A stretch of DNA of 64,000 nt, from assembly GCF_944393015.1 (NCBI RefSeq), contig NZ_CALXYQ010000002.1, positions 62,001 to 126,000 of the forward strand, given 5' to 3'. The position numbers were made by a program, and so were the translations under genes. Position 1 is the stretch's first letter, and every line of letters begins with the position of its first letter. Below the pieces are notes generated by a model. It ran no database searches, was not told where the DNA came from, and worked only from the letters and a program-made list of their open reading frames with translations. This document shows positions 1 to 64,000 of this stretch, one piece after another. This DNA is from an uncultured Brachyspira sp. GTDB lineage: Bacteria; Spirochaetota; Brachyspiria; Brachyspirales; Brachyspiraceae.

Positions 1-507
1 TATATATTTAAAGATGAATTAAAAAATAAAAAGAATATAACATTAATTCACCCTATAGAACTTGATAATGAAATTTTATTAAAATGGAAAAATCAATTAG
101 CAGATTATGATATTGCCCAGCCTATAGAACAGCTTAATATGATTTATGAACTTCCGGAAGAAAAAGATATAAATAAAAATCTTGAAATAGTATATCATGA
201 TAAAAAAGTTAATCCTTATGCATTAATGAAATTTGCAGCTTCTCTTGATATGAAAAGGGGAGAGGTTTTAGATGCTGGAACTTTTTTTGAATATTCTTTG
301 AAAGATGAAATAGCAAAAATAATGTTTGTTATTCATTTTAATTATTTGATGGTTGGTTATGTACAAGATGAAGATGTTAATATTGAAAGAGCAGTGTTTT
401 ATAAATTAGATGAAGATAATAATTTTGATTTTAATTGTCCAAGCAATCCTTTGGAATTGAATAAAAGATTTGTATCTTCAATATGCGGTTTAGTAAAAGA
501 GTTATAA
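1..507 (+). CDS. DUF4132 domain protein, C-terminal part (partial gene)
   Basis: Frame 1 is open from the first base, so this is the last 168 residues of a longer gene that starts outside the window. The visible part contains the HPIELD...W...DYDIAQPIEQL pattern (about residues 17-48) that I recognise from the C-terminal DUF4132 region of WGR/MolR-like proteins, followed by a mixed alpha/beta end. The biochemical function of DUF4132 is not established. An internal ATG at 139 is a poor start because the conserved block lies upstream of it. The gene is followed after 20 bp by a TPR gene on the same strand, so the three genes to 3397 probably form one operon. Confidence 0.75.
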   Translation, partial: YIFKDELKNKKNITLIHPIELDNEILLKWKNQLADYDIAQPIEQLNMIYELPEEKDINKNLEIVYHDKKVNPYALMKFAASLDMKRGEVLDAGTFFEYSLKDEIAKIMFVIHFNYLMVGYVQDEDVNIERAVFYKLDEDNNFDFNCPSNPLELNKRFVSSICGLVKEL

Positions 508-527
508 TAATTTTTAAAGGATAAAGT

Positions 528-1571
528 ATGATTGATGATTTTTACAAATTAGCAAATGAAGCATTCGATGCAGGAAATTATGAAAAGTCAATAGAATATT
601 ATGATAAACTAATATTTTATAATGGAGATAGTGCAGAAGTTTATAATTGCAGAGGACTTGCAAAAAACAATTTAGGCAAATATAAAGAGGCGTTAAAAGA
701 TTTTAATACTGCTTTAAAATTGGATAATAATAATGCAGATATATATTATAATAAGGGTTTAACTGAATATGATATGGGTCATTATGAGAAAGCCATTAAA
801 GATTACACTAAAAGTATAAAACTTGATAATACCATTGGCTATGTTTATAATAATAGAGGCTTATGTTATGGAGCATTAGGAGAATTTGAAAAGGCTATTG
901 AAGATTTTACTTGTGCTATAAAATTAAATAAAAATGATGCAGAACTTTACTATAATAGAGGACTTTCAAAATCTAATTTAGAAGATTATAAAAATGCATT
1001 AGATGATTACGATAAAGCTATTGAAATAAATCCTAAATACAGCAATGCTTATAATAGCAGAGGAAATGCAAAAAATGAACTAAATTATAATGAAGAAGAT
1101 ATTATAGCAAATTATGATAAGGCTATAGAAATTAATAATAATATAGATGCTTATTATAATAAGGCATTATATTATAATACTAATGAAAATTATGAGAAGG
1201 CTTTAAATCTTTATAATAAAGTATTAGAGATAGATGAGTATTATATAGAGGCTTATGGAAATAGGGCTATTGTTTTATATAACTTAAATAAAAACGAGGA
1301 AGCTATTAAAGATTGCGATAAAGCTATTGAGTTAGATAGTGAGTATTGGCTTTTATATTTTAATAGGGCAAGTATCAAGCTTAATTTTGCTGAAACTAAT
1401 GAAAATCCTAAAAAATTATATGATGAAGCATTAGAAGATATCAAAAAATCTTATGAATTAGCTTCTGTTAATGAAAATTATTTAATTAAGTTTAAAGAAT
1501 TATTATTGGTGTTGGCAAATGAAGGTTTTGAAATAGTTATTGATTTTTGTAAGGAGCTTAAACTATTATGA
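528..1571 (+). CDS. Tetratricopeptide repeat protein
   Basis: A 347-residue protein built almost wholly of TPR units, about eight or nine copies of a roughly 34-residue helix pair with the usual Tyr/Gly/Ala spacing (YNxRGLAKxxLGxYxxAlxDF). There is no signal peptide or membrane segment, so it is probably a cytoplasmic protein-protein interaction scaffold. The ATG follows an AAAGG ribosome site. Its stop overlaps the ATG of the next gene by four bases (ATGA), which suggests translational coupling. The partner is unknown; the DUF4132 and HEAT-like neighbours are the best candidates. Confidence 0.85.
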   Translation: MIDDFYKLANEAFDAGNYEKSIEYYDKLIFYNGDSAEVYNCRGLAKNNLGKYKEALKDFNTALKLDNNNADIYYNKGLTEYDMGHYEKAIKDYTKSIKLDNTIGYVYNNRGLCYGALGEFEKAIEDFTCAIKLNKNDAELYYNRGLSKSNLEDYKNALDDYDKAIEINPKYSNAYNSRGNAKNELNYNEEDIIANYDKAIEINNNIDAYYNKALYYNTNENYEKALNLYNKVLEIDEYYIEAYGNRAIVLYNLNKNEEAIKDCDKAIELDSEYWLLYFNRASIKLNFAETNENPKKLYDEALEDIKKSYELASVNENYLIKFKELLLVLANEGFEIVIDFCKELKLL

Positions 1572-3397
1572 ATATAGAATTACTTCCAAAATGGGATAAT
1601 TATCATATAAATAATGATGAGAATTCTGAATTTAAATCGGATAAAATAGAACGTCCTCCATTAACTGGAAAAAATAGATATGTTCCTAATGGACTTTATG
1701 ATGAGAAATGGGGTAATGTTTATGATGCTTACGGTAAAGCAGATTTAACTCCTTATTATATAGAAGCTTTAACTAGCGATGATGATAATGATGTTAATTT
1801 CGGAGTTTATGGACTTTATGCAGCAACTACTCATCAAGGAAGTGTTTATAAATCTTCAAAAATGGCTGTTCCTTATTTGGCAGATTTACTTAAGTTAAAT
1901 AATAATGCTTCAGAATTGGCATGTATATTTCTTGCAAGAATAGCATTGGGAGAAAAGCATTTTATTAATACGCCATTCTTTTATAAAACTAAATATTATG
2001 GTACTGTTAAAAAATATAAAAATGAAATACTTGATTTTTATAATAAAAGCAATTCACTTGAGGCTATGAGATTATTATGTTTTATTCCAAACTCTTTAGA
2101 TGAAATATTGAATTTTTCTTACGATGAATGTTTAAAATTAGAAAATGGAAATAAAAATAATGCTTATATTCGTCAGGCTTCAACTTTATTAGTACAAGGT
2201 TTTATAGCAGCACAGCATAATTATAAAATTTATAATAAAGACTATTATAAAGAATATCCAAATATTAGTGATATCAATGACATAAAAAAATTAAAAGTTA
2301 ATAAACATATTGAAGAAGTTTATAATATTATGAATAGCAGTGACTCTCTTTTGGTAAGAGGCTCGGCAGCAATTTGTCTAGCTTATACGGGAATATTTAA
2401 TAAAGATATTTCTAATTTGCTTTTGTATATAATAGAAAATAATTGTGCAGGTGTTGATTGGGTATGGGATGATAATTTTTCTAATATAGCAAAATATGCT
2501 TGGGCTTATTCAGCTGATATTGAAACATTATTAAGTACTGAAGGCATTAAAACAAAAAGTAATGTTACAGGTAATATTAATAGTGATGAAAAAAGTTATG
2601 ATGATATATTAATAGAAGCCGTTACAAGAGTTTTTCTAAATAAAAAGAAAAAAGAAGAATTAATAAATCCAGAGTTGAATGATATACAAAAAAGAGTATT
2701 AAGAAAAATTGTTGATAATGCTCCTAATTTATTTGGAAGTTATGAACTAGAAACCATTAATATGCCTTTAAATACCGAATCTGCAAAAAGACTTATAGAT
2801 GATAATTATATAAAAAATAAAATTCTATGCAAAATAATTGATTCAAAACCTTTATGGTATATTATAGAAGAATTATTGATTAAAAAAGATGAAGAAACTA
2901 TTACGGATATTGTTATTAATAATAATATAGATTCAATGAAATTATTATTTGAAATATATGCTCCTATAAAAAATATTATTAATAGGGAAGTAATAATAAA
3001 TACTTTGAATATATACAGCAGTTTTGATGATAAAAAGATATTAAATGAAAATAACAGTATCCTTTTATCTTCAATAGCTAATTGCCTAGCCAAAAGTATA
3101 GAAAACTATAAAGATGAAATATTTAATTATTTAGATGAAACATTAATAAAAGTAAATGATTTCAAAGATGATTATGATTATAAAGAAAAATTAGTTGGAG
3201 AATATGTAGGAGTATTTTTATTAACATTAGGACGTTCAAAACTATTAGATAAAAAATATTATAAATTGGTTCGTCCTTATCATAGATATATTCAATATTC
3301 AGTTTTTCCAAGTAAATTATTTTTTGAGCTTTTAAGTTATACATCTTTAGAACATCAGGAATTAATAAAAAAGCAGTTTAATATAAAAAATATTTAG
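1568..3397 (+). CDS. HEAT-repeat-like hypothetical protein
   Basis: A 609-residue protein that I cannot place in a named family. It is rich in amphipathic helices. The region around residues 75-130 (VNFGVYGLYAATTHQG, then PYLADLLKL, then ACIFLARIALG) looks like HEAT/armadillo-type repeats, as does the stretch around 255-300. No signal peptide, catalytic motif or membrane segment is seen. It overlaps the TPR gene by four bases and ends the operon that begins with the DUF4132 gene. By context it is probably a scaffold working with the TPR and DUF4132 proteins; that is inference. Confidence 0.6.
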   Translation: MNIELLPKWDNYHINNDENSEFKSDKIERPPLTGKNRYVPNGLYDEKWGNVYDAYGKADLTPYYIEALTSDDDNDVNFGVYGLYAATTHQGSVYKSSKMAVPYLADLLKLNNNASELACIFLARIALGEKHFINTPFFYKTKYYGTVKKYKNEILDFYNKSNSLEAMRLLCFIPNSLDEILNFSYDECLKLENGNKNNAYIRQASTLLVQGFIAAQHNYKIYNKDYYKEYPNISDINDIKKLKVNKHIEEVYNIMNSSDSLLVRGSAAICLAYTGIFNKDISNLLLYIIENNCAGVDWVWDDNFSNIAKYAWAYSADIETLLSTEGIKTKSNVTGNINSDEKSYDDILIEAVTRVFLNKKKKEELINPELNDIQKRVLRKIVDNAPNLFGSYELETINMPLNTESAKRLIDDNYIKNKILCKIIDSKPLWYIIEELLIKKDEETITDIVINNNIDSMKLLFEIYAPIKNIINREVIINTLNIYSSFDDKKILNENNSILLSSIANCLAKSIENYKDEIFNYLDETLIKVNDFKDDYDYKEKLVGEYVGVFLLTLGRSKLLDKKYYKLVRPYHRYIQYSVFPSKLFFELLSYTSLEHQELIKKQFNIKNI

Positions 3398-3481
3398 AAA
3401 TTCACTATTAAAAAAAATTATTTTTAATATATAATACTGATTCAAATTTTTAATTATTATTTTATGGAGTCTTGTTTCATT

Positions 3482-4371
3482 ATGAAAAAGTTTATACCTA
3501 TTCTTCCTATATTATCCGGTATATTTTGGGGAGGCGGCGGAATATTTATAAGAAGACTTATGGAATTGAATATTAATAGTTTTACTGTTGTTTCTTCAAG
3601 AGTTATTGTAGCAAGCATAATATTTTTTATATGCGTATTTTTATATGATAGATCTTTAATAAAAATAAAATTAAAAGATTTATGGATATTTGTTTCAGCT
3701 GGCATACTTGGAATATTGGGACTTAATATTTGTTATAATGAGGCAGTAAAGCAATTATCATTATCTTTATCTGCTGTACTTTTGAGTTTATCTCCTATAT
3801 TTGTTTTGATATTTGCTAATATATTTTTTAAAGAGAAAATCACTGTAAAAAAGTTATTTGTATGATACTAGCATTGCTCGGCTGTTTCTTTGCAAGCGGA
3901 GTACTTGAAACTAATGAAACTATGCGTTGGACATATTTCGGTATATTTATAGGTTTTTTAGGAGCATTTTTCTACGGACTTTACAGTATATTTTCTAAAC
4001 TTGCTATAATAAAAAATTATAATACATTAACTGTTACTTTATATGCATTAATAAGTATAGCTATAATATCATTGCCTTTTACCGATTGGAAAGCACTTTC
4101 AAATGTTGTGGTAGAAAATGGTTCTGGTATGTTGGTTTTTATGCTTTTTCATTCACTTTGTACATAGGTATTTCCTTATGCATTTTTTACTATAGCTTTA
4201 GGACATATGGATGCTGGAAAGGCTTCTATATTGGCTTCAGGTGAACCTATAGCTGCAATGTTTTTTGGAATATTCTTTTATCATGAAATACCTACCGTGC
4301 TTTCTGTTATAGGTGTATTATTAACATTGACTGCTTTAACTTTGCTTAGTTTGCCCGAAAAAAATAAATAG
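3482..4371 (+). pseudogene. DMT/EamA-family transporter, broken by a frameshift and a nonsense codon
   Basis: Three reading segments together make one EamA drug/metabolite transporter of about 296 residues with ten hydrophobic segments. Segment one (from ATG 3482, ribosome site GGAG at 3467) runs to a stop near 3865. The sequence continues in another frame from about 3860, where one lost base would restore KLFGMILALLG. That frame meets an in-frame TAG at 4165-4167 and then stays open, with good EamA sequence (GHMDAGKASILASGEPIAA), to a TAG at 4369-4371. Two independent lesions make a real pseudogene more likely than one sequencing error. An intact copy would export small metabolites or amino acids across the inner membrane. 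Confidence 0.85.
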
Positions 4372-4448
4372 TTTATATACAAATAATACATTGCATTATA
4401 TAATATATATTAATAATTTTTTGATTTTTATAAAAGGAATTATTTTTT

Positions 4449-5525
4449 ATGAATACTAATATATTAAACAGAGTTATTAGCTCTATGAAAGAAAAAGATA
4501 TTTATCAATTTGTTATAACAGACAGAATGTCTATATATTATCTTACAAATATTAATATACATTCAGGAGAAAGATTTTTAGGACTTTATATCAATCAGGA
4601 CAATGAAGTTCATCTTATTAATAATCAGCTTTTCCCATTAAATAATAAAGATATAGATATTTTATATTATTCAGATACAGAAAGTGCAGTGAAAAAATTA
4701 TCTCAATTTGTACATAAAGATAAAAATATTGGTATAGATAAGGTTATGACTTCCAATTTCTTACTTGAGATGATGGAATTAGATATAGCAAAAAAATATA
4801 TAAATGCTTCTTCATGTATAGATTATGTAAGAATGCAAAAGGACGAAGAAGAAATAAAAAAGATGATTAAAGCTTCAGAAATCAATGATAAAAGTATGAA
4901 AGATATTATTGATTTTGTAAAAGTAGGTATGAAGGAGCTTGATGCTTTAGAGGAATTAAAACTTATATATAAAAGAAATGGAGCAGACGGAGGATTTTCA
5001 TTTACTCCTATAATAGCTTTTGCAGAGAATGCTGCTAATCCTCATTATTCTACAGGCAATACTGTAATAGGTGATAATGGCTGTTTAGTTATAGATATGG
5101 GCTGTATGCATGATGGGTATTGTTCAGATATGACTAGAACTATATTTTTCGGAGAGCCTAATGATGAGGCTAAAAAAATATATAATATAGTAAAAACTGC
5201 TAATGAAAGAGCCATTGATAAAGTAAAAGAAGGATTAAAATTTTCAGATATAGATAATGAAGCACGTTCTTATATAACAGAAAATGGATACGGTGAATAT
5301 TTTACTCATAGAACAGGACATTGTATAGGTATGGATGTTCATGAATATGGAGATGTTAGTTCTGTTCATCATGCATTATTAAAAGAGGGTATGATATTTT
5401 CAATAGAGCCAGGTATTTATTGTGCTGATAAAAATACAGGTGTGAGAATAGAAGATTTGATACTTGTAACTAAAGACGGACATAAAAATTTAAATAGTTT
5501 TACAAAAGAAATGATAATAAAATAA
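4449..5525 (+). CDS. M24 family metallopeptidase (Xaa-Pro aminopeptidase/dipeptidase type)
   Basis: A 358-residue cytoplasmic peptidase with the two-domain creatinase/prolidase layout: an N-terminal non-catalytic domain (about 1-125) and a C-terminal pita-bread domain. The metal ligands are visible: Asp in VIDMGCMHDGYCSDMTRT (two Asp), His in HRTGHCIGMDVHE, Glu in SIEPGIY and Glu in VRIEDLILVT. It should remove N-terminal residues before proline or split X-Pro dipeptides using two divalent metals. The ATG follows AAAGGA at a normal distance. It is a single gene; a bidirectional terminator lies about 45 bp downstream. PepP or PepQ type cannot be decided here. Confidence 0.9.
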   Translation: MNTNILNRVISSMKEKDIYQFVITDRMSIYYLTNINIHSGERFLGLYINQDNEVHLINNQLFPLNNKDIDILYYSDTESAVKKLSQFVHKDKNIGIDKVMTSNFLLEMMELDIAKKYINASSCIDYVRMQKDEEEIKKMIKASEINDKSMKDIIDFVKVGMKELDALEELKLIYKRNGADGGFSFTPIIAFAENAANPHYSTGNTVIGDNGCLVIDMGCMHDGYCSDMTRTIFFGEPNDEAKKIYNIVKTANERAIDKVKEGLKFSDIDNEARSYITENGYGEYFTHRTGHCIGMDVHEYGDVSSVHHALLKEGMIFSIEPGIYCADKNTGVRIEDLILVTKDGHKNLNSFTKEMIIK

Positions 5526-5565
5526 ATAATTAAAATTTGTAAATCTTAATTATTTTTAAGTAAAA

Positions 5566-5606
5566 AATTAGCTGATAATTTAGTATATAAGTTATCAGCT
5601 ATTATT
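5566..5606. terminator. Bidirectional terminator
   Basis: AGCTGATAA pairs with TTATCAGCT around a short AT-rich loop, with A-tracts before and T-tracts after the stem. It sits between convergent genes (M24 peptidase and DUF4405 protein) and can serve both. Confidence 0.75.
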
Positions 5607-5675
5607 TTTTATTATTGTTAACAACTTATTAGCAATAAATTTACAGAATGCCAGTTATTTTTTATGTTTTGTTTT

Positions 5676-6332
5676 CTAATATTTAGAATTTAATTTGTTG
5701 CTTAAAGTTTGTAAATAGTATGGTATAAATATGAATAAGCCCATTATGGATACATAATCCATAAAGAAAAATATTACAGGTTCTTCATAATTAAAGAAAG
5801 CAAACTCCACAAGCAAAAACATTTTATTATACAAGCCTCTTTTAATAAATGAAATAACTCCGTATAAGGCTATTAATGAAGCTATTACTATGGATATCTG
5901 CTTTTTTATATTAATGAATTTTTTACTCATATTTATAAACATACCCCAATGCATTCCTAAATGTGCGGACATAAATATAAATCCCCAAGAGTTTGAAATC
6001 ATATGTAAGCGTCTTGTGAACATTCCGCTGTTATGAATATTAAGAAAACCTAATACCCTTTGAGAAAATAGTATACCGCTTATCATTAAACCTGCCATAC
6101 ATATAAAAAGCATAGTATTAATAAATGTGTTTAATGCTCTGTTAAAATTGTATTTTCCTTTAGGTAAGTTTTTATACCAATTAAAATTTAGTATATGATG
6201 AAGTATGAAAAATATAAAAAGTGAGAAACCTAAATATTCATGTATAGCGTCTCCTGTAAAATGATATGCCATTAAAATGAAAAAAAGCAAAGTCATTATT
6301 ATATCCACTATTATTTTAATTATTTTTTTCAT
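5676..6332 (-). CDS. DUF4405 membrane protein (cytochrome b561-like)
   Basis: A 218-residue integral membrane protein with about five hydrophobic segments. The first 140 residues carry the DUF4405 pattern: His residues in helix positions (AYHFTGDAIHEYLG, FFILHHILN, RRLHMISNSWG, SAHLGMHWGMF) resemble haem-binding cytochrome b561 helices. It probably sits in the inner membrane and takes part in electron transfer, but this is inferred from the family. A strong GAGGAGGA ribosome site precedes the ATG. It is transcribed toward the M24 gene. Confidence 0.75.
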   Translation of the reverse strand: MKKIIKIIVDIIMTLLFFILMAYHFTGDAIHEYLGFSLFIFFILHHILNFNWYKNLPKGKYNFNRALNTFINTMLFICMAGLMISGILFSQRVLGFLNIHNSGMFTRRLHMISNSWGFIFMSAHLGMHWGMFINMSKKFINIKKQISIVIASLIALYGVISFIKRGLYNKMFLLVEFAFFNYEEPVIFFFMDYVSIMGLFIFIPYYLQTLSNKLNSKY

Positions 6333-6385
6333 AAATAAGTTCCTCCTCTTTTATATAATATAATTGATTGTTTTTAGGATATACC

Positions 6386-6680
6386 TAAACAACTATATTT
6401 TGTCAAAAGTAAAGTTATATTTTTGTTTTGATATCTGGGGCTTTGCCCCAGACCCCACTTCTTTTGTTGCCACAAAGAAGCAAAAAGGCTACATTTGGGC
6501 TTTAATTTAATAAATTATCTTACATGTAAGATAATTTTAGTATGATTTATACTAATTTTATACTTGCACTTTCGAGAAGCGTATCCGAGTTTATGAGGAT
6601 ATAAGGTTCTTTGACGAAGTCCGCAGAGCGTATGCGGCGGGAAAAGAACAACAAAAAACTGATAAACTTAAAAATTTTTA
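6386..6680 (+). repeat. Dispersed intergenic repeat, copy A
   Basis: A ~295-bp gene-free element. It starts with an AT-rich arm (AAACAACTATATTTT), then a perfect GC-rich hairpin TGGGGC-TTT-GCCCCA (6436-6450), a CTTCTTTTGTTGCCACAAAG block, and a right half with TTTCGAGAAGCGTATCCGAG, GGCGGGAAAAGAACAACAAA and CTTAAAAATTTTT. The reverse complement of 12429-12707 aligns along the whole length. This copy has about 24 extra bases, including a small CCGCA/TGCGG hairpin near 6620-6637. It fills most of the gap between the DUF4405 gene and the flavodoxin 3' end. No gene is seen inside. Confidence 0.85.
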
Positions 6681-6714
6681 TTAATTTATTTTTCAAAAAA
6701 CATACTATTTAATT

Positions 6715-7434
6715 TTAATAATTTAATTTTCTCACCCAATCCACAACTTTACTTTTTGAATTTTTTACTTCTGGTCTGTATACTCCAATAGGGTCTAATA
6801 CTTTGCAGTTAGATGGTAGTAATTTTTTTAAATCTCTTATCGTTCTTGAAAGTCCTCCTGTTCCGTGAGTACAAAATGGTATTATAGTTTTTCCTGATAA
6901 ATCATAGCTTTCAACAAATGTAAATACTGCCATAGGACATGTATACCACCAGTTAGGAAAGCCTAAAAATATAACATCATAATCATCTATATTATTAACT
7001 TTGTCAGTTAGTGCAGGTCTTTCGTTATTGTCCCTTTCCTTTCTAGCCTGATTCAAACATTCATCATAATCGCTTGAATATTTATTTTGAGTTTTTATAC
7101 TGAATAAATCTCCTCCTGTTTCTTCCTGTATCCAAGTAGCTATTAATTCAGCATTGCCCGGAGAAAGTACACTTGCAGAAGTTTCAGCATCTACATCAAT
7201 AGAGGCAGGATTTTCTACTACTGTGTTATCTGACCAAGTGAAATATGCTATTAATATTTTTGAGTCGTTTTGAGTATAATTTATATTTATAGTTTGTTTT
7301 TCATTATTATTAATTTCTGAATTTTCAATATTAGAAACTATGTAATCTGTTTTTATTGTTTTTTCAGAATTATTTTTATTACTGCATGATGATAATATAA
7401 TTATTGATAAAAGTATAAAGATTAAATTCTTCAT
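6715..7434 (-). CDS. Flavodoxin-family lipoprotein
   Basis: A 239-residue protein with an N-terminal lipoprotein signal (hydrophobic run ending LSSC near residue 17), an Asn-rich linker, and a flavodoxin domain from about residue 60. The FMN phosphate loop ILIAYFTWSDNT is followed by an extra ~25 residues before the first helix; FLGFPNWWYTCPMAVFTF and PFCTHGTGGLS are the flavin-contact regions of this family. Its export is unusual, because most flavodoxins are cytoplasmic. It is the last gene of the minus-strand operon that begins with the cupin gene, separated from its flavodoxin neighbour by a hairpin. Probable role: FMN electron carrier or quinone/aldehyde reductase in the periplasm. Confidence 0.85.
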   Translation of the reverse strand: MKNLIFILLSIIILSSCSNKNNSEKTIKTDYIVSNIENSEINNNEKQTININYTQNDSKILIAYFTWSDNTVVENPASIDVDAETSASVLSPGNAELIATWIQEETGGDLFSIKTQNKYSSDYDECLNQARKERDNNERPALTDKVNNIDDYDVIFLGFPNWWYTCPMAVFTFVESYDLSGKTIIPFCTHGTGGLSRTIRDLKKLLPSNCKVLDPIGVYRPEVKNSKSKVVDWVRKLNY

Positions 7435-7479
7435 AAAATCTCCTTTATTTAAATATTATTAAAATTATTAATTAATTTG

Positions 7480-7521
7480 TACTGTCATCGATTAATTAAT
7501 AACTAATAATCAATGACAGTA
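7480..7521 (-). promoter_or_regulatory. Intra-operon hairpin between two flavodoxin genes
   Basis: TACTGTCATCGATTA pairs with TAATCAATGACAGTA (one mismatch) in the 97-bp gap. There is no clear T-tract on the minus strand, so it may stabilise or process the mRNA, or attenuate the last gene, rather than terminate fully. Confidence 0.4.
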
Positions 7522-7531
7522 AATAAAAATC

Positions 7532-8089
7532 TTATAGTATATTAATATTTTGAAGCCATGTTTTTATATTATTTTCTGAACTATTAACGCTTCCTCCAGA
7601 TATACTTAAACTTTCTAGTATAGTTGAATTAGGACATAATGAAGTTATATCAGTAACACTTCTTCCCATTCTGCTTCCTCCATGAGTGCATAAAGGAGCA
7701 ATTTTTTTACCGCTGAAATCATGAGTTAATAATAATTGTTTTACTGACTGCGGAATAGTTCCCCACCAATTAGGGTAACATAATATTATAGTATCATAGT
7801 TAGATAAATTATTTATATTAGCACTTAACTTTGGTAAAAAATCATCATTTTGTTCTTTTCTTGCCTGATTTACAGTATCATTATAAGAACTCGGATAGCT
7901 TTCAACAGTTTTTACTTCAAATATATCTGCCTGAGTAAGATTTTTTATCATATTAGCAGCTGTTCTAGTATTTCCGCCCCAAGAGAAATATACTATTAAT
8001 GTTTTTGAACTTTGAGCGTTTAAGCCTCCGATTAATAATGTACTTGAAATAAGCAATGACATTAATATTCTTTTAATTATTTTTTTCAT
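7532..8089 (-). CDS. Exported flavodoxin
   Basis: A 185-residue flavodoxin with a cleavable-looking signal peptide (KKIIKRILMSLLISSTLLIGG, then LNAQS). The FMN-binding loop LIVYFSWGGNTRTAA starts near residue 30 and CYPNWWGTIPQ and CTHGGSRMGRS give the flavin edges. It is a paralogue of the lipoprotein flavodoxin downstream but lacks the extra loop. It should carry one or two electrons via FMN; the redox partner is probably one of the exported operon products. How FMN reaches the exported protein is not evident. Its ATG has a GGAGG-type ribosome site. Confidence 0.85.
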   Translation of the reverse strand: MKKIIKRILMSLLISSTLLIGGLNAQSSKTLIVYFSWGGNTRTAANMIKNLTQADIFEVKTVESYPSSYNDTVNQARKEQNDDFLPKLSANINNLSNYDTIILCYPNWWGTIPQSVKQLLLTHDFSGKKIAPLCTHGGSRMGRSVTDITSLCPNSTILESLSISGGSVNSSENNIKTWLQNINIL

Positions 8090-8215
8090 TTTTGTTCCTC
8101 CTTAATCTACTATTAAATAAAATTTTATTTTGAAAATATACACCTATCTGCATTTTTTATTTTCATTATATTTTTATTATGATAGAGTATAATTAATGTA
8201 ATTTTATAATCTTAA

Positions 8216-9052
8216 TTATTTTAGATTGTTAATTATTGTTATAGCATTCAATGTTCTTGGATAACCTATGTAAGGTATGCATTGAGTTACAGCTTCTATT
8301 AACATATCTTTACTGTTTCCTATAGATATATTAGCACTTGCATGAGAAGCTGCCTGAGGCTCAGCTCCCCCTAAAGATACTATCATTATGAAAGTTAATA
8401 ACTCTCTCTCTTTCATATTAAGTCCCTTTCTTGTATAAAAATCTCCAAAACAATTAGCTGATAAGAAATTTTGAATATGTTTTTGATTTGCTGGAGCATT
8501 ATTATGAGCGTCTAATATTCTTGTGCCAAATGTATTAGTTTGTATTTCAAGTCCTTTATCGAATCTAGTTTCTTCTGTAACTGTTGATTGAGATTCTATA
8601 GGAAGTGAAATATTTTTTTCTTTAAATACTTCATTTGCTTTTTCTAATGCAGCAAATACTCTAGGAAATCCTACATAAGGCGAACATTGATACAATGCTT
8701 CTTTTATCTCTATAGGACTAACTCCAATATTTAAAGCTGTTTCTACATGAGGTTTTATCATGTCAGTACCTTGTGAGGCAGTTAAAGAAACTAATGTTAC
8801 AAGTTCTCTTAATTTAGGATCCAATGTTCCATGATTATAAACTTCTCCATATAAGAAATTATTAAATATACTTTCTAGATCTGGATCATTAGGTTTAGTT
8901 AAGCTTGCATCTCTTTTGAGTAATTCATTATATTTGTTTTTTGCTTTTTCTGTCATAGTTAAACTTTCTCCTTTATTTTGTGAATTTGCTATGCATGAAA
9001 ATACTATCACTAGGATAGATAAAGATAAAATAATTTTTAAAGTTTTTTTCAT
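8216..9052 (-). CDS. Carboxymuconolactone decarboxylase-family lipoprotein
   Basis: A 278-residue protein with a lipoprotein-like signal (ILVIVFSCIANS) followed by two tandem CMD/AhpD-like domains (about 60-150 and 175-275). Each has the family pattern of LRELVTLVSLTASQGT...HVETALNIGVSPIEIKEALYQ and RELLTFIMIVSLGGAEPQAASHASANISIGNSKDML. In AhpD-like members a CxxC pair near the EiixH motif gives peroxidase activity; no CxxC is visible here, so a decarboxylase or other gamma-CMD role is more likely. It sits between the aldo/keto reductase and flavodoxin genes in the MerR-controlled operon. Confidence 0.85.
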   Translation of the reverse strand: MKKTLKIILSLSILVIVFSCIANSQNKGESLTMTEKAKNKYNELLKRDASLTKPNDPDLESIFNNFLYGEVYNHGTLDPKLRELVTLVSLTASQGTDMIKPHVETALNIGVSPIEIKEALYQCSPYVGFPRVFAALEKANEVFKEKNISLPIESQSTVTEETRFDKGLEIQTNTFGTRILDAHNNAPANQKHIQNFLSANCFGDFYTRKGLNMKERELLTFIMIVSLGGAEPQAASHASANISIGNSKDMLIEAVTQCIPYIGYPRTLNAITIINNLK

Positions 9053-9081
9053 TTAATAATCTCCTTGATTTTTATTAATTT

Positions 9082-9927
9082 TTAATATTTCAATTTTAAT
9101 AATTGCTTTATAAAGTCAGCGTCATCATTAAGAAATATTATGTTTTTATTATTATCCAAAGTTTTTATAATATTCATGTCATTATCATCTAATGTAAAAT
9201 CAAATATTTTAGAGTTTTCTATTATTCTTTCTTTGTTTACACTCTTTGGAATAATAGGTATATTTCTTTGAGTAAGCCATCTTAAAATAACTTGAGCTGC
9301 AGTTTTATTATATTTTTTGCCTATAGTTTTTAATATTTCATTATTGAAAATATTATTTTTTCCTTCTGCTAAAGGTCCCCAAGATTCTAATGTTATATTA
9401 TATTCTTTCATCAAATCTTGATCTTCCCATCTTTGAAAAAACGGATGAGTTTCTATCTGATTAATTGCAGGCATTATTTTACTATGTGCAGCAAAATCAA
9501 TTAATCTATCTTTATAGAAATTGCAGCAGCCTATAGATTTTATATATCCTGCTTCATATAATTCTTCCATTGCCTTCCAAGCAGCATAATAATTACCAAA
9601 AGGCATATGAATTAAATATAAATCTAAATAGTCCAATCCTAATTTTTCCATAGATATTTGAAATGCTTTCTTTGCCTTATCATAATCAGCATCCTGTATC
9701 CATAATTTGGTAGTGATAAACATTTCTTTTCTGTTGATTCCGCTTTCTTTTATGGCATCTCCAACAGCTTTTTCGTTAAGATATATTGATGCTGTGTCTA
9801 TATGTCTGTATCCTGCTTCAATAGCATAAAGACATGCTTTTTTGCATTCCTCATAATCTTCTACTCTGTATACTCCAAATCCTAGAATAGGCATTTCAAC
9901 ATTATTATTTAATTTTATAGTATTCAT
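9082..9927 (-). CDS. Aldo/keto reductase
   Basis: A 281-residue TIM-barrel oxidoreductase that reduces aldehydes or ketones with NADPH. The catalytic tetrad is complete: Asp44, Tyr49, Lys74 and His107 (GYRHIDTASIY, TTKLW, YLIHMP). The C-terminal NADPH-binding segment IPIIPKSVNKERIIENSKIFDF is typical of the AKR5-like 2,5-diketo-gluconate/methylglyoxal reductase group. It has no signal peptide, so it is the one clearly cytoplasmic enzyme in an operon of exported proteins. By context it may detoxify reactive carbonyls; the true substrate is unknown. Confidence 0.9.
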   Translation of the reverse strand: MNTIKLNNNVEMPILGFGVYRVEDYEECKKACLYAIEAGYRHIDTASIYLNEKAVGDAIKESGINRKEMFITTKLWIQDADYDKAKKAFQISMEKLGLDYLDLYLIHMPFGNYYAAWKAMEELYEAGYIKSIGCCNFYKDRLIDFAAHSKIMPAINQIETHPFFQRWEDQDLMKEYNITLESWGPLAEGKNNIFNNEILKTIGKKYNKTAAQVILRWLTQRNIPIIPKSVNKERIIENSKIFDFTLDDNDMNIIKTLDNNKNIIFLNDDADFIKQLLKLKY

Positions 9928-9953
9928 AGTATCTCCGAATTTTAAATAAAATA

Positions 9954-10382
9954 TTAATTTGCTTTTTCAATACGTATATCAAAATCTCCTTTCATATTTG
10001 AAAGCTTTGATATATCTGATGCATTTTCAAATTTTCCTAAATAAATTAAATTATTTGAATATCTGAAATTCTTATAAAATATAGCAATATTGCCCCAAGG
10101 AGCATAATAAGTAATATCTCCGGCTTTAGGATTTATTCCATCTGGTTCATTTTGAGTGTTTAGTTTTTTACTTAAATAAAATATTTTTTCTGTGCTGTTA
10201 TAATCTTCTGCTTTAATATTTAAAGGAAGTAATGATAAAAAATCATTTCCAGCTTTTGAATTTGTAATTACCGCATAGATTTCATTGCTTCCAAAAGTTA
10301 ATTTTATTCTTGTAGTTTGTGCGAAAGCGTTCATAGTAAATAATCCTATAAATAGTATAAAAGTTATAATAATTTTTTTCAT
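9954..10382 (-). CDS. Exported cyclophilin-like fold protein
   Basis: A 142-residue protein with a signal peptide (KKIIITFILFIGLFTMNAFAQ) and a domain of the cyclophilin-like superfamily (KLTFGSNEIYAVITNSKAGNDFLSLLPL, then GDITYYAPWGNIAIFYKNF, then LIYLGKFEN). Members are not true prolyl isomerases and their substrates are unknown, but they recur beside aldo/keto reductase, cupin and flavodoxin genes in other bacteria. It is the second gene of the operon, 17 bp below the cupin gene. Confidence 0.75.
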   Translation of the reverse strand: MKKIIITFILFIGLFTMNAFAQTTRIKLTFGSNEIYAVITNSKAGNDFLSLLPLNIKAEDYNSTEKIFYLSKKLNTQNEPDGINPKAGDITYYAPWGNIAIFYKNFRYSNNLIYLGKFENASDISKLSNMKGDFDIRIEKAN

Positions 10383-10399
10383 AAACTTAAAATCCTTTA

Positions 10400-10912
10400 T
10401 TATTGATTTGTATAGCTGTAATATTCTTCATCAGTAACATGCTCCATCCAAGTAACATTATTACCGTTAGAATCTCCTGTTATAGCAATATGCTTCATAG
10501 GTGAAGTAGGAGAAGCCCCATGCCAATGCTTTATATTAGAAGGACAATATAGAGTGTCACCAGCTCTGAACTCTTGTATAGGCTTTCCTTCTTCCTGAGT
10601 AAGTCCTATACCTTCAATAACTATTAAATGCTGTCCGCAGGGATGAGTATGCCAAGCACTTCTTGCACCAGCTTGAAATGTAACATAAGCTACAGAAAAT
10701 TTGGAAGTTTCATTTGGGGAAGTTATAGTCTCAACTTCAACATCGCCTGTAAAATAGTCAGATGAACCTTTTGATTTTTGTCCCTCTCCATTCTTAATTA
10801 AAACTGTGTTTGTAGGTGCTGCATTATATTTATAAGCAGTATTGTTGGTATTATTTGAATTGCATGATATTACTGCAATCAAAACAAATAAGATTAATAA
10901 AATATTTTTCAT
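10400..10912 (-). CDS. Cupin-domain lipoprotein
   Basis: A 170-residue cupin with a lipoprotein signal (LLILFVLIAVISC). The metal site is visible in AWHTHPCGQHLIVIEG (two His, Gln, then His) and the second cupin motif in GDTLYCPSNIKHWHGASP. The arrangement resembles carboxymuconolactone-decarboxylase-linked cupins and hydroxynitrile-lyase-like cupins, which bind Mn or Fe. Activity is not known. It is the first gene of the six-gene operon; a MerR-type promoter lies 40-70 bp upstream. Confidence 0.85.
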   Translation of the reverse strand: MKNILLILFVLIAVISCNSNNTNNTAYKYNAAPTNTVLIKNGEGQKSKGSSDYFTGDVEVETITSPNETSKFSVAYVTFQAGARSAWHTHPCGQHLIVIEGIGLTQEEGKPIQEFRAGDTLYCPSNIKHWHGASPTSPMKHIAITGDSNGNNVTWMEHVTDEEYYSYTNQ

Positions 10913-10952
10913 TTTTTCTCCTTTTTTGTATGTACTAACAAATTGTTTTATG

Positions 10953-10983
10953 ATTGTATCATTGAAGTTAACTCCAGTGTCAA
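10953..10983 (-). promoter_or_regulatory. MerR-type promoter of the cupin-flavodoxin operon
   Basis: On the minus strand TTGACA (10978-10983) and TACAAT (10953-10958) are separated by exactly 19 bp. The spacer holds the dyad TGGAGTTAACTTCA. A long 19-bp spacer with a centred dyad is the signature of promoters activated by MerR-family proteins that untwist the DNA. The merR gene is just upstream. Confidence 0.85.
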
Positions 10984-11003
10984 TATGAAAAGATATTTTT
11001 CAT

Positions 11004-11354
11004 TTAATTAAAGAAATCTTTTTCTTCTAATTTTTTATTTAACATTTCTAATTTCATTTTCATTTCATTAATATGTCTTTGCATAATATCTCTTTCATTG
11101 ATTAGTATTGATCTTCTTTCGTTTAAAGTGTTTTTTCCTTTTTTGTATAATTTTATATATTTGATTATTGAATCTAATGATATACCTAGATCACGCATTG
11201 ATTTTGAGAATTTTATGCATTGCAAATTATAATCATTGTAAATTCTAATACCGCTTTTGTTTCTGCTTATTTCAGGTATTATTCCTATTTTTTCATAATA
11301 TCTTAAAGTATCTTTTGATAAACCTGTTAATTCGCTTACTTCTGATATAGTCAT
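11004..11354 (-). CDS. MerR-family transcriptional regulator (AdhR/NmlR-like)
   Basis: A 116-residue regulator. Residues 1-38 form the winged helix (MTISEVSELTGLSKDTLRYYEKIG), followed by the second DNA-contact region and a coiled-coil dimer helix from about 75. The sequence resembles the AdhR/NmlR group, which senses reactive aldehydes or electrophiles through a Cys in the motif F-I-K-C-M-R. Here the equivalent position (52) is Ser (FSKSMRDLG) and the only Cys is at 46, so sensing may differ. It lies directly upstream of the operon promoter and probably controls three promoters in this region. Confidence 0.9.
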   Translation of the reverse strand: MTISEVSELTGLSKDTLRYYEKIGIIPEISRNKSGIRIYNDYNLQCIKFSKSMRDLGISLDSIIKYIKLYKKGKNTLNERRSILINERDIMQRHINEMKMKLEMLNKKLEEKDFFN

Positions 11355-11505
11355 AATATTCTCCTTTTCTTTATCTTATGCGGTAATTTTAAGTTATTAT
11401 TAAAATATATCAAATACTTATATCTTATAATTAGTTATACTAAAAAGGTATTGCTATATAATGCTGAATATGATATTATAAAATAAAAATTGATTGGTAT
11501 TAAAA

Positions 11506-12393
11506 ATGGATATAAAGTCTTTAACATATTTTTTAACGGCTGCCAGAGAAGGAAGTATTACAAAAGCAGCAAATTCTCTCAATTTAACACAGCCTAATCT
11601 TTCAAGACAAATAAGTAATTTAGAAAAAGAAATCGGTAAGAAATTGTTTATAAGAAGCAACTATAGTATAAAACTTACTTCCGATGGTGTTTTACTTAAA
11701 AAGAGGGCAGAAGAAATTATTGACATGGTAGAAAAAACCAGAATGGAGTTTAAATCTTCAGATGATATTATAGCAGGCGATATTTATATAGGAAGTGCGG
11801 AAACTTATTATATAAAATTAATTGCAGATGTGATAAAAGATCTTAGAGAGTCTCATCCTAATATAATATACCATATTCATAGCGGTGCATATTCTGAAAT
11901 TACAGAGAAACTTGATAAAGGACTTTTAGATTTTGGAGTGCTTATAGGAAATATAGATTCATCTAAATATGATTATATAGATATTCCTTATAAAGAGGTT
12001 TATGGATTATTGATGAGGAAAGATTCTCATTTATCTAAAAATAAATTCATAGAAAAAAATGATTTATTTGATATACCTATAATATGTCCAAAAATATTTT
12101 TTAATAATAAAATACAAACTTCAAAATTTAGTGAATGGATAGGAAATGATTTTGATAAATTGAATATTATATTAAGTTATAATTTGATTTACAATGCTGC
12201 TTTAATGGTAGAAGATGGTATAGGATATGCTTTAACTATAGATAAATTAGTTAATACAATCAATACAAGCGATTTATGCTTTATAAAACTAAATCCAAGA
12301 TTAGAAATAGAATTGAGAGTGGTTTGGAAGAAGAATCAAGTATTTTCAGAAGCTTCAAAAATATTTTTAGAAGAACTAAAAAACAAATTATAA
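11506..12393 (+). CDS. LysR-family transcriptional regulator
   Basis: A 295-residue regulator with an N-terminal winged helix (MDIKSLTYFLTAAREGSIT, then AANSLNLTQPNLSRQISNLEKEIG, residues 1-60) and a C-terminal periplasmic-binding-like effector domain from about 90. The ATG at 11506 is preferred over TTG at 11494 because family members start with MDIK/MELR just before the first helix. The ribosome site is weak. It is divergent from merR across 151 bp. Its inducer is unknown; LysR proteins often control neighbouring genes, so it may add a second input to the redox operon. Confidence 0.88.
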   Translation: MDIKSLTYFLTAAREGSITKAANSLNLTQPNLSRQISNLEKEIGKKLFIRSNYSIKLTSDGVLLKKRAEEIIDMVEKTRMEFKSSDDIIAGDIYIGSAETYYIKLIADVIKDLRESHPNIIYHIHSGAYSEITEKLDKGLLDFGVLIGNIDSSKYDYIDIPYKEVYGLLMRKDSHLSKNKFIEKNDLFDIPIICPKIFFNNKIQTSKFSEWIGNDFDKLNIILSYNLIYNAALMVEDGIGYALTIDKLVNTINTSDLCFIKLNPRLEIELRVVWKKNQVFSEASKIFLEELKNKL

Positions 12394-12428
12394 AAATATA
12401 TATCTTGTAGTAATATTATTTATATATA

Positions 12429-12707
12429 CTAAAAATTTTTAAGTTTTTCAATTTTTTGTTGTTCTTTTTCCCGCCGCAAAAAGAACCTATATCCTCGACA
12501 AGCTCGGATACGCTTCGCGAAAGTGCAAGTATAAAATTAGCACTAAATCATACTAAAATTGTATTATATGTAATATAATTTATTAAATTAAAGACCAAAT
12601 GCAGCCTTTTTGCTTCTTTGTGGCAACAAAAGAAGTGGGGTATGGGGCAAAGCCCCATATATTAAAAAGAAACTATAGTTTTATTTTTGATAAAATATAG
12701 TTGTTTA
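12429..12707 (-). repeat. Dispersed intergenic repeat, copy B (inverted relative to copy A)
   Basis: The reverse complement matches copy A at 6386-6680 over its whole length: TGGGGC-AAA-GCCCCA hairpin (12643-12657), the GAAGCAAAAAGGCTGCATTTGG block, GCGAAGCGTATCCGAG and the CTTAAAAATTTTT end. It lacks the ~24-bp insert of copy A. With copy A it brackets the operon, merR and lysR in inverted orientation, with about 5.7 kb between. It occupies most of the gap after lysR; the rest, to 12836, is AT-rich sequence without a recognised signal. Confidence 0.85.
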
Positions 12708-12836
12708 TGTATATATTAATGAATTGTATTATTATTTTATTATTATCTTGAATGTTAATAGCTAATTATATATTTTTATAATCTATAATTTTTATATAAA
12801 ATTTATTCATTTTTATAAAAAACTCTATAAAATCAT

Positions 12837-12867
12837 TTGACATTGGAGTGCACTCTAATGCTATAAT
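12837..12867 (+). promoter_or_regulatory. MerR-type promoter of the FMN reductase/MATE unit
   Basis: TTGACA (12837-12842), a 19-bp spacer and TATAAT (12862-12867). The spacer holds the perfect palindrome GAGTGCACTC (12846-12855). Geometry and half-site match the promoters at 10953 and 15760, so the same MerR regulator is the likely activator. Confidence 0.85.
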
Positions 12868-12901
12868 ACTTTCAAAATTAATAAAAATGAGGTGTTGTAA
12901 A

Positions 12902-13441
12902 ATGAGTAAAAAAGTATTGATAATATCATCTAGCCCAAGAAGAGGCGGTAATTCTGATACATTATGCGATGAATTTTTAAAAGGTGCAAAAGAAGCAGGA
13001 CATAATGCTGAAAAAATATTTTTTAAAGATAAGAATATAGGTTATTGCGAAGACTGCGGAACTTGCTATAAAAATAATAAGCCTTGCGTACAAAAAGATG
13101 ATATGAAAGATATATTGGATAAAATGCTTGAAGCTGATGTAATAGTAATGGCTACACCTGTATACTTCTATACAATGAATGCTCAAATGAAAACATTTAT
13201 AGACAGATGCGTTACTAAATATTTAGAGATTAAGAACAAAGATTTTTATTTTATTGCAACTGCTGCTACTGAAAATAAAGATGAAATGCTTAGAACTATT
13301 GACGGATTCAGAGGCTTTTTAGATTGTTTGGAAGATGTAAGAGAGAAAGGTTTTATATTAGCACATAGCGTTTGGAATAAAGGAGAGATTAACGATAAAG
13401 ATTTTATGAAGGAAGCATACAATATGGGATTGAATGTTTGA
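12902..13441 (+). CDS. NADPH-dependent FMN reductase-like flavoprotein
   Basis: A 179-residue flavodoxin-fold reductase. VLIISSSPRRGGNSDTL is the FMN phosphate loop, and YCEDCGTCYKNNKPC (about residues 40-55) is the Cys-rich segment found in iron-sulfur flavoproteins and multimeric flavodoxin WrbA-like proteins. ATPVYFYTMNAQMKTFIDR contacts the flavin ring. The ATG at 12902, with GAGGTG ten bases upstream, is preferred; an in-frame ATG at 12848 falls inside the promoter spacer and cannot be used. It probably reduces quinones, nitro-compounds or FMN with NAD(P)H. Its MerR-type promoter places it in the local stress regulon. Confidence 0.88.
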   Translation: MSKKVLIISSSPRRGGNSDTLCDEFLKGAKEAGHNAEKIFFKDKNIGYCEDCGTCYKNNKPCVQKDDMKDILDKMLEADVIVMATPVYFYTMNAQMKTFIDRCVTKYLEIKNKDFYFIATAATENKDEMLRTIDGFRGFLDCLEDVREKGFILAHSVWNKGEINDKDFMKEAYNMGLNV

Positions 13442-13487
13442 TTATTTTATTAAAGAATAATTAAATTAATTTTTTGAGGGTTGGAAA

Positions 13488-14861
13488 GTGAGTGATATAA
13501 GTTATTCGGACTTTAACAATAATATAAAAACAAATTATATGTTTTCTAATAAATATCTTATAAAATTATTTGTTCCGCTTATTATAGAAGTATTTTTAGA
13601 ATATTTAGTGGGGCTTATAGATTCTATAATGGTTGCTAGTGTAGGGGAGTCTGCCGTATCTGCTGTATTCTTAGTGGATTTTGTAATTGCATTTCTTATA
13701 AGTATATTTGCTGCTGTTGCTACAGGAGGTGCAGTTGCAAGCGGTCAGCATATAGGAGCTAATAATATAGAAAAGGCAGATGACTCTATCAATCAGCTTA
13801 TAAGATTTTTATTATTATTTTCTGTATTTATAACATTAATTATATATTTATTTAAAGATGCTATATTTTCTGCATTGTTCGGAAGCATAACCGATGAAGT
13901 TAGAAATGAAGCAAATACTTATATGCTGATAGTGGCAGCTTCAATACCATTTTTAGCTATTTATAATGGCGGGGCTTCAATGTTTAGAACTATAGGTAAT
14001 TCAAAAATATCAATGAAGATTATGATATCTATGAATATATTAAATGTTATAGGGAATGCTCTTTTAATTTATGTATTCAAAATGGGTATAGCAGGGGCGG
14101 CAATATCTACGCTAATTAGCAGAATAGGTTCGGCTTTAATAATTATAATTTTGGGGCTTAATAAAAATAATCTTATATATATAAAAAATAAAATTATGTA
14201 TAAGATGGATTTGCAAACAATAAAAAGAATATTATCAGTAGGCATTCCTTATGGTATAGAAAATGGAATGTTCTATTTAGGAAGACTTCTTATATTGAGT
14301 TTAATATCTACATTCGGAACAGCTTCAATAGCTGCAAATTCTGTATCTACTCTTATAGCTAGTTTGGAGGTTCTTCCCGGTATGGCTATAGGCTTAGGAC
14401 TTACAACTATTATATCTCAATGTGTGGGTGCTAATGATTATAATCAAACTAAATATTATACTAAAAAGATTATAGCTATTATTTATGTATCTCAGACTAT
14501 AACTAGTGCTATTATGCTTGCCATTTTGCCTATAATACTTAATATATATCATTTATCAGCAGAGGCTACAGGATATACTTATAAATTATCATGGTATCAT
14601 GCCATTATGATGATTATATGGCCTTTAGGTTATTCTTTGCCTGTGGTATTCAGAGCCTCAGGAGATGCTAAGTTTCCTATGATAGTAGCTTCAGTTTCAA
14701 TGGTGTTATGCAGGATAGTGTTGGCTTATGTATTCGCATTATATTTCAAAATGGGTATGGTTGGCACTTGGATAGCTATGTTTGTTGATTGGATAGTTAA
14801 GGCTATAATATTTACTTTTAGATATTTAAGCGGTAAATGGATAAAGTTTCAATATAGTTAA
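13488..14861 (+). CDS. MATE-family efflux transporter
   Basis: A 457-residue inner-membrane protein with twelve hydrophobic segments in two similar halves. The pattern (FVPLIIEVFLEYLVGLIDSI, then GGAVASGQHIGANN, and in the second half GLGLTTIISQCVGAND) is typical of MATE exporters, which expel drugs or metabolites in exchange for Na+ or H+. The start is GTG at 13488 with GAGGGTTGG upstream. It follows the FMN reductase by 46 bp, so it is probably transcribed from the same MerR-type promoter and may pump out the compound, or its reduced product, that the regulon responds to. Confidence 0.9.
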   Translation: MSDISYSDFNNNIKTNYMFSNKYLIKLFVPLIIEVFLEYLVGLIDSIMVASVGESAVSAVFLVDFVIAFLISIFAAVATGGAVASGQHIGANNIEKADDSINQLIRFLLLFSVFITLIIYLFKDAIFSALFGSITDEVRNEANTYMLIVAASIPFLAIYNGGASMFRTIGNSKISMKIMISMNILNVIGNALLIYVFKMGIAGAAISTLISRIGSALIIIILGLNKNNLIYIKNKIMYKMDLQTIKRILSVGIPYGIENGMFYLGRLLILSLISTFGTASIAANSVSTLIASLEVLPGMAIGLGLTTIISQCVGANDYNQTKYYTKKIIAIIYVSQTITSAIMLAILPIILNIYHLSAEATGYTYKLSWYHAIMMIIWPLGYSLPVVFRASGDAKFPMIVASVSMVLCRIVLAYVFALYFKMGMVGTWIAMFVDWIVKAIIFTFRYLSGKWIKFQYS

Positions 14862-14900
14862 TGATAGTCATTAAATGATATGTAATAAATAAAAGAAGAT

Positions 14901-14946
14901 AAATTGGTATGACTTAATAATTTTTTAAGAACATACCAATTTTTTA
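14901..14946. terminator. Terminator after the MATE gene
   Basis: AAATTGGTATG pairs with CATACCAATTT around an AT-rich loop, followed by a T-tract. It ends the reductase/MATE unit. Confidence 0.8.
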
Positions 14947-14971
14947 TTATTAATTAAAGCTAAAACAATAG

Positions 14972-15167
14972 ACTTGTTTCAAAACTAATTTTATTTATAA
15001 TTGTGGGGACTAGCCCCCACACCCCCAGTTCTTTTGTTGACACAAAGAACCAAAAAGACTGCATTCTATAGATAAGTAATACAGTACGTAAAACATTTAT
15101 TATAAAAAATAAGTTATTACTATATTTTTTATATAAAACTAATTTATCAATTAGTTTTGAAACGAGT
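14972..15167. repeat. MITE-like element with 19-bp terminal inverted repeats (repeat copy C)
   Basis: ACTTGTTTCAAAACTAATT (14972-14990) and its near-perfect reverse complement AATTAGTTTTGAAACGAGT (15149-15167, one mismatch) bracket about 196 bp. Just inside the left end is a GC-rich block (TGGGGACTAGCCCCCA, then CTTTTGTTGACACAAAG) that resembles the left half of copies A and B. There is no coding capacity. The right end lies five bases from the stop of the acyltransferase gene. Confidence 0.7.
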
Positions 15168-15172
15168 ATAAT

Positions 15173-15727
15173 TTATAAAGGTTTTATCACTTTAGCGGGA
15201 TTGCCTCCTACTATAGTATTGCTTTCAACATCTTTATTTACAACAGCACCGGCAGCAACTATTGAATTTTCTCCAATGGTAACGCCCGGAAGTATAATAG
15301 CACCTGTACCAATCCATACATTTTTCTTTATTACAATTCTTTTTGGTATAAGTATATTTCTATTATCAAAATCATGATTAGGAGTTATTATACTCACATT
15401 ATGTGCTATCTGTACATTATCTTCTATAATTACTCCGCCTATATCCATTATAGTGCAGTTCTTATTTATAAATATATTTTTTCCGAACTCTATATTTCCT
15501 ATATCAACATGAAAATTTTGCATTATAATTACAGATTCATCTAAATTGGTTTCAAAAATTTGATTTAAAATTTCTTTGTTATTTTTATAGCTTTGAAATG
15601 TATTATTATATTGCCATAATAGTTTTTCTGTTTCCTGCATTTTATTTGCTATATTTATAAACTCTTCAGAAAACATATCTATTGATTTTCCTGAACTATA
15701 ATCTTTTAAAAATTCTTTTATATTCAT
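15173..15727 (-). CDS. Hexapeptide-repeat acyltransferase (maltose/galactoside O-acetyltransferase type)
   Basis: A 184-residue enzyme of the LacA/Maa/NodL group. After a helical N-terminus (1-65), left-handed beta-helix repeats run to the end (IGNIEFGKNIFINKNCTIMD, then NVWIGTGAIILPGVTIG, then NSIVAAGAVVNKDV) and the catalytic His is in ISIITPNHDFDNR-like context (VSIITPNHD). It transfers acetyl from acetyl-CoA to a sugar or other hydroxyl group. It forms its own unit behind a MerR-type promoter, so it may acetylate a toxic compound or a surface sugar under the same stress signal. AAGGAGA precedes the ATG. Confidence 0.88.
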   Translation of the reverse strand: MNIKEFLKDYSSGKSIDMFSEEFINIANKMQETEKLLWQYNNTFQSYKNNKEILNQIFETNLDESVIIMQNFHVDIGNIEFGKNIFINKNCTIMDIGGVIIEDNVQIAHNVSIITPNHDFDNRNILIPKRIVIKKNVWIGTGAIILPGVTIGENSIVAAGAVVNKDVESNTIVGGNPAKVIKPL

Positions 15728-15759
15728 AAATAGTATTCTCCTTAATTGTTATATTTCTA

Positions 15760-15790
15760 ATTATAACATTGGAGTTAACTCTAAGGTCAA
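15760..15790 (-). promoter_or_regulatory. MerR-type promoter of the acyltransferase gene
   Basis: On the minus strand TTGACC (15785-15790), a 19-bp spacer and TATAAT (15760-15765). The spacer carries AGAGTTAACTCCA. The bases beyond the -35 also match the promoter at 10953 (CATATTGAC in both on the minus strand). Third member of the proposed regulon. Confidence 0.85.
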
Positions 15791-15842
15791 TATGAAAAAT
15801 GTTTTTAATTAAATATTAAATATATTTTGTAATCCTTGCAAA

Positions 15843-18800
15843 TTATTTTAATTTTATAAGTTTCAAATCAACTGCTATCATGAATACACAAGGTAAAAAT
15901 ATCAAAGTTATTAATGTTGAGAATATAAGACCATAAGCTAAACTCATAACTATAGGCACTATCAAATCGGCATCTCCTCCTATACCATAAACCGTAGGCA
16001 TCAATCCACCAACTGTAGTTACTGTAGTTAAGAATATAGGTAAAAGTCTTTGAGTGGCGCCTTCTACTATAGAATTAAATGCAAACTTTTTAGGATTATC
16101 CAAAGCATCAGGATTTGTTTTACCGGATTCTATGATTTTGTTTATTAAGTCTATCATTATAATACCGTCATTTACAAGAACACCGCATAATCCCACTATA
16201 CCTATAAAACCTATAAATGACATAGGCATACCATGAAGATAGAATGCAATAAATACCCCTGTTAATGTAAATGGTATTAAGAACATTATCATCAAAGGCT
16301 GAGCAAATTTTTTAAATTGTAATAATAATATTAAATATATTAAAACTATTGCTATAAATAATGTAACTGTAAGTCCGTCTAAAGCTCCTACTGTTTGATC
16401 AGCCTCACCTCCGAATCCTATTATAACACCCGGATATCTTTGGCTTATATCTTTAAATTTATTCTGTATGGCAAACATTACCTGTATAGATGTATTTTGT
16501 CCCTGAACTAAATCGGCATTGATTGTTATACATCTCTGTCCATTATAATGCCTTATTGCAGATACTCCATTAGTTTCAACTATTTTAGCAACATTTTTCA
16601 AATAAAGAAGTCTATTATAAGTATTTGGTATAACAAGATTATTAAGTACATTAGTATCATATATATAATCTCTGTTTAACTGTACTCTAAAATCTAATTT
16701 ATAATCAAGTTCCTGTATTGATGTTGCGACTGTTCCGCTGTATGCAGTTCTAAGTTCATTTGCAACATTAGCAACATTCATACCTAATTGAGCTATTTCA
16801 TCATAGTCGAATAATACTCTTAATTCATCTTTTCCTATTTTGTCATCATCATAATAATTTATAACGCCATTTAAACTAAGTAAATATGCTTTCACTTCAT
16901 CTCTTACTTTTCTAGTTTGATTAATATCATTACCTACGATTTTTATATCAACTGCTTTTCCCGGATCCATTGGAAGTTTAACAGATACCATCAAAGCATC
17001 GAGTTCCTGTCTTAAACTTGTTTTTTCTAATTCTGCATTTATATCGTCCATTATGTCATAGGCTGTTTTTTTTCTTTCTGTAGAAGGTATAAGATAAACT
17101 GTAATACCGGCAAGATTTGCAGATTCTTCTGAAATATCAACTATGTTTTGATTAACCTGTTTTCCAATTACGCTATTTACTGCAACTAAGTTTTTAGGAT
17201 CAACAGATTTGTATATGGCATTTTCTATTTGCTCAACATATTTCATAGTGTTTTTAATAGAGTTTCCTATTCCCGAATCAATATTTATCATTATACTGTC
17301 TGAGCTTGTATCATATATAAGTATGAATTTTTTAAGACTGTCTTTTGCTAGGAAGAATGAAAATATCAAAAGTATTACAAAAAATAATACTACAAGATAT
17401 CTGAATTTTAATAATATTTTCAAAGCCTTATTAAAAGGATTTTTCATAGCATTGAATAACTTTTCTTTATCAAAATCTAATGGATTTTTTATTTTTCTTA
17501 AAAAATTAAATTTAGAATTCTTTTTAGTTTTATCCTGCAAATTATTAGGAAGAAGGAATATAGCCTGAAATAAACTGGCAATCAAAGCAACTACAACAAC
17601 TTTAGGAAAAGGAGCAATCAATTTTCCAACAACATCTTTAGTAAGAAGCATAGGCATAAAAGCAACAACGGTAGTCATAGTAGCAACCATTATAGGACTA
17701 ACAACATCTTTTACGGCCTCTACTGTACCATCAAGTCCTGTCTTACCAACCTTTTGAAAGTCATATATATTTTCACACACTACAATACTATTATCAACAA
17801 CCATTCCTATAACTGTAATTATTCCGGCAAGAGATATTATATTGAATGTTAAATCAGAGAAATGTATATATGAAAAAGTAATAAATATTACAACTATCAT
17901 TCCTATACTTGTAAATAAAGCACTTTTGAAATCTAAGAATATTAAAAGAACCACTAATATTATAATAAAACCAAATATTAAATTGCTTGTTGCAACATTT
18001 GTAAGAGCCAATACCATTCTTGAAGTTTCTCCCATAGTTGTAACTTCAATATTTTCAGGTATTAAATTTTGATTATTTTTAAGAAATGCATTTATATTTT
18101 CTGTAGTTTTTACTATATCAGCATTTTCTTTTTTTAATATGCTTAAAGAATATCCTTCAACGCTGTTTATTCTTACATATATAGATTTTTCAACGAAACC
18201 GCTGTCTACCTTTGCCAAATCCTGTATCCTTACTCTCTGACCATTGAAAGTAGAGCGAACAACAACATTAGTAGCTTCTGTAGGATTTTCAAATTGTCCC
18301 ATTGTAACTATTGTTTTTTCTTCTTCATTTTCTTCTAAATCCATATAGATAGGCTTTTTCAAATCACCGCTTGTAGCTCTTATGTTTCTTGCAGAAAGTG
18401 AATTTACTATGTCTGTTAGAGAAATATAATATTCCTGAAGTTTTTTAGGATCGGCTAGAATTTTTATTTCCGGATCAGTTCTTCCCTGAACCCTTATATC
18501 AGCAACACCATCAACATATTTTAATTGTCTTTCTAACTCCTTACTGAAATCGTATAAAACTTTTTCATCTCCATTATATCCTTTTTTGAAATGCACGCCT
18601 ATATTATATATTGGAGTTAATTTTGGGTTTATATCTGTTATCTCTATAGTTTGAACTTCTGAAGCCATATCCGGCACGCTTTGCATCTTTCTAAATATTT
18701 CATCTTTAGCTTTGCTTGTATCTATTTCCATATCTAACTGCACGAATATAATAGCAGCATTTTCTGTTATTATAGAAGTAAATTCATCTATTCCGGATAT

Positions 18801-19022
18801 AGTCCTTAATTGGTCTTCTATTTGTATAACGGCATTTTGTTCTACATCTAATGGAGAAGCTCCTGGATAAACAACTTGCAAAATCATTAATTCCAAGTCT
18901 GTAGAAGGAAATGATTCTTTATCTATATTATAGTATGAATATAGACCTATCATAATAGAAACGAATATTATGATATTTACCAGCATTCTATTATTAGCAA
19001 AAAAGTATATTAAATTTTTCAT
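15843..19022 (-). CDS. RND-family efflux transporter permease (AcrB-like)
   Basis: A 1059-residue inner-membrane pump with the RND plan: one N-terminal helix, a large periplasmic loop, six helices (about 335-500), a second large loop and a last helix cluster (about 860-1050). The proton-relay region is visible in the fourth helix (ITVIGMVVDNSIVVCENIYDF) and GVLVNDGIIMIDLIN in the second half. It should export hydrophobic compounds with proton import. No membrane-fusion protein or TolC-like channel gene is adjacent, so partners must be encoded elsewhere. It is divergent from a TetR gene that probably represses it. Confidence 0.92.
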   Translation of the reverse strand: MKNLIYFFANNRMLVNIIIFVSIMIGLYSYYNIDKESFPSTDLELMILQVVYPGASPLDVEQNAVIQIEDQLRTISGIDEFTSIITENAAIIFVQLDMEIDTSKAKDEIFRKMQSVPDMASEVQTIEITDINPKLTPIYNIGVHFKKGYNGDEKVLYDFSKELERQLKYVDGVADIRVQGRTDPEIKILADPKKLQEYYISLTDIVNSLSARNIRATSGDLKKPIYMDLEENEEEKTIVTMGQFENPTEATNVVVRSTFNGQRVRIQDLAKVDSGFVEKSIYVRINSVEGYSLSILKKENADIVKTTENINAFLKNNQNLIPENIEVTTMGETSRMVLALTNVATSNLIFGFIIILVVLLIFLDFKSALFTSIGMIVVIFITFSYIHFSDLTFNIISLAGIITVIGMVVDNSIVVCENIYDFQKVGKTGLDGTVEAVKDVVSPIMVATMTTVVAFMPMLLTKDVVGKLIAPFPKVVVVALIASLFQAIFLLPNNLQDKTKKNSKFNFLRKIKNPLDFDKEKLFNAMKNPFNKALKILLKFRYLVVLFFVILLIFSFFLAKDSLKKFILIYDTSSDSIMINIDSGIGNSIKNTMKYVEQIENAIYKSVDPKNLVAVNSVIGKQVNQNIVDISEESANLAGITVYLIPSTERKKTAYDIMDDINAELEKTSLRQELDALMVSVKLPMDPGKAVDIKIVGNDINQTRKVRDEVKAYLLSLNGVINYYDDDKIGKDELRVLFDYDEIAQLGMNVANVANELRTAYSGTVATSIQELDYKLDFRVQLNRDYIYDTNVLNNLVIPNTYNRLLYLKNVAKIVETNGVSAIRHYNGQRCITINADLVQGQNTSIQVMFAIQNKFKDISQRYPGVIIGFGGEADQTVGALDGLTVTLFIAIVLIYLILLLQFKKFAQPLMIMFLIPFTLTGVFIAFYLHGMPMSFIGFIGIVGLCGVLVNDGIIMIDLINKIIESGKTNPDALDNPKKFAFNSIVEGATQRLLPIFLTTVTTVGGLMPTVYGIGGDADLIVPIVMSLAYGLIFSTLITLIFLPCVFMIAVDLKLIKLK

Positions 19023-19329
19023 TATCTCATTATTCCAGGTTATATATTATACATTATAGTATAGCAAATTTTATTATGAATTTATATTGTTAATTAAAAA
19101 AATTATATATCAAATAATATTCATAATCGGATTATTTTATAAATAGTAGAAAATAGGACTATTTTATAGACATAAGTATTATATTGTTGTTTATTGTGAA
19201 ATTAATTTATATTTTTTATTAAAATATTTATAATTATAAAATATAAATTGTTTACATTTTATAATATTATAATATAATATACACAAGTCTATTAATATTT
19301 TTTATTTATCAAAATCTAGGACATTTTAT
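19023..19329. promoter_or_regulatory. Divergent RND/tetR intergenic region with two dyads
   Basis: A 307-bp AT-rich gap with no gene. It holds ATAATC-G-GATTAT (19123-19135) and AAAATAG-GA-CTATTTT (19150-19165), both perfect palindromes about 15 bp apart. Their position between a divergent tetR and an efflux gene makes them candidate TetR operators. Which of them, if any, is bound cannot be told from sequence. Confidence 0.5.
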
Positions 19330-19917
19330 ATGAAAAGCAGTTCAAATAAAAATAATGCCAGAGTAAAAAAAACTAAAAAGTTGCTTGAAGACTCTCTTGG
19401 TCTTTTATTGGAAGAAAAGCCTTTTGAAGATATAAGAGTAATTGATATATGTGCAAAAGCTAATATGCATAGAAGTACTTTTTATACTTATTATAATGAT
19501 AAATATGAATTATTAAAATCAAAATTAGATGAATATGAGGCAAAATTTTTAGAAGATTTGAAAAGATATAAAATAGAAAATAAATTAAAAGACTCGCATG
19601 TCGATATAATGGAAAGAATATTACAATATTTTTATTTGAACAGAAAATATTTAAAAATAATATTCCAAAACAATAAAGACGGAAGTGTTACTAGTATTTT
19701 GAGAGAGTATTTAGCTTCTTATGTAATAGAAGGAATAAAAGATTTTAAGACTATACGTCCAAATAAAGATAATGTTATTAGAGTTATGGTTAGCTTTTAT
19801 TCCGGAGCATTCATATCAGTTCTTACAGATTGGATAGTTAATGATTGTTTTATATCTGTAGAAGAATTGGCTTCTTATATATCAGATATTATTATGCAGA
19901 GAGTTTTTTCTGAATAA
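19330..19917 (+). CDS. TetR-family transcriptional regulator
   Basis: A 195-residue regulator. Residues 12-60 form the TetR helix-turn-helix (KKLLEDSLGLLLEEKPFEDI, then CAKANMHRSTFYTYYNDKYEL), and the rest is an all-helical ligand and dimer domain resembling the TetR_C_7/dhaS-like group with a hydrophobic SFYSGAFISVLTDW helix. It is divergent from the RND pump and is its most likely repressor, released by a pump substrate. Confidence 0.9.
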   Translation: MKSSSNKNNARVKKTKKLLEDSLGLLLEEKPFEDIRVIDICAKANMHRSTFYTYYNDKYELLKSKLDEYEAKFLEDLKRYKIENKLKDSHVDIMERILQYFYLNRKYLKIIFQNNKDGSVTSILREYLASYVIEGIKDFKTIRPNKDNVIRVMVSFYSGAFISVLTDWIVNDCFISVEELASYISDIIMQRVFSE

Positions 19918-20050
19918 TGTTGTTTTTTCATAATTAATTTTTTTATTGTTTTTATAAATAAAGTATTATTCCGATAATAATACGGAAAAGTGTATTTTAC
20001 ATTTATATTTTTTATTTGATTTATATATAATAGAAAAATAGGAGAAAATT

Positions 20051-20581
20051 ATGAAGAAAATAATTTTATTTATATTGTTATTTGTTTTTTCATTTAATTT
20101 TTTAAATGCCCAAAATATAACAAAAGATAGTGATTATTCTAAAAATTGGTCTAGTTTTATATTTAGAAAGACAATAGATATGAGAGGAGCTTTATATGAA
20201 GGAAGACCTGGCGGGGATTTAGAATTAGTTTCAGGCAATAATCCGCTTCATTTAGTTAAAATTTATAAATTCATAGGAGCTAGATCAGATACTCATGCAT
20301 ATTATAATCATCAGGTGCCTATATCTATGTTTTATGATAATGCTCCAGCTTTAGGTCTTAATCTAGTTGAAGGCTATTCTATAGAAGGCGGAAAAATAAT
20401 GAGATATTCAAAATATATAAGAAGCTATCAAGGTAAATTAGATTCTTGGAAAAAAGCTAATTCTACTTTTACAAATGATAGATGGGTAGCAAATTCAGAT
20501 GCAGATTGGAGTTCTTATCCTGTACCTCAGCCGGAAGATGTTAACTGGGCTGAAGGTGAATATGCAGGAGAGTTATATTAA
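20051..20581 (+). CDS. Secreted hypothetical protein (paralogue of the next gene)
   Basis: A 176-residue protein with a signal peptide (KKIILFILLFVFSFNFLNAQ) and no family I can name. The C-terminal half is Trp-rich: SWKKANSTFTNDRWVANSDA, then DWSSYPVPQPEDVNW. The same Trp/Pro spacing is found in the neighbouring gene, so the two are tandem paralogues. It is probably periplasmic. TAGGAGA gives a good ribosome site. A TTCCG-N9-CGGAA dyad lies at 19969-19987 upstream. Confidence 0.65.
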   Translation: MKKIILFILLFVFSFNFLNAQNITKDSDYSKNWSSFIFRKTIDMRGALYEGRPGGDLELVSGNNPLHLVKIYKFIGARSDTHAYYNHQVPISMFYDNAPALGLNLVEGYSIEGGKIMRYSKYIRSYQGKLDSWKKANSTFTNDRWVANSDADWSSYPVPQPEDVNWAEGEYAGELY

Positions 20582-20589
20582 AAAATATA

Positions 20590-21108
20590 ATGTCGTATAT
20601 TTCTATTATATTAGTTATATTATTAGTTTTAACGGTTTTATTTTTCATAACTAATAAAACCGTTATTTCTTATGATAATGCTTGGATTAAATTAGTAAAG
20701 ACTAGAATTGTAAAGGAAGCTGATAGAGATTATCTATTCAGAGAAGACGGCGACCTTATCATAAATAAAAAAAAGAGATTAAGTTTTATTCAAGCAAAAC
20801 ATGAGAATATGGCAGTTTACAGCAATACAGATCATTTAAATAAATTTATGCTTGTTTTTTCAGGATATCCTTCTATAAAAGTAACATTTATGGAAGGGTA
20901 TATAGTTGAAAACAATAAATTATATTATACCTATGCTTATAAACCTTCTTACTATACCAAGCTAAATAAATGGATGAAATTTAACGGAGTTTTTGAAGAT
21001 AAAGAAAATTGGATTGCCAAAAAAAATGTTAAATGGAGTACTTTTCCTTGTCCTCAGTCATCGGATATAAATTGGGAAAAAAAAGCTATGATAGGAATTT
21101 TATCGTAA
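20590..21108 (+). CDS. Membrane-anchored hypothetical protein (paralogue of the previous gene)
   Basis: A 172-residue protein with an uncleaved-looking N-terminal helix (SIILVILLVLTVLFFIT) and an extracytoplasmic domain. The C-terminal block KWMKFNGVFEDKENWIAKKN, then KWSTFPCPQSSDINW aligns with the paralogue eight bases upstream. Close spacing implies one mRNA. The domain is not one I recognise; fixed Trp and Pro positions suggest a compact beta fold or ligand-binding role. Confidence 0.6.
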   Translation: MSYISIILVILLVLTVLFFITNKTVISYDNAWIKLVKTRIVKEADRDYLFREDGDLIINKKKRLSFIQAKHENMAVYSNTDHLNKFMLVFSGYPSIKVTFMEGYIVENNKLYYTYAYKPSYYTKLNKWMKFNGVFEDKENWIAKKNVKWSTFPCPQSSDINWEKKAMIGILS

Positions 21109-21236
21109 TAATCAATTTTTCAGAAAAATAGATATTACAATTTTATTAATATTATTGTTATATATGTAAGTATATTGAATAATTTTTTTTATTTGTTATA
21201 CTTGCAAAATCAATTATTATTTTCAAGGAGAAATAT

Positions 21237-21569
21237 ATGAGTTTAAATATAGAAGATAAAGGTAAAGTAAAAGTTGTAAGTTTAGTTGGTAAATTAGATG
21301 TTAATTTATCAGTATCTATTGAAGCTGAATTAGAGCAATTAGTAGAATCAGGTTCTATTAATTTAATATTAGAATTATCAGGTATTGAATATTTGAGTTC
21401 TAGCGGTATAAGAGTATTCATCTCTATAATGAGAAAAATTAAAGATAAAAATGGAAGATTAGTACTAGCTTGCGTTCCTGATATAATCAAAAAAATATTA
21501 AAAACAGTAGAGTTAGAAGATTTATTTGAAGTATATGAAAGTGTAGATGAGGCAGTAGATTCATTCTAA
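21237..21569 (+). CDS. STAS-domain anti-sigma factor antagonist
   Basis: A 110-residue single STAS domain of the SpoIIAA/RsbV type. LILELSGIEYLSSSGIRVFISIMRKIKDK holds the phosphorylatable Ser region (LSSSGIRV, about residue 58). The unphosphorylated form normally binds an anti-sigma kinase and frees its sigma factor or other partner. No kinase or phosphatase gene is adjacent. CAAGGAGA gives a strong ribosome site. The giant lipoprotein gene follows on the same strand after 86 bp. Confidence 0.9.
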   Translation: MSLNIEDKGKVKVVSLVGKLDVNLSVSIEAELEQLVESGSINLILELSGIEYLSSSGIRVFISIMRKIKDKNGRLVLACVPDIIKKILKTVELEDLFEVYESVDEAVDSF

Positions 21570-21655
21570 TATTTAGATTGATTTTATTTGTTTTTTTTTG
21601 TATAATACTTTACATATGTTTTAGTTTTGTAATAAATTATTATAATTGGAAGAGT

Positions 21656-24600
21656 ATGAGATTAAAGTGTTATATAAAATTTAAAATATTAATTTTATTT
21701 TCTTTTATTTTGTTTGCTTGTGCATCAAGTCAGAAAAATACTGATTATGCATTTGAAAGCAGACCTTTTTTAAGAGAATATAAAAGATATTCTTTAACAT
21801 CTGGTGAAGTAAATCCGGCATTAGATGCTGTAATTGATAGAGAAGGTACTTGGATTTATTATTCAAGGGAAAATGCCGGAAATACTGATATTTTTGCAGT
21901 AGATTCATATACTTTAGAAACCTATAGATTAACTAGAAGTCCTGGAATAGATACATCTGTTTCTGTCGATGATAAATCTAAATATATAGTATTTTCTTCA
22001 ACTAGAGATGATGCTTTCGGAGATATTTATTTATTCAAGCTTTATAATCTTGGTATACGAACTTCCAAAAATAATTTAGAAAATTTAGAGCAAAGTATTA
22101 TAAGGCTCACTGATTATAAGGGGTATGATACTGATCCAGTTGTTTCTCATAAAGGTAATTCTATAGCTTTTATTTCAGATAGAGACGGCGGAATTAAAAA
22201 ACTTTTTACTGTTAAACCTAATGGTAAAGATCTTCAGAAATTATCAGATATTGAAGCCAGTTCCCCAGCATTTTCTTTTGATGATACAAAAATAGCCTTT
22301 ATTACTTCTAAAATAGGGGAAAGATATTCTCAATTAGTTTTATTAGATTTAAATGCTGATACTAATTCTCAAACAAATTTAACTATACTTACAGATACCG
22401 ATACATTTAAATTTAATCCTACATTTTATAATGATGATACTATTATTTTCTTTGAAATAGAAAAAGATTCTGACAGAGACGGCAATTTAACCTATTATGA
22501 TAAAAGACGTTTAATGTCATATTCTTTGGCAACTCATCAATATTATGTTTTATCAGAAGATACACAATTAACTACTTTTGATGTTGCATATCCTTCCGCT
22601 TTAGTAGGTGCTTATGTTGTAAGCGAAGATGGTACAACTGTAGTAACAATGGGGTCTACTAAGGAGTATTTTATAAAAGATGCTAATTCTGCAACTATGT
22701 ATAATAGTTTTGTAGAGCTTCCATACAATAGAAAAGTTGATGTTATAGATAGATTTGCTGAATATTTTCCTTTTTCTGAAGATCAAAATAACGTTGCTAA
22801 AGCATATTTTAATATGATGATATCATCATACACTAATAATAATCTTAAAGAATATAATAATACTAAAAAAGTATTAACATCTGAATATTTAGATACATTT
22901 CCGGGATTTTTAACATCAAAAATAGATGAGAATTTTGATACTAATAATAATTGGTTTGATATAGGATCTTATACAAATGAATATTTTTTAACTAATAATG
23001 ATTTGGAAATGACAAATCTAATAGCTTGGACAGGATATATATCAGCCAATGAAAAATATAAAGCTAATAAAAATAATAAAGATACATTTTCAATTTTAAC
23101 TGAACTTCTTAATTTGAATATTAATAAAGATTTGTATTTGCTTATAGCTAAATTATATGCACATTCAGTTGAAGATAATGGATATAAATACCCTGAAGAT
23201 GATGATATTTATAATAATCCTTATAAAAGAAAAGATTTATTATTTTCAGATAGATTGGAGATCGCAAAAGATTTCATAAAGGATTCAAAAATTTCTTATG
23301 ATACTATAATAGAAAATTCACATCCTTATGCTCCTTTAGCTGTGGCTACAAGACTTATATATTTAGACGGACTTATACTTTCAAGAAATTATGATGATGC
23401 TACTAATTTGTTTAAGCCTTATGTTGAATCTAAAAATGATATAATGCTTGCCTTGGGATATTATGCTAATGCTAAGGTTCTTATGGCAGAGAAAGATGAC
23501 GGATCTTATGCTTTGTTTAAAGAAGCATTAAGTTCAGGCGGAAAGAATTTTGATTCTACTTATGAAGCTCAGTATTGTAAAGATACATTAGCTGATTATT
23601 ATAAATCTTTAGCAGATAAAGCCTACAATGAAGGTAAATATGCAGCTGCTTATGATAATTATAATGAAACTTTGAAATATAACCCTAATGATACTTCATC
23701 ATCATCAAGAGTTATAGAGAGCGGACTTAGAGCTTACAGTACAATAGAGTCTCTTGAAGAAACTATATTTGAGAGAGAGAGAAATATCTTATCAACTAGA
23801 TATTCTTCTCATGAGGCACATGCTGAACTTGCAAATGCTTATTATTATTTGGCTAATAGATATTATGGTATAGCTATATCAAAACAGTATAGTCCTGAAC
23901 GTTATGTTGTAAGCGAGAAAAAAAGAGAAGACGGATTTTATTTGTATTTAAATAAGGCTTTTGATACTATAGTTGAAAAGGCTGCTTCATATATTAATTT
24001 TGCCATATTCTTATATCCTGATGAAGAAAATTATTATGTAAAAAAAGCTGAGATGTTAACATTTGCTCAGGCTTTAAGAATGCAGGTTCTTCAAGATGAA
24101 AAAATATCTAGAAGTGTAATAGAGTTAGTACCAGCTTATAAAGATAATGCTATTACTAATGGTCAATATATGGGTTATAATATGCTTGCATTCCAAACTC
24201 AGAATTTGGATTCAGAAATTATAGATTCACTAATAATGGCTAAAAGTAAGGTAAGAACTAAACCTAATGTTGTATCTATAATGCTTGCCAATTCTTATTT
24301 GATAAATGGAAGATATTCAGATGCAGTTAATGAATATAAAGAAGCTGAAAGTTTGCTTAATCAAATAGGAACTGATAAGAGTAAGGCTTGGTATCATTTC
24401 TTTTATGGTTATTCTTTATGGATGAACAATGATATAAAAGGAGCTTATGCTGAATATGATAAAGCCCGTGCTTTGTTTGAAAAATTAGGTGATAAGGAAA
24501 GTGTATACAAAATAGTTGGATATACTTCTGTTGCTGCTATAGAACAAGAAGATTATGAAAAAGCTATAGAGTATTTATTAGAAAGAGATAAACTTACAAA

Positions 24601-27600
24601 AGATGATGTTAATAAAAATGAACTTAATCAGCTTTTACTTGCTGCATGTTATTTAAAATTAGAAGATTATAATAATGCTTTGGCTTATTGTGATAGTGTA
24701 AAGGCTCAAATAGATAGTTTGGATTCTTCTGTTTATACTCCTAATTATGTTAGTATTACTTTATATGGTGCTAATATTAATGTGGTGAATTTGGGACTTG
24801 CTTCATTTGGAGGATATATACCTGGAGAACCTTTAAACGTAGATAAACAGCAGATGCTTTATTCTATATATCAGGAATTGTATGAGAAAATGGGAAGATA
24901 TTCTGAAGCCAGAGAGGCTTTATCTTCATACCGTAATTATATTATTCAGGATAAGCCTAAAAAATCTATTCAGCCTTTAATGCTTGCTACATACTATAAC
25001 AATGAAGGATATCTTTATTACAGACAGGGAGATCAGTCAAATTCTATAATGTCTTTCAAAACTTCTATAGAAGAATATCAGAAAACTTTAGATAAAAAAA
25101 CTTTAGAAAATAATCCTAGTCTGCAGTATCAGAATGCTGAAAATGATGCTAAAAACTATTTAAGTTTATCATCTTTATATTTAAGATATTTATCAGAAAA
25201 TGATTTAACTTCTATTAAAAGAGAATTCTTTATAGAATTATTTAATACTACTAAAACACTTCAGATATTATCTACAAATAATGTTGTAAGTACAAAGGAT
25301 AGATTATTATTATATTCTCATATAGCAGCTTTCAATTATATAATGGCATTCAAACTTACAGCTGATAATAGTGTTAATTATAGAAAAAAACAATCAGATG
25401 ATCCTACAGATATGAGAGATCATGATGTTAATGTACAAAGATTATCTATGCTTAAAGATGCTATAGATAGATATAAATATATTTTATCATCTAATTCTAA
25501 TTTTCCAGTAGATCTAAAAACAGAAATTATTATAAGATATAATTTAGCTAAAGCTTATGAATTAGCCGGATATATAGAAGAAGCGGCAAGAGAATATATG
25601 TCAGCATTCTCAAAAGCACAGACTTCTGCATTTGCTGTTGAAGAAATAGCAATACTTACTACCTTGATTGATTTCAGCTCTAAATATAGAAATAGATATC
25701 CTGATAGTTTGGATTATCCTGTGCAGTATGTATTTAGAATATTAAAAAGATTAAGAGAAAGTGTATTTATGATAACATTTGTAGAAGATAATAACTTTAT
25801 ATTAAGACAGGCTAAATATAAAGTTATAGAGTTTTTACAAGACAGTTATCCTGATGCTAGTATCAATATACTTGCTATGTTTGATGCTATTGATATGCGA
25901 AGAAAATTCTTAGATAGAAGACTTTATACTTTGGGTGAAAATAATTATTACTTAAGAGAATATTATAAACTTTATGAAAAAGCTTTATACTCATATCAAA
26001 TGTATTTAAATGCTGTAGCTACTCCTTATGACAGTAAGATGGAAGCTGCTATGCTTAAAGAAATATCTAAATATGAAAAAGAGGCTATAGAAAAATTCTC
26101 TAATACTCCTATAGAGCCTATAGTTATATGCGATGTTAAACCTGAAGATATTGATAAATCTATGCGTAAAGATGAAACTCTTATTTGGGATACTTATTTA
26201 GGATATAGATTCGTTAGAGAAAATGGAAAAACTAAATTCTATATGCAGACTAATGCTATGCCTAAAACTAAAAACTATGTTACTCATATAGGATTCAGAC
26301 CTATTGTTATAAGCAATAAAAATATTTTTGTAAGAGAATTGTACGATTCAACAGAATATATGCTTCCGGTAAAAACTGCTTATATAGATAGCAAATTGAT
26401 AGCATTCTTTAGAACTACTAGAAATGCTCAGAAAGAAATAAATAATAGTATGACTATGGCAAGTAATACCAATGCCACTAATAGTGTTTATAGTTATAAT
26501 AATTTGACAAATGATAATGAATTAAATAATAATTTATATATGAATGTTTCTTATAATCCTGAAGAGACTAATACTATGTCTTCAAATGATATGTCTACAA
26601 ATATGACTTCTACAAATACAGTTTCTACAAACAGGAGAAGAAGAGGCAATTTCAGATTTATAGAGTTAAAAGATATTATTACTAATTCTTATGTTCCATT
26701 GGTTACTGATATAACAGGTGCTAGTGCTTCCGATATATCTAATATAATGAAAAAGAATTTGTATATAGTTTATTGTGATAATGAAACATTTACAAATAAT
26801 AGGAGAGTTATAAGAAATATAAATAATATAGCTTTAGTTGTAGGAAAAGGCGGAAAAGATTCTAGAGTGATGTTCTACACTAATTATTTCAGAAAACTAT
26901 CATCTAATTCATTGGAAGTTAGTATGAAAGGCTATGATAATAATATGTTTACTGTATATGGAAAACCTGATTACAGTGTATCTTCATTATCAAATGCAGC
27001 TTATGAGTTTAAAACTAGACTTTATAATTCTTATTCGGCAAGTGCATCTCCAAGTATGACAATGATGTCAAATGTTATTGCTTATTCTCAAAGCGACAAT
27101 GAAAAGATGCTTAATTATGCTAGAATTGTTGAAGATAGATATTCTGTTAGAGATACAAATACAGCTTATTTATTTTCTGAAGAAGGATATAAATTCTTTG
27201 CAAGTTCATATACTAATATAAGCGATTCTAATGCCTACAGATTTATAAAAGCAATGCTTCCTGTTTATAGAAGAATGGGAGAAGAATGGGCAGTTAAAGG
27301 TGCTAACAGAGCATTGCATTTTATGTATTTGTATACTAATAATAATTATGATTTAATAGATGAATACTTTACACCTAGAACTTTATCAAGATTCTTAAAA
27401 GCTAAAAATGATCCTAAAGAGTCTGTAAGATATTTGAATTATATTGCAAATAGGGTAGACGGAGAAAATAAAGATAAAATTTTAGAAGTTGCCGTTCTTT
27501 ATGATTTAATATATGCTAAGACTCCTATTGATACAGTAACTAATTTCTTGAATAGAATGCAAAATACTAATGAAGTATTAACTGTTGCAAATACTATTAT

Positions 27601-28642
27601 GAATAAAGATGCAACTAATGAAAATGATATATTCACTACTATGAATTATATTTATGGAAATCAATATATATTTGAAGCTGAAACAGTAGCCTCTTTTGCT
27701 AATAGATTCTATTCATTATATAAAACTAATTCAGCTTATATATACGGATTATTAAATAAAATAAGAGTTCCTGAAAGTAATTTTGATAATAACATAAAAG
27801 ATGCCTATGAAATATTCTCTAATGAAAATACTAATACTATGTTCATATTCTATGCTTATGAGGATAATAAATATGCAGCTTATAGTTATGTTATAGGCGA
27901 CAGTGAAGTAAAAAAAGCCGTTTTGATAGACAGGGATAAACTCAATACATATTTAAATAGTTTTACAAATGTGGCAAAACCAAGGGATAGAAGAAATTCA
28001 TTGAAATCTATTCAAAGTGCTATGCTTTCATCTGATATAATTAAAGATGCTGAAAGAGTGAAGACTATATACATAACAGGTTCGGCTGCTAATTTATTTA
28101 CTGTTCCTTTTGCATATTTGGAGGCATTCCAGAATAATGATGTTATAAAAATAAGAGAGTTCCAGTATTCTCCTTCATCTATTTTAGATGTTGGTAAGCC
28201 TTCTATAAAACTTAATACTGAAACTAACTTCTATACTTCATTAGAAAGTTTAGCTGTAAAATCATTCGATAATGCGAATGGAAAAATACCTTTAATGCAT
28301 TATATAGGAATAGATACAAATAGAAATAAGCCTTATGATGATATGGATATTTTCTTATCTCCAGCTAGAAATAATGATATAAACAGATATTTAAAAGCTA
28401 GAAATGATACTAAACTTTTATTTACATATACAACTAATGCTTCAGGTGATTATTATACTGTGATGAAGTATTTATATAATAATTTTGATAAAGGTATAAT
28501 TGATTCATACAGATATATAAAGACATATAGAGTTCCTGTTAATGCTATAAACCCAAATGACAGAGATACTTTATATATGGCTAATTATGCTTTATTTGAT
28601 TATATACTTCCTGGTATACCTAAGAATTATGTTGATAAATAA
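21656..28642 (+). CDS. Giant lipoprotein with beta-propeller, TPR and degenerate CHAT-like regions
   Basis: About 2328 residues. I prefer ATG 21656 (GGAAGAG just upstream) over TTG 21578 because it gives a normal lipoprotein signal ending LILFSFILFAC. Residues ~50-340 carry PD40/TolB-like propeller blades (GTWIYYSRENAGNTDIFAVD, KYIVFSSTRDDAFGDIYLF, IAFISDRDGG). A long helical part (~600-1500) contains TPRs (AYDNYNETLKYNPND, DAVNEYKEAESLL). Residues ~1570-1700 are low-complexity Asn/Thr/Ser. The end (~2059-2328) follows the CHAT protease pattern (IYITGSAANLFTVPFAYLEA, EFQYSPSSIL, LMHYIGID) but lacks the catalytic Cys. Probably an envelope scaffold; function unknown. Confidence 0.75.
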   Translation: MRLKCYIKFKILILFSFILFACASSQKNTDYAFESRPFLREYKRYSLTSGEVNPALDAVIDREGTWIYYSRENAGNTDIFAVDSYTLETYRLTRSPGIDTSVSVDDKSKYIVFSSTRDDAFGDIYLFKLYNLGIRTSKNNLENLEQSIIRLTDYKGYDTDPVVSHKGNSIAFISDRDGGIKKLFTVKPNGKDLQKLSDIEASSPAFSFDDTKIAFITSKIGERYSQLVLLDLNADTNSQTNLTILTDTDTFKFNPTFYNDDTIIFFEIEKDSDRDGNLTYYDKRRLMSYSLATHQYYVLSEDTQLTTFDVAYPSALVGAYVVSEDGTTVVTMGSTKEYFIKDANSATMYNSFVELPYNRKVDVIDRFAEYFPFSEDQNNVAKAYFNMMISSYTNNNLKEYNNTKKVLTSEYLDTFPGFLTSKIDENFDTNNNWFDIGSYTNEYFLTNNDLEMTNLIAWTGYISANEKYKANKNNKDTFSILTELLNLNINKDLYLLIAKLYAHSVEDNGYKYPEDDDIYNNPYKRKDLLFSDRLEIAKDFIKDSKISYDTIIENSHPYAPLAVATRLIYLDGLILSRNYDDATNLFKPYVESKNDIMLALGYYANAKVLMAEKDDGSYALFKEALSSGGKNFDSTYEAQYCKDTLADYYKSLADKAYNEGKYAAAYDNYNETLKYNPNDTSSSSRVIESGLRAYSTIESLEETIFERERNILSTRYSSHEAHAELANAYYYLANRYYGIAISKQYSPERYVVSEKKREDGFYLYLNKAFDTIVEKAASYINFAIFLYPDEENYYVKKAEMLTFAQALRMQVLQDEKISRSVIELVPAYKDNAITNGQYMGYNMLAFQTQNLDSEIIDSLIMAKSKVRTKPNVVSIMLANSYLINGRYSDAVNEYKEAESLLNQIGTDKSKAWYHFFYGYSLWMNNDIKGAYAEYDKARALFEKLGDKESVYKIVGYTSVAAIEQEDYEKAIEYLLERDKLTKDDVNKNELNQLLLAACYLKLEDYNNALAYCDSVKAQIDSLDSSVYTPNYVSITLYGANINVVNLGLASFGGYIPGEPLNVDKQQMLYSIYQELYEKMGRYSEAREALSSYRNYIIQDKPKKSIQPLMLATYYNNEGYLYYRQGDQSNSIMSFKTSIEEYQKTLDKKTLENNPSLQYQNAENDAKNYLSLSSLYLRYLSENDLTSIKREFFIELFNTTKTLQILSTNNVVSTKDRLLLYSHIAAFNYIMAFKLTADNSVNYRKKQSDDPTDMRDHDVNVQRLSMLKDAIDRYKYILSSNSNFPVDLKTEIIIRYNLAKAYELAGYIEEAAREYMSAFSKAQTSAFAVEEIAILTTLIDFSSKYRNRYPDSLDYPVQYVFRILKRLRESVFMITFVEDNNFILRQAKYKVIEFLQDSYPDASINILAMFDAIDMRRKFLDRRLYTLGENNYYLREYYKLYEKALYSYQMYLNAVATPYDSKMEAAMLKEISKYEKEAIEKFSNTPIEPIVICDVKPEDIDKSMRKDETLIWDTYLGYRFVRENGKTKFYMQTNAMPKTKNYVTHIGFRPIVISNKNIFVRELYDSTEYMLPVKTAYIDSKLIAFFRTTRNAQKEINNSMTMASNTNATNSVYSYNNLTNDNELNNNLYMNVSYNPEETNTMSSNDMSTNMTSTNTVSTNRRRRGNFRFIELKDIITNSYVPLVTDITGASASDISNIMKKNLYIVYCDNETFTNNRRVIRNINNIALVVGKGGKDSRVMFYTNYFRKLSSNSLEVSMKGYDNNMFTVYGKPDYSVSSLSNAAYEFKTRLYNSYSASASPSMTMMSNVIAYSQSDNEKMLNYARIVEDRYSVRDTNTAYLFSEEGYKFFASSYTNISDSNAYRFIKAMLPVYRRMGEEWAVKGANRALHFMYLYTNNNYDLIDEYFTPRTLSRFLKAKNDPKESVRYLNYIANRVDGENKDKILEVAVLYDLIYAKTPIDTVTNFLNRMQNTNEVLTVANTIMNKDATNENDIFTTMNYIYGNQYIFEAETVASFANRFYSLYKTNSAYIYGLLNKIRVPESNFDNNIKDAYEIFSNENTNTMFIFYAYEDNKYAAYSYVIGDSEVKKAVLIDRDKLNTYLNSFTNVAKPRDRRNSLKSIQSAMLSSDIIKDAERVKTIYITGSAANLFTVPFAYLEAFQNNDVIKIREFQYSPSSILDVGKPSIKLNTETNFYTSLESLAVKSFDNANGKIPLMHYIGIDTNRNKPYDDMDIFLSPARNNDINRYLKARNDTKLLFTYTTNASGDYYTVMKYLYNNFDKGIIDSYRYIKTYRVPVNAINPNDRDTLYMANYALFDYILPGIPKNYVDK

Positions 28643-28696
28643 ATTTTACTTTATTAGCGATATTTATCTTTTTTAGTAAAAATTATTTACTTTTTC

Positions 28697-28725
28697 TTGA
28701 CATTTTATTTACAATGTATTATAAT
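28697..28725 (+). promoter_or_regulatory. Consensus sigma-70-type promoter for the outer-membrane protein gene
   Basis: TTGACA (28697-28702), a 17-bp spacer and TATAAT (28720-28725): a perfect consensus match, 32 bases above the ATG. It predicts strong constitutive expression. Confidence 0.8.
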
Positions 28726-28756
28726 ATTATTATAATTAATTAATAAAGGAGTGTTT

Positions 28757-29485
28757 ATGAAAAAGATACTTATCGCAATTATTAGTATTTTTATAATGCA
28801 ATTCAGCACTGTTTTTGGCGATTTTCATGCTGGTATAGGATTATACATACCATTAGGTGCATCTATATCTCAAAGCTATCAGGATCATAAATTGGGAGTT
28901 AATAGCAGCGATGGTAAATTAACTACCGATGCTGGTTTTGAATGGGGTGTTGGAATAACTCCTGGTATATATAATGGTTTTGATAATTTTATGGGATTTT
29001 CTATAGCATTGGATTTGGCTTATCATAGAGAAGTTTATGCATTTAATGAAAGCAAAGCAGCAGGAACTACAGGTCAATATCAAAATGTAAAAACAACTTA
29101 TTATTTCGACACATTGAATATAGGCATACTTCCTAAATTTAATATATATAATTTCTTTATAGGATTAGGTGCAGGAGTTAAAATTCCATTGGCTGGAGGA
29201 GAATCTACAAAAAATTATAATTCCACTTATAATCAATTTGAAAATTCTAATAGTTATTATACTTTAAATGATATTAAAAATAAATATCAAATGTCAGTAA
29301 TTCCTTATCTTAAATTAACAGTGGATTATTTATTCTTCTTTAGCGATGAAACAGCTTTAGGATTAGGTCTTTATGTAGGATATGATTTCGGACCTGGAAG
29401 AGTCAATGATTCAAGATTTAGTAAAAATGATTATGGTGCTGTTGATATAGGCGGACAATTCAGTTTATATTTAGTAGACAATTAA
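28757..29485 (+). CDS. Probable outer-membrane beta-barrel protein
   Basis: A 242-residue protein with a signal peptide (KKILIAIISIFIMQFSTVFG). The mature part has alternating hydrophobic/polar strands rich in Gly and aromatics (AGIGLYIPLGASIS, FSIALDLAYHREVY, ALGLGLYVGYDFGPG) and ends near FSLYLVDN, consistent with a small beta barrel. ATG 28757 is used rather than GTG 28751, which overlaps the ribosome site AAAGGAG. The consensus promoter upstream fits an abundant surface protein. No specific porin family is recognised. Confidence 0.65.
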   Translation: MKKILIAIISIFIMQFSTVFGDFHAGIGLYIPLGASISQSYQDHKLGVNSSDGKLTTDAGFEWGVGITPGIYNGFDNFMGFSIALDLAYHREVYAFNESKAAGTTGQYQNVKTTYYFDTLNIGILPKFNIYNFFIGLGAGVKIPLAGGESTKNYNSTYNQFENSNSYYTLNDIKNKYQMSVIPYLKLTVDYLFFFSDETALGLGLYVGYDFGPGRVNDSRFSKNDYGAVDIGGQFSLYLVDN

Positions 29486-29507
29486 TATATATTCTCAATA
29501 GTTTTTT

Positions 29508-29536
29508 AGCAGGGTATTTATTATCCTGCTTTTTTA
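29508..29536. terminator. Bidirectional terminator
   Basis: AGCAGGGTA pairs with TATCCTGCT around TTTAT, followed by a T-tract, with another T-tract leading in for the opposite strand. It separates the convergent outer-membrane protein and hydrolase genes. Confidence 0.85.
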
Positions 29537-29537
29537 T

Positions 29538-30470
29538 TTAACTAATATATTTACTTATAAAATTTTTGATTGTATTCCAATATAAATCTTCATTACTGAA
29601 AACAGCAGATATATGATGCCCATCTTTTATAATGAGTTTTTCTTTTTCAGAGGAACAAGCATCATAAAGTTTATTAGCCATATTATAATCTACAAGCTCA
29701 TCTTTATCACCATGTATAAAAAGAATAGGTATTTTTGACATTGCCACTCTTTTTTTAACATCAATATCTTCAAATGAAAAACCTAATCTTATTTTTGACA
29801 TTAATGATGTTGCTTCAACTATTGGAAGAAAAGAAAATTTATATGCCATGTCCAATCTTCTTTTTAACTGCTCATAGGCATTAGTAAAACCAGCATCCTC
29901 TATTATTGCCTTTACATTATTTGTGTTATCTTCATTACAGCACATCATGACAGCATTTGCTCCCATAGAAATTCCGTAAAGAATTATTTGGCTATCATTA
30001 TAATTATCATTTATATATTTTATCCAAGCTAAAACATCTAATCTTTCTAAATATCCTAAAGAATATATTTTTCCTTCGCTTTCTCCATGAGTTCTTAAAT
30101 CTATTGCTAATATATTAAATCCCATATTATAAAATTTTTCTATAAAATATTTCATATATGAGCCTCTTGCTTCATAAGGGTGAACTATTATAACATATAC
30201 ATTGCTTTTATTATTTATAAGATGAGCATGCAATTTTAAATTATCACTTGAAGTGGTATATACATCTTTTTGAGAGCTTTCAAACCATATTCTTCTTTCT
30301 TCTTTTATACGTTTTTTTTCTTCGCTCTCTTCCTTACCACTTTCTTTTCTTTCAAATAGTTTTTTATTTGTTTTTATTAGAAGTTTATTGACGAAGTGAT
30401 TTGAAATTATTGTTAGTATTATTAGTAAAAAAATTATTATGGAAAGTATAATATATAATATATATTGCAT
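29538..30470 (-). CDS. Alpha/beta hydrolase, membrane-anchored
   Basis: A 310-residue serine hydrolase of the YqkD/BAAT-like group. Residues 1-27 form a membrane anchor; a charged Lys/Glu-rich linker follows. The nucleophile elbow GISMGAN (Ser about 168), the DLRTHGESEG loop, the acid in HGDKDELVDYN and the His in KDGHH complete the catalytic triad. Substrate unknown; esterase or peptidase activity is possible. The mRNA start codon lies in a perfect 17-bp hairpin arm with the ribosome site in the loop. It lies below the ZIP gene on the same strand and may share its mRNA. Confidence 0.85.
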   Translation of the reverse strand: MQYILYIILSIIIFLLIILTIISNHFVNKLLIKTNKKLFERKESGKEESEEKKRIKEERRIWFESSQKDVYTTSSDNLKLHAHLINNKSNVYVIIVHPYEARGSYMKYFIEKFYNMGFNILAIDLRTHGESEGKIYSLGYLERLDVLAWIKYINDNYNDSQIILYGISMGANAVMMCCNEDNTNNVKAIIEDAGFTNAYEQLKRRLDMAYKFSFLPIVEATSLMSKIRLGFSFEDIDVKKRVAMSKIPILFIHGDKDELVDYNMANKLYDACSSEKEKLIIKDGHHISAVFSNEDLYWNTIKNFISKYIS

Positions 30471-30510
30471 TAAATATCCTTAATTTTTAAATCAATGCAA
30501 TATATATTAT
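30455..30510 (-). promoter_or_regulatory. Perfect 17-bp inverted repeat burying the hydrolase start codon
   Basis: ATAATATATATTGCATT (30455-30471) and AATGCAATATATATTAT (30494-30510) are exact reverse complements with a 22-base loop. In the minus-strand mRNA the second arm contains the AUG and codons 2-5, and AAGGA lies in the loop. The stem is nearly all A-U, so it could open with temperature or a translating ribosome. On the plus strand a T-run follows, so part of it may instead be a terminator. Confidence 0.7.
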
Positions 30511-30542
30511 ATTTTTTTATTAACTTTGCAATATAGTATTTA

Positions 30543-31349
30543 TCAACCTAAAGCCACATCTAAAACCATCATTATAGCGAATCCGAATATAAAACCGAAT
30601 ACACCAAAATGGTTATGTTCTTCAGCAACAGCTTCAGGCACAAGTTCTTCTATAACAACATACATCATAGCACCGGCAGAAAAAGCCAAAGCTATTGGAA
30701 GTATTATTGTGAGTTTTGTAACAGCCAAAGCACCTATAACGGCAGCAATAGGCTCTACTATTCCCGATATTGCACCGAGTGAAAAAGATTTTAATTTTGA
30801 TACCCCTGTTGTTTTGAGAGGAAGAGAAACCGCAGCACCTTCAGGGAAATTCTGCAAACCTATACCAAGTGCTAAAGCTAATGCAGCATTGAATGTTACT
30901 CCGCTGTCCCCAACAGAAAAAGCTCCGAATGTTACACCTACTGCTAAACCTTCAGGTATATTATGTAAAGTTATAGCTAAGAATAATAGTATGCTTTTTG
31001 ATAATTGAACTTTAGTACCTTCTGTTTCTTCATGACCATTTACTATATGCATATGAGGCATTACTTTATCCAATACCCATATAAAAAATGCCCCTAATAA
31101 AAATCCTGCTACTGGTATTAACCAATTAGGAAGATTAGTATTTTCTGATAATTCTATTGAAGGAGCAAGCAATGACCAGAAACTAGCAGCCGTCATAACT
31201 CCTGCTGCAAATCCGTACATAGTTGCTAGTAGTTTAGGTTTTATTTCTGACATAAAGAAAAATACAAGTGCTGATCCTAATGCTGTAAATGCAAAAGTTA
31301 TACCGCCTCCAAATAATGCCAACGATACAGGTGAATAATTTTCTATCAT
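30543..31349 (-). CDS. ZIP-family divalent metal transporter (ZupT/GufA-like)
   Basis: A 268-residue inner-membrane protein with eight hydrophobic segments. The metal-binding helices IV and V are intact: TLHNIPEGLAVGV and GLQNFPEGAAVSL, followed by SGIVEPIAAVIGA. A short cytoplasmic loop (MHIVNGHEETEG) carries His and Glu. It imports Zn2+, Fe2+ or Mn2+. A Fur/Zur-like imperfect dyad lies 70 bp upstream. The hydrolase gene follows on the same strand. Confidence 0.9.
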   Translation of the reverse strand: MIENYSPVSLALFGGGITFAFTALGSALVFFFMSEIKPKLLATMYGFAAGVMTAASFWSLLAPSIELSENTNLPNWLIPVAGFLLGAFFIWVLDKVMPHMHIVNGHEETEGTKVQLSKSILLFLAITLHNIPEGLAVGVTFGAFSVGDSGVTFNAALALALGIGLQNFPEGAAVSLPLKTTGVSKLKSFSLGAISGIVEPIAAVIGALAVTKLTIILPIALAFSAGAMMYVVIEELVPEAVAEEHNHFGVFGFIFGFAIMMVLDVALG

Positions 31350-31416
31350 TTTTATACCTTTTGTTTTTATTTTTTATGAAATTATTATATATATTATGAA
31401 AATTAATTTCAATACT

Positions 31417-31439
31417 TATTGATAATAATTACTAATAAT
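31417..31439. promoter_or_regulatory. Candidate Fur/Zur-type operator
   Basis: TTATTGATAAT-A-ATTACTAATAA is an imperfect dyad (9 of 11 arm positions match) resembling Fur-family boxes (GATAATnATTATC). It lies between the divergent ZIP gene and the HIT gene. A+T-rich DNA gives chance matches, so confidence is low. Confidence 0.35.
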
Positions 31440-31552
31440 ATTATTTATTTTTTTATTATAATATAGATTAATTTTTCATTTTGATTTATTATATTTATAT
31501 TGCAATAGTTTTTTAATTATAAAATTATATTTTAATTATTAGGAGAATTATT

Positions 31553-31903
31553 ATGAGTAATTATAATGAAGATAAATATTTTGATAAAGATTGTATATTT
31601 TGTAAAATTATAAAAGGAGAAATTCCTTCACAGTTTATAAAAGAAAATGAATACTGCGTGGTATTTAAAGATTTAAATCCTAAAGCAAAAGTACATTTAC
31701 TTGTTGTTCCAAAGCCTCATGTTAAAAATATATTGGAAACAGATGAGTTTATAATGAATAAGGTTCTTGAAACTATAAAAGAAGTTGCTAAAGAACAAGG
31801 TTTGGAATCTTTTAGAATAATGAATAATTGCGGTGCCGGAGCAGGTCAGACAGTATTCCATGTTCATTTCCACATACTTTCAGGCGATAATTTAGAAGAA
31901 TAA
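31553..31903 (+). CDS. hinT: HIT-family purine nucleotide-binding protein (HinT-like)
   Basis: A 116-residue cytoplasmic protein. The histidine triad is near the C terminus (VFHVHFHILSG), and CIFCKIIKGEIPS near the start may bind zinc. Family members hydrolyse adenosine phosphoramidates as dimers. Length is normal. TatD follows after 30 bp on the same strand, so the two are probably co-transcribed. Confidence 0.92.
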   Translation: MSNYNEDKYFDKDCIFCKIIKGEIPSQFIKENEYCVVFKDLNPKAKVHLLVVPKPHVKNILETDEFIMNKVLETIKEVAKEQGLESFRIMNNCGAGAGQTVFHVHFHILSGDNLEE

Positions 31904-31933
31904 TAAAAATAGATTATAATTGGAGTTAACATA

Positions 31934-32746
31934 ATGATAGACAGTCATTGCCATCTTACATATATATCTAAAAAAAGCAAAGATTTAGAGGAAGTTTTAG
32001 AGCGTGCTAATAAGGCAGGAATATTTTATTTTGTAGATATAGGAGTTCACCCAGATGATATAGATGAACGTATGTTTATATTATCCGATGCTGAAGGTGT
32101 ATTTTTTAGTATGGGTTATTATCCTGATTATGCAAATGAGAATGATGAAGACACTTTAAAAGCTTTTGAATTAAAAATAAAAAATTTAAATAAAAAAACA
32201 TTAGAGAAAAGAAACAAATCTATATATGCAGTAGGAGAAATAGGACTCGATTATTATCATAATGAAGATAATAAAAATGAACAAAAAGCATTTTTTAGAG
32301 CTTTATGCGAGGCAGCAAAAAATGTTGATTTACCTATATTGATTCACAGCAGAGATGCTTTCAAAGATACTTTTAAAGTTCTTAAAGATGCCGATTTGCC
32401 AAAAAGAGGAATATTTCATTGTTTCAGCGGAAATGTAGAGGATGCAAAAAATGCTTTGGATTTGGGATATATATTATCTTTTTCAGGATCTTCCACATAT
32501 ATGAAAAATGATTTTATAAGAGATGCTGTAAAATATGTACCTAAGGACATGTTTACAATAGAAACTGATGCTCCTTATCTTACTCCTCAGAAGGTTAGAG
32601 GCAGAGCTAACGAACCTTCTTTTATTCCTTATACAGTAGAAGTACTTGCAGAGGTTAGGGGAGAAAGCAAAGAAGATATTATGAGAACTGCTTTAGAAAA
32701 TGCTGTAAGAGTTTTAGAATTGCCTGTAGATTTGAATAGAATATGA
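31934..32746 (+). CDS. tatD: TatD-family metal-dependent hydrolase (DNase)
   Basis: A 270-residue TIM-barrel amidohydrolase. Metal ligands are present: DSHCHL at the start, Glu in GEIGLDYYH, His in LIHSRDA, His in IFHCFSG and Asp in ETDAPYLTP. TatD enzymes act as 3'-5' exonucleases in DNA repair and RNA quality control. TGGAGT is the ribosome site. A terminator hairpin follows. Confidence 0.92.
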   Translation: MIDSHCHLTYISKKSKDLEEVLERANKAGIFYFVDIGVHPDDIDERMFILSDAEGVFFSMGYYPDYANENDEDTLKAFELKIKNLNKKTLEKRNKSIYAVGEIGLDYYHNEDNKNEQKAFFRALCEAAKNVDLPILIHSRDAFKDTFKVLKDADLPKRGIFHCFSGNVEDAKNALDLGYILSFSGSSTYMKNDFIRDAVKYVPKDMFTIETDAPYLTPQKVRGRANEPSFIPYTVEVLAEVRGESKEDIMRTALENAVRVLELPVDLNRI

Positions 32747-32757
32747 TTAATATAGAA

Positions 32758-32802
32758 AAGCTCTCAATAATGTAAAGACTATTATCGAGAGCTTATTTTT
32801 TA
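32758..32802. terminator. Bidirectional terminator
   Basis: AAGCTCTCAATAAT pairs with ATTATCGAGAGCTT (one mismatch), then a T-rich run. It lies between the convergent tatD and flavodoxin genes. Confidence 0.85.
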
Positions 32803-32811
32803 TATTATTTT

Positions 32812-33330
32812 TTAATTAATAGATTTAACAACTTCTTTTAATTTGTTTAAATCATCAGCATTAGGGTGTCCCATAGCATTATCATAATTTGCTAATTTAG
32901 CTTGAACAACTTTTTTCTCATCTTCGCTTGCAGCTTTTTCAAGCATGTTTTCTAAATTTTTCTTTTGTCCGTCTATCCATTGACCCTGACAAGCATAAGT
33001 ACCAATTAAATTATTTGAAGAATCCAAGAAAGTTTTAGCTGGATTAAGCATTTTATCATAATAAGCCTGATTATCACCATAACCAACAGTCATAAATAAG
33101 AATACTTTTTTATTTTTTAATGTCTGCATAAACTTTCCAGCAGCTTCATCGCAAGTACCTTTGTAGCTTCCAGCACCAACGAATACTATATCTGAATCAT
33201 TAACTTTGTTATTGTCTACTGCATCAGCCTTTACGCATTGAAGACATTCTCCATTAGCAGCTTCTTTTATAGCCAAAGCCAATTTTTCAGTATTTCCGCT
33301 TTTACTTGTATAAACAATAGAATATTTCAT
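32812..33330 (-). CDS. Flavodoxin-family protein
   Basis: A 172-residue cytoplasmic flavodoxin. The FMN phosphate loop is YTSKSGNTEKLA (residues 7-18); VFVGAGSYKGTCDEAAGKF and MTVGYGDNQAYYDK give the flavin-ring loops. Unlike the two flavodoxins at 6.7-8.1 kb it has no signal peptide. It is a single gene with AAGGAG before the ATG. The partner is unknown; it may serve pyruvate or other anaerobic oxidoreductases. Confidence 0.85.
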   Translation of the reverse strand: MKYSIVYTSKSGNTEKLALAIKEAANGECLQCVKADAVDNNKVNDSDIVFVGAGSYKGTCDEAAGKFMQTLKNKKVFLFMTVGYGDNQAYYDKMLNPAKTFLDSSNNLIGTYACQGQWIDGQKKNLENMLEKAASEDEKKVVQAKLANYDNAMGHPNADDLNKLKEVVKSIN

Positions 33331-33537
33331 TTTTTAACTCCTTTTGTTAGATTATTCTAATTTATTATAACATTTTTTAAAAGTTTAGCAATATACTATG
33401 TAGTAGTATTTTATTTATTTTTTATATTGACTATTTTTTGATACTTGCTATTGTATGTAAAATATGTTATAATATGGAAATTATAAAGTGAAATTTATTA
33501 TATTATTATTTAATAGAGTAAATCAAGGAGAAGGCAA

Positions 33538-34053
33538 ATGGAAGTTATCTTAAAAAAAGATTTTATATCATTAGGTTATGAAGGTGATATATGTAAAGTA
33601 AAAGACGGCTATGCAAGAAATTACCTTATTCCAAGAAATATAGCAGTAGTAAAAAATGCTGCTAATTTAAGAACTTTAGCTCAAATGCAAAAAAGCTTAG
33701 AAAAGAAAAGAGCTAAAAGAAAAATGGAAGCAGAAATATTAAAAGGTAAAATTGTGGACATTACTGTTGTTATACCTATGAAAGTTGCTGAAAACGGCAA
33801 ATTATATGGTTCAGTAAGCCAACAAACTATAGTTGATGCTTTGAAAGAAAAAGAAATTGATATAAACAAACGCGATGTTCATATGGAAAAACATATAAAA
33901 GAACTAGGTGACTTTGAAGTAGAAATCAAATTATACCATAGCGTTAATGCTAATATCAAAATTAAAGTTGTAAATGTAGATGAAAATCCAGCTGCAGAAG
34001 AAGTTAAAGAAGAAAATAATGCAGCAGTTGAAACAGCATCTGCAGAAGCTTAA
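33538..34053 (+). CDS. rplI: 50S ribosomal protein L9
   Basis: A 171-residue L9. The N-terminal rRNA-binding domain is canonical (MEVILKKDFISLGYEGDICKVKDGYARNYLIPR), followed by the long connecting helix (45-75) and the C-terminal domain. An extra acidic, Ala-rich tail of about 20 residues follows the normal end. Strong AAGGAGAAGG ribosome site. dnaB follows after 38 bp, a conserved arrangement in bacteria. Confidence 0.97.
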   Translation: MEVILKKDFISLGYEGDICKVKDGYARNYLIPRNIAVVKNAANLRTLAQMQKSLEKKRAKRKMEAEILKGKIVDITVVIPMKVAENGKLYGSVSQQTIVDALKEKEIDINKRDVHMEKHIKELGDFEVEIKLYHSVNANIKIKVVNVDENPAAEEVKEENNAAVETASAEA

Positions 34054-34091
34054 GTAAAAAGCTAATATCCAATTAATAGGCATAATATTTA

Positions 34092-35492
34092 ATGAATAAT
34101 ACACCCTGCTCAATAGAGGCTGAAGAGTCTCTATTGGGTGCCATGCTTCAAAATTCTCAGGCTGTATCTGTCGCTATATCCAAAATAAAATCTACTGATT
34201 TTTACAGTGAAAGAAATCGTATGCTCTATGAAAGCATTTTAGAAATGCATAATAGAGGAATAGCCATCAATGCAGAAACAACTTTAAGATATCTTAAAGA
34301 AAATGGTTTATTTGAAAAAATCATTCAAAATGATGAAGCATATTTGATTCGTATTATAGATGGGACTCCTTTTCATCAGAATGCCAAATATTATGCTGAA
34401 ATTATTGCAGAAAAATCATTATTAAGAGATTTGATAACTGTTTCTCAGGATATACAAAAATCAGCTTATGAGGCAAAAGATGCTGAAACTAAAGATATTG
34501 CTGATTTTGCTGAGAAGAAAATATTTGAAGTTACTCAAAGAAGACTTGATAATGATTTTATTCATATAAGAGATTTACTTTATGAAGCTTTAACCACAAT
34601 AGAAAGCAGAAAAAAACATAAAGGTACTGTTACAGGAGTACCTTCTGGTTTTATAGCACTTGACAAGGTTACACATGGTTTTCAGCCATCAGATTTAATA
34701 ATATTGGCTGCAAGACCTTCTGTGGGTAAGACTAGTTTTTCTTTAAATATAATAGAACATGTCATTACAAATATAGAAACTTCTAACTTCGGTATTGGCT
34801 TCTTTTCTCTTGAAATGAGCAGAATGCAGCTTGTAGAAAGATTAATTGCAAGTAAGGCTAGAATAAGTTTATCTAGGATAAGATCCGGAGATTTAGAAAA
34901 ACAGGAATGGACTAAACTCGGACAAACTTTTAATAGCTTATCTCAGGCAAATTTATTGATAGATGACTCAAGCCAATTAACTATTATGGAAATAAGGGGA
35001 AAGGCTAGGCAAATGAAATATAAATTTGCTGAAATGAGTAAAACAACAGGCAAAGAAATAGATTTAAAATTAATTGTTGTTGATTATTTGCAGTTAATTC
35101 ATTCCGGTTCTAATGCTAGAAGAAATGGTACAAGAGAGCAGGAAATAGCTGATATTTCAAGAGGGCTTAAAGCATTGGCTAAAGAGCTTAATGTGCCTGT
35201 TATATCTTTGGCGCAGTTATCAAGAGCCGTTGAACAAAGACAGGATAAACCAAGACTTTCAGATTTGAGAGAGTCAGGTTCTATAGAGCAGGATGCTGAT
35301 ATAGTCATGTTCTTGCATAGACAAAAGCCTAATAAAGAAGGCAAAGATGATGAAGTCATAGATGAAAGAACTAATCAAGTTGAAGTTATACTTGCAAAAC
35401 ATAGAAATGGTGCTATACATGATGGTATACCGCTTCACTTTATAGCAGATCAAACTAGATTTGAAAATATTTATAATAGCAGCGAGTCTTAA
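34092..35492 (+). CDS. dnaB: Replicative DNA helicase DnaB
   Basis: A 466-residue hexameric helicase that unwinds DNA at the replication fork. The N-terminal helical domain (1-110) is followed by the RecA-like domain with Walker A AARPSVGKTSF (about 213), Walker B LIVVDYLQLIH and the DnaB signature LAQLSRAVEQR. SGSIEQDADIVMFLHR carries the arginine-finger region. No intein is present. The ribosome site is weak, consistent with coupling to rplI just upstream. Confidence 0.97.
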   Translation: MNNTPCSIEAEESLLGAMLQNSQAVSVAISKIKSTDFYSERNRMLYESILEMHNRGIAINAETTLRYLKENGLFEKIIQNDEAYLIRIIDGTPFHQNAKYYAEIIAEKSLLRDLITVSQDIQKSAYEAKDAETKDIADFAEKKIFEVTQRRLDNDFIHIRDLLYEALTTIESRKKHKGTVTGVPSGFIALDKVTHGFQPSDLIILAARPSVGKTSFSLNIIEHVITNIETSNFGIGFFSLEMSRMQLVERLIASKARISLSRIRSGDLEKQEWTKLGQTFNSLSQANLLIDDSSQLTIMEIRGKARQMKYKFAEMSKTTGKEIDLKLIVVDYLQLIHSGSNARRNGTREQEIADISRGLKALAKELNVPVISLAQLSRAVEQRQDKPRLSDLRESGSIEQDADIVMFLHRQKPNKEGKDDEVIDERTNQVEVILAKHRNGAIHDGIPLHFIADQTRFENIYNSSES

Positions 35493-35512
35493 TTATAAGG
35501 AGTAATTTTATT

Positions 35513-36319
35513 ATGGAATTATTTGATATGAAAATAGAATTACGAAAGGGTATAAAAAATAAAGTAGTAGGTTTTTTGGCAACTTTGGGGGAATTTGCAG
35601 CTCTTATTATAGAAGTGTTCAAATACACATTCAGACCGACATTCTCATTTAAACTTTTAAAAGAACAGATAGTAAGAATGGGTGTTGATTCCTTTGTTGT
35701 TGCTTCCGTTACAGTGCTTTGTACAGGAATGGTTATGTCATTGCAGATAGCCGTAGTTCTTGACAGTGTATTGAAAGGTATATCGCAATTTGTAGGTTCT
35801 ATGGTTGGTAAAGCTATGGTTAAGGAGTTATCTCCTATGCTTCTTGCCTTGATATTTGCAGGAAGGGTTGGAAGTTCTGTTACTGCTGAGATTGGTACTA
35901 TGCAGGTAAGTGAACAGTTGGATGCTTTAAAAACTTTATATACCAATCCTATAGAGTATGTTGCTGTTCCTCGTTTCTGGGCTGCTGTTATATCACTTCC
36001 TATGCTTACAGTTTCTGCAGATGTTATAGGTGTTTTAGGAGGTGCCATTGTTACAGTATTTGTTTTACATAGCGATCCTATGCATTATTTTGACAGAGCG
36101 ATTTCTGTAATAAGTATGGGAGACTTTATAGGAAGTTTAATAAAGTCTACAATATTCGGTGCTGAAGTTATGATTATATCTTGTTTTTATGGCTTTAGAA
36201 CTTCAGGCGGTGCTGAGGGAGTAGGTAAGGCTACTACTATAAGCGTTGTTTATAGTTTTATGATAATACTTATAACTGACTATATACTTGTTTCTATACT
36301 TGGTATGTTTGGAATGTAA
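35513..36319 (+). CDS. mlaE: MlaE-family ABC transporter permease
   Basis: A 268-residue inner-membrane protein of the MlaE/YrbE family that moves phospholipids or other lipids between the membranes. Five to six helices are present with the family pattern (GMVMSLQIAVVLDSVLKG, KELSPMLLALIFAGRVGSS, TAEIGTMQVSEQLDALKTL). TAAGGAGT lies nine bases above the ATG. The usual mlaF ATPase and mlaD genes are not adjacent; a terminator follows. It is 20 bp below dnaB and probably co-transcribed with the replication genes. Confidence 0.9.
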   Translation: MELFDMKIELRKGIKNKVVGFLATLGEFAALIIEVFKYTFRPTFSFKLLKEQIVRMGVDSFVVASVTVLCTGMVMSLQIAVVLDSVLKGISQFVGSMVGKAMVKELSPMLLALIFAGRVGSSVTAEIGTMQVSEQLDALKTLYTNPIEYVAVPRFWAAVISLPMLTVSADVIGVLGGAIVTVFVLHSDPMHYFDRAISVISMGDFIGSLIKSTIFGAEVMIISCFYGFRTSGGAEGVGKATTISVVYSFMIILITDYILVSILGMFGM

Positions 36320-36339
36320 TTATAATTCATATACATAAA

Positions 36340-36388
36340 ATGAGCAGGCAATATGAAATTGAATTATTGTCTGCTCATATTTTTTTTA
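36340..36388. terminator. Bidirectional terminator
   Basis: ATGAGCAGGCAATA pairs with TATTGTCTGCTCAT, followed by a run of T. It lies between the convergent mlaE and murE genes. Confidence 0.88.
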
Positions 36389-37912
36389 AATATTAGGATA
36401 GTACTTTTTTAAAGCTTCTCTTGCTTCTTCTCTGTCATCGAAATGTATTGTTTTATCAGGGAATATTTGATATGTTTCATGACCTTTTCCGGCTATTATA
36501 ATTATATCATTTTCTTTAGCTTCTTTTACAGCTTCAAATATAGCTTCTTTCCTATCAATAATTTTTTTATAATTATTATTTTTGAATCCTTTTTCAATAT
36601 CGTTCATTATCTGATTAATATCTTCAGTTCTTTGATTATCAGTTGTGAGTATTGCTATATCAGAATATTTTTCAGCTATTTCTGCCATTATAGGGCGTTT
36701 TTTCCTATCTCTATCTCCTCCGCATCCAAATACTGCTATAACTCTATTTGGATTTAATTTTTTAGCTTCTACTAAAATATTTTCTAAACTGTCAGGCGTA
36801 TGTGAATAATCAACTGCTACTATAAATGGATGTTTTTCTTTTGTTACTATTTCAAATCTTCCTGCTACTTGCACTTTTCTCATAGCTTTTATTGACTTTT
36901 CTATATCCAATTTATTCTCACAAACATAAGCTAAAATTGAAAGCGAGTTTAAAATATTGAATCTTCCAAGCATTGATAATTTTACTTTTGATATAAATTT
37001 ACCTTTAGCATAGAATTCATATTCTGTATTTTTAGAATTCAATGAAATAACTTTTCCATAATAATCAGCTTTTTCATTGATTCCATAAGTAACCATTTTT
37101 ATTCCTAATTTTTTTATATGATTAGATATTTGTTTAAAGTTGTCAGTATCTATATTTACTATTGCTAATTTTTTCTTTTTGCTGCTTTCTTTTAATAGTG
37201 AAAATAATTTTAATTTTGCTTTGAGATAAGTCTGCATATCTCCATGATAATCAAGATGATCCTCTGTTATATTAGTAAAAATAGCAGTATCATAATTTAA
37301 ATAATCACATCTATTCATAGTAAGTGCCTGAGATGATGATTCCATAACTATATGAGATACACCTTTTTTTATAGACTTATCAAATATACTTTCTAAATCA
37401 ATAGATTCAGGAGTGGTTAGATTAGTTTTTATTTCTGTTTTTCCTATCATATTTTTGATAGTGCCTATTAAAGTTGTTTTATTTTTATTAGCTTCAAGTA
37501 CAGATTTTAATAGATATGTTGTAGTAGTTTTTCCATTAGTTCCTGTTATGCCTATTGTATTTATTTTTTTTGTAGGCTCATCAAAGAACTTTGCTGAAAT
37601 ATATGCAAGACATTCTCTAGGATTTTTTACAGCAACAAAATGCACATCTTTATGATTATCTTGTAATTTTTTTATGAACTCTTTATCTGCAGTATTATCA
37701 TATATTATAATGCTTGCTTTATTATTTATTGCACTTTCTATATATTTATGTCCGTCATCTTTAAGTCCTTTTATGGCAACAAATAAATAATTTTTCTTTA
37801 TTAATCTTGAATTATATGCTATGCCTTTTATTTCTGTGTTTAAGCATTCTTTTGTTAATTGACTTTCTTTTGAAACTTTATAATTTTTAATTAATTCTTT
37901 AAAATACTTCAT
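36386..37912 (-). CDS. murE: UDP-N-acetylmuramoyl-tripeptide synthetase (MurE)
   Basis: A 508-residue Mur ligase that adds the third stem-peptide residue to UDP-MurNAc-L-Ala-D-Glu. Domain 1 (1-105) binds UDP; the ATP loop GITGTNGKTTTTYLL is near 110-125; ITEDHLDYHGDM and the carbamylated Lys region follow; the C-terminal domain has GCGGDRDRKKRP. The amino-acid selecting motif reads TTDNQRTED instead of DNPRxE, keeping Asn and Arg that select meso-diaminopimelate but with Pro replaced by Gln. It is a lone gene here, away from a dcw cluster. Confidence 0.93.
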   Translation of the reverse strand: MKYFKELIKNYKVSKESQLTKECLNTEIKGIAYNSRLIKKNYLFVAIKGLKDDGHKYIESAINNKASIIIYDNTADKEFIKKLQDNHKDVHFVAVKNPRECLAYISAKFFDEPTKKINTIGITGTNGKTTTTYLLKSVLEANKNKTTLIGTIKNMIGKTEIKTNLTTPESIDLESIFDKSIKKGVSHIVMESSSQALTMNRCDYLNYDTAIFTNITEDHLDYHGDMQTYLKAKLKLFSLLKESSKKKKLAIVNIDTDNFKQISNHIKKLGIKMVTYGINEKADYYGKVISLNSKNTEYEFYAKGKFISKVKLSMLGRFNILNSLSILAYVCENKLDIEKSIKAMRKVQVAGRFEIVTKEKHPFIVAVDYSHTPDSLENILVEAKKLNPNRVIAVFGCGGDRDRKKRPIMAEIAEKYSDIAILTTDNQRTEDINQIMNDIEKGFKNNNYKKIIDRKEAIFEAVKEAKENDIIIIAGKGHETYQIFPDKTIHFDDREEAREALKKYYPNI

Positions 37913-38078
37913 ATTTTTTCCTATAGATTTTGTACTTATTAAATAATAACAATATTATAAATTTATGGTAAAAAAATATATATTACTTTCTCATTATATT
38001 ATAAAAATAAATTACTTGATTTTTCAGCCTAAAAGATATATAACTATACTATACTAAAAATATTTATGGAAGTAATTT

Positions 38079-39575
38079 ATGAATATATTTATGGTATCCA
38101 GCGAAGCATATCCATTTTCTAAAACAGGAGGTTTGGGAGATATTGCCGGAAGTTTGCCTTTGGAATTATCTTCCATTAAATTAGGTTCTTCTAATATTAA
38201 TGCATCTTTAGTTATACCTTTATACAAACAAAATTATAAATTGATAAGCAAAAAAGATATTATAGCTGAATTTGAAATAGAGCATGGAAAAGAAAAAATA
38301 AAAGTAGAAGCAGCTAGAATAAAGCATCCCGAAAATGATAACGTAAATATTTATTTTATAAAGCAGGATAATTTCTTTAAAAGAGATGGATTATATTCTG
38401 AAAATGGTATTGACTATCCTGATAATGCAAGCAGATTCATATTATTTTCGAAAGCTGTTATTAAATTAATAATATATTTATATAAGGAAGAAAATTTTAA
38501 ATTGGATATAGTTCATATTCATGATTGGCAAACTGCTTTGATAGCTCTTTATATAAAAGAAGTTTATAATGATGAAGAGGCTTTGAAAAAATTAAAAGTA
38601 ATGTTTACTATTCATAATTTAGCTTATCAAGGAAATTTCTCTTCTGATATATATACGCTACTTAATGTATCTTGGAAATTTTTTGTTCATAGCAGATTAG
38701 AGTTTTATGGAAATGTAAGTTTCATTAAAGCTGGTATTATACTTTCAGATATAGTTACAACGGTTAGTCCTTCTTATGCTAAGGAGATACAGGGAGAAGA
38801 ATTCGGATGCGGAATGAATAGTCTTCTTGAAGGAATATCTCAAAAATTATACGGAGTACTTAACGGCATTCATTATGAAGCTTGGAATCCTGCAACTGAT
38901 AAACTTATAAAAAATAATTATGATATTAATTCTGTAGAAAAGAAAAAACTTATAAGAAATTCTTTATATAAAGAATTAGGCTTTGCAAATAAAAATTATC
39001 CTCTTGTAACTATGATATCAAGATTTGATCCGCAGAAAGGACTTGATTTAATATATTCTGCTTTTTTTGAAATTTCTACTTATGATGCTAACTTTATTTT
39101 TCTTTTCAGTAAGAATAATTATTTCAAAGATTTTGAAAATGAATTTACTAAAAGAGCCGGCAGAGCTAAGAATATAAAAATACTATTTACATTTGATGAA
39201 TCATTAGCACATAGATTAACAGCAGGAAGCGATATGTATTTAATGCCTAGCCGTTTCGAGCCTTGCGGACTTAATCAAATATACAGCATGAAATATGGAA
39301 GCATTCCTATAGTTCATGCAGTAGGCGGACTTAAAGATACGGTTATCAATTACAGCGGAAATAAAAGCGTCAATAAGGCTACAGGTTTTACTTTCAATGA
39401 ATATTCTGTGAAAAGTTTCGTTGATACTATGGACTTAGCTTTCGATTTATATTATAATAAAAAAGATGTTTGGGATAAGCTCATATTTAATGCTATGAGT
39501 AAAGATTATTCTCTTCATAAAACCGTTTTGGAATATACTAAACTTTATAAAAAATTATTAAATACCGAAAAGTAA
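38079..39575 (+). CDS. glgA: Glycogen synthase (GT5, ADP-glucose type)
   Basis: A 498-residue glycosyltransferase that extends alpha-1,4-glucan from ADP-glucose. The N-terminal KTGGLGDIAGSLP loop (about 15-27) binds the donor; IHDWQTALIALY and VMFTIHNLAYQG are typical of GlgA; MPSRFEPCGLNQIYSMKYG holds the E-x7-E donor site. TVSPSYAKEIQGEEFG completes the family pattern. Length is normal. GGAAG precedes the ATG. It is divergent from murE; other glycogen genes are not in the window. Confidence 0.95.
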   Translation: MNIFMVSSEAYPFSKTGGLGDIAGSLPLELSSIKLGSSNINASLVIPLYKQNYKLISKKDIIAEFEIEHGKEKIKVEAARIKHPENDNVNIYFIKQDNFFKRDGLYSENGIDYPDNASRFILFSKAVIKLIIYLYKEENFKLDIVHIHDWQTALIALYIKEVYNDEEALKKLKVMFTIHNLAYQGNFSSDIYTLLNVSWKFFVHSRLEFYGNVSFIKAGIILSDIVTTVSPSYAKEIQGEEFGCGMNSLLEGISQKLYGVLNGIHYEAWNPATDKLIKNNYDINSVEKKKLIRNSLYKELGFANKNYPLVTMISRFDPQKGLDLIYSAFFEISTYDANFIFLFSKNNYFKDFENEFTKRAGRAKNIKILFTFDESLAHRLTAGSDMYLMPSRFEPCGLNQIYSMKYGSIPIVHAVGGLKDTVINYSGNKSVNKATGFTFNEYSVKSFVDTMDLAFDLYYNKKDVWDKLIFNAMSKDYSLHKTVLEYTKLYKKLLNTEK

Positions 39576-39661
39576 TATTGCTTTTATATAAATATTATTA
39601 TTTGAATTAATATAATTCTGTATTAGAGTTATAAATATTATATTTTTAAAGGAGTTTAAAT

Positions 39662-40159
39662 ATGGCAAAAGATCCAAGTTTTGATATAGTTTCTGAGGTT
39701 GATATGCAGGTTATAGATGACTGTGTTAATGTTGCTGTTAAAGAAATAGATAATAGATTCGATTTCAAAGGACAGAATATACAAATTGAACTAAATAAAG
39801 GTGAAAAAACAATAACTATATTAGCACCTGCAGATTTTGTTCTTAATCAGGTTAGAGATATTTTATTTCAGAAATTCATTAAAAGAGGCTTAAATCAAAA
39901 GTGCTTAAGAGAAAAGAAAAAAGAAAAAGCTGCCGGAGATGCTATAAGAGAGATTAATGAAATAGTTCATGGTATAGATAAAGATTTAGCTAAACAAATA
40001 GTTAAAGATATTAAAGACATGAAATTGAAAGTTCAGGCTAGCATACAAGATGAACAAATTAGAGTATCAGGAGCTAAAAAAGATGATTTGCAGGCTGTTA
40101 TTACTATGATTAAAGGAAAAGATTATCCTATACCTTTACAGTTTACAAATTACAGATAA
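39662..40159 (+). CDS. yajQ: YajQ-family nucleotide-binding protein
   Basis: A 165-residue protein with the two-domain YajQ/DUF520 pattern ([40 protein letters not shown], then PLQFTNYR at the end). Members bind nucleotides, including cyclic-di-GMP in Xanthomonas, and RNA-like ligands. The pattern is strongly conserved over the whole length. AAAGGAG precedes the ATG. Single gene, ended by a terminator shared with lexA. Confidence 0.93.
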
Positions 40160-40179
40160 TATTTATAAAAATGCAAAAT

Positions 40180-40210
40180 TAAAGGGAGCTTTCAAAAGCC
40201 CCCTTTTTTA
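40180..40210. terminator. Bidirectional terminator
   Basis: AAAGGGAGCTTT pairs imperfectly with AAAGCCCCCTTT, with a T-tract after it. Located between the convergent yajQ and lexA genes. Confidence 0.8.
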
Positions 40211-40219
40211 TTATATCAA

Positions 40220-40846
40220 TCATATTTTTAATCTTATTAAGCCTATTACTTTACCTACTATAGTTACACTTTCTTTTTCTATAGGAGGATAATTATTATT
40301 TTCAGATACTAATTTAATAAAATCTTTTTCTCTGAAAAATCTTTTAATAGTTATTTCTTCATTTCCATTATCATCTATTTTAGCAACTACAATATCACCA
40401 TTATCAGCTTCATTTGAAGGATGAACCAAAACCATATCACCTTCTTTTATATGAGCATTAATCATAGAATCACCAATTACTTTCATAAGGAAATTATTCT
40501 CATCTTGTGCTATAGATTTAGGAAGCGAATAAGTTTCTTCTACAGTTTCATCTGCAACATCCATTAAAAGACCTGCTTTAACTTCATTAGCTAGAAGTGG
40601 TATTTTTATCATATTATGATTACCTTTTCCTGAAGTGTCTATAGGTACACTACCTCTTGCTCTTTTACCTGTTTTTTTTACATATCCTTTTTTTTCCAAT
40701 GCTGTCAAATGAGTTGTTACTGCAGTAGGAGAAGCGAAATTGAAATGAACCATGATTTCTTTAACAGTAGGAGGATAGCCGTTTTCATTAGTGAATTTTT
40801 GCAGAAAATTAAAAATATCTCTTTGTTTATCTGTCAATTCAGTCAT
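40220..40846 (-). CDS. lexA: LexA repressor
   Basis: A 208-residue SOS repressor with an N-terminal winged helix (LTDKQRDIFNFLQKF, YPPTVKEIMVHFNFASPTAV) and a C-terminal S24 self-cleavage domain. The catalytic Ser is in VIGDSMINAHI and the Lys in EITIKRFF. The cleavage bond is probably Ala-Gly in EVKAGLLMD. RecA filament-stimulated cleavage would free SOS genes. A promoter with an overlapping dyad lies upstream, as expected for self-repression. Confidence 0.95.
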   Translation of the reverse strand: MTELTDKQRDIFNFLQKFTNENGYPPTVKEIMVHFNFASPTAVTTHLTALEKKGYVKKTGKRARGSVPIDTSGKGNHNMIKIPLLANEVKAGLLMDVADETVEETYSLPKSIAQDENNFLMKVIGDSMINAHIKEGDMVLVHPSNEADNGDIVVAKIDDNGNEEITIKRFFREKDFIKLVSENNNYPPIEKESVTIVGKVIGLIRLKI

Positions 40847-40863
40847 ATTATACCTCTTTATAT

Positions 40864-40909
40864 TAACATACCGTATTTGTTATTATACTATACAAAAATA
40901 TGATGTCAA
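40864..40909 (-). promoter_or_regulatory. lexA promoter with candidate LexA operator
   Basis: On the minus strand TTGACA (40904-40909), a 16-bp spacer and TATAAT (40882-40887). Just downstream, around the expected transcription start, is the imperfect dyad TAACATACCGTATTTGTTA (40864-40882). Its position fits autorepression, but the LexA site of this group is not known to me. Confidence 0.5.
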
Positions 40910-41023
40910 GTTTTTATGTGAAAAAATATATTTTTATGACTATTTATATTAAAAAATTATAGAATTATTTTAGTTATAATTATAAACTTTGACAAATTGG
41001 AATGTTTTTAGTATAATAAAATC

Positions 41024-41965
41024 ATGAAAGAGATTAACAGACTTAATGATTTATTTGTACGATATCTAATCGGAAAAGAAGGAGATGAGGATATTTTAGA
41101 AAATATTGTTAATGCTGTTTTGAATGATGCAGGTCTTGAATCTGTCAGTAATCTTGAAATAATTAATCCTTACAACTTACCTGAAAATGAGAATTTAAAA
41201 GAGTCTATACTTGATGTTAAAGCAAAAACTAAAGACGGTAAAAAGATACTTATTGAAATACAGCTAGTTGGAAATAATAATTTTATAAAAAGAATATTGT
41301 ATTACATAGCAAAAAATGTAGCTTCTGAATTAAAAGAAAATGAAAATTATATTAATATAAGTCAAATGATTAGTATTAGTTTTTTAAATTTTAATTTAAA
41401 CATAGGAAGTGAAACTGATATAAGAAAAGAACATAAATGTTTGACATTTGCTGATATATATAATCCCACTCTTAGATTAGACGATTTTCAGATACATTTT
41501 ATAGAGATTAAGAGATTTATGGAAATATTAAAAAATGCTAGTATAGATGAGTATAATAAAAATAAACTTTTATCTTGGATTGATTTTTTTACTACTAAAG
41601 ATTTAGAAAAAAGTATTAATAAGTTAATAGGGGGTAACATTATCATGCCTAAAGTAATAGATAAATATAAAAGATTTGTAGCTGATGAAAAAGAAATGTC
41701 TGCCTATAATGAAAGAGATACTTTTCTTTACGGACAGTCAGTTATGCTTCAGTATGAGAGAGAGGAAGGAAAAAAAGAAGGTATAGAAATAGGTTTTAAA
41801 CAAGGTATAGAAAAAGGTATAGAAAAAGGTATAGAAAAAGGTATAGAAAAAGGAACAAAAGAAACATTAATTTCAACTGCTAAAAATATGAAAAATAAAA
41901 ATATTGATATAGAATTAATAAGTGAGATAACAGGGTTAAGCATAGAAGAAATATGTAAATTATAA
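41024..41965 (+). CDS. Rpn/PD-(D/E)XK nuclease-family protein with GIEK repeats
   Basis: A 313-residue protein of the recombination-promoting nuclease/PDDEXK_2 family (often annotated as transposase). The catalytic core is visible: Asp in ESILDVKAKTKDGKKILIEIQ (D-x(n)-E-x-Q). The C-terminal region has GIEIGFKQ followed by four exact GIEK units, encoded by a 12-bp tandem repeat at 41804-41851, which can change length in frame. Rpn proteins cut DNA and raise recombination; this is known for the E. coli members only. No inverted repeats of an insertion sequence flank it. Confidence 0.82.
   Translation: MKEINRLNDLFVRYLIGKEGDEDILENIVNAVLNDAGLESVSNLEIINPYNLPENENLKESILDVKAKTKDGKKILIEIQLVGNNNFIKRILYYIAKNVASELKENENYINISQMISISFLNFNLNIGSETDIRKEHKCLTFADIYNPTLRLDDFQIHFIEIKRFMEILKNASIDEYNKNKLLSWIDFFTTKDLEKSINKLIGGNIIMPKVIDKYKRFVADEKEMSAYNERDTFLYGQSVMLQYEREEGKKEGIEIGFKQGIEKGIEKGIEKGIEKGTKETLISTAKNMKNKNIDIELISEITGLSIEEICKL
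41804..41851 (+). repeat. 12-bp tandem repeat, four exact copies
   Basis: GGTATAGAAAAA repeated four times inside the Rpn-like gene, encoding Gly-Ile-Glu-Lys. Because the unit is a multiple of three, slippage would change protein length without a frameshift. Confidence 0.95.
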
Positions 41966-42198
41966 AAAATATGTTAATTGCAATAATATTTAATTATTGA
42001 AAATATATAATACAAGTTGAAAAAAATCATATAATGTCATATAAAAATAATGATTATATTGTAGAGTTTAAATATTAATTTTTAAATATGATTGTATTTT
42101 TATTAAATATGATATAAAATGAATAAAAACAATAATAAAATTACTTGACTTATGTACATTATATATTATAATTCTTAATATGATTTAAAGGAGATAAC

Positions 42199-42678
42199 AT
42201 GAGCAGTGCCATATCAAATCAAATACTTGTATTTAAAATAAATAATGAATTATATGGAATAGATATATTAAAAGTTCAGGAAATATTAAACTTTATGCAG
42301 CCTTCTCCAATTCCGAATTGTCCGGATTATTTGAAAGGTATTATTAATTTGAGAGGTACTATAATTCTTGTTATAGATTTAAGAGCAAGATTCCATTTTG
42401 ATGAGCCTATGAATCCTGAAAACTGCGTAATTGTAGTTGTAGCTATAGGTGATAAAAAATATGGTTTGGTTGTTGACTCTGTATCAGACGTTCTTACTAT
42501 AAATAGCGAAAATATTCAAGAAGATATAGATATGCATGTTGGAATTGACAGCAGATATATAATGGGATTAGTTAAAGCTAATGAACAGATGATTATTTTA
42601 GTTGATATAGATAAAGTATTCATTAAAGATGAGCTTGATGATTTAACTAATGCTGTTAATAATTCTATAGTAAAATAA
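42199..42678 (+). CDS. cheW: Chemotaxis coupling protein CheW
   Basis: A 159-residue CheW that links chemoreceptors to the CheA kinase. The pattern is typical: ILVFKINNELYGIDILKVQEIL, GIINLRGTIILVIDLRARF, KKYGLVVDSVSDVL. AAAGGAG lies before the ATG and TTGACT/TATAAT (42145-42172) is a good promoter. It is a lone chemotaxis gene here; rbfA follows after 20 bp. Confidence 0.95.
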   Translation: MSSAISNQILVFKINNELYGIDILKVQEILNFMQPSPIPNCPDYLKGIINLRGTIILVIDLRARFHFDEPMNPENCVIVVVAIGDKKYGLVVDSVSDVLTINSENIQEDIDMHVGIDSRYIMGLVKANEQMIILVDIDKVFIKDELDDLTNAVNNSIVK

Positions 42679-42698
42679 ATAATTAAGTAAATACTGTT

Positions 42699-43067
42699 AT
42701 GTCCTCACATAGAATACTTAGAGTTAATGAAAATATAAAGCAGACTCTCTCTATGATTATTATGAGAGAGATAGAAGATCCTAGAATAAAAAATAATCTT
42801 GTAACTATCACTAAAGTAGATACTGCTAAAGATTTAAAGAATGCTAAAGTATATTTTGTATGCTTGCATGAAGATAAGCAAAATGAAGTTCTTAATGGAC
42901 TTAATAGTGCTAAGGGAGTTATATTTTCTTATCTAAAAAAACAGCTTACTATTAGGTATGTTCCTAATTTAACATTTCACTATGATAAAAATCTAATAGA
43001 AACAAATAAAGTATTAACTGATATAAAAAACTTAGATATACCGGAAGAAATTCCTGAAGAAAATTAA
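42699..43067 (+). CDS. rbfA: Ribosome-binding factor A
   Basis: A 122-residue RbfA, which helps 16S rRNA 5' end maturation and 30S assembly, notably in the cold. The KH-like pattern is visible: ILRVNENIKQTLSMIIMREIEDPRI, then AKVYFVCL and RYVPNLTFHYD. Length is normal. Followed by nrnA and rnhA, a nucleic-acid maintenance run with short gaps. Confidence 0.93.
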   Translation: MSSHRILRVNENIKQTLSMIIMREIEDPRIKNNLVTITKVDTAKDLKNAKVYFVCLHEDKQNEVLNGLNSAKGVIFSYLKKQLTIRYVPNLTFHYDKNLIETNKVLTDIKNLDIPEEIPEEN

Positions 43068-43103
43068 TTTTATAATAATAAATGAATTAAAGATAAACAA
43101 TCT

Positions 43104-44099
43104 ATGGAAAATAATAAATTAAATGTATCAAAAAAAGAAATAATAGATAGACTTTCAAAGGCTGATAATGTTACTATTACAGGGCATAGAAATCCGGATT
43201 GCGATTGTATATGTTCAGGGCTTGCTTTATCTTTAATTATTAAAAATATATTTGGTAAAAATGCTCAGGTTGTAAATACTGATAAAATGCAAAGAGATTT
43301 GCAGAATGTTTTATTTATTGATAAAGTGATTTTTGAAGTTAATGAAAACTCTTTACCTAAAAAAGATGTTTTGGTTGTTCTTGATTCAGGTGATATAGAC
43401 AGAATTGGTTGGATTTCTGAAATATTAAATGAGTATAATGAAGTAATATTTATAGATCATCATAAGGTTAGAAATATTAATGGTGTTACTATGTTTTATG
43501 ATGATACCACTGCAGGTGCTACTTGCGAGATAATAGTTGATATATTTCAGGATTATTTAGAAAAGTTTGATTCTGATATAGCAACACTTCTTTACTGCGG
43601 TATTTGTACAGATACAGGAAGTTTTATATTCAGCAATACAACAGATAGGACTTTACTTTATGGTTCTCAATTAATGAAAGTTGGAATCATACAGGAAAAT
43701 CTTGGAAATGTTGTTAGAAAAAGATATACTAAGAATGATGTTGCTGCTTTAATGGAAATATACAGAAGTATGGTGATAGATGATAAAAACAAAATAGGAT
43801 ATCTATGCTTGGGAGACACTATTTGCGGAACTAATATGAAAGAGCTTGCTGTTAGTGCTTCAGATACTCTTATACAAATGGACGATGTATTGATAGGTTT
43901 TATTATTCATGAAAATGAAGATAGTTTTAGAGTGAGTATGAGGAGCAGATGTCCTAAAAATATTAGAGAAGTTGCTGAGAGTTTCGGCGGCGGCGGACAT
44001 CCTAAAGCTTCAGGTTTTACAGTGTATAAAAAAGATTATACTAGAGAAAATTTAATAAAAGAAATAAATGATAAATTGATTAATTTATTAGCTTCATAA
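43104..44099 (+). CDS. nrnA: DHH/DHHA1 phosphoesterase (NrnA-like oligoribonuclease/pAp phosphatase)
   Basis: A 331-residue enzyme with DHH-family motifs: ITGHRNPDCDCICSGLAL (motif I, usually DPDGDAxGS; here DCDCICSG), VVLDSGD, FIDHHK (the DHH) and the C-terminal GGGGHPKASGF of DHHA1. NrnA enzymes degrade 2-5-nt RNA and 3'-phosphoadenosine 5'-phosphate using Mn2+. It lies 36 bp below rbfA, as in many genomes where rbfA and a DHH protein are neighbours. Confidence 0.92.
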   Translation: MENNKLNVSKKEIIDRLSKADNVTITGHRNPDCDCICSGLALSLIIKNIFGKNAQVVNTDKMQRDLQNVLFIDKVIFEVNENSLPKKDVLVVLDSGDIDRIGWISEILNEYNEVIFIDHHKVRNINGVTMFYDDTTAGATCEIIVDIFQDYLEKFDSDIATLLYCGICTDTGSFIFSNTTDRTLLYGSQLMKVGIIQENLGNVVRKRYTKNDVAALMEIYRSMVIDDKNKIGYLCLGDTICGTNMKELAVSASDTLIQMDDVLIGFIIHENEDSFRVSMRSRCPKNIREVAESFGGGGHPKASGFTVYKKDYTRENLIKEINDKLINLLAS

Positions 44100-44133
44100 T
44101 TTTTATAATATCAAATAAACATAAGAAAAATTC

Positions 44134-44625
44134 ATGACAAAAGATAATATCATTATATATACAGATGGCGGATGCAGAGGAAATCCTGGGCTTGGTGCAT
44201 GGGCGGCAATACTTATAAGTGAAAAGTATAATCTTCGTCTTGAGATAGGAGAAAGTGAGGATAATACCACAAATAACAGAATGGAAATGAAAGCGGCTAT
44301 TAAAGCACTTGAGAGATTAAAGCATTCACATAATATTAAGCTTCATAGCGACAGTGCATATTTAGTAAATGGCATGACTAAATGGATATATTCTTGGCAG
44401 AAAAATAATTGGGTAAAAAGTGATAAGAAGCCTGTTGAAAATAAAGAATATTGGTTAAAATTAATAGAACTTTCTAAAAAACATAATATAGAGTTCATAA
44501 AAGTAAAAGGTCATTCCACTAACAAAGAAAATAATCGTGCTGATGAAATAGTTAATATTCTTATGGATGAGCATACAGAAAAAGGTGAGTCAGCTTCGTT
44601 TAATGAAAAAACTGAGTATTGCTGA
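44134..44625 (+). CDS. rnhA: Ribonuclease HI
   Basis: A 163-residue RNase H that cuts RNA in RNA-DNA hybrids. The four acidic residues are in YTDGGCRGNPGLGAW (Asp), RMEMKAAIKAL (Glu), LHSDSAYLVNG (Asp) and NRADEI (Asp); the His loop is KGHSTNKENN. The C-terminal 15 residues past the domain are charged and not conserved. It ends the rbfA-nrnA-rnhA run. Confidence 0.95.
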   Translation: MTKDNIIIYTDGGCRGNPGLGAWAAILISEKYNLRLEIGESEDNTTNNRMEMKAAIKALERLKHSHNIKLHSDSAYLVNGMTKWIYSWQKNNWVKSDKKPVENKEYWLKLIELSKKHNIEFIKVKGHSTNKENNRADEIVNILMDEHTEKGESASFNEKTEYC

Positions 44626-44639
44626 TATATAAATATCAT

Positions 44640-44995
44640 CTATTTTAGGGCGGTAAGTAAACTCTAAATTTAAAAAAATCTAGGGTGGGTATTATATTTT
44701 CTAAGTACGCAATAAAAAAATAATAATTAAAAAATTTAATATGAGTTAATAAGAAAATATGGTGGGGATTGAAATAAAGTTTTAAAACTTAATTACATAC
44801 CCCGCCCTTTACTTTTTATAGATTAATTTTGCAATTATATTTTATTTATATTTGTTGCTTAATAAGAAATTCCAGCACCCACCCAAGTTTTTATTAAGTT
44901 TAAAAAATTTTTAACGCACGATTAATACTCTTTTATTATAATGCAGTTTTTTGAAATGCAATTTAATTAATATTTTTAATGAACTCACCGTGCGT
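44640..44995. repeat. Non-coding structured element with nested inverted repeats
   Basis: This gene-free gap after rnhA contains GC-rich islands in AT-rich DNA: GGGCGGTAAG, TCTAGGGTGGGT, GGTGGGGATTG, TACCCCGCCC, CACCCACCC and two copies of ACGCACG/CGTGCGT. The left part (44675-44715) and right part (about 44850-44905) match as imperfect reverse complements. Between them GGTGGGGATT...TACCCCGCC with a TAAAGTTTTAAAACTTAA core forms an inner hairpin. Probably a MITE-like or intergenic repeat; a structured RNA is possible. The rest of the gap, to 45092, holds the permease promoter. Confidence 0.55.
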
Positions 44996-45092
44996 AGGAT
45001 TTTAAATTCGAAATAATTAACATAATTAAATTAACATAATAATACTTTACAATTTTTATTATTTTTAGTATAATGCTTGAAAGGATTATATT

Positions 45093-46133
45093 ATGTTTAC
45101 TTATTTTGTTATTAAAAGAATTTTGAAAGGCATAATCATGTTTGTAATACTGATGTTTATGTCTTCTGCTATATTTAATACTGTTAGTGAAAAAACTCTC
45201 AAGGCACAAATTGAAGAAAATATAAATGCTGAAGTGAGAGGACTTAGTAATATGCGTACTGAAGATGTTGAGAATTTTATAAAAGAGAGAAGATCATATT
45301 ATTATGATATCTATTGGCTTAATAGAAGCATAGGTGAGAGAATATTTATAAGAGGCATTAATACAATAACTTTTCAATTTGGAAAATCTTCTATTATGAT
45401 GGATTCAAACGGTAATAGAGATGTTATAAAGATAATAGGAGAGGCACTTCCTCGTTCTATAATACTTTTCACAACCGCATCAGTTATACAAATGATGATA
45501 GGTTTGATAATAGGACTTATAAAGGCAAGAAAGGCAGGAGGATTATTTGATAGAAGTACAAGTATTATAACTATGATCGTTTACGGTATGCCTACTTGGT
45601 GGCTTTCAATGATACTTATAATGATTTTTGTTTATAAGTTTAAATTATTCCCATCTGGAGGTGTGCATTCAATACCAACACCTACAGGCATAATGTATTA
45701 TTTGGATATGTTATGGCATATGGCTTTACCTTTGCTAACATTAACATTAATAGGTTTTTGGGGACTTTCATTCGTTGTAAGAAATATAGTATTATCAACA
45801 TTGCAGGAAGATTATATTATGGCAGCAACTGCAAGAGGAATATCAGAGAAGTCAGTTTTACTTGGACATACTTTAAGAAGTTCAGCTCCTCCAATAGTTA
45901 CTATAACTTTATTGGGACTTCTTGGTTCTATTGCAGGATCAATTATATTTGAGGGTATATTCTCTTGGCCCGGTTTAGGTAATCTTTATTGGATATCAGT
46001 TCAGCAGAATGATATACCAGTATTAATGGGTAATTTAGCTATAACCACAGCACTTTATCAATTAGGATTGGTGATTCTTGATATATCTTACGGATTCTTA
46101 GATCCTAGAATAAAAGTTGGAGGCAAGATGTAA
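45093..46133 (+). CDS. Oligopeptide ABC transporter permease (OppB/DppB type)
   Basis: A 346-residue inner-membrane permease with six helices. TM1 is at 10-28 with an extended periplasmic loop to about 110; the ATPase-contact motif EAA is visible in AARGISEKSVLLGHTLRSSAPPIV. The end GFLDPRIKVGG is typical of OppB/YejB members. It takes up peptides with a solute-binding protein and ATPases, none of which are adjacent. The stop overlaps the next ATG (TAATGG), implying coupling. Confidence 0.9.
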   Translation: MFTYFVIKRILKGIIMFVILMFMSSAIFNTVSEKTLKAQIEENINAEVRGLSNMRTEDVENFIKERRSYYYDIYWLNRSIGERIFIRGINTITFQFGKSSIMMDSNGNRDVIKIIGEALPRSIILFTTASVIQMMIGLIIGLIKARKAGGLFDRSTSIITMIVYGMPTWWLSMILIMIFVYKFKLFPSGGVHSIPTPTGIMYYLDMLWHMALPLLTLTLIGFWGLSFVVRNIVLSTLQEDYIMAATARGISEKSVLLGHTLRSSAPPIVTITLLGLLGSIAGSIIFEGIFSWPGLGNLYWISVQQNDIPVLMGNLAITTALYQLGLVILDISYGFLDPRIKVGGKM

Positions 46134-47551
46134 TGGAGAATAATATTAATAAAAATAATATTAAGAAAAAACTTGCTCCTGTAATAGAATTTTTTGATGA
46201 GTTTAAAAAAGATAAAACAGGTGTTGTAGGTTTATGCATACTTGTTTTGGCTATTATGGTATCATTATTAGAGCCTTTGCTTTTAACTTATAAAGAAGCT
46301 CCAAAAAGATGGAGAGATATAACTTATTGGCAGGATAATCCCGCTTCGGCTGCTCCTGAATGGCTTAATTTTTTTCAGAAAGAAAAATCAGCTATCACAA
46401 CAGATATAAAGCCTATAAGTGTTGAAACTAACTATATTGATGGAGAATTAAATTATAAAGCAGTATTTGAATATGATTATAAATTTGATAAAGCTCCAGT
46501 GGATTTAATTTTTCATGCCAATGTTAATGGCTCTACAGGATTGATATGGAGTGTAACAAGACCAGATGGGGCAGTAATTACGCTTTCTGATAGTTTACAT
46601 AATATAAACGGTGATTTAAGAATATCATCATTCAATGATTCAAAAAATAGAATATTCAGATTTTATAGAGAGTCAGTTCCTAGAATATTAGCAAGACAGA
46701 TTGATACTCTCACAACTAATCCTATGAAAATACTTTTTAATACCAAAAAAGATGATATGGCTAAAAATTTTCAAGCATTGAAAGGCGTTTATAAATTTGA
46801 AGTGAGCGGTAAATTTTCAGGAGATAATGCCAGCTTTGAAGATCCTTATATGGTATTGGTAGGATCTATGTCCGGTATAATGGGTACTGATAATATGAAA
46901 AGAGATATATTTTCAGGTTTGGTATCAGGACTTAAATGGGCATTATTTATAGGAATAGCTACAAGTTTTATATCTGTTATAATAGGCGTAATGTATGGAA
47001 TAGTATCAGCATATTTCGGAGGATTTGTTGATAATACTATGCAGTTTATTTACCAAATATTTATAGGCATACCTGTACTTCCTGTTATGATAGTTATGAG
47101 TGCAATATTCAAGCCTAGTATATGGACCATGATAACAATGATGATATTTTTCTCTTGGACTGGTTCAGTTATGACAGTACGTTCTATGGCTATGCAGCTT
47201 AAAGAAGAAACTTATATTGAGGCAGCACGCACTATTGGGGCAGGACATTTTAGAATAATATTTAATCATTTAGCACCATTACTTTTGCCTTTTTCATTTG
47301 CTTCTATGGCTTTGGCTGTACCTTCAGCTATAGTTTATGAATCTTCTTTATCATTACTTGGACTTGGAGATGCTTCCATAGTTACTTGGGGACAGATTTT
47401 GCATGATGCTATGAAGGGTTCTGCTGTTCTTTCAGGTCTTTGGTGGTGGATAATACCTCCTGGAATTTTGATTGCTATTTTAGGTATGTCATTTGCATTT
47501 TTAGGTTTTGCTTTGGATAAAATACTTCACCCTAAACTTAGAAGCAGATAA
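46133..47551 (+). CDS. Oligopeptide ABC transporter permease (OppC/YejE type) with a large periplasmic insertion
   Basis: A 472-residue permease, against about 300-340 for usual OppC or YejE. TM1 lies at about 33-52, and TM2 only at about 262, so some 200 residues lie outside. The insert contains beta-rich sequence (AVFEYDYKFDKAPVDLIFHA, STGLIWSVTRPDGAVITLSD). The C-terminal half is normal, with the EAA loop EAARTIGAGHFRIIFNHLAPL and FAFLGFALDKILHPKLR. The insert may dock a binding protein or sense ligand. Partner of the OppB-like gene that ends at its start. Confidence 0.9.
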   Translation: MENNINKNNIKKKLAPVIEFFDEFKKDKTGVVGLCILVLAIMVSLLEPLLLTYKEAPKRWRDITYWQDNPASAAPEWLNFFQKEKSAITTDIKPISVETNYIDGELNYKAVFEYDYKFDKAPVDLIFHANVNGSTGLIWSVTRPDGAVITLSDSLHNINGDLRISSFNDSKNRIFRFYRESVPRILARQIDTLTTNPMKILFNTKKDDMAKNFQALKGVYKFEVSGKFSGDNASFEDPYMVLVGSMSGIMGTDNMKRDIFSGLVSGLKWALFIGIATSFISVIIGVMYGIVSAYFGGFVDNTMQFIYQIFIGIPVLPVMIVMSAIFKPSIWTMITMMIFFSWTGSVMTVRSMAMQLKEETYIEAARTIGAGHFRIIFNHLAPLLLPFSFASMALAVPSAIVYESSLSLLGLGDASIVTWGQILHDAMKGSAVLSGLWWWIIPPGILIAILGMSFAFLGFALDKILHPKLRSR

Positions 47552-47591
47552 TATTATTATCACTTATTTTATTGTATATTAAATTATTTTA

Positions 47592-47620
47592 TTGACATTA
47601 TTATTTATATATAATATAAT
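47592..47620 (+). promoter_or_regulatory. Consensus sigma-70-type promoter
   Basis: TTGACA (47592-47597), a 17-bp spacer and TATAAT (47615-47620), about 27 bases above the ATG of the methyltransferase-like gene. Confidence 0.75.
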
Positions 47621-47646
47621 ATACTATAATAAAATTGGACATAAAA

Positions 47647-48465
47647 ATGACTATTAATGAGAATAAATTAAAAGATTTTGTATCAAAATGGTTAGATGGT
47701 ATTTCATATGAATTAAATTATTGGGATTCTGTGATTTCAGATGATGAATCTTGGAATTCTTATATTGATGATAAACTTATACAGGATGAAATAGATCATG
47801 ATGAGAAAGTAAAAAAAATTTTGGATGCTGGAAGCGGACCTGTAACTGTTTTAAGTCCAAATAAATATAATTATATATTTTCATGTGATCCATTGGCTGA
47901 ATATTATAAGCTAATGCTAAATAACTACAATAGAAAACCAATAGTTAATACTGAATTTTGTTTTTCTGAAAGACTTTATGAAAAATATGAGGCTAATTTT
48001 TTTGATGAAGTTCATATGCAAAATGCTTTAGATCATTCTTTTTTTCCTATGAATTCAATATATAGTTTTTTATATGTTTTAAAAATTGGATGTAAGGTCA
48101 TTTTAAAACACTACAGAAATGAGGCGGAAACAGAATTTTATAATGGTTTTCATCAATTTAATATAGACGTAGAAAATGATAAAGCTTTATTGTGGAATAA
48201 AAGAGAAAAGATTATGTTAAATGATGTTTTAAAAGATTTGGCAGAAGTAAATTGCTATATAACAAAAATTAATAATAGAACTTGGAGAGGAGAAGAAGAT
48301 TTTGTTATTATAGAAATAACAAAGAAAAATCATTTTAATATATTGGATTATGTTTCTAATAATTATTATCTTGATAAATATTTATTCTTATCAATTTCAT
48401 TTTTATCATCTTTAGATATTTCTATAAAAAATCATGATTTTGTTTCAAGTACTAGATTAAAATAA
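47647..48465 (+). CDS. SAM-dependent methyltransferase-like protein, probably 3'-truncated by a frameshift
   Basis: A 272-residue cytoplasmic protein. The region KILDAGSGPVTVLSP (about 60-75) matches SAM-binding motif I and FDEVHMQNALDHSFFP a later motif of class I methyltransferases, so methyl transfer is likely, but the substrate is unknown. ATG 47647 is used; TTG 47635 is in frame but overlaps the GGA ribosome site. After the stop, a +1 frame stays open for 35 codons to 48571 and reads like the natural end of such proteins (SLIRKTAWWIPIKKYRDKFR), so the original C terminus was probably lost by one indel in an A-rich run. Confidence 0.65.
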   Translation: MTINENKLKDFVSKWLDGISYELNYWDSVISDDESWNSYIDDKLIQDEIDHDEKVKKILDAGSGPVTVLSPNKYNYIFSCDPLAEYYKLMLNNYNRKPIVNTEFCFSERLYEKYEANFFDEVHMQNALDHSFFPMNSIYSFLYVLKIGCKVILKHYRNEAETEFYNGFHQFNIDVENDKALLWNKREKIMLNDVLKDLAEVNCYITKINNRTWRGEEDFVIIEITKKNHFNILDYVSNNYYLDKYLFLSISFLSSLDISIKNHDFVSSTRLK

Positions 48466-48571
48466 AATTAGAGATAAATTAAAGGCAAATAATTCTTTAA
48501 TTAGAAAAACTGCATGGTGGATACCTATAAAAAAATACAGAGATAAATTTAGAAATGATAATATTGTTTGA
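48464..48571 (+). pseudogene. Shifted C-terminal tail of the methyltransferase-like gene
   Basis: Thirty-five codons in the +1 frame directly after the stop, rich in Lys/Arg and Trp (TAWWIPIKKYRDKFR), ending with TGA. It has no start codon or ribosome site of its own. It is best read as the detached end of the preceding gene. Confidence 0.55.
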
Positions 48572-48676
48572 TAGTTTTATTTAATGATATATTATTTTTT
48601 AGTAATATTATATTAAATTTATTTTTTAAATATTGATAATATATTTTATTAATTATTGTAATCTAATGGTAATTAT

Positions 48677-49144
48677 ATGCATATTATAAAATCCTTATTT
48701 TTAATTTTTAGTATATTATTATTTATATCATGTTCTGATAATAAAAATAATAATGAAAAGTTTGATATTGTACCAGTGGACTCTACAAAATCTTTTGCTG
48801 TTTTAGGATACTGTGTGCCGGCTCCTGAACATGCTATGAATGTTAAATATGCTATCGTTAATAAAACTATTGCAGAATCTAATTTTGATTATAATAATAT
48901 TAACTATTATTATAGAGCTTCAAAGAATTTAAATGATTTACTTTCATTTTTTAATAATCTCAAAGAAGAAAGAAAAAATATTGATGAAGAAACAAATATA
49001 GAAATAACAATACAGACAAATGATAAAAAAGAATATATAGCCTATTGGAATGTTAATGGAATATATTATTCATTGTATAGTGATGAAGAAAATGGAATTG
49101 ATGATTTAGCTTTAATATTAATGAGAAATAAGGCTTTGAACTGA
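48677..49144 (+). CDS. Hypothetical lipoprotein
   Basis: A 155-residue protein with a lipoprotein signal (LFLIFSILLFISC), then an Asn/Lys linker and a small alpha/beta domain with no family I recognise. ITIQTNDKKEYIAYWNVNGIYYSLYS looks like paired beta strands. No ribosome site of consensus type is clear at the ATG (ATGGTAATTATATG). It ends two bases before the end of the opposite-strand gene, so they are convergent with no terminator visible between. Confidence 0.6.
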   Translation: MHIIKSLFLIFSILLFISCSDNKNNNEKFDIVPVDSTKSFAVLGYCVPAPEHAMNVKYAIVNKTIAESNFDYNNINYYYRASKNLNDLLSFFNNLKEERKNIDEETNIEITIQTNDKKEYIAYWNVNGIYYSLYSDEENGIDDLALILMRNKALN

Positions 49145-49145
49145 T

Positions 49146-49856
49146 TTATAAATTTATATTAAATTTTTTTCCGTTAGATAAATCTTCTGCTATTATGCTG
49201 TTATTATCAAAATATGCTTTATAACTAAAATACAATTCATAATCGTATAAATCTAATATTGATTTTCTTATATCTATAAAGTTAACATAATTTTGACTGC
49301 TATTAATTCCATTAGAAAAGTCATATAATAAATAATTGAATACTCTTTTAAATGCTCCGTTCTCTGCTTTTGATAAATAAAATATATGAAAAAGAATTTT
49401 ATTATTACAATACTCAGCGTCCATAAAAACAATGATTCCATTTTTATTTATTGGTTTATTATAATAAAAATTAAATTCTTTATTAGTTTTATTTAAATCT
49501 ATTATAGAAAAACCTGACAAATCCCTATTAAAAACAAAATATTCATTATTGTTATGATTTATTATTTTAAACATTCTGGCATCATCGCTTCTGTAATTGT
49601 AAACAAGTTTATTATCATGATTAGTGTATAGGCCTCTTTCATATCCTATAATATCTTTTTGATGAATGTATCCTGAATATTTTTTATGTATGATATAATA
49701 ATCATCATTTAATATAGTTTTATTTTCACTTTCAAAGTATTTATCTGAGAATAATATTGAGTATTTATTCCAATGATTTTTATAATAATCAGTATAGTAT
49801 AAATTTTCTAATATCATATTATTAATTATATTTATTAGATTATATTTGTCAATCAT
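49146..49856 (-). CDS. Hypothetical protein
   Basis: A 236-residue protein without signal peptide or membrane segments and without a recognised family. It is Asn/Tyr-rich and beta-prone (repeating hydrophobic pairs every 10-15 residues, as in YFVFNRDLSGFSIIDLN). Its ATG lies in a segment that is duplicated at 50102-50182 and that still holds the last codons of the hydrolase gene upstream, so it was once overlapped by that gene. Whether it is still translated is uncertain because its original upstream signals were displaced. Confidence 0.5.
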   Translation of the reverse strand: MIDKYNLINIINNMILENLYYTDYYKNHWNKYSILFSDKYFESENKTILNDDYYIIHKKYSGYIHQKDIIGYERGLYTNHDNKLVYNYRSDDARMFKIINHNNNEYFVFNRDLSGFSIIDLNKTNKEFNFYYNKPINKNGIIVFMDAEYCNNKILFHIFYLSKAENGAFKRVFNYLLYDFSNGINSSQNYVNFIDIRKSILDLYDYELYFSYKAYFDNNSIIAEDLSNGKKFNINL

Positions 49857-49884
49857 TTATTATAGTAAGATATTCGCTTTCATT
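49790..49884. repeat. Duplicated segment, copy 1 (95 bp)
   Basis: Runs from CAGTATAG to TTCGCTTTCATT and contains the first ~22 codons of the hypothetical gene plus a relic of the last codons of the GHL10 hydrolase gene. It matches 50102-50182 almost exactly, apart from 14 extra bases. Confidence 0.9.
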
Positions 49885-49989
49885 TTTGATTTATTATAAT
49901 AAAAATTAAATTATTTATTATTGTTACTGCATTTTTAAGCTAAATTTAGGTTATATCTTAGATTTGATAAATATTTTTAAAATATAAAG

Positions 49990-50101
49990 TTATAGCAATT
50001 GCGTTTTCGCGTAGCGTATCTGAAGGATAAAAACTTTTTTGTGCGGCAAAAAAGTTGATAATTCTATGTAAAGTGCATCGGTTGACAAACTTAAAAATTT
50101 T
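49990..50101 (+). repeat. Diverged right half of the dispersed repeat, copy D
   Basis: GCGTTTTCGCGTAGCGTATC, a GTGCGGCAAAAAAG block and GACAAACTTAAAAATTTT match the right half of copies A and B. The GC-rich left hairpin is missing. It lies in the 217-bp insert (49885-50101) between the two duplicated segments. The rest of the insert is plain AT-rich sequence. Confidence 0.6.
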
Positions 50102-50182
50102 CAGTATAGTATATATTTTCTAATATCATATTATTAATTATATTTGTCAATCATTTATTATAGTGAGATATTCGCTTTCATT
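50102..50182. repeat. Duplicated segment, copy 2 (81 bp)
   Basis: Same sequence as 49790-49884 with a 14-bp deletion. It supplies the true 3' end of the hydrolase gene. The start of the hypothetical gene is also present here but now runs into a stop after six codons. Confidence 0.9.
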
Positions 50183-51964
50183 ATGTATTCTGTCCAAAGC
50201 TGTAACATAATATATATAAGTCTGCTTTGAATTTGCTGTTTTATCTTTGTATATTATTTTTGCATTTGTATTAAAATCTGTTCTTCTTATTTTATCTATT
50301 AATTCTATTCCTGATTCTCCTATAGTTTCTCTGTATATAGCATAGTATGAAGAATATGAAGGGAGAAGATGTCCGTATTTATCTAGCTTATATTCATTAG
50401 GGTCTGTAAATGTTATTTCAATTCCTCCGAAAACTTTTTTAATACTTGGGTTTTCTAATTTTAAAGGAGCTTTATTTATATCTTTCATTGTATTCATTGT
50501 TGGTACTATTGCTTTGAATATATAATTATTTTCTCTTACATATTCAATGGCATCATTTCCGAAATTTCCTGTATCTCTGTCTTTTCTGTACATATTATGC
50601 ATTGTGAAGAATGCAGATCCTTTAATATATCCTTTACCTACATCTCTTATATAATTTATTTGTCTTGACATCAAATCAATATCATGCCAAGGTTCTATAT
50701 TTGTAGCACTTCCCATTCTGTATAGAGCATGCCCTATATATATGTCGGCAAGTTTTTCATTATTTGATTTTTTTGCTTCATCAACCCACCATTTTACTAT
50801 TTTATCAAAAGGTGCTGTTTTATGTTCTGAAGTCCAATATACTTGCGGTATTATAGCATCGATATACATTCTATTTAATCCGTCTTTTCTTGTGGCATTA
50901 TTCAAAGTAGTTGTTTTTTCTCCATTAAGCATCCATAAAAGAACATCAGCATGCAAAGCATCAAAATTAGGATTATATGATCTTGTTTCGCTTCCATATT
51001 TGCTTCCCGGATATTCTGCTAATTTATCTTTATTCCTCCAAACTCCTGCAGGTGAAATAGTCCATTTTACATAAGGTTTTCTTGATTTTATTTCTCTGTA
51101 TAAATCGCTTACAAGCCTGTTGATATTATCTCTTCTCCAAGCATAAAGACCATTAACCCCATAATCATCATCAGATTTATTTGTTATATTATATCCTCTT
51201 TTAGCTCCGTATTTTTCAGCACTTACTTCATCAGGCCAATCTTTATAAGTTTTTCCTCTTGCAGCGTTTTGATAAAAATAATCATCAAAATGTATGCCGT
51301 CTACATCATAATTTTCAAGGACTTCTATAACAGAATCTGTTATATACTTTGCACTTATAGGTTCGCCCGGATCTAAATAAAGTCTGTTATCATACCAGTA
51401 TATAGGCTCAAGATTATTAGAAACATAAGTATGAATAAAATTCTTTTTTGAAAATTGTTCTTCATAGCTTTTAGTTTTATCATAAGTAAAAGACATTCTA
51501 TAAGGATTAAACCAAGCATGAACTTCTAAATTTCTTTTATGAGCTTCTTCTATTATAAACTCAAGCATATCAGTTTTGAAAGGGTAATCATCTTTTTCAT
51601 CGCTTGATTTTGAACCTAAAAAATATCTTGTGGCAGGATTTATTTCTGATTTGAATATTACTCCTGCATCCGGCTTCACTTGAATAAATAAAGCATTGAA
51701 ATTATTTTCATATAATGTATCTAAATGTTTTACAATGAGTTTTTTCTGCTCGTATTCGCTTCCTCCTTTCAAAGGCCAGTCTATATTAACTACTGACGAT
51801 ATCCAAGCTGCTCTGAACTCTCTATAAAGAGGATTTTGACTTCTATCTTCATCAATATTTTTAGCAAGCATTTTTCTTACATCATTCGGTATAGTGATAT
51901 TCAAAGTTTGACAAGATGTTGCTAATAGTATGATTAAAGATATTATTACAATGATTTTATTCAT
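50147..51964 (-). CDS. GHL10-type glycosyl hydrolase-like lipoprotein (YngK/DUF187 family)
   Basis: A 605-residue lipoprotein (signal ending LATSC). Residues ~45-430 form the GHL10 TIM barrel seen in YngK: EFRAAWISSVVNIDWP, NFNALFIQVKPDAGVIF, EVHAWFNPYRMSF, VDGIHFDDYFY (Asp pair) and IDAIIPQVYWTSEH. A fibronectin-like or C-terminal strand domain follows (about 510-600). These proteins probably cut a cell-wall or surface polysaccharide; substrate unknown. A single gene on the minus strand. Its last codons are duplicated downstream around an insertion. Confidence 0.9.
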   Translation of the reverse strand: MNKIIVIISLIILLATSCQTLNITIPNDVRKMLAKNIDEDRSQNPLYREFRAAWISSVVNIDWPLKGGSEYEQKKLIVKHLDTLYENNFNALFIQVKPDAGVIFKSEINPATRYFLGSKSSDEKDDYPFKTDMLEFIIEEAHKRNLEVHAWFNPYRMSFTYDKTKSYEEQFSKKNFIHTYVSNNLEPIYWYDNRLYLDPGEPISAKYITDSVIEVLENYDVDGIHFDDYFYQNAARGKTYKDWPDEVSAEKYGAKRGYNITNKSDDDYGVNGLYAWRRDNINRLVSDLYREIKSRKPYVKWTISPAGVWRNKDKLAEYPGSKYGSETRSYNPNFDALHADVLLWMLNGEKTTTLNNATRKDGLNRMYIDAIIPQVYWTSEHKTAPFDKIVKWWVDEAKKSNNEKLADIYIGHALYRMGSATNIEPWHDIDLMSRQINYIRDVGKGYIKGSAFFTMHNMYRKDRDTGNFGNDAIEYVRENNYIFKAIVPTMNTMKDINKAPLKLENPSIKKVFGGIEITFTDPNEYKLDKYGHLLPSYSSYYAIYRETIGESGIELIDKIRRTDFNTNAKIIYKDKTANSKQTYIYYVTALDRIHNESEYLTIIND

Positions 51965-52051
51965 AATTTTAATTTTTATTATTGATAAATATTTTAGAGA
52001 TTATATATTTAATGATAATAACAGTCAATATATGAAAAAAGGCTTTTGATT

Positions 52052-52570
52052 ATGTTTATAAATATTAAAGAAAATATTAATTATGCTGAAGATATATCAA
52101 TAATGATGACAGAAGCATTTAATAGTTGCTATAGCATAGATGATGTAATTGAATTAATTAATAAGTCTTTTATTTCTTTGGGATATATAAAAAATAATAT
52201 ATTGATAGGATATGCAGGACTTTTGGAGATGTACTCAAATATAACATGTGAACTTCATCCTATGATAGTAAAGTACGGATACAGGAATATGGGTATAGGT
52301 TCTAAGTTATTAAAGGAGATTGAAAGAGAGGCTAAATCAAAAAATGTACTTAATATAATGCTTGGTTCAGATGATGAAGATTTTAGAACTAATTTGCATC
52401 AATTTGATTTTAATAATACTGATATATCATATATATTTAATAATATAAAAAATATTAATAATCATCCTCATGAATTTTATCAAAAAAACGGATATAAAAT
52501 TGCAGGCATTTTTCCCGATGCTAATGGTATAGGTAAGCCTGATATTTGGTTGTGGAAACAATTAGTATGA
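52052..52570 (+). CDS. GNAT-family N-acetyltransferase
   Basis: A 172-residue acetyltransferase. The acetyl-CoA loop is YGYRNMGIGSKLLKEIE (about 85-100, RxxGxG/A pattern) and HEFYQKNGYKIAGIFPDANG is the last conserved motif, as in aminoglycoside 6'-acetyltransferase-like enzymes. ATG 52052 follows AAAAAGG at a good distance; TTG 52046 lies too close to it. The substrate may be an amine, possibly an aminoglycoside-like compound, but this is not shown by the sequence. Confidence 0.82.
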   Translation: MFINIKENINYAEDISIMMTEAFNSCYSIDDVIELINKSFISLGYIKNNILIGYAGLLEMYSNITCELHPMIVKYGYRNMGIGSKLLKEIEREAKSKNVLNIMLGSDDEDFRTNLHQFDFNNTDISYIFNNIKNINNHPHEFYQKNGYKIAGIFPDANGIGKPDIWLWKQLV

Positions 52571-52580
52571 AGTATAATAC

Positions 52581-52609
52581 TTGACAATATTTTAATTTAT
52601 AATTATATT
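52581..52609 (+). promoter_or_regulatory. Promoter giving a leaderless endonuclease mRNA
   Basis: TTGACA (52581-52586), a 17-bp spacer and TATATT (52604-52609). Only six bases separate the -10 from the ATG at 52616, so transcription should begin at or near the A of the start codon. No ribosome site is present. Confidence 0.65.
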
Positions 52610-52615
52610 AAAAAA

Positions 52616-53326
52616 ATGCTTAGTGATATTTTTACAGATATACAGAAAAATAAAAAAGAATGGCTTAAAAGCAAAGAGGGTGATGAATTTGAAGACAGAT
52701 TTGAAGCCTCTTTAAAACGTCATGGCTTTAATAGGAGAATGTCTTCTGATAAAGAAATTAAAAATATACTTTCTTCTATAAAAAATGATATTTTAGATAA
52801 AAGCTCTGATAAAGTGATTGATAATGTTTATGCTTTAGAAGATAAGAGTATGGAAAACTGCTTTATATGTCAGCCTTATGGAAGTCAGAATTTTCCAGAT
52901 TTTCTAATATTTACAGCTAAAAAAATTATAGCTATAGAAATAAAATACAGCAGTAATAAATCTTCTAGTCCTATGTGGAATAGTAATTTACCTAAATCAA
53001 ATGCTATTTATATATTTGGCTCTTACGGCAGGGGAGATGTTACTTTCTTTATAGGAGATGATGTTCTTCCTATGAATGAACGTAATGAATTAATAAAATT
53101 CTTTGAAGAGATAAAAAAACTTGAAGATAATTTTAAAAATAAAATGAAAAAAGAAAGCAGGAATAATTTATTTGCATATAAATTTGATAGGGGATTTAAT
53201 GTTTATGTTAGGCGTGCTTATGAGCAGAATAAAACTATAAATGAGAATGCAAAAATAGATTATTTTCTACATGAAGATAGAATAAAATGCGAAAATAATG
53301 TTATAGAGTTTTGTAATAGTTTGTAA
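52616..53326 (+). CDS. Probable type II restriction endonuclease (PD-(D/E)XK)
   Basis: A 236-residue protein without a signal peptide. The nuclease core is clear: Asp95 in PDFLIF and Glu108-x-Lys110 in AIEIK, the PD-x(12)-ExK arrangement of restriction enzymes; Gln/Tyr-rich QPYGSQNFPDF precedes it as in several type II enzymes. It is followed after 16 bp by an N6-adenine methyltransferase. It should cut DNA at an unmethylated site, which is unknown. The start is apparently leaderless, which may keep synthesis low until the methylase is made. Confidence 0.8.
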   Translation: MLSDIFTDIQKNKKEWLKSKEGDEFEDRFEASLKRHGFNRRMSSDKEIKNILSSIKNDILDKSSDKVIDNVYALEDKSMENCFICQPYGSQNFPDFLIFTAKKIIAIEIKYSSNKSSSPMWNSNLPKSNAIYIFGSYGRGDVTFFIGDDVLPMNERNELIKFFEEIKKLEDNFKNKMKKESRNNLFAYKFDRGFNVYVRRAYEQNKTINENAKIDYFLHEDRIKCENNVIEFCNSL

Positions 53327-53342
53327 AGATTAAGAGAGATAT

Positions 53343-54566
53343 ATGCAAGAAGAGTACACGAAAGAAAGTTTTGATTATCTTAAAAATACGGATATAGAAA
53401 AAAGAAAAAGATTAGGGCAGTACTTCACTCCTAAAACTATAAGAGATTTACTATTAAAAGAATTAGTATCTATTTCAGAAAAAAAAGATAATGTAAAAAT
53501 ACTTGATCCTGCATGCGGAAGCGGAGAGTTTCTTTTATCTTGTAATGAATATTTTGAAAGTCCTAAATTATATGGATTTGATATTGATGAGAGTTTAGTT
53601 GCTATATCCAAAAAACTAATAAATAATGCAGATATAAAATGTTTGGATACTTTAAAGCTTGATACTGAAAAATCTATTAAATATGATTATGTTATTGGAA
53701 ATCCTCCATATTTTGAATTCAAACCAGATAAAGAATTAAAGAAAAAGCATAATGATATAATAAGCGGAAGAGTTAACATATTTTCTATATTTATAAAATT
53801 AGGTTTGGAACTTTTAGAAGACGGCGGATATTTGGCTTATGTAGTGCCTCCTTCTATGAATAATGGAGCTTTTTTCAGTAAATTAAGAGAATATATTATG
53901 AACATAAGCAGTGTTGAATATCTTCATATTGTAGACGGTTCTGATAATTTTTATATGGCCAATCAAAAGGTTATGCTATTAATACTCAAAAAAACTAATA
54001 GTCATAAAAATAAAAAATATATATTCTCAAAAAATGATATTACAATATTTACAGAGGATAAAGCATTTTTAAATAAAGCGTATAAAGATACTATAAGCTT
54101 AAAAGAAATAGGCTATGAGGTAAAAACTGGAAGCATTGCTTGGAATAAATATAAAGAAAATCTTACTGATGATAAAAATAATTCTATACCTTTAATATAT
54201 TCATCTAATATAGTTGATGGAAAAATACTTATACCTAATAAAAGAAAACTTCAGTATATAAGAAATATTCCAAAAGAATTTATTATAAAGAATAATGTTA
54301 TAGCTGTTAATAGGGTAACAGGATCTCATAAAAATATAAATATAAAATCAGCAATAGTAAAAGAAAAAGAGTTCGTATGTGAGAATCATGTAAATGTTAT
54401 ATATCCTTTAAGTAATTATAATAAAGATTATAGTTTGGAATATATTTATAATGCCTTAAATGATAAAGATAATATAAAGGTGCTAAGTCTTATAACAGGA
54501 AACACTCAGGTATCAAAGACAGAATTAGAAAGGCTTCTTCCTATAAGGATTATTGATAAGGTATAA
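53343..54566 (+). CDS. N6-adenine DNA methyltransferase (type II, gamma class)
   Basis: A 407-residue methyltransferase that protects host DNA. RLGQYFTP (24-30) is motif X, DPACGSGEF (55-63) motif I for AdoMet, and NPPYF (120-124) the catalytic motif IV; their order (X-I-IV then target-recognition domain) is the gamma, M.TaqI-like class. Residues ~250-400 should read the target. GAGAG precedes the ATG. A DUF285 gene starts six bases after the stop. Confidence 0.92.
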   Translation: MQEEYTKESFDYLKNTDIEKRKRLGQYFTPKTIRDLLLKELVSISEKKDNVKILDPACGSGEFLLSCNEYFESPKLYGFDIDESLVAISKKLINNADIKCLDTLKLDTEKSIKYDYVIGNPPYFEFKPDKELKKKHNDIISGRVNIFSIFIKLGLELLEDGGYLAYVVPPSMNNGAFFSKLREYIMNISSVEYLHIVDGSDNFYMANQKVMLLILKKTNSHKNKKYIFSKNDITIFTEDKAFLNKAYKDTISLKEIGYEVKTGSIAWNKYKENLTDDKNNSIPLIYSSNIVDGKILIPNKRKLQYIRNIPKEFIIKNNVIAVNRVTGSHKNINIKSAIVKEKEFVCENHVNVIYPLSNYNKDYSLEYIYNALNDKDNIKVLSLITGNTQVSKTELERLLPIRIIDKV

Positions 54567-54571
54567 ATCTA

Positions 54572-55132
54572 ATGAAATACAAGCCTAAATATAAATTCGG
54601 ATTATTGGATTATATTAAAGATGAAAATATAAATCTTTCTGATATAGATACAAGCGATATAATTGATATGTCATATTTATTCGAAGATAGTAAAAGAAAG
54701 AATTTTGACGGCATAGAAACTTGGAATGTATCTAATGTAACTGATATGAAATGCATGTTTAAAAATGCTGAATATTTCAATGCTGAATTAAATAAATGGA
54801 ATGTGTCTAAAGTTCTTGATATGAGTGAGATGTTTAGTAATACAAAATATTTTAACTGTGATTTAACTTCTTGGAATATTTATAATCTTAAATACTTTGA
54901 AGATATTTTTGAAAATTCTGATTCTTTCAAACATACAAAAAGTGTTTTAAAATTTTATAATAAATGTAAGAGCAGAAATTATAAAAAGAAACTTCAGTTA
55001 ATGTTAGAAACTCTTGATATAAAAGAGCTTTACACGGAATTAAAAAATGATAAGGCCAATTACAAGAAAAATAAAGATTTTATAAAAAAGCTTGAAAATG
55101 TTTATTATGATGATATTAAAGATTTAATTTAG
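54572..55132 (+). CDS. DUF285/BspA-type leucine-rich repeat protein
   Basis: A 186-residue protein. Residues ~28-110 contain three to four DUF285 repeats with the signature MSYLFED, WNVSNVTDMKCMFKN, WNVSKVLDMSEMFSN, LTSWNIYNLKYFEDIF. Such repeats occur in mycoplasma and Brachyspira surface or interaction proteins. It has no signal peptide, so it is probably cytoplasmic. It follows the methyltransferase gene by six bases and is likely co-transcribed with it. Whether it affects restriction is unknown. Confidence 0.82.
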   Translation: MKYKPKYKFGLLDYIKDENINLSDIDTSDIIDMSYLFEDSKRKNFDGIETWNVSNVTDMKCMFKNAEYFNAELNKWNVSKVLDMSEMFSNTKYFNCDLTSWNIYNLKYFEDIFENSDSFKHTKSVLKFYNKCKSRNYKKKLQLMLETLDIKELYTELKNDKANYKKNKDFIKKLENVYYDDIKDLI

Positions 55133-55178
55133 CCAAATTATTTTAAAATTAAAATATTTATTGTCAAACAAAATATAA

Positions 55179-56459
55179 TTAATTTATATATTCAAGTCCT
55201 AATAATTTTTTTATTTCTTTATTGTTCATTTTCTTTGCTATATCTATTGCTTTACTGTCTACTGCAGCATTATTTCTTATAAGTTTTCTGCATATCTCTA
55301 AATTATTATTTTCTACCGCTATAGCTAATGGACTGTATCCTTTACTATCTTTTATATCAACATCAGCACCATTTAATAATAGAGTATCAGTTATAGCTAT
55401 ATTATTATTTTTTACTGCTGTATGTATTGGAGCGGATCCATTATATATATTATTTAATTCTGATTTAGAATTTATTAAAATATTAGATATTTCTGTATCA
55501 TTATTAATTACAGCTATATTTAAAGCTAATTGATTTTTATCATTTAATATATTTACGTTAGCATTATTTTTTATCAAAGCATTTATAACTTCTATATATT
55601 CCTTTTTTGATTTATGAGCATTCATCACAGCTAAATGCAAAGCAGTATTTCCGTTTTTATCTTTTATATTAGGATTTGCTTTTTTAGATAATAGTAAATT
55701 AACACTTTCAATTAATCTGTCAGAATTATTTTCTATTATATAGTGTAATGATGTTTTGAAATTTGCATTTGTATTGTCTATATCAGCACCTAATTTTATA
55801 AGTTCATCTGCAGCCTCTACAGAACCATGTCCTACAGCATAATGAAGCATAGTATTAGTATCTTTAGTATCAACATCTATTCCTAAATTTTTTACTAAAT
55901 AGTTTATGTTTTCTACATTATTTCCAATGCTTGCAGATTTTATTAATGATACAACATCTTCACTATTCATAAGCAAGTATATATTTTTATTGAGATAAAG
56001 TTCTAATATCTGAGGATTAGCATATTCTGAAGCTAGAAACTCGCTTCTTGGTTTTTCTTTCATTTGGAAATTAATATTAGCACCTGAATCTATCAATAAT
56101 TTCACACTTTCAAAGTTTTTATTTATAGTTGCAATATCCATAGCTGAATAGTATGAGCCATCTATATATTGATTGTTATTTGTTATTTTAGTATTATTAT
56201 CTAAAAGTATATTCAAATCTGTATACGGTGAGTTTTTAAGTACATTTATAGCAACTGTCTGATTATTTTCTGCAGCTATATGTATAAGAGAATATCCTCT
56301 TTCATCTTTAATATTTGGATTTACATTTTGTGATAATAGAGTTTGTATTGTTCTAATATCTCCTGTTTTTACAGCATTAATCATTTTATTTTCATTTTCT
56401 GTCAATGCATATAGAGTAATAATATTTATAAATAATGTTATTATTATGAGTTTTTTCAT
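55179..56459 (-). CDS. Exported ankyrin-repeat protein
   Basis: A 426-residue protein with a signal peptide (KKLIIITLFINIITLYA). From residue 25 to the end it is a solenoid of about twelve ankyrin repeats (DERGYSLIHIAAENNQ, KNGNTALHLAVMNAH, SKGYSPLAIAVENNN). It probably serves protein-protein binding in the periplasm. Brachyspira genomes carry many ankyrin genes. No ribosome site problem and no enzyme motif. Single gene. Confidence 0.9.
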   Translation of the reverse strand: MKKLIIITLFINIITLYALTENENKMINAVKTGDIRTIQTLLSQNVNPNIKDERGYSLIHIAAENNQTVAINVLKNSPYTDLNILLDNNTKITNNNQYIDGSYYSAMDIATINKNFESVKLLIDSGANINFQMKEKPRSEFLASEYANPQILELYLNKNIYLLMNSEDVVSLIKSASIGNNVENINYLVKNLGIDVDTKDTNTMLHYAVGHGSVEAADELIKLGADIDNTNANFKTSLHYIIENNSDRLIESVNLLLSKKANPNIKDKNGNTALHLAVMNAHKSKKEYIEVINALIKNNANVNILNDKNQLALNIAVINNDTEISNILINSKSELNNIYNGSAPIHTAVKNNNIAITDTLLLNGADVDIKDSKGYSPLAIAVENNNLEICRKLIRNNAAVDSKAIDIAKKMNNKEIKKLLGLEYIN

Positions 56460-56638
56460 ATTATTTCCATTTTGTTATTAAGTTAATATTATGTATACTA
56501 ATACATTATAATCATCGTTTTTATATTAATTTTTATTATAACTTTTTTGTTATTAAAATATTATATAAATATAAGAATAAAATATTGAAAAATAGAAAAA
56601 TATAGTATATACTTATGATAATATTTGGAGGTTTTTAA

Positions 56639-57211
56639 ATGGCCAGCATAGAAAGAGATAAAGCTGTTGAATTATTCAAAAAATATAATGATGAGCATTC
56701 ATTATTTAAGCATGCATTATCCGTGGAAGCAGTGATGAGATATTTTGCCAAGAAAAACGGCGAAGATGAAGACGAATGGGGTATGGTAGGACTTTTGCAT
56801 GATATGGATTATGAAAAATATCCTGATGAGCATTGTATTAAAGTGAAAGAAATACTTGAGGCAGAAGGACTTCCTGACAGTTTTATAAGAGCCATTCAAA
56901 GTCATGGTTATGGACTATGTACAGATATTGAACCTTTAAGCGATATGGAAAAAACTCTATATGCGGTTGATGAACTTTCAGGTTTTATTACAGCATGTGC
57001 TTTGGTTAGACCTTCAAAGAGTTTAGATGATATGGAAGTAAAATCTGTTAAGAAGAAACTTAAAGATAAAGCATTTGCAGCCAAAGTTGACAGAACAGTT
57101 ATAAATAAAGGTGCTGAAATGTTGGGAATCAATATAGATGAACTTATAAAAGAAACTATAGAAGCTCTTATTCCTGTACAAGAGAGTATAGGGCTTAAGA
57201 AAATTTCCTAA
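56639..57211 (+). CDS. HD-domain hydrolase
   Basis: A 190-residue metal-dependent phosphohydrolase. The HD signature is in GLLHDMDYEKYPDEH (His-Asp), with H in HSLFKHALSVEAVM and a further His in AIQSHGYG. This is the HDIG/YfbR-like single-domain type found widely as uncharacterised protein. GGAGG precedes the ATG. First gene of a four-gene run with pncA, ogt and a GNAT gene. Confidence 0.88.
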   Translation: MASIERDKAVELFKKYNDEHSLFKHALSVEAVMRYFAKKNGEDEDEWGMVGLLHDMDYEKYPDEHCIKVKEILEAEGLPDSFIRAIQSHGYGLCTDIEPLSDMEKTLYAVDELSGFITACALVRPSKSLDDMEVKSVKKKLKDKAFAAKVDRTVINKGAEMLGINIDELIKETIEALIPVQESIGLKKIS

Positions 57212-57226
57212 ATACGGACTTGGGTT

Positions 57227-57868
57227 ATGAGTAAAATAAAGATACTTACAATAGTAGATATGCAAAATGATTATATGGAAGGCGGCCCTATGGCTGTTAA
57301 AGGTGCTACCAAATTAGTACCTGTTATAAATGATCTTATAAAAAATGGGGAATATGATGCAATAATTGCAACTCAGGATTGGCATCCTTCCAATCATATA
57401 TCTTTTGCTTCAACTCATGAAAAAGAGCCTTTTTCAAAAATAAAAGTTATAGATCAGGATACGGGCGATGAAGAGATTCTTACTTTATGGCCTCGTCATT
57501 GTGTTGCAAGAACTTATGGTTCAGCTATAGTTGATGGACTTAGAAAGAAAAGAGATTATATATATGTTCAAAAGGGAGTTGATCCTGATGATGAGGGAAA
57601 CTCAGGATTTTCTTATATGCATAAAGAGTTTATAGATGCTGCTAGAGAAAATAAAGAAACTTTAGTTCTTGATTTTGTTGGTGTTGCTCTTGATTACTGC
57701 GTGTTTTTTACAGCAAGAGATACTGCTGAATATGTTGCTTCTATAGATGCTGAATATTTAGTAAGTGTGAATGTTCTTGAATATGCTTCTGCGGCAGTTA
57801 ATCCTGAATCTATTGAGGGGTTATATACTTCTTGTCCTCTTATCAATCTTAAAAAGGTTAGATTGTGA
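57227..57868 (+). CDS. pncA: Nicotinamidase (isochorismatase-like fold)
   Basis: A 213-residue enzyme that converts nicotinamide to nicotinate for NAD salvage. The triad is visible: Asp10 in VDMQNDY, Lys in YVQKGVDPD, and the nucleophile Cys in VGVALDYCVFFTA. Metal ligands are in ATQDWHPSNHISF, and LWPRHCVART is the conserved third motif. The nicotinamidase branch is supported by this combination. The ogt start overlaps its stop. Confidence 0.9.
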   Translation: MSKIKILTIVDMQNDYMEGGPMAVKGATKLVPVINDLIKNGEYDAIIATQDWHPSNHISFASTHEKEPFSKIKVIDQDTGDEEILTLWPRHCVARTYGSAIVDGLRKKRDYIYVQKGVDPDDEGNSGFSYMHKEFIDAARENKETLVLDFVGVALDYCVFFTARDTAEYVASIDAEYLVSVNVLEYASAAVNPESIEGLYTSCPLINLKKVRL

Positions 57869-58401
57869 AAATTATTAGGCTTGAAAAAAAAAGTAATTTT
57901 AATAAAGCCTATATTTATAAAAGCCCTATTGGTGATTTAATACTAAAAGCAGATGAAACTTTTCAATATATTACATCATTAGAATTTAATTTAAAAAACA
58001 TTAAAATATCGTCAGATAATGAAGAACCTTCTATAATAAAGCAAGCGAAAAAAGAATTAGAAGATTATTTTTCAAATAGTTTAAAAAAATTTTCTATTCC
58101 TTTAGCTGTATATGGTACAGATTTTCAATATAATGTCTGGATGGAAACTTCAAAAATACCTTTTGGAAAAGTTGTTACCTATTCTGATATAGCAAAAAAT
58201 ATTTCAGATAAAAAAGGAAGCATATCAAGAGCAGTAGGCACAGCAGAAGGGAAAAACAAAATAGCTATTATAATACCTTGTCATAGGGTTGTAGGAGTAA
58301 ATAAAAAGTTAACAGGTTATGCAGGCGGACTTGATAAAAAAGAATATTTACTAAAACATGAAGGTTTTGATATAGTTAATTCTAAAATTATAATGAAGTA
58401 G
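57865..58401 (+). CDS. ogt: Methylated-DNA-protein-cysteine methyltransferase
   Basis: A 178-residue suicide repair enzyme that removes alkyl groups from O6-guanine. The active Cys lies in IIPCHRVVG; the DNA-binding helix includes YSDIAKNISDKKGSISRAVG and the Asn hinge region is AEGKNK. Starts with GTG, overlapping the nicotinamidase stop by four bases. The N-terminal domain is the short Ogt/MGT type. Confidence 0.93.
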   Translation: MKIIRLEKKSNFNKAYIYKSPIGDLILKADETFQYITSLEFNLKNIKISSDNEEPSIIKQAKKELEDYFSNSLKKFSIPLAVYGTDFQYNVWMETSKIPFGKVVTYSDIAKNISDKKGSISRAVGTAEGKNKIAIIIPCHRVVGVNKKLTGYAGGLDKKEYLLKHEGFDIVNSKIIMK

Positions 58402-58411
58402 GTTATCTTAT

Positions 58412-58966
58412 ATGGTTAAAAAAACTTATAAAACAAATAGGCTTTTTTTAGTTCAGCCGAATGTCAATATGGCTTCTGAGATAGTTGATTTTTATAGGAG
58501 AAATAGAGATTTTTTTAAAGATTTTGATCCTAAAAGGCCTGATGTATTTTATAAGGTTAATACTCATAAAGATATTATTAAAAGAGAAATTGAAGAAATA
58601 AAATTAGAAAGAATGCTGAAATTTTGGATATATAAAATAGAAGATAAAAGAAAGATCATAGGAATGATTAATTTCAGTAATATTTATAAAGGTGTTTTTT
58701 TATCAACTACAGTTGGCTATAAATTAGATGAATTTGAACAACATAAAGGTTATATGACAGAAGCACTTAAAGCAGCTATTATAATAGTATTTAAAGAACT
58801 TAAACTACATAGGGTAGAAGCAAATATAATGCCTCATAATAAACCTTCTTTGGAATTGGCTAAAAGACTTGGCTTTGAATATGAGGGACTTGCCAAAAAG
58901 TATTTAAAAATTAATGGAAAATGGGAAGATCATGTTCATATGACAATAATAAATGATGAATTGTGA
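58412..58966 (+). CDS. RimJ/RimL-type GNAT acetyltransferase
   Basis: A 184-residue acetyltransferase. The acetyl-CoA loop region is EFEQHKGYMTEALKAAI and the end LELAKRLGFEYEGLAKKYLKINGKWEDHVHM is typical of ribosomal-protein N-terminal acetyltransferases (RimJ/RimL). It starts 11 bp after ogt and probably ends this operon. The target protein is unknown. Confidence 0.9.
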   Translation: MVKKTYKTNRLFLVQPNVNMASEIVDFYRRNRDFFKDFDPKRPDVFYKVNTHKDIIKREIEEIKLERMLKFWIYKIEDKRKIIGMINFSNIYKGVFLSTTVGYKLDEFEQHKGYMTEALKAAIIIVFKELKLHRVEANIMPHNKPSLELAKRLGFEYEGLAKKYLKINGKWEDHVHMTIINDEL

Positions 58967-59028
58967 TTTATAGATATTTTTTATTTTTTCTTATATAATT
59001 ATATAATTCACTTATTTTTGAGGATAAT

Positions 59029-60330
59029 ATGTCAAAATTAATCATTAAAAATTTAGGCCCAATAACAGATTTTGAAATGGATATAAAAGATTTTAATTTG
59101 ATTATTGGAGAGCAGGCAGTAGGAAAAAGTACGATTTGTAAATGTATATATTTTTTCAGAACTTTAAAAGACGATGTTACCTCTTTTATTGTTTCTCTAT
59201 TATTAAATGACAAAGAGAATAATATATCATCAAAAGAACGGTTAATAACAAAATTAGATATTAAAGCAAAAGATTTGTTTATAAAAATATTTGGAGATTT
59301 AGAATATACCGATTTATTTATTTTTTATAAATACAAAGAATCTATTGACATGAAAATAGAATATGATGAAGATAAAAAATTGATTATATCTTATAGTAAA
59401 AATATATTAGATATGATATATCTTTTTTATACTAGAATAAAAAAGATTATGTATATGAAAAAGGATATGCTAGATTTTAATTTTCTTACAACAATTATAT
59501 CTGGTTTATTAAATGAAAATATATTTGATGATGAATATAAAACTTATTATATACCTGCTGCAAGAAGCTCATTATCTTTTATTAATAATCAGAAAACTAA
59601 ACTTAATTACGAAGCTATTGATTTAGTTAATTTGAAATTTATACAATTTATAGAAAATATACAGTATATATTTAGTGATGGAATAAAAGGACTTAATAAT
59701 AAAATAGAAAATAAAAAAATGAGGCATGATATAATACAATTATCTAAAAAAATTATTAATCTTATGAAAGGTGAATATTTTTCTGATAATGGAATTGAAT
59801 ATATATTATTGAATTCTGAAAAAAAAGAGAAAATACCTGTTAATTATATATCTTCAGGACATCAAGAAATACTATGGCTTTTGAATATTTTATATTATCT
59901 TATCATAAGAAATGAAAAGGCTTTTGTCATTATAGAAGAACCTGAAGCACATTTATATCCTAAAATGCAGAAAGAAATTGTAGATTTTATAGTAAATTTT
60001 ATGAATATCACAGGAAGTACAGTTTTTATAACAACTCATAGTCCTTATATATTAACGAGTACTAATAATTTATTATATGCCGGCAAAATAAGAAAAGAAA
60101 AAAATAATGATGATGTTAATAAAAAGATTGATAAATTATTTGGTAAATATGGTATTATTGATACTGATAAAATAAATGCATTTAAACTATATCTTAAAGA
60201 TTATAAAACATCATATTCAAATTTGATAAATGAAAACAGCGGAGAAATCATGACTGAATTAATAGATGAAATTTCTGATTATATAAATGAAACTTATACT
60301 AAATTAATTGATATAGAAGAAAATTTATGA
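59029..60330 (+). CDS. ABC-type (AAA_15/OLD-like) ATPase
   Basis: A 433-residue ATPase. LIIKNLGPI begins the domain; Walker A is GEQAVGKST (27-35). The second half has the signature NYISSGHQEILWLLN, Walker B with glutamates FVIIEEPEAHLYP, and switch ITTHSPY. The middle (100-250) is a helical insertion. OLD-like ATPases of this build are common in phage-defence pairs. GAGGAT precedes the ATG. Its stop overlaps the next ATG by four bases. No TOPRIM domain is seen. Confidence 0.85.
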   Translation: MSKLIIKNLGPITDFEMDIKDFNLIIGEQAVGKSTICKCIYFFRTLKDDVTSFIVSLLLNDKENNISSKERLITKLDIKAKDLFIKIFGDLEYTDLFIFYKYKESIDMKIEYDEDKKLIISYSKNILDMIYLFYTRIKKIMYMKKDMLDFNFLTTIISGLLNENIFDDEYKTYYIPAARSSLSFINNQKTKLNYEAIDLVNLKFIQFIENIQYIFSDGIKGLNNKIENKKMRHDIIQLSKKIINLMKGEYFSDNGIEYILLNSEKKEKIPVNYISSGHQEILWLLNILYYLIIRNEKAFVIIEEPEAHLYPKMQKEIVDFIVNFMNITGSTVFITTHSPYILTSTNNLLYAGKIRKEKNNDDVNKKIDKLFGKYGIIDTDKINAFKLYLKDYKTSYSNLINENSGEIMTELIDEISDYINETYTKLIDIEENL

Positions 60331-60854
60331 TTAATAATAATTTTATAAAACAATTAAAAAAAGATGAAACTATAACTTTATCTGATTCTCAAACTAAAGT
60401 TTTTATATACGCTTTAGATGATATTGATATTATTAAAGTTGATAAAGGTATACTTCCTGATAATATACAAAAGTGTGATTATTTAGCATATAGAAAACAA
60501 GATAAAACTTGCTTTATAGAACTTAAGGGGAAGAAAATTTATGAAGCTTATAAGCAAATAATATCATCAATTAATTATATATTTAATGATAAAGATTTAT
60601 CTTTTTTAATTAATGATGTTAAAACATTATATGCCTATATAGTAAGTAAAGAAAAAAATAAAATACCTAAAGGAAGCGACAGCAAAGAAAGGGAATTGGC
60701 AAATATTTTATATAGAAAGTCTAAAGAAAAATCAAAAATAAATAATGCAGTTAATTTAGTTAAATATGTAAGAACTGTGTCTAATAATGATAAAAGAGAA
60801 TCATCAGATGAAAACAATTTAATTTGCAGTTCAAAAAATCCTTTGAAACTCTAG
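60327..60854 (+). CDS. Predicted PD-(D/E)XK-like partner of the ATPase
   Basis: A 175-residue protein of no family I can name. A nuclease-like site is visible: Asp51 (CDYLAYR), Glu65-x-Lys67 (FIELKG) and Gln77 (AYKQI), the D-x(n)-ExK-Q layout of many restriction and defence nucleases. The C-terminal third is charged and helical. The 4-bp overlap with the ATPase gene suggests a two-protein complex. Function is inferred only from motif and context. Confidence 0.6.
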   Translation: MINNNFIKQLKKDETITLSDSQTKVFIYALDDIDIIKVDKGILPDNIQKCDYLAYRKQDKTCFIELKGKKIYEAYKQIISSINYIFNDKDLSFLINDVKTLYAYIVSKEKNKIPKGSDSKERELANILYRKSKEKSKINNAVNLVKYVRTVSNNDKRESSDENNLICSSKNPLKL

Positions 60855-60978
60855 AATTATGTTTATTAATTTCTATAAATTCACATAAAAATATATAAAA
60901 TTATATACTTACAATCTTTACAAATTAAATATTATCTGTATAATATACGGCGAAAAATAAATTATAAGAGGTGTATAA

Positions 60979-61269
60979 ATGTCTGTAAAATGTGTTTGGT
61001 GCGGAAAAAATGTAGAGGAAATACAAGGGCAGGCTACTATGGATACATGCGATGAATGCGAGGATTTTTTTGAAGAGCATATTGATGATATAGCAGAATC
61101 TTTAAATGAGCTTCTTAAAAAAAATGAATCTTCATCATCTAAACCCACAGAAAAAAAGGCTTGGGTTAGCTATTCTCTTATAACAGCAATTCATATGCTT
61201 AGTTCCAAACCTTATATAGAATTTAAAGACTCTAAATATAAAGATTTAATTTCAGGTGATAAAAAATGA
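60979..61269 (+). CDS. Small CxxC zinc-ribbon-like protein
   Basis: A 96-residue protein. CVWCGKN (5-11) and CDECEDFFEEH give two CxxC pairs that could bind one zinc. The rest is helical and acidic, followed by a KKAWVSYSLITAIHML segment. No signal peptide. GAGGTG lies before the ATG. Its stop overlaps the next ATG by four bases. Confidence 0.7.
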   Translation: MSVKCVWCGKNVEEIQGQATMDTCDECEDFFEEHIDDIAESLNELLKKNESSSSKPTEKKAWVSYSLITAIHMLSSKPYIEFKDSKYKDLISGDKK

Positions 61270-61583
61270 GAACATTATATATAATAACTTTAATATTCTT
61301 TTGTTTCACTGCAAGCTTAAGACCTAAAGCTCAGGAAAATTTTTATTGTGAATACTGCGGCAATAAATTTAGTTCTGTGAAATTATTAACTTCTCAAAAT
61401 TGTATGCGTTATCCTGAAGGAAATTATAAAGGTAAGCATAAACTTTATGAAGGCACTGAAAAAGATGAATATACATGTAAATACTGCGGTAATCAATATA
61501 AAACTATAAAACAATTAACTTCAGCAAAATGTATGCGTCATCCTAATGGCAATTATAAAGGATATCATTCTCCTGCTTTATAA
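61266..61583 (+). CDS. Exported protein with two Cys/His zinc-finger-like modules
   Basis: A 105-residue protein. A signal-like N-terminus (LYIITLIFFCFTASL) is followed by two near-identical ~35-residue modules (27-58 and 70-101) with the pattern CxYCG...LTS..CMR[YH]P.GNYKG.H. Ligands are Cys28, Cys31, Cys46, His58 and Cys71, Cys74, Cys89, His92, His101. The first module has Tyr49 where the second has His92. I do not know the family. An exported zinc-finger-like protein is unusual. Confidence 0.7.
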   Translation: MRTLYIITLIFFCFTASLRPKAQENFYCEYCGNKFSSVKLLTSQNCMRYPEGNYKGKHKLYEGTEKDEYTCKYCGNQYKTIKQLTSAKCMRHPNGNYKGYHSPAL

Positions 61584-61636
61584 TATTAACAAGTCAATAG
61601 TAAAATGTTTTATTTATTTAAATTTTAGGAGAACAT

Positions 61637-62008
61637 ATGTCTAATAATGAAAATAATAATAATGAAGAAAAGGTATTTGAGCCGGAAATAGTAAATAATA
61701 ATGAGTCTGATAAAAATAAATCTTTAAATTCTATACTTTCTTGGATTCCATTTATACTCGCTTTGATATATACAGTTTCCCCTGTTGATTTTATTCCAGA
61801 TGTTATACCTGTTGCTGGTTGGGGTGAAGATGCTATGTTTTTAATAGTATCCGCTTTGCATGGCATTCAAAATACTGTTTTAGATAAAGATACATCTATA
61901 TATAAGATAGTTAAATATATAAAATGGGCTGCATTTATATTTAGTATTATATTAATACTCATATTAATTCTTCTTATAGTATTGATTTTTAAAGTTTCAT
62001 CTAATTAA
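61637..62008 (+). CDS. YkvA-family DUF1232 membrane protein
   Basis: A 123-residue protein. An acidic N-terminal tail (1-28) is followed by the DUF1232 core (FILALIYTVSPVDFIPDVIPVAGWGEDAM) and a second membrane segment near the end (AFIFSIILILILILLIVLIF). The VDFIPD and GW(G/L)D pattern is typical. Function of the family is unknown. GGAGAAC precedes the ATG. Confidence 0.88.
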   Translation: MSNNENNNNEEKVFEPEIVNNNESDKNKSLNSILSWIPFILALIYTVSPVDFIPDVIPVAGWGEDAMFLIVSALHGIQNTVLDKDTSIYKIVKYIKWAAFIFSIILILILILLIVLIFKVSSN

Positions 62009-62096
62009 TGATTATATATGCTGTAATTTTCTATGTTAACTAAAAATTATAAATTCCGATTATAAGATAGCTAGAATATATTTTAAAGATAGAAAG

Positions 62097-63488
62097 ATGG
62101 AAGAGATAAATAAATATTGGAATGAATTTTTAGATATTATAAGTGAAGATGATGAATTTGCAGGTGTTGCTTTACTCAAAGGCAGCGTTATTGTAGCCGA
62201 TAATGAAAATAAAGCAGATATAGTATGTTCAGGAGATTTTACTGCAGCACATATAAAAAAAGATTTTTTAGGAAGAATAAAAGATTTTTTTGAAGATAAA
62301 TTAGGACATGATATAGATTTAGATGTCAAAGTAGATGCTGAACTTGTTGATAAATATTTAAACGTAGAAGAAATTGAAGAATCAGTTGATAATACTCATA
62401 ATATTGAAAATACTTCTAATAAAAATGTATTAGATGTTTCTAAAAAAGAGAATGCTTATAATAAAAGTAATTTAAATGAGCAATTTAGATTTGATAATTT
62501 TATACAGGGAAATAATAACAGATATGTATTTGAAGCAGCTAAATATGTATCATCCAATCCCGGTAAAGAATATAATCCACTTTATATATATGGAAGTGTA
62601 GGTATAGGAAAGACGCATTTACTTCAGGCTATAGGCAATAGTTATATGCAAAGCAATCCTAATGCTAGAGTTCTTTATATAGATGGAAGCGGTTTCAGGG
62701 ATGAATATGTATCAGGACTTCAGAATAAAAAACCAGAAATTTTCAAGAAAAGATATAAATCTTTAGATATGCTTTTATTGGATGATTTACAGCTTCTTGA
62801 AAGTGCTCAGGAAACATCTAAAGAGCTATTTGAAATATTTCAGGCTTTGGATAATGCTTCAAAACAGATGGTATTTGTAAGTGATAAGCCACCTAAAGAG
62901 TTGAGAAATATAGAAGCAAGATTAAAAAATAGATTTGAAAAGAGCCTTATTCTTTCGATAGAGCCTCCTCAATATGAAACTAGACTAGCCATAATAGAAA
63001 GAAAACTATTTGATTTGCATACCAGTATAGATGAAGAAGTTATGAAATATATGGCTGAAAACATTACAACAGATGTTAGAAAGATTGAAGGAGCAATAAG
63101 GGCGTATTTATCGGTTAGGGATTTAATGAAAATAACGCCTGATATAGAGCAATGCGAAAAACTTGATATATTTAAAGATTATTTCACCAATAAACCTAAA
63201 TTGAAGAATGCTACTATAAAAGAGATAAAAAAGATAGTGGCAGATTATTATGGTGTAGAAATATCATCTTTTGAAAGCAAGGATAGAACTAAATTTATAT
63301 CTAAAGCTAGGCATGTTGCTATATATTTAGCATGCGAATATTCTAAAAAATCTGTTACAGAAATAGGGCTTGATTTTAACAGAGATCATGCTTCTGTAAT
63401 ACATGCCAGAGATAAAGTTAAAGATGAATTAAAAACAGGTTCGCATTTATATTCAGAAATCAATGATATAATGGCCGGAATATCATAA
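62097..63488 (+). CDS. dnaA: Chromosomal replication initiator protein DnaA
   Basis: A 463-residue initiator that binds DnaA boxes and opens the origin. Domain I (1-90) is weakly conserved, domain II is short and charged (100-125), domain III has Walker A GSVGIGKT (166-173), Walker B LLLDDLQLL and sensor II NITTDVRKIEGAIRA, and domain IV ends with YLACEYSKKSVTEIGLDFNR, DHASVIHARDKV (usually DHTTV). The ATG follows AAAG. The intergenic region after the stop has origin-like features. Confidence 0.93.
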   Translation: MEEINKYWNEFLDIISEDDEFAGVALLKGSVIVADNENKADIVCSGDFTAAHIKKDFLGRIKDFFEDKLGHDIDLDVKVDAELVDKYLNVEEIEESVDNTHNIENTSNKNVLDVSKKENAYNKSNLNEQFRFDNFIQGNNNRYVFEAAKYVSSNPGKEYNPLYIYGSVGIGKTHLLQAIGNSYMQSNPNARVLYIDGSGFRDEYVSGLQNKKPEIFKKRYKSLDMLLLDDLQLLESAQETSKELFEIFQALDNASKQMVFVSDKPPKELRNIEARLKNRFEKSLILSIEPPQYETRLAIIERKLFDLHTSIDEEVMKYMAENITTDVRKIEGAIRAYLSVRDLMKITPDIEQCEKLDIFKDYFTNKPKLKNATIKEIKKIVADYYGVEISSFESKDRTKFISKARHVAIYLACEYSKKSVTEIGLDFNRDHASVIHARDKVKDELKTGSHLYSEINDIMAGIS

Positions 63489-63588
63489 AATTATTCAAAT
63501 AATCTATAAAAAAACGATTGACTTTTATACGATTTTATATATAATTTAATAGTATTGTTAAATTAATACAATTTTTCATAAACCTCCT

Positions 63589-63627
63589 TATCACCCTGAT
63601 GTCTTTTATCCAGGGTGATACTTTTTT
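63589..63627 (+). terminator. Terminator after dnaA
   Basis: TATCACCCTG (63589-63598) pairs with CAGGGTGATA (63611-63620), followed by CTTTTTT. A ten-bp stem with strong GC core, about 100 bp after the dnaA stop. Confidence 0.85.
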
Positions 63628-63971
63628 AACCTAAATTCTTTTTAACTGTTCAAAATTATCATCATAATACTTTTATTATATTGATATGTATAAAAATAAT
63701 ACATAATTGAATATTTTCTGTGTGTAAAAATGATACATTTGATATTATATATTTGTATATTTGCATATAATTAAAAATTACATATATATTTTGGTATGTT
63801 TTTGTATTATACTAGATAGTATATCATAATATATTAGTGTATTACTAGCAGTTTTTTACCATTAATATGTTTGATATGTAGTGTATTATCCTGTTATTTT
63901 AAGTTAAATATATTATTTTAATTTTTTATATTTAGGAAATAATTAGAAAATAATATAGAAGACTTTAATTA

Positions 63972-63988
63972 TTGGCACGTTTATTGCA
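63972..63988 (+). promoter_or_regulatory. Sigma-54 promoter
   Basis: TTGGCACG-TTTA-TTGCA: the -24 GG (63974-63975) and -12 GC (63986-63987) are ten bases apart, and every consensus position matches. It points rightward to a gene beyond the window end. It needs RpoN and an ATP-driven enhancer-binding protein. Confidence 0.8.
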
Positions 63989-64000
63989 TATATTAGTAGT

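Follow-up and report, generated by a model that had tools for sequence, protein, structure and literature searches.

The two overlapping genes at positions 59,029 to 60,854 of the window, the whole 64,000-nucleotide stretch of DNA from an uncultured Brachyspira sp. that was analysed, probably constitute an abortive-infection system of the WonAB kind, where an ATPase sensor would license an RNA-cutting nuclease and so halt translation. Judged from sequence comparison, the pair is conserved as a unit and patchily distributed in the manner of defence genes, making it a candidate phage defence. The preliminary description had proposed an ATPase-nuclease pair of defence type, which is supported by the co-occurrence of the two genes and by the invariant nuclease-like site of the second. 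Its suggestion of an unnamed type did not stand, the wider family being already present in PADLOC as PDC-M29A/B and having an experimentally tested relative in WonAB (PMC12137116).

The first gene was described beforehand as an OLD-like ABC ATPase with Walker A, signature, Walker B and H-switch, and all of these motifs were recovered in the sequence:

59029..60330, + strand: WonA-like / PDC-M29A-like OLD-type ABC ATPase, 433 aa (ORF, Pfam, PADLOC, profile comparison)
59107..59130, + strand: Walker A GEQAVGKS (K33); G27, G32, K33 and S34 invariant in 9/9 orthologues
59551..59565, + strand: IPAAR motif with R179; I175, P176, A177 and R179 invariant in 9/9 orthologues
59851..59868, + strand: ABC signature SSGHQE (275-280); S275-S276-G277 and Q279-E280 invariant in 9/9 orthologues
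59929..59946, + strand: Walker B IIEEPE (E303/E304), invariant in 9/9 orthologues
60037..60039, + strand: H-switch H337 (THSPY), invariant in orthologues
60055..60327, + strand: C-terminal extension of the ATPase, ending ELIDEISDYINETYTKLIDIE; profile comparison aligns it with the C-terminus of M29A

The protein matched AAA_15 (8e-26, spanning residues 2-341) and AAA_21 (2.6e-20) in Pfam, where neither TOPRIM nor DUF4435 was found in it. The best-scoring PADLOC model was AriA (2.7e-30), a match that stops at residue 342 and leaves the C-terminal extension outside the profile. Other PADLOC matches were the PD-T4-4 ATPase (7.4e-20, over most of the length), PDC-M29A (1.8e-17, best stretch 295-432) and, more weakly, PtuA and GajA. 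The C-terminal piece searched alone against the PADLOC models gave no match.

The second gene encodes the partner, with the following elements:

60327..60854, + strand: WonB-like / PDC-M29B-like small protein, 175 aa, probable PD-(D/E)xK nuclease
60327..60330, + strand: ATGA, 4-bp overlap of both ORFs (sequence)
60441..60443, + strand: D39, acidic residue invariant in 19 relatives
60477..60479, + strand: D51, first acid of the D..ExK motif; D, but E in three distant relatives
60519..60527, + strand: E65-L66-K67, ExK motif; E65 and K67 invariant in 19 relatives
60555..60557, + strand: Q77, in the helix that follows the ExK strand; invariant in 19 relatives

The residues D51, E65-x-K67 and Q77 are present as first reported, and the four named positions are invariant in nine genus orthologues that are 57-98% identical. 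When 19 relatives with identities as low as about 20% were compared, the only invariant positions were D39, E65, K67 and Q77, with position 51 being D, or E in three. D39 lies outside the D51-ExK-Q set and was absent from the earlier account. The resulting set (D39, D/E51, E65, K67 and Q77) offers defined targets for mutational tests. No HNH, TOPRIM or DUF4435 domain was identified in the partner by the Pfam and PADLOC searches, as had been proposed, and it matched no housekeeping family in the family searches. Taken by itself, it gave nothing usable in searches of Pfam, NCBIfam, PHROGs or PDB sequences, a profile search of PDB sequences returned nothing credible, and tblastn against phages and plasmids returned no matches; in PADLOC there was a weak match to DrmD (4.6e-4).

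An AlphaFold2 model of the partner built from the 19-sequence alignment reached pLDDT 90.6 and pTM 0.89, and replaced a poor one (pLDDT 57.5) made from nine close sequences. The order of its elements is strand 33-37, short helix 38-42, strand 52-56, strand 60-66, helix 71-87 and strand 100-108. Foldseek comparison of this model with PDB and viral models gave no match below 0.001. A second-look structure list is led by FokI, McrC, a CdiA-CT nuclease, BsmI, Can2 and a NucS-type enzyme, and PD-(D/E)xK nucleases dominate it, at low Z values of about 5 and with unrelated acetyl-CoA carboxylase rows intermixed. The modelled fold is likely, though not proven, to be of the PD-(D/E)xK nuclease class.

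Among 26 genomes of the genus both genes were identified in nine and neither in 17 (ATPase presence scored at E at most 1e-10). The same nine genomes hold both genes, side by side in every case, as a co-occurring pair should, and since the pair recurs in 9/9 of the genomes carrying either gene it is not a chance arrangement. The four-base overlap between the ATPase (59029-60330) and the 175-residue partner (60327-60854) was confirmed; this ATGA overlap is the same in three close orthologues, and the other clade within the genus has overlaps of 8-11 bp. Over 21 pairs compared, the ATPase always comes first and the nuclease second, and the two genes overlap by up to 14 bp or are separated by up to 4 bp. 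Two clades of the pair exist in the genus. The first comprises the window, G005, G006 and G023, all at one shared site with an acetyltransferase gene on one side and a small zinc-ribbon-like gene on the other, and the second occupies several sites, including positions next to recF and next to arg genes. The immediate neighbours of the window pair are ordinary genes, with only a probable restriction-modification pair about 4.5 kb upstream. This unit (window 52616-54566) comprises a 236-aa protein with a nuclease-like PDF..EIK motif and an Eco57I-type adenine methyltransferase, and is probably a type II restriction-modification system; the corresponding site of G005 and G006 lacks it.

The pair is missing in five close relatives in which the same flanks are separated by 154-167 bp, and some of these empty sites retain a piece of the nuclease gene:

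60816..60854, + strand: 3' end of the nuclease gene, surviving as a scar in related genomes that lack the pair here

This remnant was identified in G009, G024 and G025, with 34-35 of 38 aligned bases matching in G024. The scar score was reached by none of 2000 shuffles for G009 and G024, by one for G025 and by 16 for G007, which is marginal; against 2000 shuffles no nuclease 3'-end remnant was found at the G004 empty site. A 21-base piece of the tail would be expected by chance 0.01 times in the window at three mismatches or fewer. The encoded tail, ICSSKNPLKL, is conserved as protein in copies at other sites, and for this reason it belongs to the nuclease gene. Because the shared 3' end is part of that gene, loss of the pair best accounts for the empty sites; a simple insertion is a less likely history, given that the shared end encodes a tail conserved elsewhere. 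G007 and G009, which lack the pair at this site, carry the other pair clade elsewhere in the genome. In L076, L080 and L082 the scars follow the acetyltransferase gene and retain the final 22-38 bases of the nuclease gene. Such scars provide a simple record of defence-gene turnover.

The wider family was reached through profiles. A profile built from the nine partners and run against 393 Spirochaetota genomes outside the genus picked up two distant relatives; one is itself an ATPase-partner pair (G103, locus L041; PDC-M29A 1.7e-93, PDC-M29B 4.2e-6) and the other matches PDC-M29B (6.4e-7). A further match of this profile, in G001, was rejected as it falls in a tetratricopeptide-like protein. 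The PDC-M29B model finds ten further Spirochaetota genomes, none in the genus, and gave no direct match to the window partner. In profile comparison the genus partner is linked to the intermediates at E 9.7e-12 and these to M29B at E 8.9e-9, the direct comparison of genus partner and M29B giving E 1.4e-5 to 3.6e-6; no column-shuffled control reached the partner scores. The direct comparison of the ATPase with M29A gave E 1.3e-21, with 0/100 shuffles as high. Distances of ATPase and partner correlate (r 0.92 over 91 pairs), a value that shared ancestry alone could give. In the ATPase tree a split with 99% SH-aLRT separates the M29 side from the side with the window gene, which groups with the pair of a viral contig (L101) and a faecal pair (L102) opposite the M29 members. 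Details of this tree are unsure because of long branches, and in the tree of the partner, a short protein, the same split is unresolved. A few copies are irregular: in G365 the partner, on a 4.7-kb contig, lacks an adjacent ATPase, the M29 copies in G319, G350 and G352 look truncated or incomplete, and the G345 ATPase is split.

Relatives of the pair occur in diverse surroundings. In the viral contig L101 the pair sits between phage structural genes; in L044 it is on a mobilizable plasmid with a serine recombinase next to it; in L043 it is preceded by a DUF262-like gene and directly followed by a methyltransferase gene and a further gene, which from their sequences can be read as type III mod and res. 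In L102 a SIR2-like gene matching PDC-S21 is found upstream. This record (MT836320.1) is labelled 'Bacteriophage sp.' and contains bacterial genes of an ordinary kind together with a small cluster of defence genes, the SIR2-like gene and then the pair; it is probably a bacterial contig. Pairs inside surface-polysaccharide biosynthesis clusters were seen in several unrelated bacteria (L045:5139-6702, L041:4103-5784, L060 and L062), and some other Spirochaetota pair loci likewise lie within surface-polysaccharide genes.

The tested member of the family, WonAB of the Vibrio cholerae WASA-1 prophage, was reported in 2025 to act by abortive infection, bringing translation to a halt (PMC12137116). 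Its protection needs both genes, ATPase and nuclease mutants being inactive, and the essential residues are K34, R182, E300 and H333 of WonA and K71 of WonB (PMC12137116). The C-terminal extension of WonA is predicted to hold WonB (PMC12137116). By analogy with that system the window ATPase would be the infection sensor, binding the small nuclease through its C-terminal extension. Phage infection would presumably induce ATP-dependent changes in the ATPase that license the PD-(D/E)xK nuclease, and the latter might then cut host RNA, conjecturally tRNA or rRNA. Translation would stop as described for WonAB, growth would halt and phage production would be aborted, and both genes should be required.

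A somewhat unlikely alternative is a DNA-directed pair like Septu or Gabija, where the ATPase would load the nuclease on phage DNA, cut without translation arrest. PD-(D/E)xK nucleases are mostly DNA cutters, the structural neighbours of the partner are largely restriction and repair enzymes, and PtuA and GajA are among the weaker matches of the ATPase; however, the partner belongs to none of the HNH, TOPRIM and helicase classes, and WonAB, the nearest tested arrangement, arrests translation and leaves genomic DNA intact (PMC12137116). It is unlikely that the Brachyspira-type pair forms a branch of its own within the ATPase and PD-(D/E)xK family, with a trigger or RNA target peculiar to it, in a family that, being found repeatedly in surface-polysaccharide clusters, would perhaps guard or co-vary with phage receptor loci. 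A release mechanism as in PARIS, in which the ATPase sequesters the nuclease until a phage protein frees it, is very doubtful: AriA sequesters AriB until triggered (PMC12409363) and is the model that the ATPase matches best, but the TOPRIM/DUF4435 nuclease AriB is absent, the AriA match ends before the C-terminal extension, and WonB is not toxic without WonA, which ruled out simple sequestration for WonAB (PMC12137116). A housekeeping or repair role, to which the conserved chromosomal site shared among ordinary genes by four genus genomes would point, is hardly probable at all in view of the patchy presence (9/26), the two divergent clades at several unrelated sites, the deletion scars and the plasmid, prophage and restriction-modification contexts of relatives elsewhere.

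On present comparison the pair belongs, as a divergent spirochaete representative, to a known kind; the WonAB-like label depends on architecture and on the M29 link, WonA and WonB being known by description. It would extend to spirochaetes a family of ATPase-nuclease pairs tested so far in one Vibrio prophage, and links it to the PADLOC candidate PDC-M29. The pair shares with WonAB a two-gene operon with the ATPase first, an OLD-type ABC ATPase that lacks TOPRIM and carries a C-terminal extension, a small, probably PD-(D/E)xK partner with the ExK lysine at 67 (71 in WonB), and relatives on mobile elements. The spacing of K34-R182-E300-H333 in WonA is 148/118/33 and that of K33-R179-E304-H337 in the window is 146/125/33, and R179 may be the counterpart of R182. 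Differences are the spirochaete host, the chromosomal site and the size of the partner (175 aa, against 16.1 kDa for WonB). In the viral contigs, phages and plasmids that were searched for WonAB no copy was found, the matches being limited to the query contig, two faecal records and Persicobacter.

With PDC-M29A/B the pair shares a homologous ATPase and, by profile comparison, a homologous nuclease in the same order, with short overlaps or gaps and the D..ExK..Q site. The M29 ATPases have a first gap (to IPxxR) of about 90 and a second of at least 150, the reverse of the 146/125 pattern of the window gene, and the M29B nucleases have the ExK lysine at 88-98 instead of 67. Both the motif spacing and the ATPase tree agree better with the WonAB arrangement than with the M29 core. 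The family 'OLD-ABC ATPase + novel REase' of Krishnan et al. 2020, as it is cited in PMC12137116 and PMC12409358, has the same two-protein layout and fold classes as far as its description goes. PD-T4-4 has an organisation similar to WonAB (PMC12137116), but the window partner matches no PD-T4-4 nuclease model in PADLOC. Gabija differs in that the window ATPase has no TOPRIM and no UvrD-type GajB was found (Pfam, PADLOC), and Septu in its HNH nuclease PtuB, absent here, the partner having no HNH (Pfam, PADLOC). Finally, PARIS has a related OLD-type ATPase, as seen in the AriA match (2.7e-30), and differs in the AriA hexamer with sequestration and in AriB, a TOPRIM/DUF4435 tRNase with the small, probably PD-(D/E)xK protein in its place here.
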